From assembly GCA_038831005.1 (NCBI GenBank), contig JAWBKZ010000002.1, forward strand, positions 248,001-312,000: DNA of 64,000 nt. The letters are read 5' to 3'. The position numbers were made by a program, and so were the translations under genes. Below, in pieces: positions 1-64,000 of the stretch (within the stretch, counting starts at the first letter, position 1; each line of letters begins with the position of its first letter). This stretch comes from Ignisphaera sp. Lineage in GTDB: Archaea > Thermoproteota > Thermoprotei_A > Sulfolobales > Ignisphaeraceae. A model generated the notes under the pieces. It was not told the origin of the DNA. It was given only the letters and a program-made list of their open reading frames with translations, and made no database searches.

Positions 1-939
1 ATAAAGGCATCGCTAGAGAATGTTTTAGTGACAACAGGTTCTCAACAAGCCATAGATATTGTGGCTAGAATGTATTTAGATGAAAACGATGTGGTTGTTG
101 TTGAGGAGCCTACCTATATAGCTGCACTTAATGTATTTAGAGCTAGAAAACCTAGGTTCATTGGTATTCCAATAGATGATGAAGGTATGAAGACAGAAAT
201 TCTTGTAGAAAAACTTAGGAGGCTTAGATCCGATGGAGATAAGGTTAAGATCGTCTACACAGTTCCTACAGCTCAAAACCCATCGGGTGTAACACTATCT
301 ATTGAGAGAAGAAAGCATCTAATTGAGCTTGCTGAAGAATTTGATTTCCTGATAATCGAAGATGATGCATATGGTTTAGTGATATTTGATGAAGGTACCT
401 CAGTCCCCCCACTCTACACACTAGATAGATCTGGAAGAGTTATCTACATAGGTTCATTAAGTAAGGTACTGACACCAGGTCTTAGACTAGGTCATATCAT
501 AGCAGCTAAAGAAGTTATAGATAGTCTCGAGACGTTTAAACAGATAGCAGATCTACATACACCTTCATTCAATCAATACATAGCTGCTTTTGCGTTGAGG
601 GAAAGAATCATAGAGAAGAATATAGAGAAGATAAAGTCTATCTATAGATTAAAGAGAAACACAATGATAGAATCCATAGAGGAGTACTTTCCAAAAGAAG
701 CTTGGTGGACAAAACCTATAGGAGGTATGTTTGTATGGGTTAAACTCAATAGAGATATAGATACAGAGAAACTTCTACCTAAGGCATTCAGTAGAGGCGT
801 TCTCTATGTACCTGGAAAAGGGTTCTACCACAACGAAAATGGTCACGATACAATGAGACTCAACTTCACATACCCAACAGTTGAACAGATAAGAATAGGG
901 ATAGAGAGATTATCAGAAGTAATCAGAAACGAAGAATAA
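1..939 (+). CDS. PLP-dependent aminotransferase, class I/II (LysN/ARO8-like), 5-prime end missing
   Basis: The gene enters from the left edge: the frame is open from base 1 and reads smoothly into the GTG at 28, so that GTG is internal. The fold-type I signature is clear: TTGSQQAID near the start, YTVPTAQNPSG, a DDAYG segment with the cofactor-binding Asp and Tyr, and SLSKVLTPGLRLG with the Schiff-base Lys. These match the archaeal 2-aminoadipate/aromatic aminotransferase group (LysN, ARO8, MocR-type catalytic domain). The roughly 312 visible residues represent about three quarters of a normal protein of 400. It transfers an amino group from glutamate to a 2-oxoacid; the exact substrate cannot be read from sequence. 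Confidence 0.9.
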   Translation: MKASLENVLVTTGSQQAIDIVARMYLDENDVVVVEEPTYIAALNVFRARKPRFIGIPIDDEGMKTEILVEKLRRLRSDGDKVKIVYTVPTAQNPSGVTLSIERRKHLIELAEEFDFLIIEDDAYGLVIFDEGTSVPPLYTLDRSGRVIYIGSLSKVLTPGLRLGHIIAAKEVIDSLETFKQIADLHTPSFNQYIAAFALRERIIEKNIEKIKSIYRLKRNTMIESIEEYFPKEAWWTKPIGGMFVWVKLNRDIDTEKLLPKAFSRGVLYVPGKGFYHNENGHDTMRLNFTYPTVEQIRIGIERLSEVIRNEE

Positions 940-1012
940 TTTGAGAAAAAGTCTATAGCCAAAGATCTACAAAAATTTAACTCACACAATCTCACTACTC
1001 TTTTGACGAGTT

Positions 1013-1462
1013 TTAGCGTATCATGCTACTATCTATCTTTATTAGACCCATGTTCTCAGCTATTTCTAGAATCCATCCAGCAATATCTCTAGCCACAATA
1101 TCTACAGCAATCTCTTCATCAATATCGCTACCTAAAGCCTCTCTAACAGCCTCTTTAGCAGCTTCTCTATGCACTCTAGCCACAATTCTAGCAATAAGCT
1201 CTTCTAAAACATCTAAAAACTTTTTTCTACCAGAGGATACAAGCCTCACAACAAAATCCATATCACTTGAACTCGGTAAATACAGAGATTTATCTACCCC
1301 CATCTTCTCTAACAAATCAAAATACTTCTCCAATACTGTATAGTTCTTAACAAGCTTACCTGAAGACATAAACAACAACAATAGATCCCATTGAAAGATA
1401 GATGAATCTAGAGCTAATAAATATGCATGAACCGGTAAAAAGAAAATATTTTTAAACATCAA
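1013..1462 (-). CDS. Hypothetical protein, mostly helical
   Basis: I do not recognise a family. The C-terminal two thirds are charged and helical (RKKFLDVLEELIARIVARVHREAAKEAVREALG), the pattern of a soluble oligomeric or nucleic-acid-associated small protein. The first 31 residues are hydrophobic and may not be translated: TATA-like DNA lies inside that stretch, and the in-frame ATG at 1369 (MSSGKLVKNY) is an equally good start giving 119 residues. The opposite-strand frame over the same DNA is low-complexity Ser/Ile/Ala and looks like a shadow. It sits between the aminotransferase and the GC-rich RNA candidate and is convergent with the aminotransferase. Confidence 0.55.
   Translation of the reverse strand: MMFKNIFFLPVHAYLLALDSSIFQWDLLLLFMSSGKLVKNYTVLEKYFDLLEKMGVDKSLYLPSSSDMDFVVRLVSSGRKKFLDVLEELIARIVARVHREAAKEAVREALGSDIDEEIAVDIVARDIAGWILEIAENMGLIKIDSSMIR
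1449..1457 (+). promoter_or_regulatory. TATA box for the RNA candidate
   Basis: TTTTTAAAC lies about 25 bases before G1478, the first base of the outer stem of the RNA candidate, which is the normal archaeal TATA-to-start distance. Inferred from spacing only. Confidence 0.4.
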
Positions 1463-1477
1463 ACCTTAAAAGATAAA

Positions 1478-1569
1478 GTGGGAAGGCTCTCAGACGCTCC
1501 GTAGATACGGAGAGAATGAAGAGAGAAGCCGACGGGGTCGCACACCCCCACATACACAATACCTATGTG
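1478..1569 (+). ncRNA. Candidate structured non-coding RNA (unknown family)
   Basis: A short GC-rich island in AT-rich flanks, with no open frame of note and several perfect stems. CTCCGT (1497-1502) pairs with ACGGAG (1507-1512) over a four-base loop. GGCT/CTC (1485-1491) pairs with GAG/AGCC (1523-1530) around it. GTGGG (1478-1482) can close the whole with CCCAC (1547-1551), competing with a local GGGGT/ACCCC hairpin (1534-1548). A third hairpin pairs CACATA (1549-1554) with TATGTG (1564-1569). GC islands of this kind mark RNA genes in AT-rich hyperthermophiles. An H/ACA guide RNA is possible because ACA triplets follow the outer stem, but the pocket is asymmetric and I cannot assign a family. 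It is not a tRNA. Confidence 0.5.
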
Positions 1570-1685
1570 TCACACACTTATGCAATTCTGTCAAGTATAA
1601 GTTTCCACATTGATACAAAGCTCTATATCACAATATCTATCTATATATCTATCTATAATACTTAACCAGTCTATAGAAAGTAAAG

Positions 1686-1693
1686 TTTATATA
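1686..1693 (+). promoter_or_regulatory. TATA box of the DUF996 gene
   Basis: TTTATATA is centred about 27 bases before the in-frame GTG at 1718 and 44 before the ATG at 1733. Confidence 0.5.
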
Positions 1694-1732
1694 AGAGAAA
1701 CCATAGCTAGATAGAGAGTGAGGTACAGAAAA

Positions 1733-2377
1733 ATGGAATCATCACAATCTTCTGTAAGTACAGAAAGTAAGTCCATAGCTATAGAGGGGCTCAGGAAACT
1801 CAGGACAGGAGCCATAATATTCATAGTAGCAACACTACTGGTAGGTGCCACACTTATAGTGGCAATATCTGCAATACTGGCAACAGCCTTTGCTGAAGGC
1901 GAGACGGGGGTGCTCATGGGTTTAACTACGGTGCTAGGATTAGCTATAGTTGGTTTCATACTGAATTTGGTTGGTCTATTCGGATTTATGATTCCAGGTG
2001 TATCAAAATTAGTGAAATGGAATGAGAAGTTCTCTACATCTTCAAAACTCCTAAAGATAGGGTATGGTGGAGGAATAGTACTACTGTTAATAGCCATAAT
2101 AATCATTCTTGCTGGTGCATTTGCGTTAAACCCTGGAATCATTTTGGGGGGTTTAGCATTAGCAGTTATAGGGGGTATAGTGCTCTTTATTGGTTACATA
2201 GGTTTGATAATTCTATCATTTAAACTCAACGATATATTTAAAGTTACTTCATTAATGGTGGCAGGCATACTATTCGTAATAGGTATATTTGTGGGTATAT
2301 TGCAGTTTGTGGCATGGATATTAATGTTTGTAGGTCTTGGATCGGCGATAGAGAAGTTAGAGAGTGGGAGTGTATAA
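1733..2377 (+). CDS. DUF996-type integral membrane protein
   Basis: About 214 residues with a polar Ser-rich N-terminus, then six or so hydrophobic segments, including FIVATLLVGATLIVAISAILATAF, VLGLAIVGFILNLVGLFGF and a Gly-rich IVLLLIAIIIILAGAFALNPGIILGGLALAVIGGIVLFIGY. The pattern matches the archaeal DUF996 family, whose function is unknown. I chose ATG 1733 because GTGAGGT at 1718-1724 makes a good ribosome binding site 8 bases upstream. The TATA position would also allow a leaderless start at GTG 1718, adding five residues. It appears monocistronic, with its own promoter and a following leftward operon. Confidence 0.75.
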   Translation: MESSQSSVSTESKSIAIEGLRKLRTGAIIFIVATLLVGATLIVAISAILATAFAEGETGVLMGLTTVLGLAIVGFILNLVGLFGFMIPGVSKLVKWNEKFSTSSKLLKIGYGGGIVLLLIAIIIILAGAFALNPGIILGGLALAVIGGIVLFIGYIGLIILSFKLNDIFKVTSLMVAGILFVIGIFVGILQFVAWILMFVGLGSAIEKLESGSV

Positions 2378-2493
2378 GTAATTTAACTATTTTTACTGGT
2401 ACTCTAACATTCATAAACAGATTTTGGTGCTTTTTTCTAGTGTTGTATATGGGGTGTTTAGAGTATTTGCTTATTAACCTATGTTGATAGTTA

Positions 2494-3420
2494 TTACTTA
2501 AGATCTGTATATCTCCAACAGTATATGTATCTATTGTTTATTCTGGTTTTTGGCGGTGATGTGGTTTCACATTTATTTGTTTTCCATGGACACCAGCCAG
2601 TTATTGGGCATAGATTGTTGTTTATTGTTGTTTTGTTTATTGTTTTCTCTGGGTTTAGGAGTAGTTGGGTATAGGGATGTAGTGATTCTTTCAGTATTTC
2701 TTCTGTTGGTCCTTCTTCAACTATTTTTCCTGAAGCTATTACAGCTATTCTATCCGCTATGTAGCCCACAACATCTATATCATGTGAAACGAATGCATAG
2801 GTTAGTCCGAGTTCTTCTTTAAGATCTTTCAACATGTTCAGTATCTGTGCCTGTATAGAGATGTCTAGATTACTTGTTGGTTCATCTAGTAGAACCAGCC
2901 TGGGTTTTGAGATAATGGCTCTGGCTATAGCTATTCTCTGTAGCATTCCTCCACTAAGTTCTTTGGCATACATCTTCCTTATTGATCGATCTAGATCGAG
3001 CATTTCGAGAACTAGGTCTATTCTTCTATCTATATCGCTTTTGGCTATGCCTAGAGATTTTAGTGGTTCTGTTAAAACATCTTCTATACTCATCTTCGGA
3101 TTTATGGATTGACTCGGTTCTTGAGGTACATAGCTTATCTCTTTTGCTATCTTTTTCCTATCTCTAGGCTTGAGCTTGAGTAGATTTATACCTTGGTACA
3201 GAATTCTACCTCTAGCAGGTTTAACAAATCCTAGTATAGCTCTCAATATAGTTGATTTACCGCTACCACTACCTCCAACAATTCCAAGAACAGTTCTAGA
3301 GGATACTTCTAGATCTATACCTTTTAAAACCCATACCTTTCTATAACCAAACTTGAGGTTCCCGATAGGAACCACATAGTATATATGTAGATCTTCTATT
3401 TTAAGCAATGGATCATTCAT
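2494..3420 (-). CDS. Oligopeptide/nickel-type ABC transporter ATPase, OppF-like
   Basis: Second ATPase of a family-5 ABC importer. Walker A is GGSGSGKST (residues 49-57), the signature LSGGMLQR (155-162), Walker B LVLLDE (175-180), and the switch histidine lies in FVSHD. The C-terminal tail carries several Cys (CPITGWCPWKTNKC, then YCW), matching the Cys-rich oligopeptide-transporter C-terminal domain. It is the last gene of the leftward operon, and its start overlaps the end of the upstream ATPase gene by 8 bases. It should pair with that ATPase beneath the two permeases. Peptide, dipeptide or, as often in Crenarchaeota, oligosaccharide import are all possible. Confidence 0.9.
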   Translation of the reverse strand: MNDPLLKIEDLHIYYVVPIGNLKFGYRKVWVLKGIDLEVSSRTVLGIVGGSGSGKSTILRAILGFVKPARGRILYQGINLLKLKPRDRKKIAKEISYVPQEPSQSINPKMSIEDVLTEPLKSLGIAKSDIDRRIDLVLEMLDLDRSIRKMYAKELSGGMLQRIAIARAIISKPRLVLLDEPTSNLDISIQAQILNMLKDLKEELGLTYAFVSHDIDVVGYIADRIAVIASGKIVEEGPTEEILKESLHPYTQLLLNPEKTINKTTINNNLCPITGWCPWKTNKCETTSPPKTRINNRYIYCWRYTDLK

Positions 3421-4375
3421 AATATCTCCAACACCTAATCAAACGGTTTCCTAAAGCTATTAGTGGAGGTTCTTCAATTCTACATCTATTGAAGACATAA
3501 GGACATCTAGGGACAAACTTACAGCCCTGGGGATATCTTCCTGGTGGAGGTGGCATGCCGGGGATATCTGTTAATCTTTCTCTAGCTAACCTCTTTGGAT
3601 AAGCTTTAAGCAGAAGCTCTACATAAGGATGTCTAGGATTCTGAAGAACATCAGAAGCAGATCCTTCTTCAACAATTCTTCCAGCATAGATAACAGCTAC
3701 TCTATTGCATACATATTGTGCTATAGGGATTTCATGTGTTATAAAGATCATTGTTAGTTCCCATTCTCTTTGGAGCTTCTTCAGGAGAGAAGCTATTGCA
3801 TGTTTTAGATATGCATCAAGTGATGATGTGGGTTCATCTGCAACAATTATCTTAGGTTCTGGTGCAAGTGCTAAAGCTATAGCGGCTCTTTGTTTCATTC
3901 CTCCACTAAGTTGATGGGGATACATATCATATACTTCTCTATCTAACATAACCTCAGATAGAAGCTCTAGAGTCTTTGCTTTAACTTCTCTATCTGATAG
4001 ATTCCGAAAATAGTTTTTCACAGCTATATCTAGCTGATCACCTATAGTCATGTATGGATTTAGAGCTGAAGCTGGATCCTGGGGTATCTTTACAACAATC
4101 TTTCCTCTAATTCCATTGAATCTTCTAACACCTTCATCTATGACGTTTTTATCCATAACTATGAGCTTACCATGTGTATATGCATAAGGTGGTAATAGTC
4201 CTGCTATAGCGTTCCCTATAGTTGATTTACCACAACCAGATTCACCTATGAGGCAGTACGTTATATTACTCTCTATACTCATGTTGAGGTCTTCTACAAC
4301 CCATGCTATACCTTCGTCTAATTCATAGCCTATATAGAGCTTCGAGCTCTTTACGGCTAGAACCATAGCCACCAC
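3413..4375 (-). CDS. Oligopeptide/nickel-type ABC transporter ATPase, OppD-like
   Basis: First ATPase of the importer. Walker A is GESGCGKST (44-52), the signature LSGGMKQR, Walker B IIVADE followed by PTSSLD, and the H-loop FITHE. The tail has the typical oligopeptide-transporter motif with paired Cys (PRCPYVFNRC) after GMPPPPGRYPQGC. The gene overlaps the permease gene upstream by 19 bases and the second ATPase downstream by 8, so translation is probably coupled. Substrate is not deducible from the ATPase. Confidence 0.92.
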   Translation of the reverse strand: MVAMVLAVKSSKLYIGYELDEGIAWVVEDLNMSIESNITYCLIGESGCGKSTIGNAIAGLLPPYAYTHGKLIVMDKNVIDEGVRRFNGIRGKIVVKIPQDPASALNPYMTIGDQLDIAVKNYFRNLSDREVKAKTLELLSEVMLDREVYDMYPHQLSGGMKQRAAIALALAPEPKIIVADEPTSSLDAYLKHAIASLLKKLQREWELTMIFITHEIPIAQYVCNRVAVIYAGRIVEEGSASDVLQNPRHPYVELLLKAYPKRLARERLTDIPGMPPPPGRYPQGCKFVPRCPYVFNRCRIEEPPLIALGNRLIRCWRYYE

Positions 4376-5259
4376 CTCTTCTTCAATACTGGATGGTGTT
4401 CCTCGTAGATCGCTTCACCAAATACTGTAAACACTATAGCTATAGTGGCAAGAACTATAGAAGGTGCTAAGAATGTCCATGGCGCTCTAGCTAGATCCCT
4501 TAAACTATATGCTATCATCATACCTAGATCTGGCTCCTCTATAGAGGTTATACCTATCCCGAATAGGAATGTTATTGTAGAGATTTCTAAAACTACGCTA
4601 CCCATGTCGCTTAAAGCTTCTATAAGCATTGGTGCAAGTATGTTAGGAGCTATATGCTTTATTATAACATATCCTTTTGATAGACCGTAGTATAGAGGTA
4701 ACTTGACGAAGTCTAGTTCTTTGAGATTTCGTGCCTGTATGTATGCTATTCTTGCATACCATGGGAACCAAGTAACGATTAGTGCTACAACTATACTGGT
4801 TAGGGTACCCCCCATGAGTATCGCTAGTAGAGCTGCTAAAAGAACTGATGGTAGAGCTAATAGAAGCTCTATGAGGTATGATAGAGATATCTCTATAGGT
4901 TTAGGCAAAAGCGTGGCTGTAGACCCTATAGCTATACCTAGTAGAAGACTCACGAAAGCCACAACAATGCTTGGATATAGAGCTCTACTTAATGCGAAAA
5001 GTATTCTGCTTAATAAATCTCTTCCAAAGCTATCGGTACCCAGTAGGTGTTCTGGAGAAGGAGGTAGAAGTGCTCTAGATCTATCTACATCTAGACCGAG
5101 ACCTTGCCTAGGATAGGGAGCTATATGTGGACCTAGGATAGCTAGTAAGAATACAAATGTCATGGCTACTGAGGCTATCCTGAAGGAGTATCTCTTTCTC
5201 CAAGTTCTACTCAATATTGATAGAATATCATGTACAACCACGTAAATGCTTCTAATCAT
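4357..5259 (-). CDS. ABC transporter permease, OppC/DppC-like
   Basis: About 300 residues. An N-terminal membrane helix (VAMTFVFLLAILGPHIAPY) is followed by the family landmark LLPPSPEHLLGTDSFGRDLLSR and a five-helix core. The EAA-type loop that docks onto the ATPases is KLPLYYGLSKGYVIIKHIAPNILAP. A LGTDxxGRD motif near the N-terminus is diagnostic of the DppC/OppC side of the pair. It overlaps the upstream permease by 4 bases and the downstream ATPase by 19. Confidence 0.92.
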   Translation of the reverse strand: MIRSIYVVVHDILSILSRTWRKRYSFRIASVAMTFVFLLAILGPHIAPYPRQGLGLDVDRSRALLPPSPEHLLGTDSFGRDLLSRILFALSRALYPSIVVAFVSLLLGIAIGSTATLLPKPIEISLSYLIELLLALPSVLLAALLAILMGGTLTSIVVALIVTWFPWYARIAYIQARNLKELDFVKLPLYYGLSKGYVIIKHIAPNILAPMLIEALSDMGSVVLEISTITFLFGIGITSIEEPDLGMMIAYSLRDLARAPWTFLAPSIVLATIAIVFTVFGEAIYEEHHPVLKKRWWLWF

Positions 5260-6272
5260 ATCTGCACCCTAGGATTCGTAATAGCTTGAATAACATCAGC
5301 TAACGTGTTCGTGATTATGAGCACTATGGCTGTAAATACTGTAGCTCCTATAAGTAGTGGAAAATCTGAAGCAACAATAGCTCTCGAGACTAAGTTTCCT
5401 AAACCTTCTCTAACGAAGACATTTTCAACAACCATTGCCTCAAGAAGTAAGTAAGAAAACATAAGTCCAATTAGTTGAGCTACAACAGAGATGATGTTTG
5501 GGTATGCGTATCTTCTTACAATACTTTTTCTGTCTATTCCTAGAGATATGGCCTGTCTAACATATTCTTCTTCAAATGTTTCAGATAGAGATACCCTGAT
5601 TACTCTAGTAAGAACACCTATAGGGTATGTAGATAGTGCTAAAGCTGGTGGTAAAAGCCTCAATAAGCTATCCACAAATACATCTATTCTTCCACTAATG
5701 ATAGAATCTATTGTTATGAATCCTGTTAATCCTCTAAATGTTGCATAACTTGGTGAAGTTCTTAGACCTAAGAAGCTGTATCCAGATAGATATAGAATGA
5801 GATAGAGAATTCCCGCCACCATAAATCTTGGGCTACCAGCAAAAACAACAGATATATAGTATACCAATCTATCGATATAACTTCCTCTACGAAGAGCTAC
5901 AGTAGTCCCTAGCCATAGTGCTATCGGTATAGCTATAATAAAGGAATATACCACAAGTTCTAGAGAAGCCATAAAACTTCTAGCAACAAGATTGAGTACA
6001 GGTAGCTTGAATTGAACAGATGTTCCCCAATCTCCTGTAAAGAATCTATATACATGTATAGCTATACGGGTATAGAGAGGTAGATCAAGACCTAGATACT
6101 CTCTTGCTTTCTCAATAGCTATAGATGCCTGAGGTCCACGAGGTTTTCCAGCCCATACAAGAGCAGGATCACCTGGAGCAAAATTGATGAGGAGAAACGT
6201 TATAACTATGGTGCCAAGTATTAGGAATAATGATGCAAAAAATCTTTTCAGAAGATAGTTTAGTGACAACAT
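5256..6272 (-). CDS. ABC transporter permease, OppB/DppB-like
   Basis: About 338 residues, starting with a membrane helix (LKRFFASLFLILGTIVITFLLINFAPGDPA), the typical N-terminus of DppB/OppB permeases. The EAA-loop equivalent is YVRQAISLGIDRKSIVRRYAYPNIISV, followed by the conserved late segment LEAMVVENVFVREGLGNLVSRAI. It lies 4 bases after the binding-protein gene and overlaps the second permease by 4, so the operon order is binding protein, B, C, D, F. Confidence 0.92.
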   Translation of the reverse strand: MLSLNYLLKRFFASLFLILGTIVITFLLINFAPGDPALVWAGKPRGPQASIAIEKAREYLGLDLPLYTRIAIHVYRFFTGDWGTSVQFKLPVLNLVARSFMASLELVVYSFIIAIPIALWLGTTVALRRGSYIDRLVYYISVVFAGSPRFMVAGILYLILYLSGYSFLGLRTSPSYATFRGLTGFITIDSIISGRIDVFVDSLLRLLPPALALSTYPIGVLTRVIRVSLSETFEEEYVRQAISLGIDRKSIVRRYAYPNIISVVAQLIGLMFSYLLLEAMVVENVFVREGLGNLVSRAIVASDFPLLIGATVFTAIVLIITNTLADVIQAITNPRVQI

Positions 6273-6276
6273 TTTG

Positions 6277-7947
6277 CTATAGCTTCACCTCAACATACTG
6301 GAAGAATATAGTGTATGTGTATAGCGGGTTTATTGCTTCATATCTTATCACCACGTGTCTAGGATCGTATACATATATGTGTTGCATATCCCAAAGATTA
6401 ACAGCAGGCGTATCTTCGAAAACAATTTCTAGAACTTTTTCATAGAGAGATAACGATTTATCTATATCTTGGAGCGAGGTATAGTAAGCTTCGTAAAGCA
6501 GTTCATCGAATTCTTTATTGCAGTATCCAGCCCAATTCCAGTAATTATACACACCTTCTTCAGGCTCAAGACACTCAAGAAGACTGAAGTAATCATAAGG
6601 CACCATATATGTTGGCCACCAGTCATTTATAATTATGTGTGGTGCTGATTCAGGATCACTCCAGACAGCTTCTCCCTGCTGTTTGACTTGTTGCCAAGGT
6701 AGAGGCTTTATAAGGAGGTTTATGCCTAATGTTGATAGAGCTTCCTTAAGCATTTTGGCGAAAACTTCTTCTTCTTCATATCCTTGCGTTATGACGATCT
6801 CTAAATCTATCTTTTTATCTAGAAGCCTTACTCTTTCGAGAAGTTCTCTAGCTTTCTCTAGATCTTGATTCAACTCCCATTTCTTGCTATATCCTGGAAA
6901 ACCATATGGTATTAATCCACTTCCCTTTCTACCGTAGCCCATGAGTGCTTGCTCCACAATTCTATTCCATGGTATAGCATAGACTATAGCTTTCCTGAAC
7001 TCAGTTATATTTGTTGGCCATCTCTTTGTGTTAAACATCATTATGAAGTTATGGAAAGTATCAACAACATGGATTTTGTAGCCATCTTTCTCTAAACTGT
7101 TTAGCGATCCTCTAGGTACGGATGAAGCAATATCTATGTGTCCTGTTCTAAGCATTCTTTCTTGGCTTCCCGGATCTTCAACAATCTTTATTATGACGAT
7201 ATCGGGTGCATCTGGATTGTTTATCTCTCTCCATCCCCACCAATTCTCAAACTTACGTAGAACCACTATATTCTCTGGCTCGTATCTCTCGAGTCTGTAT
7301 GGTCCTGAACCAAGGGAGTTTCCAGAATTAAACCATTCGGTAAGTTTTTCAGATAACATATCGTCTGCTTTACTGAGCTCTAGAATCCTTCTACTGTATA
7401 TAAATGCTGAATAAGCAGCTGCAAGAGATACCCTTATATCACATGAGTATAGTGTAGTTATATAGAGAGTTTTGTTGTCTACCACATCTATCTCATCTAA
7501 ACAATCCCATATATAGCCAAGTCCTAGACCTTTTTCTTCATACATAAGCTTTGATCTCCATATACTGAAATTGACATCGTATGCTGTAACAGGTGATCCA
7601 TCATGAAACTGTGCATCTCTTAAAACAATTCTCCAGGTGTTTTCATCAACTCTATCGATTTCTCTAGCTAATACATACTGATACTCATTTCTAATAGGAT
7701 CATATCTCAGGAGAGTTTCATATACTAGGTGAAGCACTATTATACCTGTGTCATCCTCTATACTTGGATCTATGCCTGTTATAGCATCTCTATAAGCGTA
7801 GATAATGTTCTTCTCTAGTGGGCTGGGAACTTCATGATCTGGGTATGTCGATCTACTTGATTGGGAGAAGTAGCTATATAGAATAACAATAGTGATTGTG
7901 GCTACAATTACTACAGCTATTGATGCATATATCTTTTTTCTGTTCAC
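6277..7947 (-). CDS. ABC transporter solute-binding protein, family 5 (SBP_bac_5)
   Basis: Extracellular lipid- or helix-anchored substrate receptor of the transporter, about 556 residues. After a short basic N-terminus comes one membrane segment (IYASIAVVIVATITIVILYSYF), then the family-5 landmarks: VLHLVYETLLRYDP, WRIVLRDAQFHDGSPVTAYDVNFS, GSGPYRLERY and FRKAIVYAIPWNRIV. The open frame reaches back to an ATG at 7998, but TATA-like DNA (CTTATATAG in the gene's sense, around 7978-7986) lies inside that extension. I therefore place the start at the GTG at 7947 (MNRKKIYASIAVV), which gives a proper signal anchor. The gene heads the leftward operon. Confidence 0.9.
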   Translation of the reverse strand: MNRKKIYASIAVVIVATITIVILYSYFSQSSRSTYPDHEVPSPLEKNIIYAYRDAITGIDPSIEDDTGIIVLHLVYETLLRYDPIRNEYQYVLAREIDRVDENTWRIVLRDAQFHDGSPVTAYDVNFSIWRSKLMYEEKGLGLGYIWDCLDEIDVVDNKTLYITTLYSCDIRVSLAAAYSAFIYSRRILELSKADDMLSEKLTEWFNSGNSLGSGPYRLERYEPENIVVLRKFENWWGWREINNPDAPDIVIIKIVEDPGSQERMLRTGHIDIASSVPRGSLNSLEKDGYKIHVVDTFHNFIMMFNTKRWPTNITEFRKAIVYAIPWNRIVEQALMGYGRKGSGLIPYGFPGYSKKWELNQDLEKARELLERVRLLDKKIDLEIVITQGYEEEEVFAKMLKEALSTLGINLLIKPLPWQQVKQQGEAVWSDPESAPHIIINDWWPTYMVPYDYFSLLECLEPEEGVYNYWNWAGYCNKEFDELLYEAYYTSLQDIDKSLSLYEKVLEIVFEDTPAVNLWDMQHIYVYDPRHVVIRYEAINPLYTYTIFFQYVEVKL

Positions 7948-8105
7948 CTTAGACCCAGAGAGGCTAGCATATACCACTATATAAGTTTTAAACCTCATAT
8001 GGATTTATGGCTAGATACAATCCAGTTAATTAGGTATTACCACTATTTGACAGAAAGCATAATAAAGCTCTACATTTAATAGCGATTCAGTATGAGTTCT
8101 ATCTA

Positions 8106-8870
8106 GTGAGCTCTATGAAGACATATGTGGGTTGTTGTGGATACTGCTTAGCTAGATCAAAGTACTACACGGTATTCAATGCTGTTGAACTACAGGAGAC
8201 GTTCTACAATATACCTGGTACAGATAAACTTAAGAGATATAGAGATGAAGCTCCTGAATCATTTGTATTTTCTCTAAAAGCTTGGCAAGCAATAACCCAT
8301 CCACTAGATTCACCAACATGGAGAAAAGCGAAACATGTTCCAGATAAATCTCTTAGCAATAGATACGGTTTTCTAAGACCAACAAAAGAGGTTTTCGAGG
8401 CATGGGAGAAAGTTGTTGAAGCTGTAGAGATTCTAAATGCAAAAGTTGTGGTTATTCAAACACCTCCAAGCTTTGGTTATAGCGAAGAAAACTATAGAAA
8501 TGCTCTAGAGTTCTTTTCTACAGTTGATACAGATAGATTCGTTATTGGTTGGGAGCCTAGAGGTTCATGGCTACAGAACCTGGATAAAGTAGCCGATATT
8601 GTATCTAGGTTCAGGAATGTGGTAGAGATTGTAGATCCTCTCAAAAGGTTTCCAACTGTAGTAAAGTCTGTAGCTTACTTCAGGCTTCATGGTCTAGGTG
8701 AACACGATGTAAACTATAGATACAATTACACAGATGAAGATCTAGAGAGATTATGTATAATTGTCAAAGATCTTAGCTCTAGAAATTTAGAAGAGATTTA
8801 CATAATGTTCAACAATATCTATATGGCTCAAAACGCATCAAGATTTAAACAACTTTGCATTATTTCCTAA
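8106..8870 (+). CDS. DUF72 family protein (YecE-like TIM barrel)
   Basis: About 254 residues. The N-terminal YVGCCGYCLARSKYYTVFNAVELQETFYNIP, then FVFSLKAWQAITHP, WEPRGSW and YFRLHG are the landmarks of DUF72, a TIM-barrel family of unproven function whose genes sometimes sit near Fe-S or radical SAM genes. The start is either the GTG at 8106 or ATG 8115, and the difference is three residues. It stands alone, divergent from the transporter operon. Confidence 0.85.
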   Translation: MSSMKTYVGCCGYCLARSKYYTVFNAVELQETFYNIPGTDKLKRYRDEAPESFVFSLKAWQAITHPLDSPTWRKAKHVPDKSLSNRYGFLRPTKEVFEAWEKVVEAVEILNAKVVVIQTPPSFGYSEENYRNALEFFSTVDTDRFVIGWEPRGSWLQNLDKVADIVSRFRNVVEIVDPLKRFPTVVKSVAYFRLHGLGEHDVNYRYNYTDEDLERLCIIVKDLSSRNLEEIYIMFNNIYMAQNASRFKQLCIIS

Positions 8871-9262
8871 ACAAAATTGTTAAGTCAATCGAGATCAGCT
8901 ACATATGTATCATCAAACAAGTTTAGTGTATTGTTCATCATGATGGTATTGAGATAGTTTCTATAGCTCATATCTTTTATAGTTCAATATAAGATTTGTT
9001 ATACCTATAGATGTATTAAATCATTATGTAATGTGATAGTAATAACAAACACTAGATCTCGCCTCTATTACTCTAACATTTCTAGCTTGATATCACAACA
9101 TCACTTCAAAATTGTTCATGAATTTAGATATCATTCAGTAAATCGCTCTCTATATGATGTAGGCTAATAGCTTAAGAGATCACTAGAACGAGACTATCTA
9201 TACTATTCCATAGAATTTTTGTTGCAGAAAAAGTTATGGTATAGAGAGTAAATCTAATGTAT
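8871..9262. other. Gene-free stretch
   Basis: AT-rich DNA with stops in all frames between convergent genes. I find no reading frame, clear hairpin or repeat worth naming. Confidence 0.6.
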
Positions 9263-10243
9263 TTACTGTAGAAACCTTATTTTAAATGGTATGTGGTCTG
9301 TCATTAAATGGAGGCCTGGTGGTAGCCTCTTTATCTTTTCAGCTATGTTTAGAACAACTGCAACAGTACCTTGGTCACCTGGTGTTCCACTACTTTTCCA
9401 TGTTACAGAATAGTTCTTCCCCACGATAGTTATCTCTTCATATTCTGGGGCTCCTACATAAGCGTAGAACTCTATCCTTATAATCTCTTTATCATATACA
9501 TAACCTATACCGGTACCCTTGACTCCTCTACAGAAGCCTTTCTCTATTCTTAAGTCCATCCACTCTATTGTTTCCTCAGCTACCAATGGTTTTTGTTCTT
9601 CTAGAACTTTTGTTAGCTGAAGATCACCTGCATGAGCTATAAGGTAGACAGATTCTGCATAACCAACATGTCCCGATAACTCTCCTCGTTTCATCATATC
9701 TTCAACAACCCTAAAGTCCATCCCTATCCCAATCTTCTTCCTAAACGATTCTCTCCTCTTAGAAGCATCAACACTTCTAACAGCTCTTATAGACTTTACC
9801 TGTGTTACTGATGAAGCTAAAGATGCTGTAAGAGTATCTAAGAGGAACCCTGGATTAATACCTGTGCCTAAAACTGATACACCTTGATCTAAAGCGATTT
9901 CGTTGAGCTTAACAGCTAAGACAGGATACCTATAGTAAGGATATGCAAGAGTTTCACATGTAGATACAACGTCTATCCCCATATCCAGTACAGAGACTAT
10001 TTGGTTATAGACCTTGTCTAAATAAGATCCTGTTGCATGTACTGCAACATCTGCATCACCAAGAACACTCACATCATCAGAAACCTCTAGCCCTATGGAC
10101 CCTATTCCCAGTATCTCTCCAATATCTCTACCTATCAGAGCTCTATCTACATCAATAACTCCTGCAATCTCATAACCACGCTCAATAGCTTCTCTAGCCA
10201 CCAGTCTTCCTATAGATCCAAACCCGTATATCCCTATTAACAA
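9263..10243 (-). CDS. NAD(P)-dependent oxidoreductase related to 2,4-diaminopentanoate dehydrogenase / dihydrodipicolinate reductase
   Basis: Rossmann N-terminus IGIYGFGSIGRLVA with the following acidic strand end (GVIDVDRALIGRDIGE), then VAVHATGSYLDK and the substrate-domain segment LGTGINPGFLLDTLTASLAS. GTGINPGF with the late SGTPGDQGTVAVVLN is typical of the ord (2,4-diaminopentanoate dehydrogenase) and DapB-like archaeal proteins. The length of 326 suits that group better than true DapB (about 250). It probably acts on an amino-acid-derived substrate, which I cannot name. It is monocistronic, with about 280 bases to the next gene. Confidence 0.75.
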   Translation of the reverse strand: MLIGIYGFGSIGRLVAREAIERGYEIAGVIDVDRALIGRDIGEILGIGSIGLEVSDDVSVLGDADVAVHATGSYLDKVYNQIVSVLDMGIDVVSTCETLAYPYYRYPVLAVKLNEIALDQGVSVLGTGINPGFLLDTLTASLASSVTQVKSIRAVRSVDASKRRESFRKKIGIGMDFRVVEDMMKRGELSGHVGYAESVYLIAHAGDLQLTKVLEEQKPLVAEETIEWMDLRIEKGFCRGVKGTGIGYVYDKEIIRIEFYAYVGAPEYEEITIVGKNYSVTWKSSGTPGDQGTVAVVLNIAEKIKRLPPGLHLMTDHIPFKIRFLQ

Positions 10244-10523
10244 GCTATCACCTCGAATAGCTAATTAATGAGAGTAAAAATATCTTAAAGAATTCTAGTG
10301 ATCTAAAACTTGTTAATGAGTCCATGGCTTACTAATCTCAGAAATATTTCATTATATTCTGACGAAATCTATGGCATTAGTCTCTCCAAAATCTTCACAA
10401 TCTCTAGCTCATCTCTATACCAGGTCTAGGGCTTTCATTCAGTACTTCACAAAGCTATCCAGAGTTTTATTCTATCTATCATCTCTATTTATTATACAAT
10501 AACTAATTTTCTGTATCCTCATT

Positions 10524-11042
10524 TTAGCTAAGTTGTTTAACAGATAGAAGTGCTATAAGTGTTTTAGCATCAGCAGCATCATCTGCTAGAATCATTTCGA
10601 GAGCTTTATCAATATCAACTTCAACAATCTCTATAAGCTCTCCTTTTTCAGGAGATGCACCTACATACTCAAGATTTTTAGCTACATATATATGTATAAC
10701 TTCATCACTATATCCAGGTGACATATATACCGAGACAAGCTTCTGAACATATTTAGGTACATAGCCAACCTCTTCTCTAAGCTCTCTTACAACAGCTTCT
10801 TCAGGTGATTCACCAAACTCTATCCTACCTGCAGGAATCTCTAGGATCCATTTATTGATAGGAGCTCGGAACTGCTTAACCATAACAATTTTTCTCATAT
10901 CTTTAAACGGTACAATAGCCACACTCTGACCAAATCTAACAACGTCTTTAACAAAAACCTCAGTACTATACATGTATACTCTCTGGATAAGCTCGACACG
11001 TTTACCTCTACATAGAGTCCTCTCTTCAACAAGTTGAACCAT
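10524..11042 (-). CDS. Nudix hydrolase, ADP-ribose pyrophosphatase-like
   Basis: 172 residues carrying a complete Nudix box: G-RIEFG-E-SPEEAVV-RELREEVGY fits GX5EX7REUXEEXGU exactly. PAGRIE before the box and the overall length match the ADP-ribose/nucleoside-diphosphate-sugar pyrophosphatase branch (NudF-like), which cleaves ADP-ribose to AMP and ribose 5-phosphate with Mg. It stands alone, in the same orientation as its neighbours but separated from them by large gaps. Confidence 0.88.
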   Translation of the reverse strand: MVQLVEERTLCRGKRVELIQRVYMYSTEVFVKDVVRFGQSVAIVPFKDMRKIVMVKQFRAPINKWILEIPAGRIEFGESPEEAVVRELREEVGYVPKYVQKLVSVYMSPGYSDEVIHIYVAKNLEYVGASPEKGELIEIVEVDIDKALEMILADDAADAKTLIALLSVKQLS

Positions 11043-11661
11043 TTACTAATACCCCTCTACAAAATATAGCAATAAGATCTGAATTAAAATAAAGTTTCAA
11101 TAGATCTACTAACTAATGTTACATACATGGCCACTATATACAGGAAACACTTCACTATACTCTCTAAATGTCTGAGTTATTCTCTAGCAATATATTTGTT
11201 AAGGAAAGAAATCTCTCAAAGAACTTAGCTCAGAAACAAGAACTCTGTATAAGGTTTAGTAATTCTGTAGTTAAGATAAGATACAATTGAAGTAAGTATT
11301 CTATGTCTATAGGTTTGAATTACATCATATTCATAATTGCAGGTATTTGTGTTACTAAAGGTTCATGTATCATTAAGAGATCTAGAGATATAAAGTGTGA
11401 TCTTTATGTAGAGATTGTTTATGAAAGATGAACAGATAATGTTGTTTAATATATGTTTCAAGTATTGGTGCTATATCTTCATAATCAGTAGAAGTGAAGT
11501 TTGTGGTGCTACATAGTTTATGAAGAATAAATGAATTGAATTATATGGATTCGGTTCAGAAATCTGTCTAGTAATTCTATACTTCTCTAGTTAGAAAATA
11601 GACAACAAGTAGAAGAAGTAGAGCACAGATATAAGCATATAACATCAACTTAATGCTTAAT
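11043..11661. other. Gene-free stretch before the vapC hairpin
   Basis: AT-rich DNA without a convincing gene. The longest rightward frame is 42 codons at 11303-11431 (MSIGLNYIIFIIAG...), with no matching promoter spacing. At this base composition a frame of that length is expected by chance, so I do not call it. Confidence 0.5.
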
Positions 11662-11684
11662 ACAGATAGCTCCTAGCTATCTGT
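11662..11684 (-). terminator. Perfect 10-bp hairpin just after vapC
   Basis: ACAGATAGCT (11662-11671) and AGCTATCTGT (11675-11684) pair perfectly over a three-base loop. The hairpin begins 17 bases beyond the vapC stop in the direction of transcription. No T run follows, so it may be a 3-prime stability or processing hairpin instead of a terminator. Confidence 0.4.
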
Positions 11685-11700
11685 AGTTTATGAAAAATGC

Positions 11701-12123
11701 TTAGTGATAGCTATTGGATTTCAATAATTTGGTTGGATGAAGATATTTTAGCTCTACTATCTTGCTATACACATTATTGTAGCTCAATAGAACATCGTTT
11801 TCAGCTATAGCTACTGATGCATGGAGGCTATCGAAATGGGTGAGACCATATGTTTCTCTAAGTTTCTGAGCTATAACCATGTGGATAGGTTTCACCTGGA
11901 TGATCCCTATGCTATAGAACTGTATGACTTGGTCTAGAGCTTTATAAAAATCTGGTAGAATAACCTTTATCTTGTTAGACTTTATCAGTATCTCTAACTC
12001 AACTAATGTGTAGGGAGATAACATCAGATGCTTCACATTTCTGACGATGTTCATTGCTTCTAGATGGCGTTTATCTGTCTTAGACGCTAAAGCTAGTACG
12101 AGATCTGTTTCTATAACCACCAT
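11701..12123 (-). CDS. vapC: PIN-domain toxin (VapC family)
   Basis: 140 residues with the PIN acidic set in place: D7 (IETDLVLAL), E42 (YTLVELEIL), D98 (LTHFDSLHA) and D110 near AIAENDVLLSYN. These bind Mg for RNA cleavage; VapC proteins cut tRNA or rRNA loops. It lies 4 bases after an AbrB-type antitoxin gene, the standard VapBC order. The last 15 residues are basic and polar. The actual target is unknown. Confidence 0.85.
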   Translation of the reverse strand: MVVIETDLVLALASKTDKRHLEAMNIVRNVKHLMLSPYTLVELEILIKSNKIKVILPDFYKALDQVIQFYSIGIIQVKPIHMVIAQKLRETYGLTHFDSLHASVAIAENDVLLSYNNVYSKIVELKYLHPTKLLKSNSYH

Positions 12124-12127
12124 ACCT

Positions 12128-12370
12128 CTATATACCTCCCTCTATCTCTTCATCGATAGCCTTTCTAAGCATACCGATCTCCATCTCTACATCATTCGTA
12201 CCGCTAACAACCGATAGCTCTAGAAACTCTATAGGATCTTTAATACGCTCAACAATAATCTTATCTTCTTCAACACGAAGACGAACAATATTATCAATAC
12301 CTAGCTTTTTCCTAATATCGCTAGGTATCATAATACAGCCTTTAGCATCTATCCTAACAATAACCTCCAT
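12128..12370 (-). CDS. vapB: AbrB/SpoVT-type antitoxin (VapB)
   Basis: 80 residues. The N-terminal swapped-hairpin DNA-binding domain is recognisable as VRIDAKGCIMIPSDIRKKLGIDNIVRLRVEEDKIIVER. The acidic C-terminal tail (VEMEIGMLRKAIDEEIEGGI) would occupy the toxin active site. It is the first gene of the pair and presumably represses its own promoter, as AbrB-type antitoxins do. Confidence 0.85.
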   Translation of the reverse strand: MEVIVRIDAKGCIMIPSDIRKKLGIDNIVRLRVEEDKIIVERIKDPIEFLELSVVSGTNDVEMEIGMLRKAIDEEIEGGI

Positions 12371-12530
12371 AATTCCACCACAGAATACTCTGGCTACTCT
12401 AATTAATAAGTTTAGTAGTATCTACTGAATCAAGTTAAAACCAATTGTTATACCAAATAAAATCATCAATAAACAACAAGAGTTTAATATAGAGCAAACT
12501 CTATTCAATTAATAATCTAAAGTGTATCAA

Positions 12531-12542
12531 ATTAATATAAAT
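12531..12542 (+). promoter_or_regulatory. TATA box before the small ORF at 12561
   Basis: TTAATATAAATC is centred about 25 bases before the ATG at 12561, which is consistent with a leaderless transcript. Confidence 0.35.
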
Positions 12543-12560
12543 CAATAAGCATTACTAGAG

Positions 12561-12728
12561 ATGCTGTATCCGTTCAGAGAAATTAAAGAGGATGACTATT
12601 ACTGGAGATCATCAGAACCAAGTAGAGTGTGTTATCATAAAGGTTATTATATTAAGAAGAGACTTACCGATAAGTTATTCCCTAAATTAACCTCTATGTA
12701 TAAGACCTTAAACTCGTATCTACATTAG
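12561..12728 (+). CDS. Possible small protein, 55 residues
   Basis: An ATG frame of 55 codons (MLYPFREIKEDDYYWRSSEP, then a Tyr- and Lys-rich C-terminal half ending LNSYLH). I recognise no family. The support is the start sitting at the expected transcription start downstream of a TATA box, and codons (AGA, ATA, AAG, CTA) like those of neighbouring genes. Against it, frames of this length occur by chance in AT-rich DNA. The rest of the 12371-12801 gap holds nothing else I can name. Confidence 0.35.
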   Translation: MLYPFREIKEDDYYWRSSEPSRVCYHKGYYIKKRLTDKLFPKLTSMYKTLNSYLH

Positions 12729-12801
12729 ATAATCTTTGATGACTTAATAAAAGATTTTAAATTCAGTGGTTGGAGGGTTAGAAGCAGTAGTGGTGAATCT
12801 C

Positions 12802-13155
12802 ATGTCTCAAGAAAGTAGCTATAGTGTTAGTGATGACGAGAAGTTGTGGGGATTGTTAGCATGGTTGTTATCTATTGTTGGAGCTATACTAGCGCTAGCA
12901 CTCAAACCTAACTATAGATACGCTAAATACTGGTCATATCTATCGATATCCTTCTTCATAATAGCTATTATTGCTTCTATCATTGGTGGTATAGTAGGTC
13001 TTGTACCGATTTTGGGCTGGATCCTACAGGTGCTTATATCGTTAGGTCTCTTGGTGATATGGATTATAGGTATAATCAAAGCGTTGAATATTGAGTGGTG
13101 GAAGCCACAAATAATATATGAGCTAGCTAAAGCTATAGGTATAGAGAAGATATAG
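12802..13155 (+). CDS. Small membrane protein, DUF4870/Tic20-like
   Basis: 117 residues with a short acidic N-terminus (SQESSYSVSDDEKLWG), then three to four hydrophobic segments. LLAWLLSIVGAILALALKPNYRYAKYWSYLSISFF is the DUF4870 pattern of two helices around a basic loop, followed by a Gly-rich helix pair. Function is unknown. The frame opens at a GTG at 12766, but GGTGA at 12792-12796 stands 5 bases before ATG 12802, and the TATA-like GATTTTAAATTC (12748-12759) puts the transcript start near 12780, so I use ATG 12802. Confidence 0.7.
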   Translation: MSQESSYSVSDDEKLWGLLAWLLSIVGAILALALKPNYRYAKYWSYLSISFFIIAIIASIIGGIVGLVPILGWILQVLISLGLLVIWIIGIIKALNIEWWKPQIIYELAKAIGIEKI

Positions 13156-13205
13156 AAACTAGATATATCCAGATGCAATATTTTTTGTATTGTTTATCTA
13201 TTAAT

Positions 13206-13250
13206 TAAATTATATTTATATGTGTATTTGAGTTCGATACAGAGTATCGA
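13206..13250 (+). promoter_or_regulatory. Promoter and possible operator of the GH35 gene
   Basis: A TATA-like AAATTATATTTATATG (13206-13221) is followed by an inverted repeat TCGATAC (13234-13240) and GTATCGA (13244-13250) around three bases. The repeat would overlap the predicted transcription start, a usual place for a repressor site. Confidence 0.4.
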
Positions 13251-13338
13251 TCTAGTGGATAATGGAGATCGTAGGTGATGGTTTATACAGATTTCGTACG
13301 ATAATGATTTTCTATCTATTGATGGCTCTAGAGTCTTT

Positions 13339-16311
13339 TTGATGTGTGGTGAAGTTCATTATTTTAGAGTGCCTAGAGCTCTGTGGTATGATCGTTTGCT
13401 GAAGGTTAGGAGAGCTGGTTTTAATTGCGCTGCTAGCTATATTCCATGGAATTGGCATGAACCTGAAGAAGATAGTGCAATATTTAGCAATAGGGTTTTT
13501 GATTCACCTTATGAATCAAATTTGTTTAGTAGAGATTTAGAGAGCTATATCCAGATGATCAAGAGTTTGGGTATGTTTTTTGTAGCTAGACCAGGGCCAT
13601 ACATATGTTCTGAATGGGATAGTGGTGGACATCCTAACTGGCTTTATAGAAAAACAAAGGTGCTTAGATCTATTGATAAAGACTATATCGAAGCTGTTGA
13701 GAAATGGTATAGAGTTGTGCTACCGATAATAGCTCGATACACAGTTCCACGTAATGGTCCTACGATTCTTCTCCAAATCGAGAACGAGTATTTCTGGGGT
13801 GATGCTCCATACATATTGAAGCTCTACGAGATAGCTAGAAAATATGTAGAGGATATACCTATAGTTACAAATGAGGATTGGTTTCTAGAGGATACACCTA
13901 TTGCAAACACTATAGATGATTATCCAGTACCATGGGATATAGAGGAATTCGACAATAAGATCAAGAGCTATATGAAGATGCGGAAAGGTTTCTTGAAGAT
14001 GTTTATGGAGCTAGAGGGTGGATGGTTTACATACTTTGGCTCACTCTATCCCACTAGTAGAGGATCTATTCCTGCTGAATGGAGTGAAACTCTATTGAAG
14101 ACAGCAATAGGATTAGGAATCAATTCAGTAAATATATACATGTTTCATGGAGGAACAAATCCAGGGTACTATACAGGTAAATATATAACGTCTTCGTATG
14201 ACTATGAAGCACCAATAAGAGAGTGGGGAGAGCTATCGCAGAGATACTATGTCTTGAAGAGGATAGCTATGTTCATCAAGTCATTCAGCAAACTTTTAAC
14301 AAAAACAGTCCCTGTTGATGGTGCTGTAGAGGTGAGCAATAAAGATGTTGAGGTATTTGCTAGAGTTAGTGATAGTGGAGCTATAGCTATCTTAAGGAAT
14401 CTAGATATATACCCTAAACTCACGAAGATTATCTACAGAGGTCATGTATATCCATACAGAAACATTGTTATGGTTCCTCATAGAAATGCTAAAATAGTTC
14501 TCCTAGATACTGAGATAGAGGATACTCCATTCAGGATTCTTTATACATTATCAGAACCGCTACTCATAGAGAGATTCGATGTAGATACTCTCATCATGGT
14601 TTATGGTGATGTATCTGAAGTTGGAGAAATAGGTATAGAGTCTAGTAAACCTATATCTATTGTGTATACAGAAGGTATGGATGTGGATAAGAGGAACGAT
14701 AGATTAGTTATATTAAGTTATGTGCATAGCTACATAGACTCTATAGCTATTCTAGAATCAGAAGGTAGGAGGTTATATATTGTGGCTCTATCTAGAGATA
14801 GAGCTAGTAGAACATGGTATATAGATGATGTAGATCCTCCAATTATTGTGGTATCGAATATATACTTCATTGGGCGAACAACATCTAGAGAAGATGGCTT
14901 GGTTCTAGAAGCAGAAGTTGATGAAGAGAGCTGTGGATCTATACTACTTGTATCTTCTAGACCTCTCTCATCTATATACGTGAACGGTAGATCTATAGAG
15001 TTTGAGAATATGCATGGAGTTCTCTATAGATCTAGTCTTAGTCAAGATTTCTGTAGAGATATAGATCAACACAAAATTATGTATGGACATATGTGGAGAT
15101 ATAGAGAGGATATCATAGATGTCGATGGGAGAGAGATAGAGGCAATGAAGCCTCTAGAGATTGTTGGATATACATCTAATGGCTACTACATATATACAAT
15201 AGACTTCAATATAGATAGAGATGTTTTTAAGTACCTCAAGAATTCTTATATCTATATAAGCTACTTTAACGATTATGCTACAGCTATACTTAATGGAAAA
15301 ACACTTGGATCAAGATACCATACTCTAGAAATAGATGCATCAAATATACTGAAAGAAGGTGCAAATAGATTAACTATACTTCTAGAAGCTACTGGTCATC
15401 CAAATGATGGTCTTGTCTATATCCCCAATGGTATTGTTGGAGGCATATACCTAGGTAAACTTGAAGAGATTCAGCTAAACGACTGGAGATACATAAAGAT
15501 ACAGACTAGATATGGTAGAGACTTCAGTATGGCTAGATTCATTAACAATCCTGAGGAAGTGGTAAAGATACTGAATAATATAGATGCAGAGAGTTCTAGT
15601 GATACAGCTAATTCTCTTGAGAAACAAGGTCTCTATATAAAGTATCTAGATATAGATAAAAAGAGAGGTAGATATATTCTAGATCTAGGTAAAGCTACAT
15701 ACTATAGTAACTACTTCTACTATCCAAGAGCCCTAATATTTGTGAACAAGAGATATGTCTCGATATATACAGGACCTATAGATATAACAGAGTATCTTAC
15801 TGAAGGTATTAACGAAATTGCTGTATATATAGATTGGTCTCGTATAGCTCTACACCCAATCCTAAAGATATATCAGTATAAGGTCAATGGTTTATGGAAA
15901 GTTAAACCATATACCAAAGGACTAGAGGAGAAGTGGTATACAGAGGATCTAGATGATAGCTCGTGGAGCTGTATAGAGATCCCCAAGATCTTTAAGGATA
16001 CCGAAGGTAGAGTTCTATGGATCAGAAACAAGATACATATAGATTATCCAATAGATACTGTAGCTCCACTAAAGCTCATCATTAAAGCTAGTAATGTCAA
16101 GATCTTGGTATTCTTCAATGGACAGATTATTGGTAGATATGTTGATGAAGGTCCACAGAGAGAATTCTACATACCTGAACCCCTACTTAAAAACGGATTG
16201 AATACTATAGCTTTAGCAGTACATGTAACAAGCAGTAGAGCATCAATCGATAGTATACGTATTGAGCCATTCTACGTAAATAAGAAACTAGCTATAGAGT
16301 TAGAGTGGTAA
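13339..16311 (+). CDS. Glycoside hydrolase family 35 (beta-galactosidase-like), N-terminus out of frame
   Basis: About 990 residues. The GH35 TIM barrel is clear: GEVHYFRVPRALWYDRLLKVRRAGFNC, WNWHEP, RPGPYICSEWDSGGHPNW, QIENEY with the acid/base Glu near residue 150, MELEGGWF with the likely nucleophile near 224, and FHGGTNPGYYTG. The remaining roughly 650 residues look like beta-sandwich and jelly-roll domains. It would release terminal beta-galactose or a related sugar. There is no signal peptide in this frame, so it is probably cytoplasmic. The frame continues upstream without a normal start codon, encoding YDNDFLSIDGSRVF, a conserved beta-hairpin before the barrel. The only ATG with a good ribosome site (13278) is in another frame. 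Confidence 0.88.
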   Translation: MMCGEVHYFRVPRALWYDRLLKVRRAGFNCAASYIPWNWHEPEEDSAIFSNRVFDSPYESNLFSRDLESYIQMIKSLGMFFVARPGPYICSEWDSGGHPNWLYRKTKVLRSIDKDYIEAVEKWYRVVLPIIARYTVPRNGPTILLQIENEYFWGDAPYILKLYEIARKYVEDIPIVTNEDWFLEDTPIANTIDDYPVPWDIEEFDNKIKSYMKMRKGFLKMFMELEGGWFTYFGSLYPTSRGSIPAEWSETLLKTAIGLGINSVNIYMFHGGTNPGYYTGKYITSSYDYEAPIREWGELSQRYYVLKRIAMFIKSFSKLLTKTVPVDGAVEVSNKDVEVFARVSDSGAIAILRNLDIYPKLTKIIYRGHVYPYRNIVMVPHRNAKIVLLDTEIEDTPFRILYTLSEPLLIERFDVDTLIMVYGDVSEVGEIGIESSKPISIVYTEGMDVDKRNDRLVILSYVHSYIDSIAILESEGRRLYIVALSRDRASRTWYIDDVDPPIIVVSNIYFIGRTTSREDGLVLEAEVDEESCGSILLVSSRPLSSIYVNGRSIEFENMHGVLYRSSLSQDFCRDIDQHKIMYGHMWRYREDIIDVDGREIEAMKPLEIVGYTSNGYYIYTIDFNIDRDVFKYLKNSYIYISYFNDYATAILNGKTLGSRYHTLEIDASNILKEGANRLTILLEATGHPNDGLVYIPNGIVGGIYLGKLEEIQLNDWRYIKIQTRYGRDFSMARFINNPEEVVKILNNIDAESSSDTANSLEKQGLYIKYLDIDKKRGRYILDLGKATYYSNYFYYPRALIFVNKRYVSIYTGPIDITEYLTEGINEIAVYIDWSRIALHPILKIYQYKVNGLWKVKPYTKGLEEKWYTEDLDDSSWSCIEIPKIFKDTEGRVLWIRNKIHIDYPIDTVAPLKLIIKASNVKILVFFNGQIIGRYVDEGPQREFYIPEPLLKNGLNTIALAVHVTSSRASIDSIRIEPFYVNKKLAIELEW

Positions 16312-16844
16312 GCTCTACAACAATTCTATATCAATAATCAATCAAATTTATTTTATATTGAAAAACATATAGAGAATTCTACTAAATATCTCTACTTGTT
16401 CTAGAGGATGTACTACATTAGAATGTATATATGGGTACTAGATAGTATATGGTATTCATGTACTTCAGTAAATAGAGCTTGAAGTGATATAACCTAAATT
16501 TTTATCGGATAGATTTTATATACTTAATGTACATAGTTATTTAGTTACTGCGATACTACTTAATACGCATCTCTAGCCAGTATATTTAAATACTATAGTA
16601 AAGTTTTTAAATGGGGAATTGCAGTAGTGAGGAGAGCAGTAGAAGGGCTTAGCAGTGTATGGAATTTACCAATACAGTAGTTAATGTTTTTAGTGGTAGT
16701 AGCTCTAAATATCTAGCTCTATCCAGTATACCTATAGATGGATATATGATTATCTCTATCGATAAACATATCCTTGGGGGTATCTATGTGTATTCAGTAG
16801 AATTTATTGGAATCATGTGCTGAAGAAGTTTATGTATATAGGGT
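16312..16844. other. Gene-free stretch with a GCAGTAG-rich segment
   Basis: No gene of usable length. A TATA-like GTTTTTAAATG (16604-16614) precedes a purine-rich, locally GC-richer segment (about 16615-16670) holding GCAGTAG twice and GCAGT once more at short intervals. It could be a small RNA or the leader of the glycosyltransferase transcript; no clear stem supports either. Confidence 0.4.
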
Positions 16845-17852
16845 GTGGAATTGGTGATGCAAAGTATATGTGTTGAAAATCAAGCAGAGATAGTTTCTTT
16901 AAAGAGTATATATAGAAGTGCTGTAGATCTATCTATGGTTTCAGTAATCATACCTGTACTTAATGAAGAAAAAGCTATAGGTATGGTGATAGATGAGATA
17001 GTTTCTATAGGTATCTCTAGAGTCAATATAGTTGTTGTTGATGGGGGAAGTAGCGATAGAACTGTAGAGATAGCTAGATCACGTCAAGTTCTTGTTGTAC
17101 CTCAAGAAGGTAGAGGTAAAGCTGATGCTGTTAGAACTGGATTGAGATATGTTTCAACTCCATATGTAGTTGTTATAGATGGTGATGGGACGTATCCAGC
17201 GAAATACATATCTGCTATGGTTGAGGCTTTAGAGAGTAATGGATGTGATCTAGTTATAGGTGCTAGAATCTATGGTCATGGATCTCAAAAACCTGTTTTC
17301 AGGTTTGGGAACAAGGTTCTTACAAAATTCTTTAATATACTCTTTGGTACTAATTTAAGGGATGTATTAAGCGGTATGTATATGGCTAGAGTAGATGAGT
17401 TAAGCACTATTGATTTTGAGATGGATGGATTTAGCCTAGAATCTGAGATAGTTAGTCATTTCGCTAGTTTTGGAAATATATGTGAAATACCTATAGAGTA
17501 TAGATCTAGAGTAGATCCAAAAGCAAAGAAATTAAATGTTCTTCACGGACTCAAGATAGCAAAAGATATTGTTAGACTTATGTGGAGATATAATCCAACT
17601 TTATTCATATCATCAATAGGAATTCTAATGCTTATACCAGGACTTGTTTTAGGAGGATATACAGCATATCACTACTTCTTTACAGGCATAAAACATTATG
17701 TTAAAGGAGTTATAGCAGTAATACTTACAGCAACAGGTCTTATATCATCTGTAGTAGCAGTTCTATCACTATATATAAAGAGGTTCGAGATAAGAATCAC
17801 TAGGCAACTCGAGAAAATAAGAAAAGAAATGACTAAGAACATCAAAAGATAA
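16845..17852 (+). CDS. Family 2 glycosyltransferase with C-terminal membrane helices (DPM/AglJ-like)
   Basis: The GT2 domain begins at VSVIIPVLNEEKAIG, with VVVDGGSSDRTVEIA for nucleotide binding, the metal motif VIDGDGTYP, and LSGMYMARV with the acceptor-side region after it. Two membrane helices at the C-terminus (LFISSIGILMLIPGLVLGGYTAYHYF and VIAVILTATGLISSVVAVLSLYI) mark a polyprenyl-phosphate glycosyltransferase that loads a sugar onto dolichyl phosphate for N-glycosylation or S-layer decoration. The first 30 residues before the domain are unusual, and a downstream start is possible. It is followed by a surface-protein gene in the same direction but with its own promoter region. Confidence 0.88.
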   Translation: MELVMQSICVENQAEIVSLKSIYRSAVDLSMVSVIIPVLNEEKAIGMVIDEIVSIGISRVNIVVVDGGSSDRTVEIARSRQVLVVPQEGRGKADAVRTGLRYVSTPYVVVIDGDGTYPAKYISAMVEALESNGCDLVIGARIYGHGSQKPVFRFGNKVLTKFFNILFGTNLRDVLSGMYMARVDELSTIDFEMDGFSLESEIVSHFASFGNICEIPIEYRSRVDPKAKKLNVLHGLKIAKDIVRLMWRYNPTLFISSIGILMLIPGLVLGGYTAYHYFFTGIKHYVKGVIAVILTATGLISSVVAVLSLYIKRFEIRITRQLEKIRKEMTKNIKR

Positions 17853-18109
17853 TGAAGTATCACAGGATCTGCTACAGGATGTATCTATCGATAACCATAA
17901 GCGATAGAGTCTCTCTATAAATATCGCTCTATAGATCTCTATACCCATTGGTAATACAGTATTGACAATCCTTATACAAAATGTATTAACAATACTATAT
18001 ATGCTACTCTATGTATATCTATTATACTACTTATCTCACAAGTTTTAACTAAGTTATGTAAGAGAAATTTATTAACTACTTCACCTATAGTTATATAGAG
18101 TTGTTTAAA

Positions 18110-18928
18110 ATGGTTATAGAGGGAAAAACTATTTGGATAAAATCAATAGCTGTATCCTTACTACTTCTACTGATAGCTATTACCATAACTACTATCTACA
18201 TTAATACACAATCAGTATCAGGAAAACTAAGTATAGTTCTCGATGGAGAAGATAATGAATGGGGGAATATATTTGGATGGATAAGTCCAGCAGGAAGAGG
18301 TGTATGCTCAATCCCTATAACAAACTATGCAGTATGGTTGTGCTGTAACTCAACTTCTTATCCAAGAGAATGCCAGATAATGTGGAAAGATGATGAAGGG
18401 GGAGCAGTAGATATACATTATGTTCGAATATATGTGAATACTTCAGGCATATATGCATTCATAGAGATAAAAACAACCAAAAATACAAACATAACAATAA
18501 CTCTAGATGATATCAAAATTACAACAATATTATCAGTTAATGGTTTTCCTGTAGCTAATGTTAATCTGATTCATAATGATTTGAATATTAGTGGTATTGG
18601 TGTAGTTAGAAGTTATGGCGCTAATGTTTATGGTGTTGAGATTGAGGTTAAATACTCAGTTAATGGTTCAAGAAAACTATCTCTAGAAGCGCGAAAAATA
18701 AATACCGAAGGTTCTGGGAATATTGATAACGATACTCAATTTTGTGTAGATAGTATATGTAGTAATAGTCTTGTTGTTTCTCTTGATGGTGTTATTATTA
18801 ATGCGTATGTCACTACTACGGAAACTGTTGTACCTATTCCAGTTCCAGAGCCTGCATTAGTTATAGCTTTTGTTGTATTGTTATTAGTTTCTGTGGTATT
18901 GATTAAGATAGGAAAAGCATATAGATAG
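18110..18928 (+). CDS. Exported protein with N-terminal signal, beta-rich domain and PEP-CTERM-like tail
   Basis: 272 residues from ATG 18110. A signal or anchor helix (IKSIAVSLLLLLIAITITTIYI) is followed by DGEDNEWGN, the opening of many extracellular CBM9/DOMON-like beta-sandwich domains, and a region with five Cys (VCSIPI, LCCNSTSYPREC, then FCVDSIC) and many Asn-x-Ser/Thr sites. The C-terminus has a Pro-rich PIPVPEP, one helix (ALVIAFVVLLLVSVVLI) and a short basic end (KIGKAYR), the architecture of PEP-CTERM/archaeosortase substrates. Likely a cell-surface glycoprotein; ligand unknown. An upstream TTG at 18101 is a less likely start. Confidence 0.65.
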   Translation: MVIEGKTIWIKSIAVSLLLLLIAITITTIYINTQSVSGKLSIVLDGEDNEWGNIFGWISPAGRGVCSIPITNYAVWLCCNSTSYPRECQIMWKDDEGGAVDIHYVRIYVNTSGIYAFIEIKTTKNTNITITLDDIKITTILSVNGFPVANVNLIHNDLNISGIGVVRSYGANVYGVEIEVKYSVNGSRKLSLEARKINTEGSGNIDNDTQFCVDSICSNSLVVSLDGVIINAYVTTTETVVPIPVPEPALVIAFVVLLLVSVVLIKIGKAYR

Positions 18929-19150
18929 TCTTGAATAGAGATTTGTTTTAATGTGATTATGTTTAGGTGAATAGCTTCTTTTATAGTGTTAGAGAATGAT
19001 TTAGTATTGAATGTGTATGATAGTTAGTGGTGTTGTGAGTAATTTGATGGATTGTTCTAGAGTTGAGCACTATATAGGATATATTCTGTATACTTAAGCC
19101 TGTATCTATTTCATGTGGTTTCATGTATATGGTTCTAGTCTTGCGTTATC

Positions 19151-19753
19151 TTATATTCTGTATATTGTGCATCTGCCGTTGGGTTTCATAACCATGTATC
19201 CTACAATCTTTTTATTTTCTCTGCATAGTATGAATCTACAGTTCCTGAAGATTGTTAAAGCTCTTACTATATTCAGTAGATCTACTGCTGATGCAGATAT
19301 ATGTAGCACTAGCTGTATATAGATGAATGGATCTCTAGTCAATGTATATGTTATTGCTAGAGGAAGTGTTATAAGCATCTGTGGAGCTAATGCTATATAG
19401 ATGTACTCGCTCCATAGAATCTCCTTATACTCTATAACTAATCCACCTAAACCTATGGATAAACGTATCTTAGCATCTTTTCCAAGAATGTATCTAGCTA
19501 CAAAATAGTGTATATATTCATGTGCTAGAGCTATAGCTATAAACATTAGGATAGTTGTAGTTAATATGTATGGTTTATTCATTGTGTTAATGTATTGAGT
19601 GATTCTCGAAAGAGCTGAAAAACCTATAGTTATAGCGACAATTATTGTGATATAAATAGATAAATCGTATTTAGTAATACATCCAGATACATTACAGCTC
19701 AAAATAATCACCATGAATGCTTTAGCTATATTGTTATCGAGATAAAGATACAA
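19151..19753 (-). CDS. Membrane zinc metalloprotease-like protein (DUF3267-type)
   Basis: 200 residues with four to five hydrophobic segments. A HEYIHY motif in a helix (H78, E79, H82) and an Asp in SAVDLLN (D158) form the intramembrane zinc site arrangement seen in DUF3267 and M50-like proteins. GLGGLVIEYK between them matches the hydrophobic loop of that family. A substrate cannot be inferred. It stands alone, convergent with the surface-protein gene. Confidence 0.7.
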   Translation of the reverse strand: MYLYLDNNIAKAFMVIILSCNVSGCITKYDLSIYITIIVAITIGFSALSRITQYINTMNKPYILTTTILMFIAIALAHEYIHYFVARYILGKDAKIRLSIGLGGLVIEYKEILWSEYIYIALAPQMLITLPLAITYTLTRDPFIYIQLVLHISASAVDLLNIVRALTIFRNCRFILCRENKKIVGYMVMKPNGRCTIYRI

Positions 19754-19958
19754 AAATCACAAAAATCTATATATATTCTGTAGATACATGTGTATAGATA
19801 GAGATGATTGAGAGAATATCTATCAACTATAGAGGCTTTAAGCTACAGCTTATCGATTTAGAAATATCTTGAATCCTGTGTGCTGGATATTATTGCTATG
19901 CTTCTTTAATTGTTAAGCTTTTTAGGATTGATAACAATATGCTTCTAGGTGAATAGCA

Positions 19959-20915
19959 TTGGAATGCTTAAGAATCAAGGCTCCAGCTCATCTTCATGCA
20001 GGAAATATGGATCTTCATGGAGGTTTTGGAAGACTTTTCGGAACAGTTGGATTCACTATTGATTACCCATTCATTGTTGTTGAGGTTGAGAAGAGTAGAG
20101 ATATTCAAGCTGATGATCCATATGCAAAAAGGTTTGCAGAATCTCTGGTAAAGAGTTTTGAAACTGGTGGTGTAGTTGTTAGAGTTAGGGAAAGGTTTTA
20201 TGAGAATGCTGGTCTAGGGTACATAACCACGCTTGGGCTATCCATAGGTTTAGGTATCTCAGAGTTATACAATCTTAGGAAATCTCTTGAAGAAATAGCT
20301 CTAACTATTAAGAGAGGTCTTGTAACAGCTCTAGGTCTATATGCTTGTAGATATGGTGGATTTATAGTTGAGGGTGGGTTTAGGAAAGAACTTAGGGATA
20401 GAAGTATCCCGCCGCTGATATTTCGTGGAGATATTCCTGATGATTGGTTCTTTGTGGTAGCTGTTCCAGAGAGGCCTTGGAGAAAACTGAATAAGCTTAG
20501 AGTTAGTAGTGAGCCTAAGATTCTAGAGGAGGTTAGAGCTAGTGATGAAGAAGCTTCATATCTATCGAGACTTGTCCTCATGAAGATTATACCTAGTTTT
20601 ATTGAAAAGGATCTCAAGAGTTTTGGCGAAGGTTTGACGGAATTCAATAGAAGGCTTGGTTATATATGGATGAAGTATCAAGGAGGGGTGTATTGTGATC
20701 CTCTTGTAGAGAGAGGTATCGAGATAATGACTAGATACACATATGCTGCTTGTCAATCTTCATGGGGTCCAACATTCTACGGTATAACAGATAGTGAAGA
20801 ATCTGCAAAAAGAGCTGTAGAAGAACTTGAACAATTGTTGAGAGGCAATGGTGGTGGGGTTGTGTTTGTTACACATGGTAGAAACAGAGGGTTAGAGGTA
20901 GAGAGTTGTGGTTAG
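19959..20915 (+). CDS. Beta-ribofuranosylaminobenzene 5-phosphate synthase family (GHMP superfamily)
   Basis: 318 residues. The start RIKAPAHLHAGNMDLHGGFGRLFGTVGFTIDYP and the Gly-rich GLGYITTLGLSIGLGISELYN fit the archaeal beta-RFAP synthase family, which joins PRPP with p-hydroxybenzoate or p-aminobenzoate in making methanopterin-type folates. RWGG-like RYGGFIVEGGF and the C-terminal QSSWGPTFYGITDS are also typical. The phosphate loop is looser than in true GHMP kinases, as expected for this branch. The last 8 bases overlap the DUF1464 gene, so the two are co-translated. Confidence 0.82.
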   Translation: MECLRIKAPAHLHAGNMDLHGGFGRLFGTVGFTIDYPFIVVEVEKSRDIQADDPYAKRFAESLVKSFETGGVVVRVRERFYENAGLGYITTLGLSIGLGISELYNLRKSLEEIALTIKRGLVTALGLYACRYGGFIVEGGFRKELRDRSIPPLIFRGDIPDDWFFVVAVPERPWRKLNKLRVSSEPKILEEVRASDEEASYLSRLVLMKIIPSFIEKDLKSFGEGLTEFNRRLGYIWMKYQGGVYCDPLVERGIEIMTRYTYAACQSSWGPTFYGITDSEESAKRAVEELEQLLRGNGGGVVFVTHGRNRGLEVESCG

Positions 20916-22050
20916 AGTTATTGGAACAGATTCGGGTACCAAGAGCTACGATATATTTGGTTTTGATGACGAGTCTGGAGAGATTCTTGTCGACGAGTCT
21001 ATACCTAGAGATGAGATGGTTAGAGACCCATCGATAGTTGTCAAGAGGCTTAAACAGATAGATAATGTTTATCGAATTGATGCTATTGTTGCTTCAAGTG
21101 GTTATGGTATGCCTCTTAAATTAGCTAGAGATGCTACTGATGAAGAGATAGCTATGGCTACTTTTGTAACTGAAAACGATGTTAAGAGAGGGCTGAGGAT
21201 ACTTGGTTTAAGGAAGTTAATGAAGATGTTGAAAGAAGATAAACAGCTGAATGAAAAGACCTACTTTACCCCAGGTGTTATACATCTACCCACAGTCCCT
21301 AGGTATAGAAAAATCAATAGGATAGATATGGGTACATCAGACAAGATATACTCTGTAGCACTAGCTATAGCGAGACATGCAGAAGCAAAAAACATAAGCT
21401 ATAGCTCAGTAAACCTGATTACTGTTGAAGTAGGTTTCGCATATACATCAGCTATAGCTGTAAAGTGTGGTGAAATAGTTGATGCTTTAGCTGGAACATC
21501 TGGTTTTCCAAGCTATCTTGGGGGAGGCTTTATCGATGGCGAGATATTCTATGCTGTAGCAAATGTTGCAGAGGTATCTAAAGAGGTTTTGTTTAGAGGT
21601 GGTGCAGCATATCTATCGAATATAGATCCATTTAGAACACCTATAGAGATGTTTATTGAGATGGAAGATGAGGGATATAGACTTATGCTTGAATCTATAG
21701 CGAAAGACATCTCTGTGCTAATGGTTTCAACAGAACCAGACTCTATATACTTTAGCGGACGCTTCACTAGAGTGAAGAAGTTTATGGAGGATTTATCTAG
21801 ATATCTAGAGGAGAATCTGTTCAAGAAGTTTAGAGAGAGTCCTATGATAGTTAAACTAGAGAGTAGAGGTAGGATAGCTAAAGAAGCAGCTGAAGGAGCA
21901 GCTATAATCGCTAGCGGAATTGTTGGTGGAAGGTATAGAGAGTTAGTCGATGTTCTTAGACTTAGAGAGAGTAGTGGCACGATATTCGACTATATAAATA
22001 TTGTGGATAAAGAGAAGCTTATAGAGAGATACAGCTTTTTACTCTATTAA
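20908..22050 (+). CDS. DUF1464 family protein (ASKHA-like fold)
   Basis: 380 residues beginning at a GTG. VIGTDSGTKSYDIFGFDD is the phosphate-1 strand turn of the sugar-kinase/actin superfamily, and VASSGYGMPLK, GLRKLMKMLK and LAGTSGFPSYLGGGFIDGE are DUF1464 landmarks. The family has been linked by sequence to acetate/butyrate-type kinases, but no activity is established to my knowledge. It overlaps the beta-RFAP-synthase-like gene, a pairing that may hint at a role in pterin or C1-carrier metabolism. Confidence 0.8.
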   Translation: MVRVIGTDSGTKSYDIFGFDDESGEILVDESIPRDEMVRDPSIVVKRLKQIDNVYRIDAIVASSGYGMPLKLARDATDEEIAMATFVTENDVKRGLRILGLRKLMKMLKEDKQLNEKTYFTPGVIHLPTVPRYRKINRIDMGTSDKIYSVALAIARHAEAKNISYSSVNLITVEVGFAYTSAIAVKCGEIVDALAGTSGFPSYLGGGFIDGEIFYAVANVAEVSKEVLFRGGAAYLSNIDPFRTPIEMFIEMEDEGYRLMLESIAKDISVLMVSTEPDSIYFSGRFTRVKKFMEDLSRYLEENLFKKFRESPMIVKLESRGRIAKEAAEGAAIIASGIVGGRYRELVDVLRLRESSGTIFDYINIVDKEKLIERYSFLLY

Positions 22051-22136
22051 CCAGAGGTTTCTATCTAGAACACAGTATCAATAGCTATGTATCACTATAA
22101 TCAGTTTATCGATATCTTGCAGAGACTTGAATAGAT

Positions 22137-22616
22137 TTAGTTATTAGGTGGATCTGATATATCGGCTATTACTGGATTAAGTATAGCTAATATATCTCTA
22201 ACCTTTACTAGAGCTAAAGAATATAAATCTCCTCCACCACACCATACATACTCTTTTCCAGCAACATCTTGATCAACAACAATCATATAGCTCTTTATAC
22301 ACTCAGTTAGAGGAGAAACTCCACCTACATCAAAACCTGTATACATCTTTACTTCATGAGGTTTAGCCATTCTCAGGGATCTAGCTTTTACTACATTTGC
22401 TAGTTTTCTGTAGCTAAGCTTCTTGTTACCTGGAACTATAGCTATCACAGGTAGAGAATCAGCTATCAGAACTAGTGTTTTTATGATACTCGATGGATCT
22501 GCACCACACATATGTGATGCTTTTTCAACAGATTCAACAGTATCGCTAAATCTGTATAGAGTAGCAGAGATATTGTATCTCTCTATGAATTCTTGAACAC
22601 TATCGCTACACATCAT
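22137..22616 (-). CDS. YbaK/ProX-type aminoacyl-tRNA editing protein
   Basis: 159 residues. SVEKASHMCGADPSSIIKTLVLIADSLPVIAIVPGNKKLSYRKLANVV and GFDVGGVSPLTECI are the YbaK landmarks: the Lys of the IIKTL segment and the GGVSP loop form the deacylase site. Members hydrolyse mischarged Cys-, Ala- or Ser-tRNA in trans. It follows the marC-like gene in the same direction by 6 bases and probably shares its transcript. Confidence 0.88.
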   Translation of the reverse strand: MMCSDSVQEFIERYNISATLYRFSDTVESVEKASHMCGADPSSIIKTLVLIADSLPVIAIVPGNKKLSYRKLANVVKARSLRMAKPHEVKMYTGFDVGGVSPLTECIKSYMIVVDQDVAGKEYVWCGGGDLYSLALVKVRDILAILNPVIADISDPPNN

Positions 22617-22622
22617 AGTGCA

Positions 22623-23240
22623 TCAGCTACTAAGTAGTGTAGAGACTATGTTTCTTAGACCTGATACAAACATTTCTACAGCAAAAGACGCTATGATTAT
22701 CGACATAAATCTCCCTAAACCATGTATAAATGTGTTACCAAGAAGCTTTACAATCTTGTTTGATACCAAGAGTATTATGTATGTAGCTAAGAAGGCTATA
22801 TATGAAGCTAGTAATGTGTTGACTATTCCATAAACTTTAGACGAAGCTATAAGTAGTGTCATAGTGCCTGGACCAACTATCAATGGAGTAGCTATAGGTA
22901 CAATAATGTATTCACCAACACTTATTCTGGATGGCTTGTGTCCTGTTATCAATGTATCTATAGATATAGCCATAAGGAGCACTCCTGCAGCAATTTTGAG
23001 GTAAGAGATATCGAGTCCCAGTATATGTAGTACAGCTCCACCAATTGTTGAAAATATTGTTAGTAGAGCGAATATCACTATCGAAGCTCTATTAATATAA
23101 GTTCTAGCCTCTTTATCACCAAAACCAGATAGAGCTTCAACTAGTGCTGGAACAGCTGCTAGAGGATCCATTATAGCGAATATCTGTACCGATAGTATTG
23201 CTACTGTTGGTAGATCTATTGCTAGATTTATATAGCTCAA
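22623..23240 (-). CDS. MarC family integral membrane protein
   Basis: 205 residues with six hydrophobic segments. FAIMDPLAAVPALVEALSG and the later VPIATPLIVGPGTMTLLI are the two copies of the MarC N-x-P/D-P repeat, and the spacing fits the MarC/UPF0056 family. Proposed transport roles (small neutral amino acids in Thermococcus) exist for relatives, but function here is open. Its start faces the EamA gene across about 55 bases. Confidence 0.88.
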   Translation of the reverse strand: MSYINLAIDLPTVAILSVQIFAIMDPLAAVPALVEALSGFGDKEARTYINRASIVIFALLTIFSTIGGAVLHILGLDISYLKIAAGVLLMAISIDTLITGHKPSRISVGEYIIVPIATPLIVGPGTMTLLIASSKVYGIVNTLLASYIAFLATYIILLVSNKIVKLLGNTFIHGLGRFMSIIIASFAVEMFVSGLRNIVSTLLSS

Positions 23241-23295
23241 TTACCTCTACCATTACTTGTTTTACCTCTTAGATGGTGTAGAGGTTTATTAGCTA

Positions 23296-24174
23296 ATGGT
23301 ATCGAGAGATGGTGTAGAGATACCTTTTTGCCATGTGTTGCTCTACATAATCTCTATACTTAGCATAGGTTCAGCATCTATACTTGTGAAATTATCAAAT
23401 GCTAGTGGTGTTGCTTGTGCTTTTTGGAGACTCTCTATATCATCTATAGTTCTGGGCATAATCTATGGTCTATGGAGAAGAGGTAGAAAGAGGTTGTGTG
23501 GAAGAGAGGTTGTTCTTCTTCTTGTTTCAAGCTCTTCACTCGCTCTACACTTAATTCTGTGGATGGAGTCTCTCTTCAGATTGCCTATAGCTGTGAGTGT
23601 TACAATAGTTGTTGCATATCCTCTTCATCTCTCTATAGCCTATACAGTCTATGAAAAGAGCATAAGTCATTTACCGACTCTTTTAGGTTCTATCATAGGT
23701 TTCTTAGGTATACTGATGCTCTTTCGAGATGCATTTACATCAGCTACCATAGATATTGTGGGAGTGGTTCAGAGTTTTTCAGCATCAATATTTGCTGCAC
23801 TATACTTCCATATAGGTAGAGTGTTGAGGAGATCGATGGATCTAGAGCTCTATACAGCATCTGTATATGGGATAGGTGCATCAGTAGTACTTCTGTATTC
23901 TATATTTGTGGAAGAGAATGTGTTGAGCTATATTCCATCTTCATGGATGTGGTTCTTGATGTTAGCAATAATACCTACAATAGGTGGACACACAGTTATG
24001 AACTATCTTTTGAAGTTTTATAGAAGCTCTACTGTAGCATCTATAGCTTTAACAGAACCAGTAGTAGCAACAATACTTGCCTCAACTATTCTTAGAGAAC
24101 CTATAGAATTTGTGTATCTGATTGCCTTAACCAAGGTTTTGATAGGACTCTACATAGTGATTAGGTATTCATAG
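23296..24174 (+). CDS. EamA/DMT superfamily transporter (10 helices)
   Basis: 292 residues with ten hydrophobic helices in two EamA repeats. The first runs from LLYIISILSIGSASILVKLS through GSIIGFLGILMLF, and the second from IVGVVQSFSASIFAALYFHIG through SIALTEPVVATILASTILREPIEFVYLIALTKVLIGLYIV. The TEPVVA...LREP segment is the family's most conserved part. Substrate unknown: amino-acid export and nucleotide-sugar transport both occur in this superfamily. Confidence 0.88.
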   Translation: MVSRDGVEIPFCHVLLYIISILSIGSASILVKLSNASGVACAFWRLSISSIVLGIIYGLWRRGRKRLCGREVVLLLVSSSSLALHLILWMESLFRLPIAVSVTIVVAYPLHLSIAYTVYEKSISHLPTLLGSIIGFLGILMLFRDAFTSATIDIVGVVQSFSASIFAALYFHIGRVLRRSMDLELYTASVYGIGASVVLLYSIFVEENVLSYIPSSWMWFLMLAIIPTIGGHTVMNYLLKFYRSSTVASIALTEPVVATILASTILREPIEFVYLIALTKVLIGLYIVIRYS

Positions 24175-24223
24175 CGATACTCTATACAAAAGCATCTTCT
24201 ATCTATGGTTCAGTCTTCTGTTT

Positions 24224-25567
24224 CTAGATCCATGGTGTATAGATAGGGGGTCCCAGGAACTCTTCTTCGGTTATATCTCTATCCTTGAAAACTACAACAA
24301 ATATTGAGGATAGCGTTATAAATGAAGATACCAAGGCAAAGGGTCTAACAATGAATTCGCCTACGTTTTTTGCAACATCTTGTGATTTAAGATCAACTCT
24401 ATCGATATATATACGGTTACCACGGCTAGCTATACCCCATATATTTACATTTATTACATCAGTTACAATACTGCCGGTAAAATTGATAAGCACACCTCTT
24501 TCATCATATACACCTCTACCAACTATTTGCATGAAGATCCTTATACCGTAATCACGTGCAACAACATTACCTCTAAAGTCTATGGGGACAAGCGTTGATG
24601 GTGGAGCTATATCGTTCTTTATTACTCCTGACCATAGCAGTCTGTTGAATGCTATCCTGGGTAGATCTATTGATGGAGATATAGCTTCATCTCCTAATGG
24701 TGTATATGCTGCTTGATCTCTAAAGCATATGTCTTGGTTACACACATTTACATCAATTATGTAGACATTTGCTGATCTTGTCGCATTTGCGGTAGAGTAT
24801 GTAGAGCCTATGAGAACAGCTATAAGGAGTATTGATAGTAGTGTTTTAGCTATAGATCCAAGGCCCTTGGTTGTGTAGAGATCATATGGTTTAAGGAAAT
24901 AGTAGAAGGTTTCTATAGATCTTCTCTTTAGAAGGTATATCAAGGCTATTCCAGCTATAAATCCTCCTACATGTGCAAAAAACGCTATTCCACCAAAACG
25001 TAGATATCCGTATATAACTTGTGTAGCGAACCAGAATAATAGAAAGAATAGAGCTGTTGTAGTAAAACATAGAGGTATCAGGAATAGAAACCAACATATA
25101 TTGAGTCTTCTTCTAGGATAGAGCATTAGGTAGGCACCTAGAAGTCCACTTATAGCTCCAGAAGCTCCTAGAGCGGGTATAATGAGGTTTAGTGTACCCA
25201 TGATTGGTGTGAATCCTGTGTGAAAAATTGTTGCAACTATACCTGAAGCTAGGTATAGAGCTAGGTATTTCTTTACCCCTAGTAGTTGCTCTATCTCTTT
25301 CCCAAACCAGTAGAGAAACATCATGTTGAAGAATATGTGGAATATATCTCCATGGAGAAACATGCTTGATAGAATTCTATACCATTGTGTAGGGTTTTGA
25401 AGCATTATTGGTACATAAGCGAATCTATCTACCCATTCTTGTGTAACACTTGAGAAAAAGTTTTGAGCTGATGAGGCAAAGTATATTGCTACATTAATGG
25501 CTATAAGTGTGTAGGTAGCTATAGGTCTCTCTCTTCTTCTAGGTGTCCAGATCCATTCATAAGACAA
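24224..25567 (-). CDS. Rhomboid intramembrane serine protease with long extracellular C-terminal domain
   Basis: 447 residues. The rhomboid core occupies about residues 15-215: MFLHGDIFHIFFNMMFLYWFG (N81 oxyanion region), GASGAISGLLG with the nucleophile S136, and AHVGGFIAG with H199 complete the dyad. A seventh helix (TLLSILLIAVLIGSTYS) then leads to a soluble domain of about 130 residues with a Cys pair (VNVCNQDICF), and a final helix (FALVSSFITLSSIFVVVF). Rhomboids cut membrane proteins near their helix ends; the extra domain may select substrates. Standalone and convergent with the EamA gene. Confidence 0.9.
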   Translation of the reverse strand: MSYEWIWTPRRRERPIATYTLIAINVAIYFASSAQNFFSSVTQEWVDRFAYVPIMLQNPTQWYRILSSMFLHGDIFHIFFNMMFLYWFGKEIEQLLGVKKYLALYLASGIVATIFHTGFTPIMGTLNLIIPALGASGAISGLLGAYLMLYPRRRLNICWFLFLIPLCFTTTALFFLLFWFATQVIYGYLRFGGIAFFAHVGGFIAGIALIYLLKRRSIETFYYFLKPYDLYTTKGLGSIAKTLLSILLIAVLIGSTYSTANATRSANVYIIDVNVCNQDICFRDQAAYTPLGDEAISPSIDLPRIAFNRLLWSGVIKNDIAPPSTLVPIDFRGNVVARDYGIRIFMQIVGRGVYDERGVLINFTGSIVTDVINVNIWGIASRGNRIYIDRVDLKSQDVAKNVGEFIVRPFALVSSFITLSSIFVVVFKDRDITEEEFLGPPIYTPWI

Positions 25568-25626
25568 TTCTCTTAACCTCTCACCAACACTACTTTAGTA
25601 GTTATATAAGGCTTCAAGAAGATATT

Positions 25627-26535
25627 CTAGAAATTATTCCCTATCTTTACAACAGCTTTACCTAGAGGAACACCTATGTCTCTCGCAATAGGTCTACATT
25701 TAGCTACAAGCATATATACCACAGGTTTCTTCAACATGTTCTCTATCTCTGTTATATATTCATAGTTAGCCATACCTTTAGCTACAACAACATCAACATT
25801 GTTAAGTATCTCAATAACTTCTGGCTTTACTTCGTCTAAGAATATGCTTGAGGCATCACTACATGTATCAATAACTCTATCGAAACTCTCATGTAGATTA
25901 GCATCTACAGTATCTTCTATAGTTATATCGTTTTGAAAAGCACCACCTTTAACAACAGCTATTACTTTCTTACCCATATACTTAAGTACATCAGCTAGAA
26001 TCTTATCGAATACAGCTTCGCCTGAGTTATCCATTAGGATAGCTACGTCATTAGCATTCATAAAGATGTTGATTATTGGATCTATATCTCCGTATATTTC
26101 AAGAGAATTGGCTAGATTCTTAATGTCGTTAATATCTGGTGGTGTGTATCCTGCAACACCTGTATCTAGTGTGTTTCCTATAAGCGATATCTTTATAGCT
26201 ATACGGAGTCTATCTATAGGGCTAGGTATGCTTTCTATTATCTGTTTTATCTCTCTATAGATCTTTAGAGCTTCTTCATTAGCTCTCTTCTTAAGCTCTC
26301 TATATGGGTCAGAAAGTCCTGTGGTATGCTTTATGTATCTGAATAGATCTGTTGCTATAACTGTTGGTATACATAGACTATCGTATCTATCTCTACAGTT
26401 CTTCAATCTATTGCTAACTTTCTCCACAATGTTCTTGATCATCTCTACACGTTTATCTTCATCATATATGAGTTTCTCTATATCTTTTAGCCTTATATTG
26501 ATTTGACAAGCTATACATTCGGCATACAGCTTCAC
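25627..26535 (-). CDS. DUF89 (ARMT1-like) damage-control phosphatase
   Basis: 302 residues. CIACQINIRLKDIE near the start is the CxxC of archaeal DUF89, LIGNTLDTGVAGY follows, and VAILMDNSGEAVFDKILADVLKYMGKKVIAVVKGGAFQNDITIEDT holds the Asp/Asn metal site. The family removes phosphate from damaged sugar phosphates with Co, Ni or Mn. About 75 bases separate its start from the divergent CinA-like gene. Assigned with confidence to the family; the physiological substrate is not known. Confidence 0.85.
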   Translation of the reverse strand: MKLYAECIACQINIRLKDIEKLIYDEDKRVEMIKNIVEKVSNRLKNCRDRYDSLCIPTVIATDLFRYIKHTTGLSDPYRELKKRANEEALKIYREIKQIIESIPSPIDRLRIAIKISLIGNTLDTGVAGYTPPDINDIKNLANSLEIYGDIDPIINIFMNANDVAILMDNSGEAVFDKILADVLKYMGKKVIAVVKGGAFQNDITIEDTVDANLHESFDRVIDTCSDASSIFLDEVKPEVIEILNNVDVVVAKGMANYEYITEIENMLKKPVVYMLVAKCRPIARDIGVPLGKAVVKIGNNF

Positions 26536-26609
26536 GTAGTTACACCGATGCTGATTAATAGTCTTAAGTATATAAGTTAGAGGTAGATAACAGTATCAAT
26601 AGTTTTGAG

Positions 26610-27431
26610 GTGGTGGATATAGAGCTAGATTCATGGATCTTTACGCTTGGCAACGAGATTGTGCAGGGAAGAGTTATAAACACTAATGCGAGTTTCATTG
26701 GCAGAAGATTAACTCTTCTAGGTTTTCGTGTTGTAGGTGTATTATCGTTAATAGATGATGTAGATGTGATATCTAGATACATATCATTGGTGTTGAAGGA
26801 GAAGCCAAGAGTTATAGTATCAACAGGTGGTCTTGGGCCAACACATGATGATAGAACACTTGAAGCTATATCAAAAGCTGTAAACAAGAGACTAGTTATC
26901 AATCAAGAAGCACTAGAAATGATTAAAGCTAGATACAGTTTACATGGCATAGAGCTAACAATAGAGAGGATCAAGATGGCCTATCTACCCGAAGGCGCTA
27001 TCCCGATACCCAATCCCATCGGTACAGCTCCTGGTTCTTGGCTTGAAGTAGGAGAAACAATAATAGTATCTCTACCAGGTGTGCCTAAAGAAATGGAGAT
27101 TATGTGGAGTTCATGGGTTGAACCTAGATTAAGAGCTATAGGGCCACCAATACATATAGTAGAGAGGTTATTTGTAATCGAGGATGTGCCTGAAGCAACA
27201 TTTGCACCAATAGTTAAAGATGTTCTTAAAGTGTTTTCAAATCTATACATAAAAACTCATCCCAAAGGAGATGAGGTAGGGAAACAGGTTCTTGAGGTAT
27301 ACGTGATGTATTCACATAGAGATAGAAATGAAGCAGAAGTAGCTATAGATAATGCTATCCAGCTTCTACACAAGAAATTTAGAGAAAGATACGGTACAGA
27401 ACTTAAATCAATGCTAGTTAAAGTAAAGTAA
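26610..27431 (+). CDS. CinA N-terminal/MoaB-type molybdopterin-binding-like protein
   Basis: 273 residues. TLGNEIVQGRVINTNASFIGRRLTLLGFRV and VSTGGLGPTHDDRTLEAISKA are the CinA/MoCF landmarks (TGGLGPTxDD), and PGVPKEMEIMW follows. Length and ending match archaeal CinA-like proteins without the PncC deamidase domain. Bacterial CinA N-domains hydrolyse ADP-ribose or NAD intermediates; here the activity is uncertain. It begins at a GTG after a GAGGTGG ribosome site. Confidence 0.85.
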   Translation: MVDIELDSWIFTLGNEIVQGRVINTNASFIGRRLTLLGFRVVGVLSLIDDVDVISRYISLVLKEKPRVIVSTGGLGPTHDDRTLEAISKAVNKRLVINQEALEMIKARYSLHGIELTIERIKMAYLPEGAIPIPNPIGTAPGSWLEVGETIIVSLPGVPKEMEIMWSSWVEPRLRAIGPPIHIVERLFVIEDVPEATFAPIVKDVLKVFSNLYIKTHPKGDEVGKQVLEVYVMYSHRDRNEAEVAIDNAIQLLHKKFRERYGTELKSMLVKVK

Positions 27432-27608
27432 CGTTAATCGTAAACAGTATTTTTACTCAAACAATAAACGGAAATATCGATATAGCGTTGAAAACAGTAT
27501 ACAGACTTATTTTCTAGAATATAGAATAATTAAGATATAGACTTCTTACTATAGTAGTAATGCTTAAGTGTTTTTCATTGATATAGCATCTGGTAGTATT
27601 TTGTTGTG

Positions 27609-29504
27609 TCAAGATTTGTCGAATTTGAATGGGTTTATCTTGTTTCCGTATTTCTGTTTTGCTTCTTCTAGTTTTCTCTTTTGGTTCTTCATAATTTCGA
27701 AGAATATCGGTGGTGTATCTGGTATAGTTGTATATATGTTCCACCCTCTTTCTATTCTATCTATTAGTTTCTCTATCCTCAACATGAATTCCTTCTCATA
27801 TCTTGTTTCAGGATACTCTCTATCTAGATGCTTGTTGAATAGTTTAGCGAGATCTCCATAGATAGGTATATAGCCTATAGGTGTTTCTATAGCATCAATA
27901 TCTCTATGTACCCTAAGTTCCATCCATCTAAGCCAAACAGCTTTATCTCTTTTATCAGCTATAAATCTACCTTCTTCGTCTTTTAAGAAGTAGTTGACAT
28001 TAAATATCCTAGGTCTAGTTACCAGTTTTTCGCCAAAATCTAGGTGTAGTTTTAAGAATTTACCAATAGATATAGATAGAAAGTCTAGTATAGCGAACGG
28101 ATTGAACTCCATTTCACCAACACCATCTAGTATAGCTGTCGTTTTTTCTGATTCTAGAATAGCACCCATAGTGACTACTCCATGGATCCAATCGAAAGAC
28201 TCTACAACTGGAGGTAACGTGTGGTAGTCTCGTCCTCCAAAAATCATTCCATGTATAGGAACACCATTAGGATCATCTATTTTCGGATCTAGATTATCTA
28301 GATATCTGATAGATATAGTGAATCTAGCGTTTGGATGAGAAGGCGGGATCTTTAGAGCATTATCGTTTTCAGGAGGCCATCTACCAGCATAATTGATGCC
28401 TGGTTTAGGTGGTTCTGATTTTCCTCTCCACCATACTTCTCCATCATCTGTTAGAAGCGTGTTTGCAAATATAATTTCTGTTTCTGGTGATGTAAGTAGT
28501 CTATATATTTCTGGATCTTCTTCAGGATTGATACCATCAACAATACCGAACATCCCTACTTCAGGATTTACTGCTCTAGCCATACCATCTACAGCTTTTA
28601 TGATAGCTATATCATCTCCAACAACTATATCAGCTGCAAAAACAGTTGATGTTTTTCCGCATCCCGCAGGAAAAGCGCCTGTGAAATATGTTACTCTATC
28701 GCTGTTTCCTCTAACCCCAACGATAAACATGTGTTCACATAGCCATCCTTCTCTATAACCTTTATATACACAGAATCTGAGCATAAGTTTCTTGAGACCA
28801 ACACTATTTCCAGCATATTGAGTGTTTATGCTATAGACTGTAGCTCCCTCAAGATCTATGTATATCCTTCTCTTGTCTGTATTCTTAGACCATCTATTCT
28901 CATTCAATTCTCCAGATGAATGAAAAAACTTCACATATTCAATATCTGGTGTTTTTTCAACGAATACGTCATAACAAGGTCTATAGAGAATATTCTCTGA
29001 ATGGATTACGTAAGCAGAATCAGTTACTTGAACAGCATACATAGTGAAATCGGAATCTCTAGGTCCGAAACAATAGAAAGATACGAACATCTCTTTACCG
29101 CTCATAATGCCTTCAGCTAACTCGAAAATCTCTCTAAGACCTAACTCTCTACTGTATGTAGTGATAAGAGGAATACTATTATTGTTGGATATCAAGATTT
29201 TTGTGTTTTTTCTATCTCTAGCAAGATCGTTAGGTCCATCAAAATGCACTGTATGCATAGGGTATATAGTAGAGATTTCTTCTCCTCTCTCGATAGCAGC
29301 TTTCCTTACATACTCTATATCCTCTCTATCACCGGTCACTATATATACTGAAGAAGGTTTAGCTATACTTATTACTTCTGCTATCCATTTATGTAGTGTA
29401 GGATCTCTAATCTTCATGAGTCTCTCATACATTCTAGGTGATAACACCTTAGTTAAGCGAGAGTAGAGATCCTCGTTGTCGCTAAAGATCATAATGTTTA
29501 GCAC
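27609..29504 (-). CDS. pckG: Phosphoenolpyruvate carboxykinase (GTP)
   Basis: 631 residues, full length for the GTP-dependent family. SFYCFGPRDSDFTMYAVQVTDSAYVIHSENILYRP is the PEP/oxaloacetate region, FPAGCGKTS (278-286) the P-loop with the mobile Cys, VVGDDIA the metal-binding Asp pair, and NYAGRWPPEND the family signature. It converts oxaloacetate and GTP to PEP, CO2 and GDP at the head of gluconeogenesis. Single-gene transcript in appearance. Confidence 0.95.
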   Translation of the reverse strand: MLNIMIFSDNEDLYSRLTKVLSPRMYERLMKIRDPTLHKWIAEVISIAKPSSVYIVTGDREDIEYVRKAAIERGEEISTIYPMHTVHFDGPNDLARDRKNTKILISNNNSIPLITTYSRELGLREIFELAEGIMSGKEMFVSFYCFGPRDSDFTMYAVQVTDSAYVIHSENILYRPCYDVFVEKTPDIEYVKFFHSSGELNENRWSKNTDKRRIYIDLEGATVYSINTQYAGNSVGLKKLMLRFCVYKGYREGWLCEHMFIVGVRGNSDRVTYFTGAFPAGCGKTSTVFAADIVVGDDIAIIKAVDGMARAVNPEVGMFGIVDGINPEEDPEIYRLLTSPETEIIFANTLLTDDGEVWWRGKSEPPKPGINYAGRWPPENDNALKIPPSHPNARFTISIRYLDNLDPKIDDPNGVPIHGMIFGGRDYHTLPPVVESFDWIHGVVTMGAILESEKTTAILDGVGEMEFNPFAILDFLSISIGKFLKLHLDFGEKLVTRPRIFNVNYFLKDEEGRFIADKRDKAVWLRWMELRVHRDIDAIETPIGYIPIYGDLAKLFNKHLDREYPETRYEKEFMLRIEKLIDRIERGWNIYTTIPDTPPIFFEIMKNQKRKLEEAKQKYGNKINPFKFDKS

Positions 29505-29832
29505 CTTTTCATTAACATCTAGATAACTCTCTAGAGACTTAGAATGGTTGCGTATTTAAATATTTCTTTCATATAAATACAGTAAAAATATCTATAGATG
29601 CTATAAACTTCTGTATACATATTCTTATTCAGAGATTTTATGCCATGTATTTGTGTTCAGATATGTATGGTGATACTCTTCACATAGATTTTTATACCTC
29701 TTATTTGAAAAGGTGCAAGGAGAAGTAGCATCTTGATGAACTCTGGAAAAGGAGTTTAAAAGATATACTTCTCCACATGATGATGCAACTCTATCAACAA
29801 ACATAATGTGTTTGTAGTAGAGATGCATCTGT
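29505..29832. other. Gene-free stretch between PEPCK and the exported protein
   Basis: Promoter DNA of pckG on the left. A leftward frame runs across 29625-29954 but is Ser-rich without a recognisable domain and half overlaps the exported-protein gene, so I treat it as spurious. A TATA-like GAGTTTAAAAG sits near 29752. Confidence 0.45.
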
Positions 29833-30522
29833 ATGAGTGATCGAGGTAATAGAGTTAAGTTGTCTTTGTTACCTATTCTAATATCTATTCTAGTATCTAT
29901 GAACCTTCTCTCATCTTCTATAGCTTCTCTTACAATTACAGAAGGTTCTCTCAATATTTCTAGCGGAAACTCTGTTGGATGGAGAGTTGTTGCTGAAGGC
30001 TCCAGTATTTCTAGATATGAGTTTGCTTTAAGTTGTGTAGCAAATGCTTTAAGACTTATTCTCTATATGGATTCAGGAGGCGATATCAATAAAGATGGTA
30101 TCAAAATGGTAATAGAGGGAACCACTATAGCTATACTACAGGATTCTCTTATAGAGTATAGAAGTAGTGTCATTGGTTACACGAGGATAGGTTATGAAGG
30201 TGATGGTAAAGGTACCGCTAAAGGTCTTCACGTAATATACTACATATTTCCAAACACTACATACATTCAGCTCATCAAGCTAGAGCTATACTCAGAACAT
30301 GGATACCCTAGACTTTATACAGATAAATCATTGATAGAGCCAGTAAATATAACAATGTTTTACTAGTTGCTTAAAGACGAGAAGTACAGCTATGGAACAT
30401 ACTATGTAGACAATGTGAATCCGTATAACGGTGAGCTAAAGATGGCTAAAGTATCTCATGGAGTACCTACCGAGATATATAAGGATTATAGCGGGGTTTC
30501 ATACTACTATGGGAGAACCTAA
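29833..30522 (+). pseudogene. Exported protein gene interrupted by an in-frame TAG
   Basis: The first frame gives 177 residues: a signal peptide (LSLLPILISILVSMNLLSSSIAS), then a beta-rich, Ser/Tyr-rich body ending NITMFY at the TAG at 30364-30366. The same frame then stays open for another 51 codons (LLKDEKYSYGTYYVDNVNPY... to YYYGRT) ending with TAA at 30520. The extension has protein-like composition and reads as a direct continuation. A hydrophobic stretch LISIAVIAIAL lies in the next frame just after, possibly a lost C-terminal anchor. I infer a decaying surface-protein gene; a truncated functional product (29833-30366) is the alternative. No family recognised. Confidence 0.5.
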
Positions 30523-30837
30523 TATCTATAGCTGTTATCGCTATAGCTCTCTAGATTGTTCTAAAATTCATGGTATCTGTAGAAAGTGTACTGAGGTCAG
30601 AGATATGGTGTAGGTACATCAGTAGTGTTAATTGAACATCAGTAGTAATTGAGCTAGTCAACTTTATGTAGATGTATTCGTAAAGCTTCAAGAGAGACAA
30701 TGGATTACATGGTTACATATACTTGTTGAGAGATCTGAGAAGAGGTTTAGAGGGTTTCTGAAGTATGTAGGAAAAGTAGTGATGTGTATGGAATTCTTTG
30801 GCGCTCTATATACTGTTATATGTTGTAATGTTTGTAT
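30523..30837. other. Gene-free stretch, possibly remnant DNA
   Basis: Follows the interrupted gene and precedes the stop of the mscS gene. No frame or hairpin that I can support; it may hold degraded 3-prime parts of the exported-protein gene. Confidence 0.4.
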
Positions 30838-31467
30838 CTATTTCTTTGGCTTTATATATATCTTTCCACCGATAATCGTGGTATTGGGTATCAGTACTCT
30901 TGATCCATCTGATTTCTTGATTACTGTAAACATTGTTGATACATCATCTACAACACCTTCTTCACCAGCTACAATAACTTCATCGCCTATCCTAAAGGGT
31001 CTCGAGATAAGTACAAATAGACCTGCTACTGCTTGTCCTAGCACTTGTTGTGATGCAAATCCAATAACCATGCCCAAGAAGCCACCTAGAGCAACACCAG
31101 CAACTCCTCCAGCAACACCACCAGCTATAGCTGCAACCATAGCTCCTACACCAATAATTCTAACAACATTTCTAACAGCAACAGCTGTTGAATGACCGTA
31201 TCTAGGTCTTGTAGACCAGTAGAAAAACCAGGCTACACTATTAACTATGAGGTAACCAAACATTAATGCTAATAGGAGCTGGATATAAATCTCGTAACCA
31301 GTTATATCGATATTGAGTCTAGTCAATAGAAGATCACTGATAACAAACTTTACTAAAGCTGAAACCACAACATAAAGCACAATAAACATTATTGTGCTAG
31401 CAATAGCTATAAAAGCATTTCTAGCAATCTCTCTACTACTTATATTCTCTCGAGATCCACTCTCCAT
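30838..31467 (-). CDS. Small-conductance mechanosensitive channel, MscS family
   Basis: 209 residues. Two N-terminal helices are followed by the pore-lining TM3 GAMVAAIAGGVAGGVAGVALGGFLGMVIGFASQQVLGQAVAGLFVLISRPFRIGD, with alternating Gly/Ala. FRIGDEVIVAGEEGVVDDVSTMFTVIKKSDGSRVLIPNTTII is the start of the beta-domain. The large C-terminal alpha/beta cage is missing, so this is a short MscS-type protein that releases solutes under osmotic downshock. Confidence 0.88.
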   Translation of the reverse strand: MESGSRENISSREIARNAFIAIASTIMFIVLYVVVSALVKFVISDLLLTRLNIDITGYEIYIQLLLALMFGYLIVNSVAWFFYWSTRPRYGHSTAVAVRNVVRIIGVGAMVAAIAGGVAGGVAGVALGGFLGMVIGFASQQVLGQAVAGLFVLISRPFRIGDEVIVAGEEGVVDDVSTMFTVIKKSDGSRVLIPNTTIIGGKIYIKPKK

Positions 31468-31639
31468 AAACTACACCTCTACCTAAAAATCCTACACCAA
31501 ATATATAAATTCACTATCTACACAAATAAGACAATAAACAATACACATAAATCTGAATCAACTAATCATGTTCAACGATATCGCAGTACTTAGTCAATAA
31601 TAAAAGATGTGGTATATAGAAGATTTTCTATTAATGGCT

Positions 31640-32410
31640 CTAGTAGATGTAGACTACTATCCCTTTTTCTTTCGCATAATTCTCTACTTCCTTACCTATC
31701 CATACTCCTGCTAGAATACCTACAACTTCTTTCTCTATATAGTGTTTTTTAACTAAATCGATTTTACTTAAGAGGATACCTATATCTCCATGTCTAGGCT
31801 TAACCTTAACCTCAACAACATATACAGATCTATTTGTCTCTATAAGAAGATCTATATCAACATCATCAAGTCTAGCATTCCTAACTCTCTTGAGTATATG
31901 TTCACCTTTATGAGAAAGATCTTTAGCAAGATCTTCATAAACATATCTAGCAATAGAGGCTTCAGTTAAACCACCAATAGTCTGCTCAAGATCAGATGTC
32001 CTTTTAACAAGCATAGTAACAACATTTGTTAGTTCTTCTAGTCTTTTGCTGTGTTCTTCTAGTCTTTTGTTGTGTTCTTCTATTGTTTTTGTTAGTTCTT
32101 CTAGTCTTTTGCTGTGTTCTTCTAGTCTTTTGTTGTGTTCTTCTATTGTTTTTGTTAGTTCTTCTAGTCTTTTGCTGTGTTCTTCTATTGTTTTTGTTAG
32201 TTCTTCTAGTCTTTTGCTGTGTTCTTCTAGTCTTTTGTTGTGTTCTTCTATTGTTTTTGTTAGTTCTTCTAGTCTTTTTTCTATTGCATCTAGTCTTCTG
32301 AGGATATCTAGTATCCCTAATGCACCAGCTATAGCGTATCTAAACTCTATATCTTCCTCAATAGCCTTGAGTATCTTTATTTTCTCTTCTTTACTAAGTA
32401 CGTCACTCAT
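31640..32410 (-). CDS. DUF3782-type coiled-coil protein with PD-(D/E)XK nuclease-like domain
   Basis: 256 residues. After an N-terminal helix, residues about 45-130 form an uninterrupted heptad coiled coil made of LEELTKTIEEHNKR and LEEHSKR units. The C-terminal 110 residues hold GEHILKRVRNARLDDVDIDLLIETNRSVYVVEVKVKPRHGDI, whose Asp and ExK match the PD-(D/E)XK core (DUF3782 architecture, frequent in hyperthermophilic Crenarchaeota). The coil is encoded by nearly perfect tandem DNA repeats. Nuclease activity is inferred from the motif only. The gene stands alone. Confidence 0.75.
   Translation of the reverse strand: MSDVLSKEEKIKILKAIEEDIEFRYAIAGALGILDILRRLDAIEKRLEELTKTIEEHNKRLEEHSKRLEELTKTIEEHSKRLEELTKTIEEHNKRLEEHSKRLEELTKTIEEHNKRLEEHSKRLEELTNVVTMLVKRTSDLEQTIGGLTEASIARYVYEDLAKDLSHKGEHILKRVRNARLDDVDIDLLIETNRSVYVVEVKVKPRHGDIGILLSKIDLVKKHYIEKEVVGILAGVWIGKEVENYAKEKGIVVYIY
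32029..32280. repeat. 63-bp higher-order tandem repeat inside the coiled-coil gene
   Basis: Three units of 63 bp and one shortened 42-bp unit, each ending in the same synonymous codons, encode the heptads LEELTKT-IEEHNKR-LEEHSKR. The unit is built from 21-bp blocks around TCTTCTAGTCTTTTG. Identity at synonymous sites points to recent unit duplication or gene conversion. Confidence 0.85.
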
Positions 32411-32544
32411 CCTTATTCCCTATATATGGTTTGTATAGAGACTATATATGTATTTTACCACGCGATTCTATCTAGAGAATAAATTATACAGTATCTAGTA
32501 ACTTAGTACATTATCCACATACATTGTGTAGTAGGACGCAAGAA

Positions 32545-33918
32545 CTACACTATTTCAACTATCTTTGGGTAATCCTCATACCTAGATATCTCTGTAATTG
32601 CTTCTGCTAGTCTAACTGGTTTAGTTACATAGTTCATAACGGATTTATATACTTCTTTAATGCCTCGTCTAGATAGTCTATAGATATCTCCATTTCTCTT
32701 AACCAGACCATTTATCTCCATAATCTTTAGCAGAAGCTTTATTCTGAGAGGTATTTTATTCAAGCATATTAATCTAAATGCTTTATCAGATATTTCGCAA
32801 CTACTTAGTTGGTCAAAGAATAATCTCCATATCCTTGCTGATGGATTTATGTTTCTTGAGTATATAGCTGGAGGTATATCTCTTTCCACTAGATTAATAT
32901 ATTTTAGTGGATTGTGTATGTTTATGTATTGATATAGGGATAAAGTACTCCATGAACCTGAACCAAACCCTAGTAAAGGTCCTATCCATAGCGAGTTCAT
33001 TGTGGCATATTCATAGCGTTGTCTAGAGATAGAGTATACCCTGATGAAGTATAGATTATTTGATTCAGCAAAGTCTATAGCTTCATCAATAAACAGATCA
33101 ATTGAGTCTAGCTCTTGACTCAGTTTATTGTATCCTACTAACCTATATCCTGGAGAGCTTCTTGGTATTATTGTTGGATAGAACGTTATTTGATGAACAC
33201 CTAGTGTATAGCATTTCTCCATATCTTCTCTAAATATCTTTAGCTTCTCTTCTAGAGGAATCTCGATATAGTCTTTAATATTAGGGTTAAGGATCATCAA
33301 GTCTATGTTAATCCATTTGAAACCAGCTTTAAGGCTATTCTCAATAGCCTTTATGTTATCTTCTGGAGAATGCTTTCTACCAATAGACATTAGTATCCTT
33401 TTGTCGAAGCTTTGAACACCTATACTAACTTCATCAACATTAGCTGAATAGAGATTCTCTACATATTCACGATTCTTAAAATCTTCAGGATTAACCTCTA
33501 TACCTATGCTACACTTAATGTTAAAGAATTGTGCTAACGTATCGATGAGTTCTCTATATAGTTTCGGTGGAACAAGACTAGGAGTTCCACCACCAACATG
33601 TATATCTGTAACATTAAGATCATTCTCTTTTAATTGTTTACCATACATCTTGATCTCTTTCAACAAAAAGTTAAAGTACTTCTCAAGCTCTTGCTCATTC
33701 TTCAACACATCCTTAAAATATGGACAAAACATGCATATAGATCTACAGAAAGGTATGTGTATATATATGCCGATGTCCTTGGTATTGATGTTTTTCTCAA
33801 CAAGATTCCAATGACTATATGTATCATGGATTCTATAGAACTTAACTCTAACTCTTTTACTAAGTAGTCTACAGGTCTTTAGTTTCTCGGAGTCAAAGAT
33901 AGGTGCACTTATATCCAT
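32545..33918 (-). CDS. HemN/HemW-type radical SAM protein
   Basis: 457 residues. The radical SAM Cys motif CX3CX2C is HIPFCRSICMFC (C58, C62, C65), followed by VGGGTPSLVPPKLYRELIDTLAQFF, GIEVNPEDF and VSIGVQSFDKRILMSIGRKH, the order seen in the HemN/HemW family. A winged-helix C-terminal region (LLLKIMEINGLVKRNGDIYRLSRRGIKEVYKSV) closes it. HemN oxidises coproporphyrinogen III, and HemW is a heme chaperone. With a siroheme-based pathway in the same window, a HemW-like or other radical reaction is likelier than the HemN step. Confidence 0.8.
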   Translation of the reverse strand: MDISAPIFDSEKLKTCRLLSKRVRVKFYRIHDTYSHWNLVEKNINTKDIGIYIHIPFCRSICMFCPYFKDVLKNEQELEKYFNFLLKEIKMYGKQLKENDLNVTDIHVGGGTPSLVPPKLYRELIDTLAQFFNIKCSIGIEVNPEDFKNREYVENLYSANVDEVSIGVQSFDKRILMSIGRKHSPEDNIKAIENSLKAGFKWINIDLMILNPNIKDYIEIPLEEKLKIFREDMEKCYTLGVHQITFYPTIIPRSSPGYRLVGYNKLSQELDSIDLFIDEAIDFAESNNLYFIRVYSISRQRYEYATMNSLWIGPLLGFGSGSWSTLSLYQYINIHNPLKYINLVERDIPPAIYSRNINPSARIWRLFFDQLSSCEISDKAFRLICLNKIPLRIKLLLKIMEINGLVKRNGDIYRLSRRGIKEVYKSVMNYVTKPVRLAEAITEISRYEDYPKIVEIV

Positions 33919-34402
33919 ATATAGTGCACCTATAGATCCATCAGAGAGAAAGCATAAAAATCTAACCTTATTGATCTATCCATGGCTACTGAACCAGAAA
34001 TTAATAGATCTGATATTAGTAGATGTTAGTAGATCTATATGATAGTGCTACTAGATCTATTTTAGATATAAGAACATCACTATAGTGCTTAACTATTGAT
34101 TATGTATCAGTATATCTATTCTCATAACAGAACATCAGTAGTCAATATATAGAGATCTCCTATATGTATCAATAGATGTGGCTAAAGATATTGAGAACAT
34201 ATATGTTTATCTAGGTAGAGACTGAACATCTTTATGTATTCTCCATTTCTTGTATTAATGGTATATGTGTAGTATGTTTCTTGATATGCATAGATATAGA
34301 GTATTATAGAGATGTGGAGTATAGGGAGAACTAGGTTTGTGGATTGAGTATATAGAGATGTGTATTGAAAAATGATGTGTCTCTAGATCATGTAGATGCT
34401 TA
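33919..34402. other. Gene-free stretch with short AGTAGATCT repeats
   Basis: AT-rich DNA between two leftward genes. ATTAGTAGATGTTAGTAGATCT and nearby TACTAGATCT are partial repeats near 34012-34058, but no frame or strong hairpin is present. Confidence 0.4.
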
Positions 34403-34867
34403 TCAATGTGTGGCTATATCTAGAGAGTGTTTTTCGTTATCTCTATATCTATTATCTATAGATCTCAGTATATCTACAACCTTTTTAACAGCGCTTAGGG
34501 TTAGTTCTGTAATCTCTTTACCACCTTCTTCAACAAGTCTATTGCTCCAATAGATACCAGGGCCAGAGATACCGAAGCCTATAGGTTTTCCATATTCTAG
34601 AGATAGATCCAAGAGCTTGTTAACAACTTGATTAAAAAGGAATTCTTCTAGTGATGTTTCTTTATATATTGCTCCAAGAACTATAACACCATCTACATAG
34701 TTTTTCTCTAGAACTTTCTTAACTACTAGAGGTGTTTCGAGAAGACCTGGAACTCTATACACATCAACAATATTAGCTCCATACTTTTGTGCTTTTTCTT
34801 CAACAGCCTTGATCATGTGGTCTACTATGCTTCCAAGCATAGTGGCTACAACAGCTATACGGATCAT
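34403..34867 (-). CDS. ribH: Lumazine synthase-like protein (RibH family) with altered active site
   Basis: 154 residues, the family's length. VVATMLGSIVDHMIKAVEEKAQKYGANIVDVYRVPGLLETPLVVKKVLEKNYVDGVIVLGAIYKETS and LSLEYGKPIGFGISGPGI follow 6,7-dimethyl-8-ribityllumazine synthase throughout. RibH joins ribityl-aminouracil with dihydroxybutanone phosphate in riboflavin synthesis. The GETxHD segment holding the catalytic His in archaeal RibH is KETSLEE here, so the His appears replaced. Either the enzyme uses another residue or it has taken another role. Single gene. Confidence 0.78.
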   Translation of the reverse strand: MIRIAVVATMLGSIVDHMIKAVEEKAQKYGANIVDVYRVPGLLETPLVVKKVLEKNYVDGVIVLGAIYKETSLEEFLFNQVVNKLLDLSLEYGKPIGFGISGPGIYWSNRLVEEGGKEITELTLSAVKKVVDILRSIDNRYRDNEKHSLDIATH

Positions 34868-35001
34868 AGATTACCACCATCTGTTGAACAATAGCTTCAA
34901 CAATATAAACATGTTCTTTAAATATTTGTTAAACTCTTTAACACTATATCTATTGATCCTATATACATACCTCTATATATACTTCTTTAAATATGTAAAA
35001 A

Positions 35002-35013
35002 CAGTTTAAACTG
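35002..35013. promoter_or_regulatory. 12-bp perfect palindrome between divergent genes
   Basis: CAGTTTAAACTG is a perfect palindrome in the roughly 270-base gap between the leftward ribH-like gene and the rightward thermonuclease gene. Its centre TTTAAA could also serve as a TATA box in either direction. Confidence 0.3.
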
Positions 35014-35135
35014 CTTCATCTATATAGAGAATCTGGCTCTATAACCAAGAGCTAAAGCGTTTGCTATAAACATAATAATTTTTATATCTTCAACCATATT
35101 TTTGAAGCTAGAGGTATAGAGATATTAGATATATC

Positions 35136-35939
35136 TTGTTGGTGTTTCTCTTTATATTCATATCTATGGCTATCCATTATACAATTTATCTAGAGGGACA
35201 AGATATAGAGATTGATGTATGTGTCGATATTTATCGTATAGTTGATGGAGATACACTTGATGCTTTTCCTGTAGGTAGAGTTAGGTTAGCTGATATAGAT
35301 GCACCTGAACGAGATACACCAGAAGGAGAGATAGCTAGAGAGGCTCTAGCAGATATAGTTCATAGATATGGGTATAGAGCGTATCTAGATGTAGATAATG
35401 TCTATGTTATGGATAGATACAATAGGATTGTAGCAGTTGTTTATCTAAGGTATAACGAGACTCATCTAATTAATGTAAATAAATGGCTTGTAGAAAATGG
35501 CTATGCATCTATTGATGATTACAGAAACCAGTTTAATCCATATACATGGTCTCTCTATGTATATCTACCGCATGATCCCTGCATAGAGAAGATTATTACC
35601 GAAACTATTACACATAAGGTAACAACTACAGTAACATTCGCAATACCTGTTACAACCACATTACTTGTCACAACTCCTGTTACAACTACAGTAAGAGGTA
35701 GTGTTACAAAAACATTAACAACAAGAGATATAGCAACAGTTATATCTACTGTAGTCAGTAGAGAAACTACCACAATCCATACAACATATACAGTAGTCTC
35801 ACAATCAATACTAACAAAAACAGTCACAACAACATATACGGTAGCAGGTTCTGGGGAAACTCTAGCTATTGTATCTATACTCATTGTCGTATCTATAGCT
35901 TCTCTACTGCTTCTCTCTAAGCGTTTTGTGAAGAGATAA
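35136..35939 (+). CDS. Membrane-anchored thermonuclease (SNase-like) with Thr-rich stalk
   Basis: 267 residues in three parts. An N-terminal signal helix (LVFLFIFISMAIHYTIYL) comes first. A staphylococcal-nuclease domain of about 110 residues follows, with DIYRIVDGDTLDAFPVGRVRLADIDAPERDTPEGEIARE (Ca-binding Asp pair, catalytic Arg and Glu) and VMDRYNRIVAVVY. A Thr/Val-rich stalk (TTTVTFAIPVTTTLLVTTPVTTTV and onward) leads to a C-terminal helix (LAIVSILIVVSIASLLLL) and basic stop (SKRFVKR). It should sit outside the cell membrane on a probably glycosylated stalk and cut incoming or environmental DNA or RNA. The start codon is a TTG. Confidence 0.88.
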   Translation: MLVFLFIFISMAIHYTIYLEGQDIEIDVCVDIYRIVDGDTLDAFPVGRVRLADIDAPERDTPEGEIAREALADIVHRYGYRAYLDVDNVYVMDRYNRIVAVVYLRYNETHLINVNKWLVENGYASIDDYRNQFNPYTWSLYVYLPHDPCIEKIITETITHKVTTTVTFAIPVTTTLLVTTPVTTTVRGSVTKTLTTRDIATVISTVVSRETTTIHTTYTVVSQSILTKTVTTTYTVAGSGETLAIVSILIVVSIASLLLLSKRFVKR

Positions 35940-36009
35940 CTAGAGTATTTTGCTGAATTGATCAAGTTTTTTAAGTATTGAGTAGTAACTTCTATCTATA
36001 GGTGGTTCA

Positions 36010-36915
36010 ATGGGTATGGAGATGAATGTTGATGGTTTTAGGGTTAGAGTGTTTTATATGGGTGGTATGGCTATAGGTGTTGCTGAGGATTTTGGTCCTA
36101 GAGTACTTTATCTAGCTCCTAGAGATAGACCTAACCTTAATCTGTTTAGTGTATTGCCTGATTTTGGTGTAGAGACTGTTGATGGTTTCTGGAGGATATA
36201 TGGTGGACATAGGCTCTGGATTGCTCCAGAGTCTATGCCTAGAACATACTCTATAGATGATAGACCTGTCTCTATCGAGGTTAGAGATGATGTTGTAGAG
36301 GTGATGGGTAATCCAGAGCTTCTGAATAATGTGTTGAAGAGTATAGTGTTTAAGCCTTTGGGGAATAGTGGTTTTGTTGAAGTTGTTCATAGGGTGACTA
36401 ATATCGGTAGATGGTCTATAGAGTTTTCTTGTTGGGCTCTATCTGTTATGAAGAGAGGTGGATTTGCTATTGTGCCTATAAAGCCTTTCTATAGAGAGAG
36501 TCTTCTACCTGATAGAGTTGTAGCTCTATGGCCATATACACGGCTTTCGGATAAGAGGCTTATTTTCACAGATAGCTATATAGTTGTTGTACAGGATCCC
36601 TCTATAGAGAAGCCTCTTAAGATTGGTGTAAGAGCTAATCCTCCTTGGGTAGCTTATTATGTTGATGGCTATGTGTTTATCAAGATGTTTAGATATGTAG
36701 ATGCTGTTTATCCAGATTTCAATGTATCTGTAGAGATCTATACAAACAACTTGTTTCTAGAGCTAGAGACTCTAGGGCCTTTGAGGAGAGTAGCTCCAGG
36801 TGAAGTGAATACACATACAGAGTTGTGGAGCGTTATAGAGGTGGGAGAGCTAGAGCCAAGTGAAATCGATATAGCTGATAAGCTTGAGTCAAAGATACTG
36901 AAGGGCTTGGTCTAG
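36010..36915 (+). CDS. DUF4380-like protein (galactose-mutarotase-type beta fold)
   Basis: 301 residues. FGPRVLYLAPRDRPNLNLFSVLPD, YGGHRLWIAPESMPRTYSIDDRPV and VTNIGRWSIEFSCWALSVMKRGG match DUF4380, a relative of aldose 1-epimerases. Long alternating beta segments and many aromatic residues fit a carbohydrate-acting beta-sandwich. GGTGG (36001-36005) supports ATG 36010. Substrate unknown. Confidence 0.7.
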   Translation: MGMEMNVDGFRVRVFYMGGMAIGVAEDFGPRVLYLAPRDRPNLNLFSVLPDFGVETVDGFWRIYGGHRLWIAPESMPRTYSIDDRPVSIEVRDDVVEVMGNPELLNNVLKSIVFKPLGNSGFVEVVHRVTNIGRWSIEFSCWALSVMKRGGFAIVPIKPFYRESLLPDRVVALWPYTRLSDKRLIFTDSYIVVVQDPSIEKPLKIGVRANPPWVAYYVDGYVFIKMFRYVDAVYPDFNVSVEIYTNNLFLELETLGPLRRVAPGEVNTHTELWSVIEVGELEPSEIDIADKLESKILKGLV

Positions 36916-37000
36916 GAATTGACGTATCTTTCTTTGTGTAGTTGTGTAGATATAGCTAATTTTTTATTTTCTGTTGTTTCTGTATTTGTTGGTGGTGTCT

Positions 37001-37507
37001 ATGGATGTATATGAAGCTATACTCTCGAGACGTAGCATTAGGGTATATAAACATGAGCCTATTAGGAGAGAAGATCTAGAGAAGATACTTGAGGCTGCTA
37101 GATGGGCTCCAAGTGCTGGAAATAGACAGCCATGGCATTTCATAGTTGTTGATGATGAACAGATCAAGGAGAAGCTTGTACCTGCTTGTAGGAATCAGAG
37201 CTTTATAAAGGATGCATCTTGTGTAGTAGTTGGTCTTGCTGATGTAGAGAAATCACCTAAATGGGCTATAATAGATACAACTATTGCTCTAGAGCATATA
37301 GTTCTAGAAGCTACAGAACTAGGCTATGGAACATGCTGGATCGGTGCATTTGATGAAGCTGAAGTCAAGAAGATTCTGAATATACCGGATAGATACAGAG
37401 TTGTAGCATTAATAACAATAGGTATAGCTTCAGAATCACCATCACCAAGACCTCGAAAACCGCTAAAAGAGATAGTATCTCTAAACATCTTTGGCAACCC
37501 ATGGTGA
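37001..37507 (+). CDS. Nitroreductase family FMN protein
   Basis: 168 residues from ATG 37001. MDVYEAILSRRSIRVYKHEPIRREDLEKILEAARWAPSAGNRQPWHFIVV is the classic nitroreductase N-terminus with the FMN-phosphate Arg and Ser residues, and LGYGTCWIGAFDEAEVKKILNIP the central helix region. Such proteins reduce quinones, nitro compounds or flavins with NAD(P)H; a few dehalogenate or fragment FMN. The GGTGGTG at 36991-36997 decides for ATG 37001 over the longer frame from 36974. Confidence 0.9.
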   Translation: MDVYEAILSRRSIRVYKHEPIRREDLEKILEAARWAPSAGNRQPWHFIVVDDEQIKEKLVPACRNQSFIKDASCVVVGLADVEKSPKWAIIDTTIALEHIVLEATELGYGTCWIGAFDEAEVKKILNIPDRYRVVALITIGIASESPSPRPRKPLKEIVSLNIFGNPW

Positions 37508-37842
37508 TTACTCAATAAATATTGCACCAGATGATAGCAATATCTAAAGCATTTATGCTACACCTAACTCTAATCTAGCATAACGATATAACTAAGCGTC
37601 TTTGGATAGAGATTGATGTACAGTATCCATGCTGTATAGAGTGTAATTGATTATCCAGAATCTCCTATCGAGATCCAGTAAACCAGGGTTCTAGAACTAA
37701 GTGCCTCAAGCTCTATTTGAAGTAGATCTATTGACTAGATACACTGTCATCATTATCATAGGGATAGAGATACACCATTACTGTATCTCTATAGCGATAG
37801 ATTTTTAGCCTAGATCTATCGAGATAGACTTGGTGTAGAGTT
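37508..37842. other. Gene-free stretch with a structured 3-prime half
   Basis: No coding frame. The last 80 bases hold two strong hairpins, listed separately, just upstream of the membrane-protein start at 37843. Confidence 0.5.
37764..37821 (+). promoter_or_regulatory. Tandem hairpins in the leader of the membrane-protein gene
   Basis: ATAGAGATACA (37764-37774) pairs perfectly with TGTATCTCTAT (37782-37792) over seven bases. CGATAGAT (37795-37802) then pairs with ATCTATCG (37814-37821). Two adjacent perfect stems 22 bases before a start codon suggest a structured 5-prime leader, an operator pair, or a small RNA. Confidence 0.4.
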
Positions 37843-38697
37843 TTGTCGAATTTTGAGAAGCCTAAGCTCTATGTCTATGCACCACCTATGATATCTCTCT
37901 TTTCAGCTATACTCTATGGTTTAGCTGCTCTTACCAACTATTTTACTGGTGAAGATCAGTACCTCTGGCAAAGTATCATATATACGCTCTATTCTCTAGG
38001 TTTTCTAGGACTCTATGTGCTACTCTCAATTATTGCTGCATTAGAGCCTCGTCTAGAGGTCTACATGGTTGGTTTAGGTCTTGTAGCATCTATCTATGCT
38101 ATCTATCCAGCAATTGTCTTAATGGTTTTTGGCGGTATCGTGATATATGCTATAATGTTTTTCTATCTAATGGTATCTGTCACATATCACCCAACGGTCT
38201 ATGGATACAGTAGGTTCTGGGGTATACCGAAGATTCTTCCAATCATAGTTGGTGCTCCAGTAGCTATTCGTGAGCTAGCTACAATAGTTTGGGAGATATA
38301 TAATCTACATAAGGTTCCTAACATGGAGCCACTAACAACACTAACTCTAGTGATATTGGTTCCAGTACTAATCATGTGTCTAGGAGATATACCTCCCTAT
38401 AGAAGAATGGTGAAAATTCTACAGCTACTCGCTATAGCTATAGCAACTATAGCTTACCTATGGCTACTTCGCATAGAGATAGCAGGGTTCCGGATACCCC
38501 ATATAGTGCTTCAAAAACTAGAAGAATACAGAGCTATAGATATATTTGAGAAAGAGTTTAGAGCTATAGGGATGCTAGGTCTTTTAGCTTCAGCAGCAAC
38601 ATTTGTAGAAGTATTGAAGCATAGCGCAGATGTAAAGAGCTATAGAAAGAAGAGACAAAGAGCTATAGAATCAGTAGAAGAGGTAGAGCTAGTGTAG
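37843..38697 (+). CDS. Hypothetical multi-spanning membrane protein
   Basis: 284 residues starting at a TTG after GGTGT. About seven hydrophobic segments, among them MISLFSAILYGLAAL, IIYTLYSLGFLGLYVLLSIIAAL, AIYPAIVLMVFGGIVIYAIMFFYLMVSV, TLTLVILVPVLIMCLGDIPPY and ILQLLAIAIATIAYLWLL. The C-terminus is charged and cytoplasmic (KSYRKKRQRAIESVEEVELV). I do not recognise the family. It ends 19 bases before the terminal repeat of CRISPR array 1. Confidence 0.7.
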   Translation: MSNFEKPKLYVYAPPMISLFSAILYGLAALTNYFTGEDQYLWQSIIYTLYSLGFLGLYVLLSIIAALEPRLEVYMVGLGLVASIYAIYPAIVLMVFGGIVIYAIMFFYLMVSVTYHPTVYGYSRFWGIPKILPIIVGAPVAIRELATIVWEIYNLHKVPNMEPLTTLTLVILVPVLIMCLGDIPPYRRMVKILQLLAIAIATIAYLWLLRIEIAGFRIPHIVLQKLEEYRAIDIFEKEFRAIGMLGLLASAATFVEVLKHSADVKSYRKKRQRAIESVEEVELV

Positions 38698-38716
38698 CAA
38701 AATAGAGCCACTAGAG

Positions 38717-41482
38717 CTTCCTACTCCCTTTCGGGAGTTTCTAGTACTCCATTGTCCTCATGGCTATGTTCTTGACGATGACTCCTTTCTACTCCCTTTT
38801 GGGAGTTTCGATATCAGTAGTTGGTATAGGAGAAATATATCTATTCAGTATCTTTCTACTCCCTTTTGGGAGTTTCATGAGTCAAGAACTATTTGAACTT
38901 GCAGAGAAATATGAAATAGAAGCTTTCTACTCCCTTTTGGGAGTTTCATATTACAGAAACAATCTAAAGACACCTGGTTTCTCAAAGTCATTTGCTTTCT
39001 ACTCCCTTTTGGGAGTTTCTGTTGTTGATAGTTTTTGTTAGGCGGTGTACCTCCAGGCCTTTCTACTCCCTTTTGGGAGTTTCCTGAGGGGATTATATGA
39101 AAATATTACTCGTGACCTAGCTAGATTTGTCTTTCTACTCCCTTTTGGGAGTTTCTTAAGAAAGTCTCATAACAATCCATTGCCAATGGATAAAGTTTTT
39201 CCCTTTCTACTCCCTTTTGGGAGTTTCAATGAAGATACTTAGAGAGGAATATAGAAGAAATCTGAATGCACCTCTTTCTACTCCCTTTTGGGAGTTTCAA
39301 TCAATATTTGATTATCCAAAGGACCCAACAAGAATCATGGAAGCTTTCTACTCCCTTTTGGGAGTTTCTTTTTATATTCAGGAAAGACTATATTGAGATT
39401 AGAGAGTTTAGCATCTTTCTACTCCCTTTTGGGAGTTTCATTTAAATACAATATCCCTGATACTGAAATAGAGAAAGTATTGGAAACTTTCTACTCCCTT
39501 TTGGGAGTTTCTCGGGATTTGGCTCAACCTTTATTAGACCAGCTCCCTCCATTAGCTTTCTACTCCCTTTTGGGAGTTTCAACTACTACGATGTTGCATT
39601 AAATGCGTTAATCAAGTACATTCTCACTTTCTACTCCCTTTTGGGAGTTTCTATGTTAGCAGAAAACGAAGTAATTGATGATGATATGTTAATGCATACT
39701 TTCTACTCCCTTTTGGGAGTTTCGCCCTAACGTACGAAGAATTTGTAGAATTTGTAACAAAAAACTTTCTACTCCCTTTTGGGAGTTTCGGATATCAAAT
39801 TGATATCATCTGTGATATCAAATTGATATCACACCTTTCTACTCCCTTTTGGGAGTTTCCTTAATCTGAAGACAATTGCAATAGGGGATACAAAGTTTCT
39901 AACATATCTTTCTACTCCCTTTTGGGAGTTTCTATCTGTTGTTTTCTCTACGATTCCTGCCAAGACGTCTACTATGAAGTCCTTTCTACTCCCTTTTGGG
40001 AGTTTCTTCATATATGGACATATGGATACTTGTTGAGAAGAGTGATCGCTTTCTACTCCCTTTTGGGAGTTTCTCAACAACACAACATTCACACTACCGC
40101 TTAGAATTTCTCTGTACTTTCTACTCCCTTTTGGGAGTTTCAACAATCCATTATATTCTCAATCATATCCAATTCTAGTACCGACAACTTTCTACTCCCT
40201 TTTGGGAGTTTCCCCTATCATACCAATCTATAATGGTCGATAACCCACTATCTTGTAGAGCTATCTTTCTACTCCCTTTTGGGAGTTTCTTTTAGTCCAA
40301 TTGATTGCGCAGAGATGCTGATGTTTACTAGAACATCTTTCTACTCCCTTTTGGGAGTTTCACTTCTATGTACCGAGAAAAACCGCAGATGAGCGTAGGA
40401 CGTCTTTCTACTCCCTTTTGGGAGTTTCAAACAAAGAAACAGTTAAACAAAAAACAAACCGCAAACCTTATATATCCTTTCTACTCCCTTTTGGGAGTTT
40501 CCCATTCTCCTGTATAGGAATCTAGATTAGATGTTGTTACAATTGAATCTTTCTACTCCCTTTTGGGAGTTTCTTTCAGTTACTAATGCGTCCAAAGGAA
40601 GGTCAAGTATTTACTACTTTCTACTCCCTTTTGGGAGTTTCGTAAGAAATGATGAAAAGGAAGCGTATAGAGCTCTATCGCTTGGTTTAACTTTCTACTC
40701 CCTTTTGGGAGTTTCAAAAGCTGGTTTGTGCAATACTATCAAGCAATATTAAGAAAGATAAATACTTTCTACTCCCTTTTGGGAGTTTCCAAAAGTGAAT
40801 TTGTAAAGTACATGTTCACGATTGAAAATATTGATGTCTTTCTACTCCCTTTTGGGAGTTTCTGAATTGAAAAACTTGAAACCAGAAGACAAGGAAAAAA
40901 TTCTAACTTTCTACTCCCTTTTGGGAGTTTCAATAAGTATGGCACATCAACAATTATTGCTGTTTTATCTGATTTCTTTCTACTCCCTTTTGGGAGTTTC
41001 GAGCAAGAAAACCCAGAGCTACTCGAACAATTGAGTGATCTCTTTCTACTCCCTTTTGGGAGTTTCAAAACAATAGCGAGTCTCTCAGAACATCAAGTAA
41101 TTGTAAATGCCTTTCTACTCCCTTTTGGGAGTTTCCTGTTGTACTTAGCTTCAAAGAGGATGGTGCAATAATAAGCCAGACTTTCTACTCCCTTTTGGGA
41201 GTTTCTTTCTATGATCATCTGTTATTATTGTTGATACAATTTCTTCAACTCTTTCTACTCCCTTTTGGGAGTTTCAATACTGTGCTCCCGGTCAAGGGCG
41301 GCGGAAACCCTTCGTATACCACTTTCTACTCCCTTTTGGGAGTTTCCAGCACCAATGGGTATATATATGTATCCATCTCTACACTTTAGAACTTTCTACT
41401 CCCTTTTGGGAGTTTCATTAGCAATAATACTCAAAAATAACAAACTATCTACTTCTACTTTCTACTCCCTTTTGGGAGTTTC
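38717..41482 (-). CRISPR. CRISPR array 1: 40 repeats of 25 nt, 39 spacers
   Basis: Forty copies of a 25-nt repeat whose core is CTCCC-TTTT-GGGAG between CTTTCTA and TTTC as written on the plus strand. I counted starts from 38717 to 41458. Spacers are 39-52 nt and all different. The copy at 38717 has two changes (T to C at repeat positions 4 and 16), marking the distal end; the shared leader sits at the right, so crRNAs are read leftward with a repeat ending GTAGAAAG. That 8-base handle resembles archaeal type I-A handles (ATTGAAAG). The array lies between a membrane-protein gene and the csx1-like gene. Confidence 0.98.
39790..39834. repeat. CRISPR spacer made of two identical palindromic 18-mers
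   Basis: Within one array-1 spacer, GATATCAAATTGATATCA occurs at 39791-39808 and again at 39814-39831. The first 17 bases of each are a perfect 8-bp inverted repeat around one base. This looks like iterons or an operator array captured from a virus or plasmid. Confidence 0.9.
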
Positions 41483-41703
41483 TTGTGTTTACACTTATAT
41501 ATTTGTGTTTTTTAGGGTTTATAAATATTTTTATGAATTTAATCAGAAGATTCATAGCTATATTGATGATTTATAAAATGGTTGTTCTAATGGGTAAGAG
41601 TTGAGCTGATGTAGATGTTCTGATGATGTGATGAAAAGAATTGAATTTATATGTTCTAATGAGTAAGTATTGAAAGTATTACTTGCAAAGAATAGATGTT
41701 TGT
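41483..41703 (-). promoter_or_regulatory. CRISPR leader 1
   Basis: 221 bases that match the leader of array 2 base for base without gaps, with about 21 differences by eye. The blocks next to the repeat (through GGGTTTATAAATATTTT) and at the far half are best conserved. It holds two related 20-base elements, at 41585-41604 and 41654-41673, both of the form TTCTAATGRGTAAG-TTGA and 69 bases apart. It should contain the leftward crRNA promoter and the rightward promoter of csx1. Confidence 0.85.
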
Positions 41704-41765
41704 ATTTGGTGATCTAATGTTTAATGTTTATATACTTTGGTTTTTGTTTTGTTTTGGTGGTTGGT

Positions 41766-42164
41766 GTGGTTTGTTTTGTTGTTTTAGCTACGTGGGGTCA
41801 GCCGGCTTATTGGGGTGATGCTAATTATCATGTTGATGGTGCTTCTTTATGTACTTGTTGTTCGCTTATGGTGTTGCTTAAACGTATTGTTGATGGATAT
41901 GGCGTATCTTCAGTAAGAAGGGTGTATTTGTTTGGTTTAGATAGTGTTGTTGATATTGATAGGGTTAGTAAGATTTGTGGAGAAGGTAGTGGTAGTGTTT
42001 GTAGGAATGTGGTTTGTAGGTATATTAAAAATGGTTATCGTTTTGGTGATGGTTGTTTTAGTGACTATCATGGGTTGATTGATTATGTATCTAAATTTTA
42101 TGATCATGTTTATAAAGAACTTCTTGAAAATCTTTCGAAGGGGCTGGGTATAAGAATATTATAG
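41766..42164 (+). CDS. csx1: csx1-like CARF protein, N-terminal part (frame-split)
   Basis: The first piece of a CRISPR-associated Csx1-type protein. VVLATWGQPAYWGDANYHVDGASLCTCCSLMVLL and VRRVYLFGLDSVVDID match the first strand and ligand loops of the Csx1 CARF domain. I start at GTG 41766, five bases after GGTGG, because the open frame further upstream adds only a hydrophobic run not seen in the family. The frame ends with TAG at 42162, in the middle of the CARF domain. The remainder lies in the -1 frame, and a GGGG run at 42140-42143 falls inside the 34-base window where both frames are open. Confidence 0.75.
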   Translation: MVCFVVLATWGQPAYWGDANYHVDGASLCTCCSLMVLLKRIVDGYGVSSVRRVYLFGLDSVVDIDRVSKICGEGSGSVCRNVVCRYIKNGYRFGDGCFSDYHGLIDYVSKFYDHVYKELLENLSKGLGIRIL

Positions 42165-42181
42165 ATAGTCTATGTAATGTA

Positions 42182-43426
42182 GTGAAAGTTGTAGTACTAC
42201 CGGCTTTGGGGTCTCCTGGTGGTTTGTTTAAGTTTGTTGGTAGTGTTGAAGATTATGTAGCTCTATCTCTGATTAACTTAGGTGAAGATTTGGCTAATCT
42301 AGATGAGTCTCTAGCTAGAGATTGTGATAACATCATTGTGGTATTTGATTCAACTCACGGTATAAACTACTCACCTGTATTAACAGCAAAGATTTCAGAA
42401 ATTGTTGCTCAAATTCTTAGGCTACGCTACAACATTAATGTATCTCTCGAGATATACAACTCAGATCCATATCCACCAAAAAGTGGCTCTGATAAGCCTA
42501 AGATAAACGTCAATAAAGTTTTCGAGAAACAGGTTACAGAAATAGAGATTCCTCGACTAAATGATCTAAAAGACTTTGATTCATTTAGTAAGAATAGTAG
42601 ATGTGTTGAAGAAGCTAAAAGAAACGATAAAAATTTAGATAATGAGTCTACAAAGAATCTTCGTAGCGTTATGGATAGCGAGCTCAAGCGCATCATCAAT
42701 AATGTTCTAGCATCACTTTACTCACCATCACCTCTAGCATTACTATATTCATGCTATGATTATCAGAATTACTGGGAAAGTAGTAATGATAGGTGTAGTA
42801 GTGATAGTAAATGTATTAAAGATTTTCAGGAACTTTTATCGAAGATCAAGGATATGTGGATAGAGAACGTGAAGATTAGAGATAAATGTATCGAGAGAAG
42901 TATATCAATTAAGTTGAATACTATATGGAGTCTACTGATAACTGATTCTGTTTGTACACATGTTAAGAATCTTATAGATAAGCATCAGAATCCTATATAC
43001 GAAATCAATCAGAATCCTATATCTCAAGCAAAAAACATTATCATGTTTAAACTATCTCTACTCAAAGACCTGGCTGAAAACATCTACACAAGAGTTAACT
43101 TTGCATTAAACTACTTAATTAAACATGAAATCAGTATCATAGAGTACTTAAGTAAAGACAAGATAAAAGAAAATGAATGTAGAGAATATAGAGAAATTTC
43201 AGAACTAAAAACTGATGAAAATACTGATAAACAACGTAGTCAACGAATATTAGAGAGGAATTTGATAGCTCATGCGGGTCTACTAAGAGATTTCGTAAAG
43301 ATATGTAAACAAAACAATGAACTCTACATAGGATATAAAGATACTGAAACAATTGAAGATATATATAATCATCTAAAAAACATATTCAATAAACGGTCTA
43401 AAAAAAAAGGTCTAGATATTGATTAA
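42182..43426 (+). CDS. csx1: csx1-like CARF-HEPN protein, C-terminal part (DxTHG motif)
   Basis: The second piece of the Csx1-type protein. VVVLPALGSPGGLFKFVGSVEDYVALSLINL and the diagnostic VVFDSTHGINYSPVLTAKISEIV (DxTHG, here DSTHG) complete the CARF domain that binds cyclic oligoadenylate. The long helical rest ends with RNLIAHAGLLRDF, an R-x4-H HEPN ribonuclease site. Known relatives are RNA cutters switched on by type III effector second messengers. The GTG start at 42182 is nominal: the frame is open back to 42128, overlapping the first piece. Translation of this part alone would lack half the CARF dimer interface. Confidence 0.85.
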   Translation: MKVVVLPALGSPGGLFKFVGSVEDYVALSLINLGEDLANLDESLARDCDNIIVVFDSTHGINYSPVLTAKISEIVAQILRLRYNINVSLEIYNSDPYPPKSGSDKPKINVNKVFEKQVTEIEIPRLNDLKDFDSFSKNSRCVEEAKRNDKNLDNESTKNLRSVMDSELKRIINNVLASLYSPSPLALLYSCYDYQNYWESSNDRCSSDSKCIKDFQELLSKIKDMWIENVKIRDKCIERSISIKLNTIWSLLITDSVCTHVKNLIDKHQNPIYEINQNPISQAKNIIMFKLSLLKDLAENIYTRVNFALNYLIKHEISIIEYLSKDKIKENECREYREISELKTDENTDKQRSQRILERNLIAHAGLLRDFVKICKQNNELYIGYKDTETIEDIYNHLKNIFNKRSKKKGLDID

Positions 43427-44124
43427 TCCACAACAACTAGAGCATCAAGCTATAACCAATCTATGAAATAGATACAGTAAGAGCTTGTGAAGAGATACAG
43501 CATAGTTGCTTACAACAATCTTCTAGTCTAATGCATCTTACTAAAGAGGTATACTGAATACTCCTTCAGTTAATAATGATGATTCTATATAAATATATAT
43601 ACGTATATATGTTTCAAGTCTATAGATAGGGTTAGAGGGTTTCGAGAAGAACTATCTATAGAGTGACTAAGATTATAGGATTCTGTAGAACCAGTTGTGT
43701 AGGAGATATACTGTAGATTTCTAGTCGACATATCTCTATATAGTGAATGGCATTAGCTCTATGAAGACAGTATTTCGTGGTACCTTATGCTGTCTAGATC
43801 TAGACACATTATGATATATAGCTTCTAGATACTGTATTTATCTATATAGTCTCTACACCTAGATATGTATCCATCTATGTTATACAAACAGTATGTGTAT
43901 ATACCTTGTGGCTATACCTTGTCTAGAACAACTATATTGTTGTAGTACTAGTACTTCCTCTAGGTAATTAAATTAGGGATATTTCTTTAGCGAAACACTT
44001 GGTATGTTCTATTTTATATCGAGATTCTATGTAAGCTTCTTGTGCACCTTAGCGTATAGGATTAGTGCATATGGATTTATTAACAACACTCTTCTAAACG
44101 ACTATATGGCTTAGGTGGCCACAT
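43427..44124. other. Gene-free stretch with several inverted repeats before the cobalt transporter
   Basis: About 700 bases without a gene. TCTATAGATAG (43619-43629) pairs with CTATCTATAGA (43652-43662) over 22 bases. TGTCTAGATCTAGACA (43791-43806) is a perfect 16-base palindrome. GTACTAGTAC occurs near 43946. GGTGG just before ATG 44125 and a TATA-like TTTATTAAC near 44075 belong to cbiM. Confidence 0.5.
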
Positions 44125-44772
44125 ATGCATATCCCGGATGGTCTGCTAGATCCATATACAATAATCGCTACATATGGAATAGCTATACTTATACTAAGCT
44201 ACACCATAATGAGATACAGAAGCATGGTTTCAGAATTCGAGATAGCTAAGATTGCTGGATTAGCTAGCTCAATATTTGTTGCTCAATTAATTAAATGGCC
44301 TGTACCAGGTGGCTCAACTCTACATTTCGTTGGCGGTGGACTAGCAGGTATTGTCTCAGGACCTCTTGGCGGGCTTATAGTTATGGCTACAGTACTCGCT
44401 GTCCAGACATTTATATTTCATGATGGTGGGATAACGGCATTTGGTGCAAACATAATTTCAGCTGGAGTTATAGGTGTTTGGTGTAGCTATCTAGTCTACA
44501 CATTTTTGAAGAAGACTAGAGCTCCATTCTATATCGCAACTTTTATTACTGGATACTTATCAACAGTACTCACAGGTTTGACAGCAGGATTTATATTGGG
44601 ATTGTCAGGTGAAATACTTGGGTCAAATATCTATAACCTTAGGATAACTCCTACGGTAATGTTTGTAACACATGCATTACTAGGGCCACTAGAGGGCTTA
44701 ATTACTATGGGTGTTGCTGAATATATTCGTAGTAGAAATCCATCGATACTCTTTGAAGGGGGTAGAGCATGA
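44125..44772 (+). CDS. cbiM: Cobalt ECF transporter component CbiM
   Basis: 215 residues. It starts MHIPDGLLDP, the essential N-terminal Met-His metal loop of CbiM/NikM, followed by seven or so helices with WPVPGGSTLHFVGGGLAGIVSGPLGGLIVMATVLAVQTFIFHDGGITAFGANIISAGVIG, the most conserved block of the family. It forms the substrate channel for Co2+ together with CbiN and the CbiQ/CbiO motor. First gene of a four-gene operon, overlapping cbiN by 4 bases. Cobalt and not nickel is favoured by the nearby corrin genes. Confidence 0.95.
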   Translation: MHIPDGLLDPYTIIATYGIAILILSYTIMRYRSMVSEFEIAKIAGLASSIFVAQLIKWPVPGGSTLHFVGGGLAGIVSGPLGGLIVMATVLAVQTFIFHDGGITAFGANIISAGVIGVWCSYLVYTFLKKTRAPFYIATFITGYLSTVLTGLTAGFILGLSGEILGSNIYNLRITPTVMFVTHALLGPLEGLITMGVAEYIRSRNPSILFEGGRA

Positions 44773-45044
44773 TTTCGAGAAAGATTATCATAGTGTTATC
44801 GTTATTGATCTTGGTTAGTCCTATCTTTGGGATCGTGTTGCCGGAGATCCTTGAATCAGAAGAATATATAGAGTCTCTAGCTGATATAGTTAATGCTACT
44901 GGTTTAATCTATTCACCATTTAGAGAATATATGGTACCAGGCCTAGATGCTTATTTAGGCTATATGGTTTCAGCTGCCTTTGGGTCTCTAGTCATTATAT
45001 CGATCTACTACATAATACTCTACATAATGCGTAGAAAATCGTAG
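44769..45044 (+). CDS. cbiN: CbiN/PDGLE-like small membrane subunit
   Basis: 91 residues with an N-terminal helix (IIIVLSLLILVSPIFGIVLPEIL), an extracellular loop (ESLADIVNATGLIYSPFREYMVPGLDAY) and a second helix (MVSAAFGSLVIISIYYIILYI). Two helices around an acidic loop fit CbiN, and Y-x-VPGL fits the PDGLE domain that replaces or fuses to it in archaea. It stabilises and activates CbiM for cobalt uptake. It lies between cbiM and cbiQ, which supports the call despite weak sequence similarity. Confidence 0.75.
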   Translation: MISRKIIIVLSLLILVSPIFGIVLPEILESEEYIESLADIVNATGLIYSPFREYMVPGLDAYLGYMVSAAFGSLVIISIYYIILYIMRRKS

Positions 45045-45080
45045 AACAGATTTTATGAAGAGTTCCCTAAGGATATAGCT

Positions 45081-45842
45081 ATGAGTGTTCCAGAAATCTT
45101 ATACAGTATAGCTAATGAGCTTTATGAAGTTCTCGAATCTCTATATAGCAGACCTAGAAAGAGGTTAAATGTGGTTATAGCTATAGTTGTGTTTATACTT
45201 CTAGTATCTTCATCACTCTATGGAGATGTGTTTAGCAAGCTGGTTATATTATCCATATCGTTTACAGTAATGCTCTTAATAGGTAGAAGCCCTAGAGATA
45301 CTGTACATATATACGTAGATCTGCTTGTGTTTCTAATACTAATTGCTTTGCCTGCAATTGTTGTTAACTATATATTGTTTAACGATATTGTTGCTATAGC
45401 TCTATCGCTACTACATATTCTACTCAACACTATAACCATCTCTACAGTATCCATAATGCTGATAATGGCTATAGGTATAGATGGGGTATCGAAGACTTTA
45501 TTCAAGATATCTAGATTCTTTGGCTACCTCTTTACAACAACATTTCTATTGCTCCCTAAAGTCATTATCCATATAACTTCTCTCATACTTGCTAGAACAT
45601 CTAGAACCCTGAAGCTGAATAGACTAAATCTTCTGAAGATCCTTGTAGCCTGTTTAGGTGATACTGTATTCCACGGTATCGAGTTATCGCAACAAATGGT
45701 TCTAGCTATAGAGTCTAGAACTATTGTGGATAATATTGATAGAGGAAGAAGCGCTACTAGAAGTAGATTGAATGTACTAGACTATATTCTTCTAATTCTT
45801 TCTTTATCAATTGCTATAGCGGTGTACAGCAAATGGATATAG
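45081..45842 (+). CDS. cbiQ: Cobalt ECF transporter transmembrane subunit CbiQ
   Basis: 253 residues with about six helices. It ends in the coupling region RTSRTLKLNRLNLLKILVACLGDTVFHGIELSQQMVLAIESRTI, corresponding to the two ATPase-binding Ala-Arg-x motifs of T components (the SR/AR motifs, here LARTSRT and IESRT). It links the CbiM/N substrate part to the CbiO ATPases. Its end overlaps cbiO by 10 bases. Confidence 0.88.
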   Translation: MSVPEILYSIANELYEVLESLYSRPRKRLNVVIAIVVFILLVSSSLYGDVFSKLVILSISFTVMLLIGRSPRDTVHIYVDLLVFLILIALPAIVVNYILFNDIVAIALSLLHILLNTITISTVSIMLIMAIGIDGVSKTLFKISRFFGYLFTTTFLLLPKVIIHITSLILARTSRTLKLNRLNLLKILVACLGDTVFHGIELSQQMVLAIESRTIVDNIDRGRSATRSRLNVLDYILLILSLSIAIAVYSKWI

Positions 45843-46516
45843 CTATTCGTGTAGAGAATCTATGGTACAGATACCCTGGATCACAAGATTTGTACACGTT
45901 GAAAGGCATCGATCTGTATCTATATAGCGGTAACATCTATATACTTACTGGACCCAATGGTGCTGGAAAATCAACTCTATTAATGGTTTTAGCTGGATTG
46001 CTCAAACCTGTCAAAGGTGATGTCACTATAAATAATGTTTCGATATTTAGGAAAAGAGATATGAGGAGGTATATAGGTATATTGTTTCAGAATCCTGATG
46101 CAATGCTTTTCAATCCCTCTGTTTATGATGAACTTGTGTACTCAATCAAACAGATAGAGAGTAGCGAGAAGATTATAGCTGATAGACTAAGCTATTGGCT
46201 AAACTATTTCTCTCTAAACACATCTATCTTGAGTCAGAAGCCCTACGCTCTTAGCTATGGCTATAAGAAGTTAGTGGCACTAATATCGATACTGATGTAT
46301 TCACCACCTATACTTCTTCTAGATGAGCCTCACACAGGTTTGGCTAAGAGGTTTGTGGATAAGCTTCGTAAGCTGGTTGTAGAGCACAAGATGAAAGGCG
46401 GTTTAACTGTTATTGCAACACATAATCTGAAGCTTTATAGAGATATTGCGGATAGCTTCATTAGGCTAGAGAATGGATCTATAGTGGAGATAAGGTCTGT
46501 AAAGACATATATCTAG
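45833..46516 (+). CDS. cbiO: Cobalt ECF transporter ATPase CbiO
   Basis: 227 residues, shorter than most CbiO (about 270). Walker A GPNGAGKST (40-48), Q-loop GILFQNPDAMLFNPSVYDELVYS (typical of ECF ATPases), signature LSYGYKKLVALISILMYSPPILLLDEPHTGL, and H-loop ATHNLKL. The signature has Tyr in place of the usual second and third residues of SGGQ, a variation met in ECF ATPases. A homodimer should drive CbiMNQ. Its stop overlaps that of the precorrin-2 dehydrogenase gene by 4 bases on the opposite strand. Confidence 0.92.
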   Translation: MDIAIRVENLWYRYPGSQDLYTLKGIDLYLYSGNIYILTGPNGAGKSTLLMVLAGLLKPVKGDVTINNVSIFRKRDMRRYIGILFQNPDAMLFNPSVYDELVYSIKQIESSEKIIADRLSYWLNYFSLNTSILSQKPYALSYGYKKLVALISILMYSPPILLLDEPHTGLAKRFVDKLRKLVVEHKMKGGLTVIATHNLKLYRDIADSFIRLENGSIVEIRSVKTYI

Positions 46517-47202
46517 TTGTCTTGATCTAAGCCTCTTTCTATGCATTCCTTAATTTCAAATCCAAAACCTCTAGCTATATCGATAGCTCTTGAAAATGCT
46601 GCAACAGTATCTCCTTTCGATACATATCTATTAAACTCATCATCTGTAAATATAGATCTATAGAGATTCATACGCTCTTTATGGTTTTGAACAAAAATCT
46701 TTACACATTTCTTCAATACTCTACAGATATATATGAGGGTCTTGATCTCTATATCGCTTTCTAGAAGTATCTCTATCTTTCTAGCCATTCTTCGAAGAGC
46801 TTCAACAGAAATACCGTAACTCGTTATACCTATATCTATACCGTTTAATGATAATCTTAACGGGACTATTGTGTTGCCTAGCCTAGAGTCTACAGCATTA
46901 TTAACCAGTTTGCCTAGAGATATAGCTATTCTAGCTATAGCTGATGCAAGAGATTCACTATCTATAGCTATCACCACTAGATGATGGTCTTTCACCAACT
47001 GCTTAATGGTCTCTATATCGTTTTCCTTGATATCAATTGACACTATATCAACTCCTTCAATCCTTTTTTCAGATTCTCTACATACCATAGTAACCTTAGC
47101 ACCAGCATTACTAAAGAGAGAAGCTCTCCTTAAACCAACGCTACCACATCCTATGACTAGTACCTTTAGGTTAGAGAAATCGATGAATAGAGGTATATAC
47201 AT
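46513..47202 (-). CDS. Precorrin-2 dehydrogenase (siroheme synthase N-terminal domain type)
   Basis: 229 residues. MYIPLFIDFSNLKVLVIGCGSVGLRRASLFSNAGAKVTMVC is the CysG-N/Met8-like NAD-binding start, and LVNNAVDSRLGNTIVPLRLSLNGIDIGITSYGISVEALRRMARKIE includes the catalytic and dimerisation region (the usual Asp is in VDSRLGN). It oxidises precorrin-2 to sirohydrochlorin, the branch point to siroheme, heme and cobalamin. Last gene of the leftward hem operon. The C-terminal 80 residues are less conserved. Confidence 0.9.
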   Translation of the reverse strand: MYIPLFIDFSNLKVLVIGCGSVGLRRASLFSNAGAKVTMVCRESEKRIEGVDIVSIDIKENDIETIKQLVKDHHLVVIAIDSESLASAIARIAISLGKLVNNAVDSRLGNTIVPLRLSLNGIDIGITSYGISVEALRRMARKIEILLESDIEIKTLIYICRVLKKCVKIFVQNHKERMNLYRSIFTDDEFNRYVSKGDTVAAFSRAIDIARGFGFEIKECIERGLDQDN

Positions 47203-47212
47203 TTGTCTAACC

Positions 47213-47959
47213 TTACCGAGATACTCTTCTTGCTTCTGAACATATGTTCATGATGATTTCTCTAAACATCTCTATAGTTCCATCACCAACTAGAACACTA
47301 TCTACATCTCTACAGAATTCTGCAACACCTTTTGCTGTAGTTCTACCTAGTACAGCTAGAGGTAGGTTATTGAGGCTCTCTACTTTTCTACACAAGATCT
47401 TTGCTATAGTGTAGCTAGTTATAGCTAATACATCTATACCTCTTCTCTCGATAAGCTTCTTCACAAGCTCTAGATTCTCTTCAACAACTCTATATCTATA
47501 GACCTTAACAACATATATACTCAACCTAGGGTATCGATCAACATCAATAACACCACCTTCAGCTTTAAACAGAGTTATACATTTAATACCCATAGACTCT
47601 AGATACTTCATCAACTCTTCAGTAAAAGGTTTTGGGGAAATAATGTGCGGCTCTATCTGTAGATAGTTTCGAATACTTTCAGCAGTTCCTTTACCTATGA
47701 CAACAACTGTGCTTCTCTTTATAGCCTCGATCAATACATCAATCAACTCATTATTTTCAGCATCTCTAACCAGAATCCCTATAGTTCTTGGGCTAACAAC
47801 AACTGCTACAGGACATCTCTTAAGATACATGATTGCTTCTATAGATGAGCCAACGATAGGCTCAAGCTCTATAAGCGGTAGCCAGAGAATGCTACCGATG
47901 TCTAAGAGCTTGTTAGGTATCTTTGTATCGGGAGAAAATACAGCAATACGGCACTTCAT
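47213..47959 (-). CDS. hemD: Uroporphyrinogen-III synthase
   Basis: 248 residues. HemD diverges widely, but AVVVSPRTIGILV, VVVIGKGTAESI, LEYLESMGIK-like KYLESMGIKCITLFKAEGG, VYVVKVYRYRVVEEN and VLAITSYTIAKIL follow the two-domain HemD pattern, and the gene lies between SUMT and precorrin-2 dehydrogenase genes. It closes hydroxymethylbilane into uroporphyrinogen III. It overlaps the SUMT gene upstream by 4 bases. Confidence 0.85.
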   Translation of the reverse strand: MKCRIAVFSPDTKIPNKLLDIGSILWLPLIELEPIVGSSIEAIMYLKRCPVAVVVSPRTIGILVRDAENNELIDVLIEAIKRSTVVVIGKGTAESIRNYLQIEPHIISPKPFTEELMKYLESMGIKCITLFKAEGGVIDVDRYPRLSIYVVKVYRYRVVEENLELVKKLIERRGIDVLAITSYTIAKILCRKVESLNNLPLAVLGRTTAKGVAEFCRDVDSVLVGDGTIEMFREIIMNICSEARRVSR

Positions 47960-48702
47960 CTACAAACACTATAGAGTTTTTCGCTAAGTTTAGCAGATTT
48001 ACCGACTATTATTACAGCTGGTCTCTCTACACCTTTCTCTCTAACCATATTTATCAAATCTCTGAGAGAGCCTCTGATTATTGTTTGTCCAGGTAGAGTG
48101 ACATTGATTGCTATAACACCATGGGTATCATATCCCATGATCTTTCCTATCTCTTCTAGAACCTCATAAGCTCTACTAGCACCCATAAGCACAACTACAA
48201 CATCTACAGCACTAGCTATTCTAGATAAATCTACAGATCTAAAGCCTTTGGCTGGATCTTCATGTGATGTAACAACAGCAAAACTCGATGAATATCCTCT
48301 AGCAGTTAGAGGTACACCAGAAACAGCTGAAGCTGCAAGAAAGCTTGAGACTCCTGGAACTACTTCACAACATATACCATGTTCAGCAACATATAGACAT
48401 TCTTCTGCTCCACGTCCAAATACCATAGGGTCTCCATTCTTTAGCCTAACTACAGTTAAACCTCTTTTAGCAAATTCTACCAACATCTTATTGATTTCTT
48501 GTTGCTTATGGCTTTCACCAGGCTCTTTGCCTACGTAGATCTTTATAGCACTCTCTTTTGCATATGATAACAGTTGTGGAGAAACTAGTCTATCGTATAG
48601 TATAACATCTGCCTCCTTGATCAATCTAAGCGCCTTTAGCGTTATTAACTCAGGATCTCCAGGACCAGCACCAACTATATATACTTTGCCCAATTTCCTC
48701 AA
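47956..48702 (-). CDS. cobA: Uroporphyrinogen-III C-methyltransferase (SUMT)
   Basis: 248 residues. GKVYIVGAGPGDPELITLKALRLIKEADVILYDRLVSPQLL is the textbook SUMT start, GDPMVFGRGAEE and VVPGVSSFLAASAVSGVPLTARGYSSSFAVVT the SAM and substrate loops, and VVLMGASRA follows. It adds methyl groups at C2 and C7 of uroporphyrinogen III to give precorrin-2. It overlaps hemC upstream and hemD downstream by 4 bases each. Confidence 0.96.
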   Translation of the reverse strand: MRKLGKVYIVGAGPGDPELITLKALRLIKEADVILYDRLVSPQLLSYAKESAIKIYVGKEPGESHKQQEINKMLVEFAKRGLTVVRLKNGDPMVFGRGAEECLYVAEHGICCEVVPGVSSFLAASAVSGVPLTARGYSSSFAVVTSHEDPAKGFRSVDLSRIASAVDVVVVLMGASRAYEVLEEIGKIMGYDTHGVIAINVTLPGQTIIRGSLRDLINMVREKGVERPAVIIVGKSAKLSEKLYSVCR

Positions 48703-49592
48703 CTCAGAAGACTCTTAACTTCTTCAGCCATTCTTTCTCCAAGTCTTTCTGCTTTATCTATATCTGATCTACTCTGAATCCATATACCTTTACCCTCATC
48801 TACAAATACATTTGCTACTGCTGTAAGTGTGTTAGATTGATGGCTTATACATACAAATCCTAGAGCTGTTCTACATCCAGCTCTTAGTGTTTCTAGAAAT
48901 GTTCTTTCGCATTTCATCATAGCCCATGTATATCTATCTGACTTGTCTCTAAGAACTCTAGCTATCCAGCTATCAGATGGAGCTACAACAGCTATTATGC
49001 CTTGTCCTGGTGCTGGTGTAAAGGGTATGATTGGTAGTCTATAGTATTTTATGTCTAGGTTAAGTCGTTTGACAGCACATTCAGCTACTATAATAGCGTC
49101 GTATTCGTTGTTCATTAGCTTAGCTACTCTTGTATCGATATTGCCTCTGAGGTTTTTTACAATCAATTCATTATTTATAGAGAGAATCTGTAGCCTCCTC
49201 CTCAGACTAGATGTCCCGATAACTGTACCAGAAGGGAGATCGTAAGGCGAAACTACTTCACCTGATCTATGGATTAAGGCATCGTTTGGGCTATCTCTCG
49301 GAGCTACAAAGACTATATCCATACCGTATGGAATTTCGCTAGGTATATCCTTTAGACTATGTATAGCTACATCAGCTAATCCATTCAATACAGCTTTATC
49401 AACATCTTTCTCAAATGCTCCAACAACCCCTATCTCGTGTATCGGTTTATCAGTAACAATATCGCCTACAGTCTTAATAACTACTTTCTCGAATTCTGCT
49501 TCAGGAATCATCTGCTTCATGTAGCTGATAGCTATATCAGTTTGTATCAAACTGAGTCTACTCCCTCTTGTAGCTACCTTAATCTTTCTCAT
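48699..49592 (-). CDS. hemC: Hydroxymethylbilane synthase (porphobilinogen deaminase)
   Basis: 297 residues. RKIKVATRGSRLSLIQTDIAI, VGAFEKDVDKAVLNGLADVAIHSLKDIP, GTSSLRRRLQI, LRGNIDTRVAKL and CERTFLETLRAGCRTALG are all standard. The last holds the Cys that binds the dipyrromethane cofactor. The usual EIQTxGD is represented by KTVGDIVTDKP. It joins four porphobilinogens to hydroxymethylbilane, four bases after the hemL stop. Confidence 0.96.
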   Translation of the reverse strand: MRKIKVATRGSRLSLIQTDIAISYMKQMIPEAEFEKVVIKTVGDIVTDKPIHEIGVVGAFEKDVDKAVLNGLADVAIHSLKDIPSEIPYGMDIVFVAPRDSPNDALIHRSGEVVSPYDLPSGTVIGTSSLRRRLQILSINNELIVKNLRGNIDTRVAKLMNNEYDAIIVAECAVKRLNLDIKYYRLPIIPFTPAPGQGIIAVVAPSDSWIARVLRDKSDRYTWAMMKCERTFLETLRAGCRTALGFVCISHQSNTLTAVANVFVDEGKGIWIQSRSDIDKAERLGERMAEEVKSLLS

Positions 49593-49596
49593 TCTG

Positions 49597-50895
49597 TTAA
49601 CCGCTACTCATATTCTTAATTGTTTTAAATACTGTATGGATAGAGTCTATGGTTTTAGATACAGCTTCATCTACATGGGCATAGCTTGTGAATATTGCTT
49701 CGAATTGACTTGGAGCAATAAACACTCCTCTCTTCTGGAGCTCTATCTGCATCTTCTTATACAATACACTATCACTATTTCTAGCATCGCTAGCGTTTTT
49801 CACAGGCTTATCTATGAAGAATACCTGGAACATGCTCTCCACATGGTTTATCTGGATATCTATGTTATTTTCTTCAGAAGCTTCTTGAAATGCTTTAACA
49901 ATCTTTTCAGCAGATAATCTAGCGTAATAATGTACAGGTTCTTTCTCGAGAACCTCTATAGTTGCATAGCCAGCGACCATAGAGATTGGATGAGCATTGA
50001 ATGTTCCTGCATTGAATACTTTTCCTTGAGGCGCTATAAGTGATGCTATATCTTTTCTAGCCACTACAACCCCTATAGGGAAACCACCACCAACTATTTT
50101 GCCTAGTGTAACAATATCTGCTGAAACGCTATAGTATTGTTGAGCACCACCTAATCCAAGCCTAAAGCCTGTTATAACTTCATCGAATATCAGTAGAGAG
50201 TTGTATCTATCGCATAGCTCTCTAAGACCTTTTAGGAAATCTTTATCAGGAGGTATCACACCCATATTACCTAGAACAGGTTCTGTTATTATGGCAGCTA
50301 TTTGTTCACCCATATTCCTGAATATATATTCTACAGTAGATAGATCATTGAATTCTGCTACAAGTGTATATTTCGCAACATCTTCTAGAACACCTTCGCT
50401 AGTCGGTATACCATAGTGTTGAGCAGCACTACCTGCAGATACAAGCACAAAGTCGTGAGCACCATGGTAACATCCATTAAACTTGATTATGTATTTACGT
50501 CGGGTATATGCTCTAGCTAGCCTTATGGCAAGTAGTGTAGCTTCAGCTCCACTATTAACGAATCTAATCATTCCATTTCTCATTACATAGCTCTGGATCT
50601 TCTTTCCTAGCAAAACTTCTGCTTCTGTTGGGGTAGTATAGAGCCATCCTTTCTCTATCTGGTTCTTTAGAACCTTCTCTATGTATGGATGTCTGTGGCC
50701 TAGAATCAGAGTACCGTAGCCTAGTACATAGTCTATAAGTGTTTCTCCATCGACTGTATAGATATATGCCCCATTGGCTCTCTCTACAAAGAATGGATAA
50801 GGCTCTACAGCAGCTCTTATAGGGCTATTTACACAACCTGGGAATAATACACATGCTTCTCTATACAGTTCATAACTTCTATCGCTTCGATTCAT
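49597..50895 (-). CDS. hemL: Glutamate-1-semialdehyde 2,1-aminomutase
   Basis: 432 residues, full length. FPGCVNSPIRA, YVLGYGTLILGHRHP, MIRFVNSGAEATLLAIRLARAYT, FNGCYHGAHD, LIFDEVITGFRLGLGGAQQYY and VTLGKIVGGGFPIGVV (PLP Lys) place it firmly. It isomerises glutamate-1-semialdehyde to 5-aminolevulinate, the second step after HemA in the C5 route. Lies 5 bases after hemB. Confidence 0.97.
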   Translation of the reverse strand: MNRSDRSYELYREACVLFPGCVNSPIRAAVEPYPFFVERANGAYIYTVDGETLIDYVLGYGTLILGHRHPYIEKVLKNQIEKGWLYTTPTEAEVLLGKKIQSYVMRNGMIRFVNSGAEATLLAIRLARAYTRRKYIIKFNGCYHGAHDFVLVSAGSAAQHYGIPTSEGVLEDVAKYTLVAEFNDLSTVEYIFRNMGEQIAAIITEPVLGNMGVIPPDKDFLKGLRELCDRYNSLLIFDEVITGFRLGLGGAQQYYSVSADIVTLGKIVGGGFPIGVVVARKDIASLIAPQGKVFNAGTFNAHPISMVAGYATIEVLEKEPVHYYARLSAEKIVKAFQEASEENNIDIQINHVESMFQVFFIDKPVKNASDARNSDSVLYKKMQIELQKRGVFIAPSQFEAIFTSYAHVDEAVSKTIDSIHTVFKTIKNMSSG

Positions 50896-50900
50896 CTAGT

Positions 50901-51920
50901 TCACCTGCTAAGAATCATAGCTATATCGAGTGCATGATATGTTATCATTATATCGGCTCCAGCTCTAAACACAGCTGTAGCTATCTCTAGTAGACCTCTA
51001 TCTCTATCTAGATAACCATTCTCTATCATGAGCTCTATCATCATATACTCTCCACTTACGCTATAGGCTGCTAAAGGCACATACTGTAGAACCTTCTTCA
51101 GCATGTAGATCACGTCTAGATACATAAGCGCAGGCTTCACCATAATTATATCTGCTCCCTCTTCAATATCAATTATAGCTTCTTTTACAGCTTCTTCAGC
51201 ATTTCTGAAATCCATTTGGTAAGACCTTCTATCTCCAAACCTTGGGCTAGAATCCATGGCTAATCTAAATGGTGTGTAGAAGCTACTTGCATACTTAACT
51301 GAGTAGCTCATGATACCTATATCTGTAAATCCATTGCTATCTAGAGCTTCTCTTATAGCTCTAACCTGTCCATCCATCATACCAGAGGGAGCAACAAAGT
51401 CTGCACCATTTTCAGCAAGACTTACAGCAATCTTCTTATAGACATCAAGAGTGCTATCGTTATCTATGACAATAGACCCATTCTTATTAATAATTAGTCC
51501 ACAGTGACCGTGGTCAGTATAGCTACATATACATAGATCTGCAAAGAGTATGGGTTCATCATTTAGTTCAGATCTGATGAATCTCAGAGCTTTCTGTATA
51601 GGTCCTTCTCTACTGAAAGCAGCACTTCCTATAGAATCTTTAAACGAAGGTATACCGAATAAGAGAAAGCTGTGAACATCTAGCTCTAAAGCTCTTTGTA
51701 TAAGCTCTATTAGTTCTTTTGACTGAGGGGGATAGTATTTATGTCCTTTCAAAGCATTGATTGGTATTGGTCTAGATACACCATCGTTTATGAATATAGG
51801 TAGCACAAGTTTTCTTGGATCTATCGAAACCTGTGCCACTAGATCTCTTATAGCCTCTCTTCGTCTCAATCTACGTGGACGTGTATAGGGGAATCTAAGT
51901 GATGTGTATATAGGATTCAT
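50901..51920 (-). CDS. hemB: 5-Aminolevulinate dehydratase (porphobilinogen synthase), zinc type
   Basis: 339 residues. RPRRLRRREAIRDLV is the conserved N-terminus. FADLCICSYTDHGHCG carries the three zinc Cys (C130, C132, C140). IGIMSYSVKYASSFYTPFR and DIIMVKPALMYLDVI hold the two active-site Lys, and GEYMMI the substrate loop. It condenses two aminolevulinates to porphobilinogen. Directly abuts hemA, with no base between stop and start. Confidence 0.97.
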   Translation of the reverse strand: MNPIYTSLRFPYTRPRRLRRREAIRDLVAQVSIDPRKLVLPIFINDGVSRPIPINALKGHKYYPPQSKELIELIQRALELDVHSFLLFGIPSFKDSIGSAAFSREGPIQKALRFIRSELNDEPILFADLCICSYTDHGHCGLIINKNGSIVIDNDSTLDVYKKIAVSLAENGADFVAPSGMMDGQVRAIREALDSNGFTDIGIMSYSVKYASSFYTPFRLAMDSSPRFGDRRSYQMDFRNAEEAVKEAIIDIEEGADIIMVKPALMYLDVIYMLKKVLQYVPLAAYSVSGEYMMIELMIENGYLDRDRGLLEIATAVFRAGADIMITYHALDIAMILSR

Positions 51921-53189
51921 CTACTTCACCGAATCAATGAGAGAATTCAGCTTGTTTTCGAAATGAGTGAGTATAGAGTTCATGTATTCACCATACTTCT
52001 CGTTCTGTAGGCTTTTCTGCAACATGATATCTATCAATGGGATCAAGATTTTGTGTGAATAATTACGGAAAGCAGCTACAACTATCTCTCTACTCTCTTC
52101 AGATATTCTAAGCTCTTTAACCAGTTTTTCAGCAGAATATATAGCTAGTACTTCAGCAGCCTTCATTATTGATGCTAAGCGATTTGCCACCATGTCTCTA
52201 GCTATACTCAGTAGAAAAGCCTCTACCTCTCTATCTATTGTCTGTTTTATCTTGTCTATACATGAGACAGCAGTCTCGTTAGCTTCTTCAGCATATCTCT
52301 GAATATCATAGAAAGTGTATACATTTTCATGAGTCTCTTTTACTATAGGAGGTAATGAAACATCAACCACAGGTATTTTCAGAGATTCAACAACTTGTCT
52401 TATCTTGTTTAAGTATTCATTACCAAGATTTGAGATAGCTATAAATATTCCATCGATTTTCGTTAGCCATTCAGCTAGTTCGCTAAATGGAAGCGGTATG
52501 CAGCTTTCTCCATACATGCTACAGATACTGGTAGCCTTATTGATGTCTTCGCTAAAAACCACAACTATGGAAGGTCTGTAGTAGTTCATGAGATATCTAA
52601 TAGCTCTACGAATTGCATGACCAGAGCCTATGAACATAAGCTTCTTATCGTTTAAATCACCTAGAGCTCTAGACAGAATCTTGATACCAATCTGTGGATA
52701 TCCTCTCTCATGTGTCTCTAGACCCATGAACTGAATCCTAACTTTTCGTCCAACATCAACAGCTTTTCGAAACAATTTTTCGAGAAGCCATGAGCTACAA
52801 GAAAACTCTATAGAGCGTTTTAGTGCTTCTTCAACTTGCTCAAGTATCTCCCATTCACCAACAATTTGTGAATGAAGTCCTGATGAAACTTCAAATAAAT
52901 ATCTTATGGCATCAATACCCACATGCTTATCTATGTAAATCTTGTATTCTTCTAACATATTCTCTAGATTTTTTTCTACAAAGCTCCATCTATCCTCTCC
53001 TTCTGTATGTATATAGACTTCGAATCTTAGACATGTTGATAGAACTACACAGCTAATTCCATTGCTACACATAGCTTTATAGAGGTCTCTATGTTTTGTT
53101 CTTAGAGAGGCAAGAATGTCTGGCGATAGTTTTCTAAATGTTAATGTATATGCTGCTAAAGATTGTGATAGCGCTATTGTATTAATCAT
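51921..53189 (-). CDS. hemA: Glutamyl-tRNA reductase
   Basis: 422 residues. VLSTCLRFEVY holds the nucleophilic Cys (C53). GLHSQIVGEWEILEQVEEA, the NADPH domain (KLMFIGSGHAIRRAIRYL) and DVSLPP follow family order, and the C-terminal helical dimerisation domain is present. It reduces Glu-tRNA(Glu) to glutamate-1-semialdehyde. The usual STCNRxE motif is STCLRFE, with Leu in place of Asn. First gene of a tightly packed seven-gene operon; the ATG lies about 30 bases after a TATA box, so a very short leader is expected. Confidence 0.95.
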   Translation of the reverse strand: MINTIALSQSLAAYTLTFRKLSPDILASLRTKHRDLYKAMCSNGISCVVLSTCLRFEVYIHTEGEDRWSFVEKNLENMLEEYKIYIDKHVGIDAIRYLFEVSSGLHSQIVGEWEILEQVEEALKRSIEFSCSSWLLEKLFRKAVDVGRKVRIQFMGLETHERGYPQIGIKILSRALGDLNDKKLMFIGSGHAIRRAIRYLMNYYRPSIVVVFSEDINKATSICSMYGESCIPLPFSELAEWLTKIDGIFIAISNLGNEYLNKIRQVVESLKIPVVDVSLPPIVKETHENVYTFYDIQRYAEEANETAVSCIDKIKQTIDREVEAFLLSIARDMVANRLASIMKAAEVLAIYSAEKLVKELRISEESREIVVAAFRNYSHKILIPLIDIMLQKSLQNEKYGEYMNSILTHFENKLNSLIDSVK

Positions 53190-53215
53190 GTGGTTACCCT
53201 AGCCATATTTCAGAT

Positions 53216-53223
53216 GAATTTAA
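53216..53223 (-). promoter_or_regulatory. TATA box of the hem operon
   Basis: On the minus strand TTTAAATT is centred about 30 bases before the hemA ATG, within the 209-base divergent region shared with the cbi operon. Confidence 0.45.
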
Positions 53224-53330
53224 ATCAGAATATAAAGCTATTGCTTACAATATATAGCTTCATAGTTCTGTTCACTATCAACTATAAAGAAAAGAGATTT
53301 AGCGTTAAGTGTGGGTTAAATAGAATAGGG

Positions 53331-53338
53331 TTATATAT
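53331..53338 (+). promoter_or_regulatory. TATA box of the cbi operon
   Basis: TTATATAT lies about 64 bases before the cbiG ATG at 53399, which predicts a leader of about 40 bases. Confidence 0.4.
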
Positions 53339-53398
53339 GGCTAGCCTGTACACATATAGTGTGGTTGATAAGATTTGCTGGAGACTCTTTGGAGAGGA

Positions 53399-54382
53399 AT
53401 GGCGATTTTATATACATCAGATAGTGAAAAGACTATTGCGAAAAACATTGGGACTCAGATATCTAGCTATGGGGTTCCAGTAGTCATCGGATCCATAAAG
53501 AGCTTCGATATTGATAATCTATTAAAGTGTTATGATGCAATCATATTTATTTCTCCTATTGGTGTTGCTGTTAGAACTCTATGTGGAAAACTTGTACATA
53601 AATCTATTGATCCTCCAGTTATTGTTGTAGATCCTAGCGGTAGATTCGTGATACCGGTTATTGGTGCTCATTGGGGTGCAAACGAGATTGCGTTAGAGTT
53701 ATCGAGGATACTTGAGCTAGAACCTGTTATAACAACAGCTTCAGATTCCCGAGGGGTTACAAGTATTGAGCAATTGGCAAGGATTCTTCACTGCCATATA
53801 GAGAATATTGATGATGTTCAGATACTTGATTCAGCTCTACTGAGAGGTGAAGAGATATGTGTATATGGTATCGATAGTATGCCCTCGATTGTTAAAGGGA
53901 GATACATAGTTAATGGTGGTAAATGTAGGTATGTTTTCTTTATTCGTTCAAAAGATAGTGATGTACATATTGATCTAGAGAATGCTAGAGTAGTTTGGTG
54001 TAAACCTTACACAATATCTATAGGTGTAGGTGCTCATAGCGATACAGATGCAAATGAAGTTGCTATAGCTGTTAGGGAAGCTCTAGATGAAGTAAATATA
54101 GGTTTATCATCAATTAAATGTATTGTTTCTATAAAACCTATAGTTAAAGAAGCTGCCAATATTCTTGGTGTACCTTTTAAGCTTGTGAAACTTGATGAGA
54201 TAAACAGTATAGATGATATATGTCTAACACCACCTTCTCCAAATATAGTTAAGTATGGGTTCAGAGGTGTTGCAGAAGCTTGTGCAATCTATGGATGTAG
54301 CGGTAAGGCTCATCTCATATTTAGGAAACGTGTGTTTAGAAGGAATGTTACTATAGCTATGGCTTCGTGTCGTGATCATTAA
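53399..54382 (+). CDS. cbiG: Cobalt-precorrin-5A hydrolase CbiG
   Basis: About 327 residues. DAIIFISPIGVAVRTLCGKLVHKSIDPPVIVVDPSGRFVIPVIGAHWGANEIALELSRILELEPVITTASDSRG is the CbiG N-terminal and central core (the GG-HxxGAN region is GAHWGAN). The C-terminal domain starts at ISIGVGAHSDTDANEVAIAVREAL. It opens the delta-lactone ring and releases acetaldehyde from the C20 fragment. The frame opens at 53375, but ATG 53399 (MAILYTSDS) matches the usual start. Its last base is the first of cbiE. Confidence 0.95.
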   Translation: MAILYTSDSEKTIAKNIGTQISSYGVPVVIGSIKSFDIDNLLKCYDAIIFISPIGVAVRTLCGKLVHKSIDPPVIVVDPSGRFVIPVIGAHWGANEIALELSRILELEPVITTASDSRGVTSIEQLARILHCHIENIDDVQILDSALLRGEEICVYGIDSMPSIVKGRYIVNGGKCRYVFFIRSKDSDVHIDLENARVVWCKPYTISIGVGAHSDTDANEVAIAVREALDEVNIGLSSIKCIVSIKPIVKEAANILGVPFKLVKLDEINSIDDICLTPPSPNIVKYGFRGVAEACAIYGCSGKAHLIFRKRVFRRNVTIAMASCRDH

Positions 54383-55056
54383 TGGTTTTATATGTAGTTG
54401 GGGTAGGACCGGGAGATCCTGAGTATATAACCCTCAAGGCTCTAAAGGCTATAGCTAAGTGTGTTACTGTTGCTGCATGGAGGAAGATTCTAGAGCAATT
54501 TAGATGGTTGGTTGAGAGAAAAGAGGTTATCGAGATAGATAGCAGACGTGTAAATGAGTTTGTAGAGAGTGTTGTGAAAAGAGCATGTTCAGAAGATGTT
54601 TGTCTTCTTCTGAGAGGTGATCCATTTGTATCTGAGAGAAACTTGATGAATACTGTAATCAGTTTCTGTAGAATGTATAGAGTAGACCATATTATTATCT
54701 CGGGAGTCTCTTCAGTTAATCTAGCTCTTGCAAGACTGCATATAGATCTAGGTAATACTGTTGTTCTATCTCTCCATTCATCTAAAAATATTGAAGATGA
54801 TCTAGCATCTATAGAGGATATCCTTAGGCTAAACAGATATCTAATCATCTACCCTAGAACAAATTTTGTTGATGTGATTGCTATGGTTAAGAAGATAAGC
54901 GAGAAGATGGTCTGTGACTCTACTGTATATATGTTTCAGAGACTATCTTTTTCAGAAGAAAATGTGGTTAAATTCAAGCTTTCGGAAATGCTCTCAATGG
55001 ATAGAGATCTAGATGCTTACACAATTCTCGTTATAGAGCCTTGCACAGAGGTGTAG
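54382..55056 (+). CDS. cbiE: Cobalt-precorrin-7 C5-methyltransferase CbiE
   Basis: 224 residues of a tetrapyrrole methylase. VLYVVGVGPGDPEYITLKALKAI is the start, LLLRGDPFVSERNLM the GDP loop, and IISGVSSVNLALARLHIDLGNTVVLSLHSS the CbiE-specific segment (GVSSVxLAxAxLxxxW/DL). It methylates C5 of the corrin precursor, working with CbiT (C15), which is a separate gene five genes further on in this operon. Overlaps cbiG by one base. Confidence 0.9.
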   Translation: MVLYVVGVGPGDPEYITLKALKAIAKCVTVAAWRKILEQFRWLVERKEVIEIDSRRVNEFVESVVKRACSEDVCLLLRGDPFVSERNLMNTVISFCRMYRVDHIIISGVSSVNLALARLHIDLGNTVVLSLHSSKNIEDDLASIEDILRLNRYLIIYPRTNFVDVIAMVKKISEKMVCDSTVYMFQRLSFSEENVVKFKLSEMLSMDRDLDAYTILVIEPCTEV

Positions 55057-55058
55057 TG

Positions 55059-56099
55059 ATGAAGGTCTCAATAATTGTTATTGCACATGGATCAAACTCA
55101 ATCGAGGTCTACAGAGATCTTAAGAACGTTATTGAATCTATGAAAATGTTTATTGTTGAACAAGATCTAGAGATACATTTAGCGTATAACGAAAAAGTGG
55201 GAAATGTGTCTGTTCCTCACTGGGAAGAGGTTTTGGAAGAAGTTCTAGAGAGAGGTGTTACGAATATCGTTATGGTTCTTCTATTCATAGCCAAGGGTAA
55301 GCATGTTGTTCGCGATATAGTGGGTAAGTTTATGGATAATCTTGTGTTTGATCAGTGGATGAAGGTTATGTGGAAAGGATATATCTTCAATCTATACATT
55401 ACCTCACCTATCTCTAGTACAACACTGTTTAAGCTTATGATAGCTAACAGTATAAATAGGTCTATCGGTATGTTGAAGCAGAAGGTTCTCTCTGTCGAGA
55501 AGAATGTCTCTAGAATAGAGACAGAGTCTCTAGAGAGAATCAATCTACTGCTTAACACTATTATAGAGACTAGCGATTTCGAGAAAATGGTTATGGCTAG
55601 AGTTGTGTTTGCTAGCGGTAATCTTGATCTAGCGTACCATACCTATATACATCCAAGGTTTCTAGATGTAGCTAGAGAGGTTTTGATTAATCAGAAGATA
55701 CCTGTGGTTACAGATGTTAAGATGGTTTATTCAGGTATTAGGTGGAGAGAGAAGTATACGTTTATAGATCATGAAGATACAGTTAGGCTAGCAAAAGAAA
55801 TGAATATGGCTAGAACTGCTGCATCAATGGTTGTTGCAGCTTCGAGATACAGAATATTTATACCTATCATAGGTAATTCACCACTAGCACTTTCACAAGT
55901 CTTAGAAATGGTTAACAAGTCTTTAATCGAGATTCCCTTCGCTATAGCTACACCACCGGGGTTTGTTAATGCTGTAGTAGTTAAAGAGAGATTAATAAGA
56001 TCTGGTATCCCATGTATAACTGTTCGAGGTAGCTATGGTGGAAGTTCGCTTGCTGTAGCTATTTTCAATGGTGTTGTAGAGTATGTTAAACAGATGTAG
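55059..56099 (+). CDS. cbiC: CbiX-CbiC fusion: sirohydrochlorin cobaltochelatase and cobalt-precorrin-8 methylmutase
   Basis: About 346 residues from ATG 55059 (after GAGGTG). Residues about 1-130 are a small CbiX: IIVIAHGSNSIEVYRDLKNVIESM with the first metal His (H10), and VMVLLFIAKGKHVVRDI with the second. From about 150 on it is CbiC: RINLLLNTIIETSDFEKMVMARVVFASGNLDLAYH, then VVTDVKMVYSGIRW and the terminal VKERLIRSGIPCITVRGSYGGSSLAVAIFNGV. One polypeptide would thus insert cobalt at the start of the pathway and move the C11 methyl to C12 near its end. Overlaps cbiH by 17 bases. A C-terminal CbiC alone, with N-terminal domain inactive, is less likely because both His are kept. Confidence 0.9.
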   Translation: MKVSIIVIAHGSNSIEVYRDLKNVIESMKMFIVEQDLEIHLAYNEKVGNVSVPHWEEVLEEVLERGVTNIVMVLLFIAKGKHVVRDIVGKFMDNLVFDQWMKVMWKGYIFNLYITSPISSTTLFKLMIANSINRSIGMLKQKVLSVEKNVSRIETESLERINLLLNTIIETSDFEKMVMARVVFASGNLDLAYHTYIHPRFLDVAREVLINQKIPVVTDVKMVYSGIRWREKYTFIDHEDTVRLAKEMNMARTAASMVVAASRYRIFIPIIGNSPLALSQVLEMVNKSLIEIPFAIATPPGFVNAVVVKERLIRSGIPCITVRGSYGGSSLAVAIFNGVVEYVKQM

Positions 56100-56826
56100 A
56101 GGCAAGATATATGTTGTTGGGATAGGTCCTGGAGCACTAGAGCTTAGAACTATTGCTGTTCTCAAGGCTATTGAAGAAAGTAGTGTAGTGCTTGGGTATA
56201 AAAGGTACATAGATTTCATTAGGGATGTGCTAGTGAATAAGAGGGTTGTTGAGTATGGTATGAGGGAAGAAGTCGAGAGAGTGAAAAAAGCAGTAGAGTA
56301 TGCTCTAAATGGCGAGATAGTTGCATTGGTATCGGGTGGAGATCCACAAGTCTATGGTATGGCTGGTATTCTGCTTGAATATATAGCTAAAAACGGTATA
56401 GATGTTGATGTAACTATAATCCCTGGTGTTACAGCTGCTTTAGCTGCTGCTGCAAAACTTGGGGCACCACTAGCATCTGATTTTGCTGTAATTAATTTAA
56501 GCGATATCCTTATCCCTAGAGAAGTTATCTTGAGCAAGGTAGAGCATGCTGCAAAAGGAGATTTCGTTATAGTGTTCTATAATCCGGTTAAACTTGATCT
56601 TGTGGAACAGGCTATGAATACTGTAGCAAGGTTTAGATCTAGCGATACTCCTGTCGGTATTGCTAGAAATGTTTATAGAGATGGTGAGAAGGTATTTGTG
56701 ACTAGGCTAAAGGATTGGATTGAATATCGCGACTATATAGATATGGGGACAACGATTATAGTTGGTTCTTCGAAGACAATCATCTATAGAAACTATATGG
56801 TGACTCAGAGAGGGTATAGGCTTTGA
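56083..56826 (+). CDS. cbiH: Cobalt-precorrin-3B C17-methyltransferase CbiH
   Basis: 247 residues. GKIYVVGIGPGALELRTIAVLKAIEESSVVLGYKRYIDFI, then LVSGGDPQVYGMAGILLEY and IPGVTAALAAAAKLGAPLASDFAVINLSD are the CbiH/CobJ landmarks (GYKxYID and SDFAVINLSD are diagnostic). It methylates C17 and contracts the ring. Overlaps cbiC upstream and cbiD downstream. Confidence 0.95.
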   Translation: MLNRCRGKIYVVGIGPGALELRTIAVLKAIEESSVVLGYKRYIDFIRDVLVNKRVVEYGMREEVERVKKAVEYALNGEIVALVSGGDPQVYGMAGILLEYIAKNGIDVDVTIIPGVTAALAAAAKLGAPLASDFAVINLSDILIPREVILSKVEHAAKGDFVIVFYNPVKLDLVEQAMNTVARFRSSDTPVGIARNVYRDGEKVFVTRLKDWIEYRDYIDMGTTIIVGSSKTIIYRNYMVTQRGYRL

Positions 56827-57878
56827 GTATAGTTCAGTTCTTTAAAAGATTCGGTATAACAACTGGAGCAGCAGCTGCTGCAGCAGCTAAAGCAGCTACA
56901 GTATTTCTCCTCCATAGAGTGAAGCCCAGTTCTGTAACAATTCCAACACCTGTGGGGCTTAGACTAGAGATACCTGTAGAGCAGATCTTTGTATATGGTG
57001 ATAGTGTTTGTGCTTCTGTTAGAAAGTTTTCTGGCGATAATGTTGATGTTCTTGATGGTATCTCTATTGTTGTATGTGTTAAGCAGAGAAAAGATGATAT
57101 TGTTAATGTTGTTGGTGGTAGAGGGGTGGGGATTGTGGCTCGATCAGGTCTCCAGATACCTGTTGGTGAAAGCGCTATATCGCCAACAGCTAGAAGCATG
57201 ATTATTGAAGCTATTAGAGAAGTAGCAAAAGGTATAGGTTTAGATGTAGTTATAGAGGTTCCAAATGGTGAAGAGATTGCGAAGAAGACTTTGAATGAGT
57301 CTCTAGGTATAGTTGATGGTATATCCATTCTAGGTACCACGGGTATCGAGTGGCCAGTGAGTGCTGAAGATGATGTACATAGAATATCTCTAGAGATAAG
57401 TATCGTTAGATCTAGAAGCACAGTTATAGTTTTAGCAACAGGGAATAGAACCTTCGATTATGCATCACAGATATACAGTCCAGAGATTATAGTTAAGGTT
57501 GGTGATAGTGTGGGATTTGCTGTTAGTGAAGCTTCGAAAGCAGGTTTTTCTCGTATAGTTGTAGCTATTCAGCCTTCTAAGGTTCTGAAGCTAAGTGTTG
57601 GTATAATGAATACAAGTAGTAGAGTAGGTGATGCAAGAATAGAGGCTTTAACTCATGCATGTGTTGCAGTAGGTCTAGATATAGATGTTGTTAAGAGGGT
57701 TTCTGCAGCTTCTTCTGTGAGAGAAGCTCTAGATACTATAGGGAGTAGTGCTTCACTTGTCTTTAGCTATGTGGCTAGAAAGGCTCTAAACCATTTACGT
57801 AGATTGTGTAGTAACTCTACTATCGAGATACTGGTATTCAGTTATGATGGAGGTATCTTGGCTAGGGCTGAGACTTGA
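56823..57878 (+). CDS. cbiD: Cobalt-precorrin-5B C1-methyltransferase CbiD
   Basis: 351 residues. FGITTGAAAAAAAKAATVFLL is the CbiD start (TTG[TS]CAAAAAKAA in most; the Cys is Ala here). GVGIVARSGLQIPVGESAISPTARSMI, GISILGTTGIEWPVS and IVLATGNRTFDYA follow in order. It methylates C1 after CbiG. Starts at a TTG overlapping the cbiH stop and ends overlapping cbiT. Confidence 0.95.
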   Translation: MSIVQFFKRFGITTGAAAAAAAKAATVFLLHRVKPSSVTIPTPVGLRLEIPVEQIFVYGDSVCASVRKFSGDNVDVLDGISIVVCVKQRKDDIVNVVGGRGVGIVARSGLQIPVGESAISPTARSMIIEAIREVAKGIGLDVVIEVPNGEEIAKKTLNESLGIVDGISILGTTGIEWPVSAEDDVHRISLEISIVRSRSTVIVLATGNRTFDYASQIYSPEIIVKVGDSVGFAVSEASKAGFSRIVVAIQPSKVLKLSVGIMNTSSRVGDARIEALTHACVAVGLDIDVVKRVSAASSVREALDTIGSSASLVFSYVARKALNHLRRLCSNSTIEILVFSYDGGILARAET

Positions 57879-58471
57879 TGTGGAGCTATAGAACCTATGG
57901 TATACCTGATGAAATGTTTGATAAGCTTGAGGGTATAGTTATGACTAAAGAGGAGGTCAGGGTTATCTCTATATCGAAGATGAGGATTAGAGAAGGTGAT
58001 GTGGTTGTAGATATTGGTTGTGGAACAGGTAGTATTGCTATCGAGTTAGCTAATATTGTTGGCTCTAAAGGTGTTGTATATGCTATCGATAGAAATGAGA
58101 AGGCTATAGAGATTGCGAAAAGAAATGCTACAAGATTTGGTGTGGATAGAGTTATAAGGTTTATACATGGTGAGGCTCCAAATGCTTTATCTCTACTTCC
58201 TAGAGAGCTAGATGCTGTATTTATTGGGGGTAGCTCTGGTAGATTGGATGAGATAATAGCTGTAGCGTTTGATAGATTGAGGTATGGTAGAAGGATTGTT
58301 TTGAATCTAACTCTGCTAGAGAATATTTATACAGCTTTATCGATTATGAAGAAGCTTGGCATGAAGCTAGAGGTGGTTATGGTTCAAGTGGCTAGAGGTG
58401 AGCCTCTAGGCTATGGGTTATTCCTTAGGGGAGGCAATCCTGTATTCATTATTGCTGGTGAAAAGACTTGA
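57875..58471 (+). CDS. cbiT: Cobalt-precorrin-7 C15-methyltransferase (decarboxylating) CbiT
   Basis: 198 residues. YGIPDEMFDKLEGIVMTKEEVRVISISKMRIREGDVVVDIGCGTGSIAIELA is the CbiT signature with the SAM-binding Gly loop, and DAVFIGGSSGRLDEII the catalytic strand. It removes the C12 acetate carboxyl and methylates C15, the partner of CbiE. Separate from CbiE in contrast to the CobL fusion of aerobes. Overlaps cbiD and cbiL by 4 bases each. Confidence 0.95.
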   Translation: MMWSYRTYGIPDEMFDKLEGIVMTKEEVRVISISKMRIREGDVVVDIGCGTGSIAIELANIVGSKGVVYAIDRNEKAIEIAKRNATRFGVDRVIRFIHGEAPNALSLLPRELDAVFIGGSSGRLDEIIAVAFDRLRYGRRIVLNLTLLENIYTALSIMKKLGMKLEVVMVQVARGEPLGYGLFLRGGNPVFIIAGEKT

Positions 58472-59121
58472 GAAAGCTTTATGTAGTTGGTCTTGGACCT
58501 GGTGATCCAGAGTTAATCACAGTTAAGGGATTGAATAGGCTTAGAGAAGCAGAAGTGGTTTTCATACCTATGAGTAGTAAGGTTGATGACAGTATAGCGT
58601 TATCTATTGTCGAGAAGATATCTATTGCATCTAAAGTGATTAAACTTAGTGTATCTATGGGTGATAAGACTTGGGTTGAGAAAGTAGCTAGAGAGGTTTG
58701 TAATGCTCTTCACAAGTTTAGCTGTATAGCTATAGCTGTGTTAGGTGAACCTTCTCTATATAGTACATCGGCACATCTACTAGCTTCAATGAAATGTCTA
58801 GATGATGTGTATATCGAGATTGTGCCAGGGGTTTCAGCAATATATGCATGTGCTGATAGAGTTTTAATGCCTCTTGCTTTAGGTGATGAAGCTATAGCTA
58901 TAGTGCCCTCAGCTAGAGTAGAGGCTCTAGGAGATGTAGTTGGCTACTTCAATACTGTGGTTGTTGTTAAAGGCGGTAAGATTATGGCTAAGGCTGCAGA
59001 ATCTCTAGCTCAAAAGGGATTCAGGATAGTTTATGCGAAGAGGTGTTTTACGGAAGATGAGGTGATAGGTAGAGATATTATAGATGAAGACTATATTTCT
59101 CTAGTTATAGCTAGGAGATGA
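58468..59121 (+). CDS. cbiL: Cobalt-factor-II C20-methyltransferase CbiL
   Basis: 217 residues of the tetrapyrrole methylase fold. KLYVVGLGPGDPELITVKGLNRLREAEVVFIPMSSKVDDSIAL has the VVFxPxSS segment typical of CbiL/CobI. LGEPSLYSTSAHLLA and IVPGVSAIYACADRVLMPLALGDEAIAIVPSA follow. It adds the C20 methyl, the first committed methylation after cobalt insertion. Starts at a TTG that overlaps the cbiT stop. Confidence 0.92.
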   Translation: MRKLYVVGLGPGDPELITVKGLNRLREAEVVFIPMSSKVDDSIALSIVEKISIASKVIKLSVSMGDKTWVEKVAREVCNALHKFSCIAIAVLGEPSLYSTSAHLLASMKCLDDVYIEIVPGVSAIYACADRVLMPLALGDEAIAIVPSARVEALGDVVGYFNTVVVVKGGKIMAKAAESLAQKGFRIVYAKRCFTEDEVIGRDIIDEDYISLVIARR

Positions 59122-59127
59122 ATATCT

Positions 59128-59874
59128 ATGGGCAAAGTATATATAGTTGGTGCTGGTCCTGGAGATCCTGAGTTAATAACACTAAAAGCGCTTAAAGTGA
59201 TCAGAGAAGCAGATGTAGTTATATATGCTGATTCTCTTGTAAATCCAGAGATACTGAAGTATGTGAAAGAGGGATGCGAAATCTATAGAAGTTCTGCAAT
59301 GAGTTTAGAAGAAATAGTCGATATAATGGTTAGAAAAGCTAGAGAAGGCAGAATTGTTGTGAGACTGAAATCAGGAGATCCATCAATCTATGGAGCATTA
59401 CTAGAAGAGATAAGTGAGCTCGAGAAAGCAGGAATAGACTACGAGATCATACCCGGTGTAACAGCAATGACTGCTGCAGCTTCTGTTCTAAAAACATCTC
59501 TAACTATACCAGAAAAACTCCAGACTATAGTTATAGTAAGACCTTCATGTAGAACACCAATTAGAGACGATATAGCTAAACTTCTCCAAGCAGCTAGAGA
59601 TGTTTCAACAATCGCAATATACTTAGGCAGCTCTTGTATACACAATATCGTTGATCTACTAATTAGAGCAGGATACTCTAAAGATACAGAAGTAGCCATT
59701 GTATATAGAGCTACATGGAGAGACCAGAAAACATTCATATGCACATTAAACAATATCGAAAATATCCTAAAAGAAAACAACATATCCGGAAACTATATAG
59801 TCTTGATAGGTCCCCCAATACATACACACACTAAAACTCATCAACCTAGATCACTAGTCTATTCAGTTAAATAA
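59128..59874 (+). CDS. cbiF: Cobalt-precorrin-4 C11-methyltransferase CbiF
   Basis: 248 residues. GKVYIVGAGPGDPELITLKALKVIREADVVIYADSLVNPEIL carries the YADSLV segment specific to CbiF/CobM, followed by RLKSGDPSIYGALLEEISELEKAGIDYEIIPGVTAMTAAASVLKTSLTIPEKLQTIVI. It methylates C11. Last gene of the operon, ending 66 bases before CRISPR array 2. Confidence 0.96.
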   Translation: MGKVYIVGAGPGDPELITLKALKVIREADVVIYADSLVNPEILKYVKEGCEIYRSSAMSLEEIVDIMVRKAREGRIVVRLKSGDPSIYGALLEEISELEKAGIDYEIIPGVTAMTAAASVLKTSLTIPEKLQTIVIVRPSCRTPIRDDIAKLLQAARDVSTIAIYLGSSCIHNIVDLLIRAGYSKDTEVAIVYRATWRDQKTFICTLNNIENILKENNISGNYIVLIGPPIHTHTKTHQPRSLVYSVK

Positions 59875-59940
59875 CTCTACTTCTATCTCTAGATCAAGCC
59901 AAAGCCATAGACCTCTAGCTCTAGTATCAATAGAATTCAC

Positions 59941-60595
59941 CATTCTACTCCCTTTTGGGAGTTTCCTGAAGAAATTCATTGAACTTTTTGTTGAACTTAA
60001 TGTACACACCTTTCTACTCCCTTTTGGGAGTTTCGATGAGATTATCAGAGTAATTGAATGTGCAATTAATAAAATAAAGCTTTCTACTCCCTTTTGGGAG
60101 TTTCTTTGAGAGGAAGAGTTTTTAGTTCTAGACATCCTAGAGTAGTATAGCTTTCTACTCCCTTTTGGGAGTTTCGCAAAAACACTACTTGGTGATAGAC
60201 TAGATGGATATGTGATAACATCTTTCTACTCCCTTTTGGGAGTTTCTTAAGGAGAAAGTAGAGCCAAGGTTAGCTATACTTAGTGAAATCTTTCTACTCC
60301 CTTTTGGGAGTTTCCAGGACGAGGTTCAAGCCGTGGCAACTCTACAGGGGAGAGATATGCCTTTCTACTCCCTTTTGGGAGTTTCACATGGGGTTCATGC
60401 AGAGAATGGAAGCTTGTTGTTACAACTGTAAACTTTCTACTCCCTTTTGGGAGTTTCAAGCTATAGATGCAACTGTTTATCACGATATCAAATTACTCAA
60501 GACTTTCTACTCCCTTTTGGGAGTTTCATATATTCAGGAAATATCTATATTATACTACTAATATATTATACTTTCTACTCCCTTTTGGGAGTTTC
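59941..60595 (-). CRISPR. CRISPR array 2: 10 repeats of 25 nt, 9 spacers
   Basis: The same 25-nt repeat as array 1, with starts at 59941, 60010, 60080, 60151, 60222, 60290, 60361, 60433, 60503 and 60571. Spacers are 43-47 nt and differ from those of array 1 as far as I can see. The copy at 59941 has one change (T to A at position 2), marking the old end, and the leader is at the right. It faces the adaptation operon across the leader, so this is probably the array where new spacers enter most often. Confidence 0.98.
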
Positions 60596-60816
60596 TTGTG
60601 TTTACACTTATATACTAGTGTTTTTTAGGGTTTATAAATATTTTCGTGTTTTTCTTAAGAAAATACATAGCTATATCGATGGTTTATATAATGGTTGTTC
60701 TAATGGGTAAGAGTTGAGTTTATTTAACTGTTCTGATGATGTGATGAAAAGAATTGAATTTGTGTGTTCTAATGAGTAAGTATTGAAAGTATTACTTGCA
60801 AAGAATAGATGTTTGT
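60596..60816 (-). promoter_or_regulatory. CRISPR leader 2
   Basis: 221 bases, the same length as leader 1 and aligned without gaps. The paired 20-base elements recur here at 60698-60717 and 60767-60786, again 69 bases apart, and TTCTGATGATGTGATGAAAA lies between them in both copies. It should drive the crRNA precursor leftward and may include the csa1 promoter rightward. Sequence from 60817 to 60929 is T-rich with no shared part. Confidence 0.85.
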
Positions 60817-60929
60817 TTTTGTTTTGGTTTATTTTGTATTGTTTGTTTTTTGTAGTTGGGTGTGAGTGGTTTTGTGTTCGGGGTTATGTTTATCTGGTTT
60901 TTTGTGTTGTTTTTGTTTGGGTGGTTGTT

Positions 60930-61730
60930 GTGTTTCCTAGGTGGGTTTGGGATTATGTTAGGTCTGTTGGTGGTGAGGTTGTTGCTGATGTTAGGGGTTG
61001 GAGGTTTGATGTTGTTGGTTCTAGGTTTTTGGCTAGGCCCAGTATCTCTGATGTTTCTAGTCCTTGTCCTAGTAAGAGGGATGTTTGGCTTAGGAGGGTT
61101 GTTAGGGTTAGGGTTGATGGAGGTGTTTTTGTTTTTGGTAGAGCTGTTCATGATGTTTTTCTCTATCCTTTTAGGTTTAGGGATAGAGATGTTGTTGATA
61201 TTGTTAGAGGTTTTGAGAAAATGTTTCATGGTTTTGATCCAATGCTTAGAGGTTATAGGAGTTTCTTTAGGAAGTTGTTTAGGAAGGCTTTATCGCTAGC
61301 TATGTACTCTAATGAGGATGGTGTCCCTATATCTGTTGAGCCTATGATTCCTGGAGCAGCTATTGGTTTATCTGATTTTGTTAAACCTGATCTTCTTGTT
61401 GGTTTTCTACCTGTTGATATTTCTCTTGCGTCTGTGAGCGAGAGGGTTTTTGAGAGAAAGGAGATAGCTTTAGCTGGATATGCTCTAGCTATAGAGAGTT
61501 GGATTGGTCATCCAGTTGATTTTGCTGTAGCTCTCTATATAGGTATTGTTGATGGTGATAATCCTGTTTTAAGTTGGAGAATTGTAAGAATTGATGATAA
61601 CCTTAGAAGAGCTTTTCTAGAAGCTAGAGATAGAGTGGCAATGATCTTAGAGCATGGTGAAGAGCCACCTATACCAGATAACTGTTACTCTAGTTGTCCC
61701 TATTCTGTTTTTTGTGGTGGAAAGAGATGA
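60930..61730 (+). CDS. csa1: CRISPR adaptation protein Csa1 (Cas4-like nuclease)
   Basis: About 266 residues from GTG 60930, which follows GGTGG. The frame is open back to 60783, but that part is only a hydrophobic read-through of T-rich leader DNA. WDYVRSVGGEVVADVRGWRF, SPCPSKRDVWLRRV and the C-terminal CYSSCPYSVFCGG match Csa1, a Cas4 relative of type I-A systems: the first Cys and the terminal three ligate a 4Fe-4S cluster. VKPDLLVGFLPVDIS is the likely nuclease core. It trims or selects protospacers with Cas1, Cas2 and Cas4. Its TGA overlaps the cas1 ATG. Confidence 0.85.
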   Translation: MFPRWVWDYVRSVGGEVVADVRGWRFDVVGSRFLARPSISDVSSPCPSKRDVWLRRVVRVRVDGGVFVFGRAVHDVFLYPFRFRDRDVVDIVRGFEKMFHGFDPMLRGYRSFFRKLFRKALSLAMYSNEDGVPISVEPMIPGAAIGLSDFVKPDLLVGFLPVDISLASVSERVFERKEIALAGYALAIESWIGHPVDFAVALYIGIVDGDNPVLSWRIVRIDDNLRRAFLEARDRVAMILEHGEEPPIPDNCYSSCPYSVFCGGKR

Positions 61731-62713
61731 AGATTTTCACTATAGCTTCTCCTGGCTCTAGAGTTGTGTGTAGGAGAGGAGGTATCTATGTTGTTAAAGG
61801 AGACTCTAAGGAGAAAATCCTTATACCTCCAGATATAGATTGTGTAGTTGTAGCTTCTTCAAGGGTTAGTATATCCTCTAAAGCTATTAGAGTTGCTGCT
61901 AGAAGAGGTATTGACTTTGTCTTTCTAGACTTCAATGGAATGCCTATAGCACGCCTATACCCACCATATATAAACAAAACTGTTGCTGTAAGAGTTTCTC
62001 AGTACATGTTGTTTCAAGAAGACTACGGCAGGAAGCTGGCTAAAGAGATTGTCTATACCAAGATAGTTAACCAAGTAGAGCTTATAAGATATCTAGCGAA
62101 AAACTATAGAGAGCCAAGCTTAAGAGAAGTTGCTTACCAGATAGACTCTATAGCTACAGAACTTAGAGCATTAGATCCAAAGATTCTTGATAGAGATATC
62201 CTCATGTCGTTTGAGTCTAGAGCAGCTAAAGCCTATTGGCAAACCATAGCCTCTCTACTCCCAGATAGCCTAGGGTTTAGGGGTAGAGACCACGAGTCTA
62301 GAGATCCATTCAACATGGCTTTAAACTATGGCTATGGGATTCTCTATAGCGTATGTGAAAGATCTCTTCTTTTTGCTGGTCTAGATCCATATCTAGGTGT
62401 TCTCCATACCCCTAAAAGTGGAAAGCCTTCTCTAACGCTAGACTTTGTTGAGATGTTTAGAGCTATTGCGGTAGATAAACCTCTTGTGATAAACGTTAAG
62501 AAGATTAAGCTAGCTATTCAACAAGACAGACTAGATATAGATTCTAGAAGATCTGTAGCATCTATTGTTCTCGAAAACCTTAGACAGAGATATCTATACA
62601 TTAAAACTAGTAAAAGAGAAGAGCTTTCTGAAATTATAAAGAGAGATGCATGGGATCTAGCTTACTGCATTAGAGAAGGTCTAGAGTATAGAGGAGCTAG
62701 ACTGGTGATATAG
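61727..62713 (+). CDS. cas1: CRISPR integrase Cas1
   Basis: 328 residues from ATG 61727 (ATGA overlap with csa1). The C-terminal helical domain has the metal ligands: ILMSFESRAAKAYW (E163), DPYLGVLHTPKSGKPSLTLDFVEMFR (H227, D239/E242), with YGYGILYS before. The N-terminal beta domain starts MKIFTIASPGSRVV. It inserts new spacers at the leader end of the arrays together with Cas2. Confidence 0.97.
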   Translation: MKIFTIASPGSRVVCRRGGIYVVKGDSKEKILIPPDIDCVVVASSRVSISSKAIRVAARRGIDFVFLDFNGMPIARLYPPYINKTVAVRVSQYMLFQEDYGRKLAKEIVYTKIVNQVELIRYLAKNYREPSLREVAYQIDSIATELRALDPKILDRDILMSFESRAAKAYWQTIASLLPDSLGFRGRDHESRDPFNMALNYGYGILYSVCERSLLFAGLDPYLGVLHTPKSGKPSLTLDFVEMFRAIAVDKPLVINVKKIKLAIQQDRLDIDSRRSVASIVLENLRQRYLYIKTSKREELSEIIKRDAWDLAYCIREGLEYRGARLVI

Positions 62714-62714
62714 T

Positions 62715-62996
62715 TTGAGCTATATAGTTGCTTTCTACGATATATCTGACAATAGTAGAAGACTTATAGCTGCTGAAAAGCTTCAGGGACTTGGTTTCCA
62801 AAGGGTTCAGAGAAGTGTATATATAGCTAAAGGAAACACTAGTCTAGCTAAAGAAGCTTTTAGAGCTCTTCTAAGAGTTATAGATAGATCTACAGATTCT
62901 ATAGGTGTTATAGTTGTGCCTAAGGAGTACATGGATAAAGCTATGTTCTTTAATTCCCAGGCTAAGGTGGGTGAAAAGCCATTAGAAGTTCTATGA
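62715..62996 (+). CDS. cas2: CRISPR adaptation protein Cas2
   Basis: 93 residues starting at a TTG one base after the cas1 stop. YIVAFYDISDNSRRLIAAEKLQGLGFQRVQRSVYIAKG is the Cas2 ferredoxin-like fold with the Asp at the end of the first strand. It forms the scaffold dimer for the Cas1 integrase. Overlaps cas4 by 4 bases. Confidence 0.95.
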   Translation: MSYIVAFYDISDNSRRLIAAEKLQGLGFQRVQRSVYIAKGNTSLAKEAFRALLRVIDRSTDSIGVIVVPKEYMDKAMFFNSQAKVGEKPLEVL

Positions 62997-63565
62997 TACC
63001 TATAACAATAATCAAGGAATACACCTACTGTCCGAGGATAGCCTACTTCAAGATATTCACTATACTTGAACCTCCTACAGAGTCCATGATGTATGCTAGA
63101 GAATCTAGACCTTCACTCCAAAACATATACGAAGCTATTAAGCATAAGCTTAGCGATAGATGCTGTATAGAGGTTGATAGATATGTCTACTCCAGTAGAC
63201 TAGGTATACATGGCTATGTAGATGCTCTCGCTATATGCGATAAAGAAGCTATACCTATAGAGATTAAGCTCAGAAGCTCTCCTAAAGCTATTAAAAGATA
63301 CACTCTACACCATATAGTACAGCTAGTAAGCTATGCTATAGCTGTTGAAGAAACAATCAATAAACCTGTCTATAGAGCAATTATTCTCTCCCTCGAACCT
63401 AGATCTGTATTCGAGATAGCTATATCGCCCAATATTAGGGAAATAGTCTATAGATCTGTAAAAGAGATCCACAAGATGATTGCTGAAGAGAAGCTCCCTA
63501 GATCAACTCCATCTAAGACTAGATGCAGTATTTGTTTCTATAGAAACATCTGCATCAATGTGTAG
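62993..63565 (+). CDS. cas4: CRISPR adaptation exonuclease Cas4
   Basis: 190 residues. ITIIKEYTYCPRIAYF provides the first cluster Cys, GIHGYVDALAICDKEAIPIEIKLR the D...ExK nuclease core, HIVQLVSYAIAVEE the Q/Y motif, and TRCSICFYRNIC the last three Cys for a 4Fe-4S cluster. It processes prespacer ends and helps PAM selection. Its last 28 bases overlap the end of the convergent csa3-like gene. Confidence 0.96.
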   Translation: MIPITIIKEYTYCPRIAYFKIFTILEPPTESMMYARESRPSLQNIYEAIKHKLSDRCCIEVDRYVYSSRLGIHGYVDALAICDKEAIPIEIKLRSSPKAIKRYTLHHIVQLVSYAIAVEETINKPVYRAIILSLEPRSVFEIAISPNIREIVYRSVKEIHKMIAEEKLPRSTPSKTRCSICFYRNICINV

Positions 63566-64000
63566 GAAAAGATCTTGGCTAGAGTTGTTGGACAGTATAT
63601 CTTTTTCCTACCTCTATACACTATATCTATTAATCCTTTCCTCATCATGTTGAATAGTCTTCGTCTTGAGCTAGAGCTAGGGATGTTGAGCATATCCGCT
63701 ATATCTCTACTAGCTCTACAGCTATCTAGTCTAGTCAGTATCTCTAGATCTCTAAGATCTAGCCAAAGCCTAGGCTTGAAGTCTAGTTTAATGAGTTCTT
63801 CATCATAGACTATGTTTAGAGGATCAATCTCTAGATCTATAGCTAGCTCAATTGTGTTAAAAACCATGTACATAGTGTGGATAGCTGTTGAAGTAAGACC
63901 ATCTGTATCTCCTAGCACAAGCTTTACATAACGAATACCTCTTCTCTTAATAATCTCGACTACGTTTTTTGTCAATTCCTCGAAACCATTTAATGTATCT
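63538..64000 (-). CDS. csa3: Csa3-like CARF-winged-helix regulator, start beyond the window
   Basis: About 154 C-terminal residues are visible, and the frame stays open to the last base, so the start lies to the right. DTLNGFEELTKNVVEIIKRRGIRYVKLVLGDTDGLTSTAIHTMYMVF is the later part of a CARF-type Rossmann domain. DLRDLEILTRLDSCRASRDIADMLNIPSSSSRRRLFNMMRKGLIDIVYRGRKKIYCPT is a winged helix-turn-helix. This is the Csa3 architecture, which in Sulfolobus activates the adaptation genes on a cyclic oligonucleotide or invader signal. The adjoining csa1-cas1-cas2-cas4 operon is the obvious target. Confidence 0.8.
   Translation of the reverse strand, partial: DTLNGFEELTKNVVEIIKRRGIRYVKLVLGDTDGLTSTAIHTMYMVFNTIELAIDLEIDPLNIVYDEELIKLDFKPRLWLDLRDLEILTRLDSCRASRDIADMLNIPSSSSRRRLFNMMRKGLIDIVYRGRKKIYCPTTLAKIFSYTLMQMFL

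Follow-up and report, generated by a model that had tools for sequence, protein, structure and literature searches.

The locus raises a simple question: how is translation of a glycosidase gene begun when its reading frame holds no ordinary start codon at the place where the conserved protein begins? The gene, a member of glycoside hydrolase family 35 (GH35), lies on the forward strand of a 64,000-nucleotide stretch of Ignisphaera sp. DNA, referred to here as the window.

A GH35 frame without an ordinary start codon

An earlier note on this DNA had described a main frame that is open from 13279, encodes YDNDFLSIDGSRVF and has no ATG, GTG or TTG ahead of the TTG at 13339, and the sequence bears this description out. 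The frame is closed upstream by an in-frame TGA (13276-13278), runs from 13279 onward through 1010 stop-free codons, carries YDNDFLSIDGSRVF within its first 20 residues, and offers TTG 13339 and then ATG 13342 as its first canonical codons. Since no canonical start precedes TTG 13339, the start gap is real, and the GH35 gene is a gene without an ordinary start codon. Read from the ATA at 13285, the gene (13285-16311, with its stop at 16309-16311) would encode 1008 amino acids.

The identity of the gene was established by a match to the Pfam family Glyco_hydro_35 (PF01301) that covers positions 2-316 of the 319 in this catalytic profile, with an E-value of 6.3e-70 and a score of 236.7 bits against a curated cut-off of 27. 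The window protein contains the motifs IENEY (residues 165-169) and MELEGG (residues 241-246) and retains the two glutamates that we take to be catalytic; E166, E168, E242 and E244 were invariant across 10 aligned GH35 sequences. The product is thus predicted to be a beta-galactosidase-like enzyme. A search of its own genome with the protein returned one match, the window gene itself. Within the genus, 9 of 11 genomes (this one included) contained a GH35 match and none was found in G002 and G010, making this a patchy gene.

Ahead of the catalytic part, positions 13285-13338 of the forward strand encode an N-terminal beta hairpin, IQISYDNDFLSIDGSRVF, recognized by its identity to relatives and by predicted strands. 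Over hairpin residues 3-18 the mean identity of the window protein to seven genus relatives was 0.37, and those seven scored 0.33-0.43 each against the others. For the catalytic part, the window protein had the lowest mean identity of the genus group (0.71 versus 0.78-0.82), which makes it the most divergent there. Its identity to the outgroup L009 (0.562) fell among those of the relatives (0.556-0.579), and its identity to L010 (0.497) was slightly below theirs (0.524-0.541). A structure model was computed from a 10-sequence alignment; the model was poor in parts of the barrel, and we used its first 24 residues, where strands were predicted at 3-6, 9-12, 15-17 and 19-24, with block pLDDT values of 87 and 90 for residues 1-20. 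The hairpin appears free of visible decay, and the segment looks as if it has been coding until the present or until recently. By eye, three of the relatives (L002, L003 and L008) have a hydrophobic, membrane-anchor-like stretch ahead of the hairpin, which is absent from the window gene and from L004-L007; the location of the enzyme may therefore vary within the genus.

The surroundings of the gene were also inspected. An A+T stretch resembling a TATA box (13211-13221, forward strand, found by eye) could put the transcript start near 13240-13250. Near this presumed start lies a perfect 7-bp palindrome, TCGATAC-AGA-GTATCGA (13234-13250), which occurs as a single exact copy in the genome. Allowing up to two mismatches, it matched 16 times per strand as against 20 for a control pattern; with no sign of a regulon, we rejected it as an operator or leader hairpin. 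No Rfam family above the gathering score and no tRNA were found in the window. At the next gene, which encodes a family 2 glycosyltransferase, the sequence at 16845-16859 contains GGTGATG, and an in-frame ATG (16857) overlaps the Shine-Dalgarno-like motif; whether this gene starts at GTG 16845 is uncertain.

The start position in homologues and its Shine-Dalgarno sequence

To compare start positions, we looked for homologues across the phylum, where 25 of 398 genomes gave a match, and across the order, where 14 of 214 did; only matches with an E-value of 1e-60 or better were kept. Starts were counted in genus, phylum and order loci whose N-terminus is present, by reading the 5' ends after turning reversed loci. 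Fragments and loci with masked or missing N-termini (L011, L070, L071, L077 and L082), additional loci of genes that were in the counts already (L057, L058, L059, L078 and L079) and the ambiguous L081 (ATG at -3, and upstream of it an in-frame ATG at -19 and a TTG at -26) were left out, and L012-L025 were not part of these counts. On visual inspection of the translations, the GH35 homologues fall into two N-terminal types, 17 with the hairpin (L002-L008, L060, L061, L063-L069 and L076) and eight without it (L009, L010, L062, L072-L075 and L080).

In all 17 hairpin-bearing homologues the distance from a canonical in-frame start to the CGE/SGE motif is between 20 and 28 codons, and 14 of them have such a start at -20 to -22; several carry additional canonical codons farther upstream, so that their starts are only presumed. 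The window frame has an ATA (13285-13287, forward strand) exactly 20 codons before CGE. In the protein comparison, three relatives of the same genus (L002, L006 and L007) have ATG at precisely this position; the AUA is thus not retained among them. A frame-blind DNA alignment likewise placed GGTTTATA of the window opposite GGTTTATG of L006 and L007, that is, TTT-ATA against TTT-ATG. L006 and L007 are sister sequences in the gene tree and were therefore counted as one line of descent. From these alignments, 13285 is very probably the ancestral start site of the GH35 gene, and a substitution of ATA for ATG accounts for the defect more readily than would the gain or loss of a base. Together with the spacing described below, the alignments mark this ATA as a probable non-canonical start or else as an ATG that was lost or misread.

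The 16S rRNA identifies this genome as archaeal, and the tail of that rRNA is GGATCACCTCCT, from which the matching motif is AGGTGAT at 13273-13279 of the forward strand, 7 nt complementary to the tail and 5 nt before ATA 13285. We calibrated the spacing on contig C2, using 266 ORFs with a length of 150 codons or more and 16S complements of at least 6 nt. At aligned spacings of 3 to 6, a site was followed by an in-frame ATG, GTG or TTG in 41 pairs, whereas the two out-of-frame controls gave 3 and 10; at a spacing of -2 there were 6 in-frame pairs versus 4 and 1. The distance from AGGTGAT to ATA 13285 is an aligned spacing of 5, inside the 3-6 peak. Among the internal start-like codons of C2, which number 2712, a 16S match of at least 7 nt at spacing 3-6 occurred just 4 times. 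The duplex energy upstream of the ATA was -10.0 kcal/mol; in a sample of 264 internal start-like codons 4 attained this value, as did 18 of 265 first canonical starts. In short, an in-frame AUA stands at the homologous start position behind a strong and correctly spaced Shine-Dalgarno sequence. An ATT at 13291 is served by the same site (-9.8 kcal/mol), but at an aligned spacing of 11, outside the 3-6 peak, and a start there is not favoured.

ATA codons as a class showed no such association. We scanned the first 240 nt of the 266 ORFs on C2, one contig of nine, for ATA codons behind a site of at least 6 nt at spacing 3-6. Among the 1220 ATA codons counted in early reading frames, 13 had a well-spaced Shine-Dalgarno sequence against a background of 11.0. 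This lack of enrichment on C2 indicates that ATA as a class has no general start use here, and we rejected genome-wide use of ATA starts. Just four of these 13 lack a canonical start upstream, and in three of the four the very next codon is one. The ATA at 13285 is the sole one of the four without an immediate canonical codon, the next being 18 codons on. Elsewhere on the contig and outside the window (C2:86929; L035:6929-7909), an ORF has GAGGTGA before a CTG, and its next canonical start lies 13 codons on; L056 (MANQLTLLNYDENG) resembles the LTIELLDQEN of this ORF, for which a CTG start is possible judging by this resemblance.

A possible frameshift, base error or loss of the start

The earlier note had put forward another way into the frame, from the ATG at 13278. 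This ATG is, as described, one frame off and meets TAA (13302-13304) after eight codons, and arithmetically a +1 shift before 13302 does join the two frames, which speaks for initiation there followed by a frameshift. The GTAGGTG-ATG named as a proper ribosome site was not borne out as such: AGGTGAT overlaps the ATG (aligned spacing -2). A weaker site, GGAG at 13264-13267, does give a 4-nt match at an aligned spacing of 5, and the duplex energy for the region upstream is -7.0 kcal/mol. With GGAG in register and this energy, some initiation at ATG 13278 may occur, although a match this good also precedes 366 of the 2712 internal start-like codons of C2. Against a frameshift, homology of the main-frame protein extends upstream as far as 13291, where I-S-Y-D of the window protein corresponds to V-S-Y-D of L064 and L069, and in the DNA alignment to 13285, so that a shift or an indel is confined to about 13281-13290 and about three codons are left for a shift. 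None of the 17 hairpin-bearing homologues needs one. By eye, 13278-13304 contains no slippery run of the A-AAA-AAT kind, and the RNA fold of 13245-13345 was not unusual (z -0.38). Neither homology in both frames nor an arrangement kept in homologues was found. The archaeal fucosidase frameshift is a -1 event at A-AAA-AAT (PMC8037382), and a 2021 review gives this one alone as a known archaeal programmed frameshift (PMC8211752). The suggestion of a regulated frameshift like that of the archaeal alpha-fucosidase was not supported, given a precedent of the other direction and homologues that need no shift. Because of the main-frame homology to 13291, the Shine-Dalgarno overlap and the lack of any homologue needing it, we rejected the +1 frameshift as the main reading and consider it highly improbable; the out-of-frame ATG and its eight codons (13278-13304, forward strand) are most likely incidental.

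A gene that was damaged or misread, also raised in the earlier note, is a different matter. The true codon may be ATG, with the ATA arising from faulty base calling or assembly or from a minor strain variant. One change would be enough, since relatives have ATG at this position; the genome is in nine contigs and the compared set contains no second genome of the species. An indel in 13281-13290 would be a less likely form of such an error: it would bring ATG 13278 into frame at about -22, a position that falls among those of the homologues, and of the two kinds of error envisaged a start-codon substitution fits better than an indel does. Base errors are rare in well-covered assemblies, however, and the 1010-codon frame has no other apparent breaks. 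We regard an error or variant as rather unlikely. Alternatively, the start was recently lost by an ATG-to-ATA change, and the gene now gives a short protein lacking the hairpin from TTG 13339 or ATG 13342 (13339-13344, forward strand), or little or no product. Such a change has been described in nadA of resequenced archaeal laboratory strains (PMC11834397). The patchiness of the gene in the genus (G002 and G010 have no match) would fit a loss, as would the catalytic part of the window protein, which diverges more than that of any other group member and is slightly farther from L010. Moreover, eight homologues do without the hairpin. Among the families searched, f1, f9 and f31 contained this type, with starts 3 to 8 codons before CGE and an MLLCGE start in four of the eight; one member (L080, from G479) has a single in-frame TAA inside the match. 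The L009 protein showed no difference from PDB entry 8qqh over all 975 aligned residues, and both begin MTLLCGE, so a member of this GH35 group folds although it lacks the hairpin. The gene tree, whose rooting served for drawing only, unites the window protein with L009 (97/98), but L009 and L010 have long branches.

Several observations speak against a loss of this kind. TTG 13339 and ATG 13342 have no Shine-Dalgarno sequence: their best 16S matches at spacing 3-6 are 2 and 3 nt, and their duplex energy is -2.4 kcal/mol, with 196 of the 264 internal start-like codons in the sample at least as good. This is not decisive, as five of the eight hairpin-less homologues (L009, L072, L073, L075 and L080) likewise have a match of at most 3 nt at this spacing. 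Translation from TTG 13339 would begin MMCGE, and the two codons, at -2 and -1, lie nearer to CGE than any presumed start of the eight. There is also little sign of decay, with the 1010-codon frame intact, the hairpin conserved and the divergence from L009 within the range of the relatives. A short product from 13339 or 13342 is possible; we rate start loss a serious rival, albeit an unlikely one.

AUA as a candidate start codon

The reading that we favour is that AUA 13285 itself is the working start of the GH35 gene, a proposal to which we give an even chance. Its homologous position, its frame, the Shine-Dalgarno sequence and the spacing are observed; we infer that the base call is correct and that the AUA is used in the cell. 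The 7-nt Shine-Dalgarno sequence AGGUGAU would set the small subunit so that the AUA occupies the P site, where the initiator tRNA (anticodon CAU) would pair with its positions 1 and 2 and be mismatched at the third. Such a mismatch would presumably lower initiation and not abolish it, and the resulting low-level initiation would yield the full-length enzyme, hairpin included. We suggest more tentatively that the gene represents an archaeal glycosidase naturally started at AUA, a start upheld by a 7-nt Shine-Dalgarno sequence and acting as a built-in brake on translation. Several points weigh against AUA initiation: ATA is very common in early frames, which makes a single one unremarkable; ATG stands exactly at -20 in three relatives only, two of them sisters; the same site also serves ATT 13291, though at spacing 11; ATG 13278 has GGAG in register; and hairpin-less homologues exist.

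AUA starts are described in Staphylococcus aureus for infC, ccpN and citZ, where AUA reporters reached about 10% of AUG in poor medium and ccpN at most 30% in rich medium (PMC13009471). For Archaea, a review names AUG, GUG and UUG as starts (PMC7531240), and aIF1 of Sulfolobus promotes discrimination against non-canonical starts (PMC6237735). No natural AUA-started archaeal gene was found in the literature searched, a body that excludes most subscription journals. AUA initiation is already a known kind of event, and a natural archaeal case would be a modest addition to it. If true, it would test how stringently the initiation factors of archaea control start-codon choice, and the GH35 gene would then be a ready reporter for archaeal non-canonical initiation. 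What had appeared as a frameshift puzzle is reduced to a simple start-codon question. It has a practical side as well: a gene caller that accepts ATG, GTG and TTG only would set the start 18 codons late and lose the hairpin.

The locus can be compared with three known systems. PDB 8qqh is a GH35 beta-galactosidase of the same family and of similar overall length, and L009, whose sequence it shares, is 43% identical to the window protein; however, it lacks the N-terminal hairpin that the window gene encodes. PDB 8uid is nearly the same as 8qqh. Like fucA of Saccharolobus solfataricus, the window gene is an archaeal glycosidase gene that is not read simply from one start, but in fucA a -1 shift connects two overlapping ORFs (PMC8037382), whereas the second frame in the window consists of eight codons without homology. 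There is also a likeness in arrangement to infC and ccpN of S. aureus, where an AUA at the start position also stands behind a long, well-spaced Shine-Dalgarno sequence (PMC13009471). Those genes are bacterial and were studied by ribosome profiling and reporters, whereas the present gene is archaeal and known from sequence alone; and the AUA start of ccpN is conserved between S. aureus and Bacillus subtilis (PMC13009471), whereas the AUA of the present gene is seen in one species.
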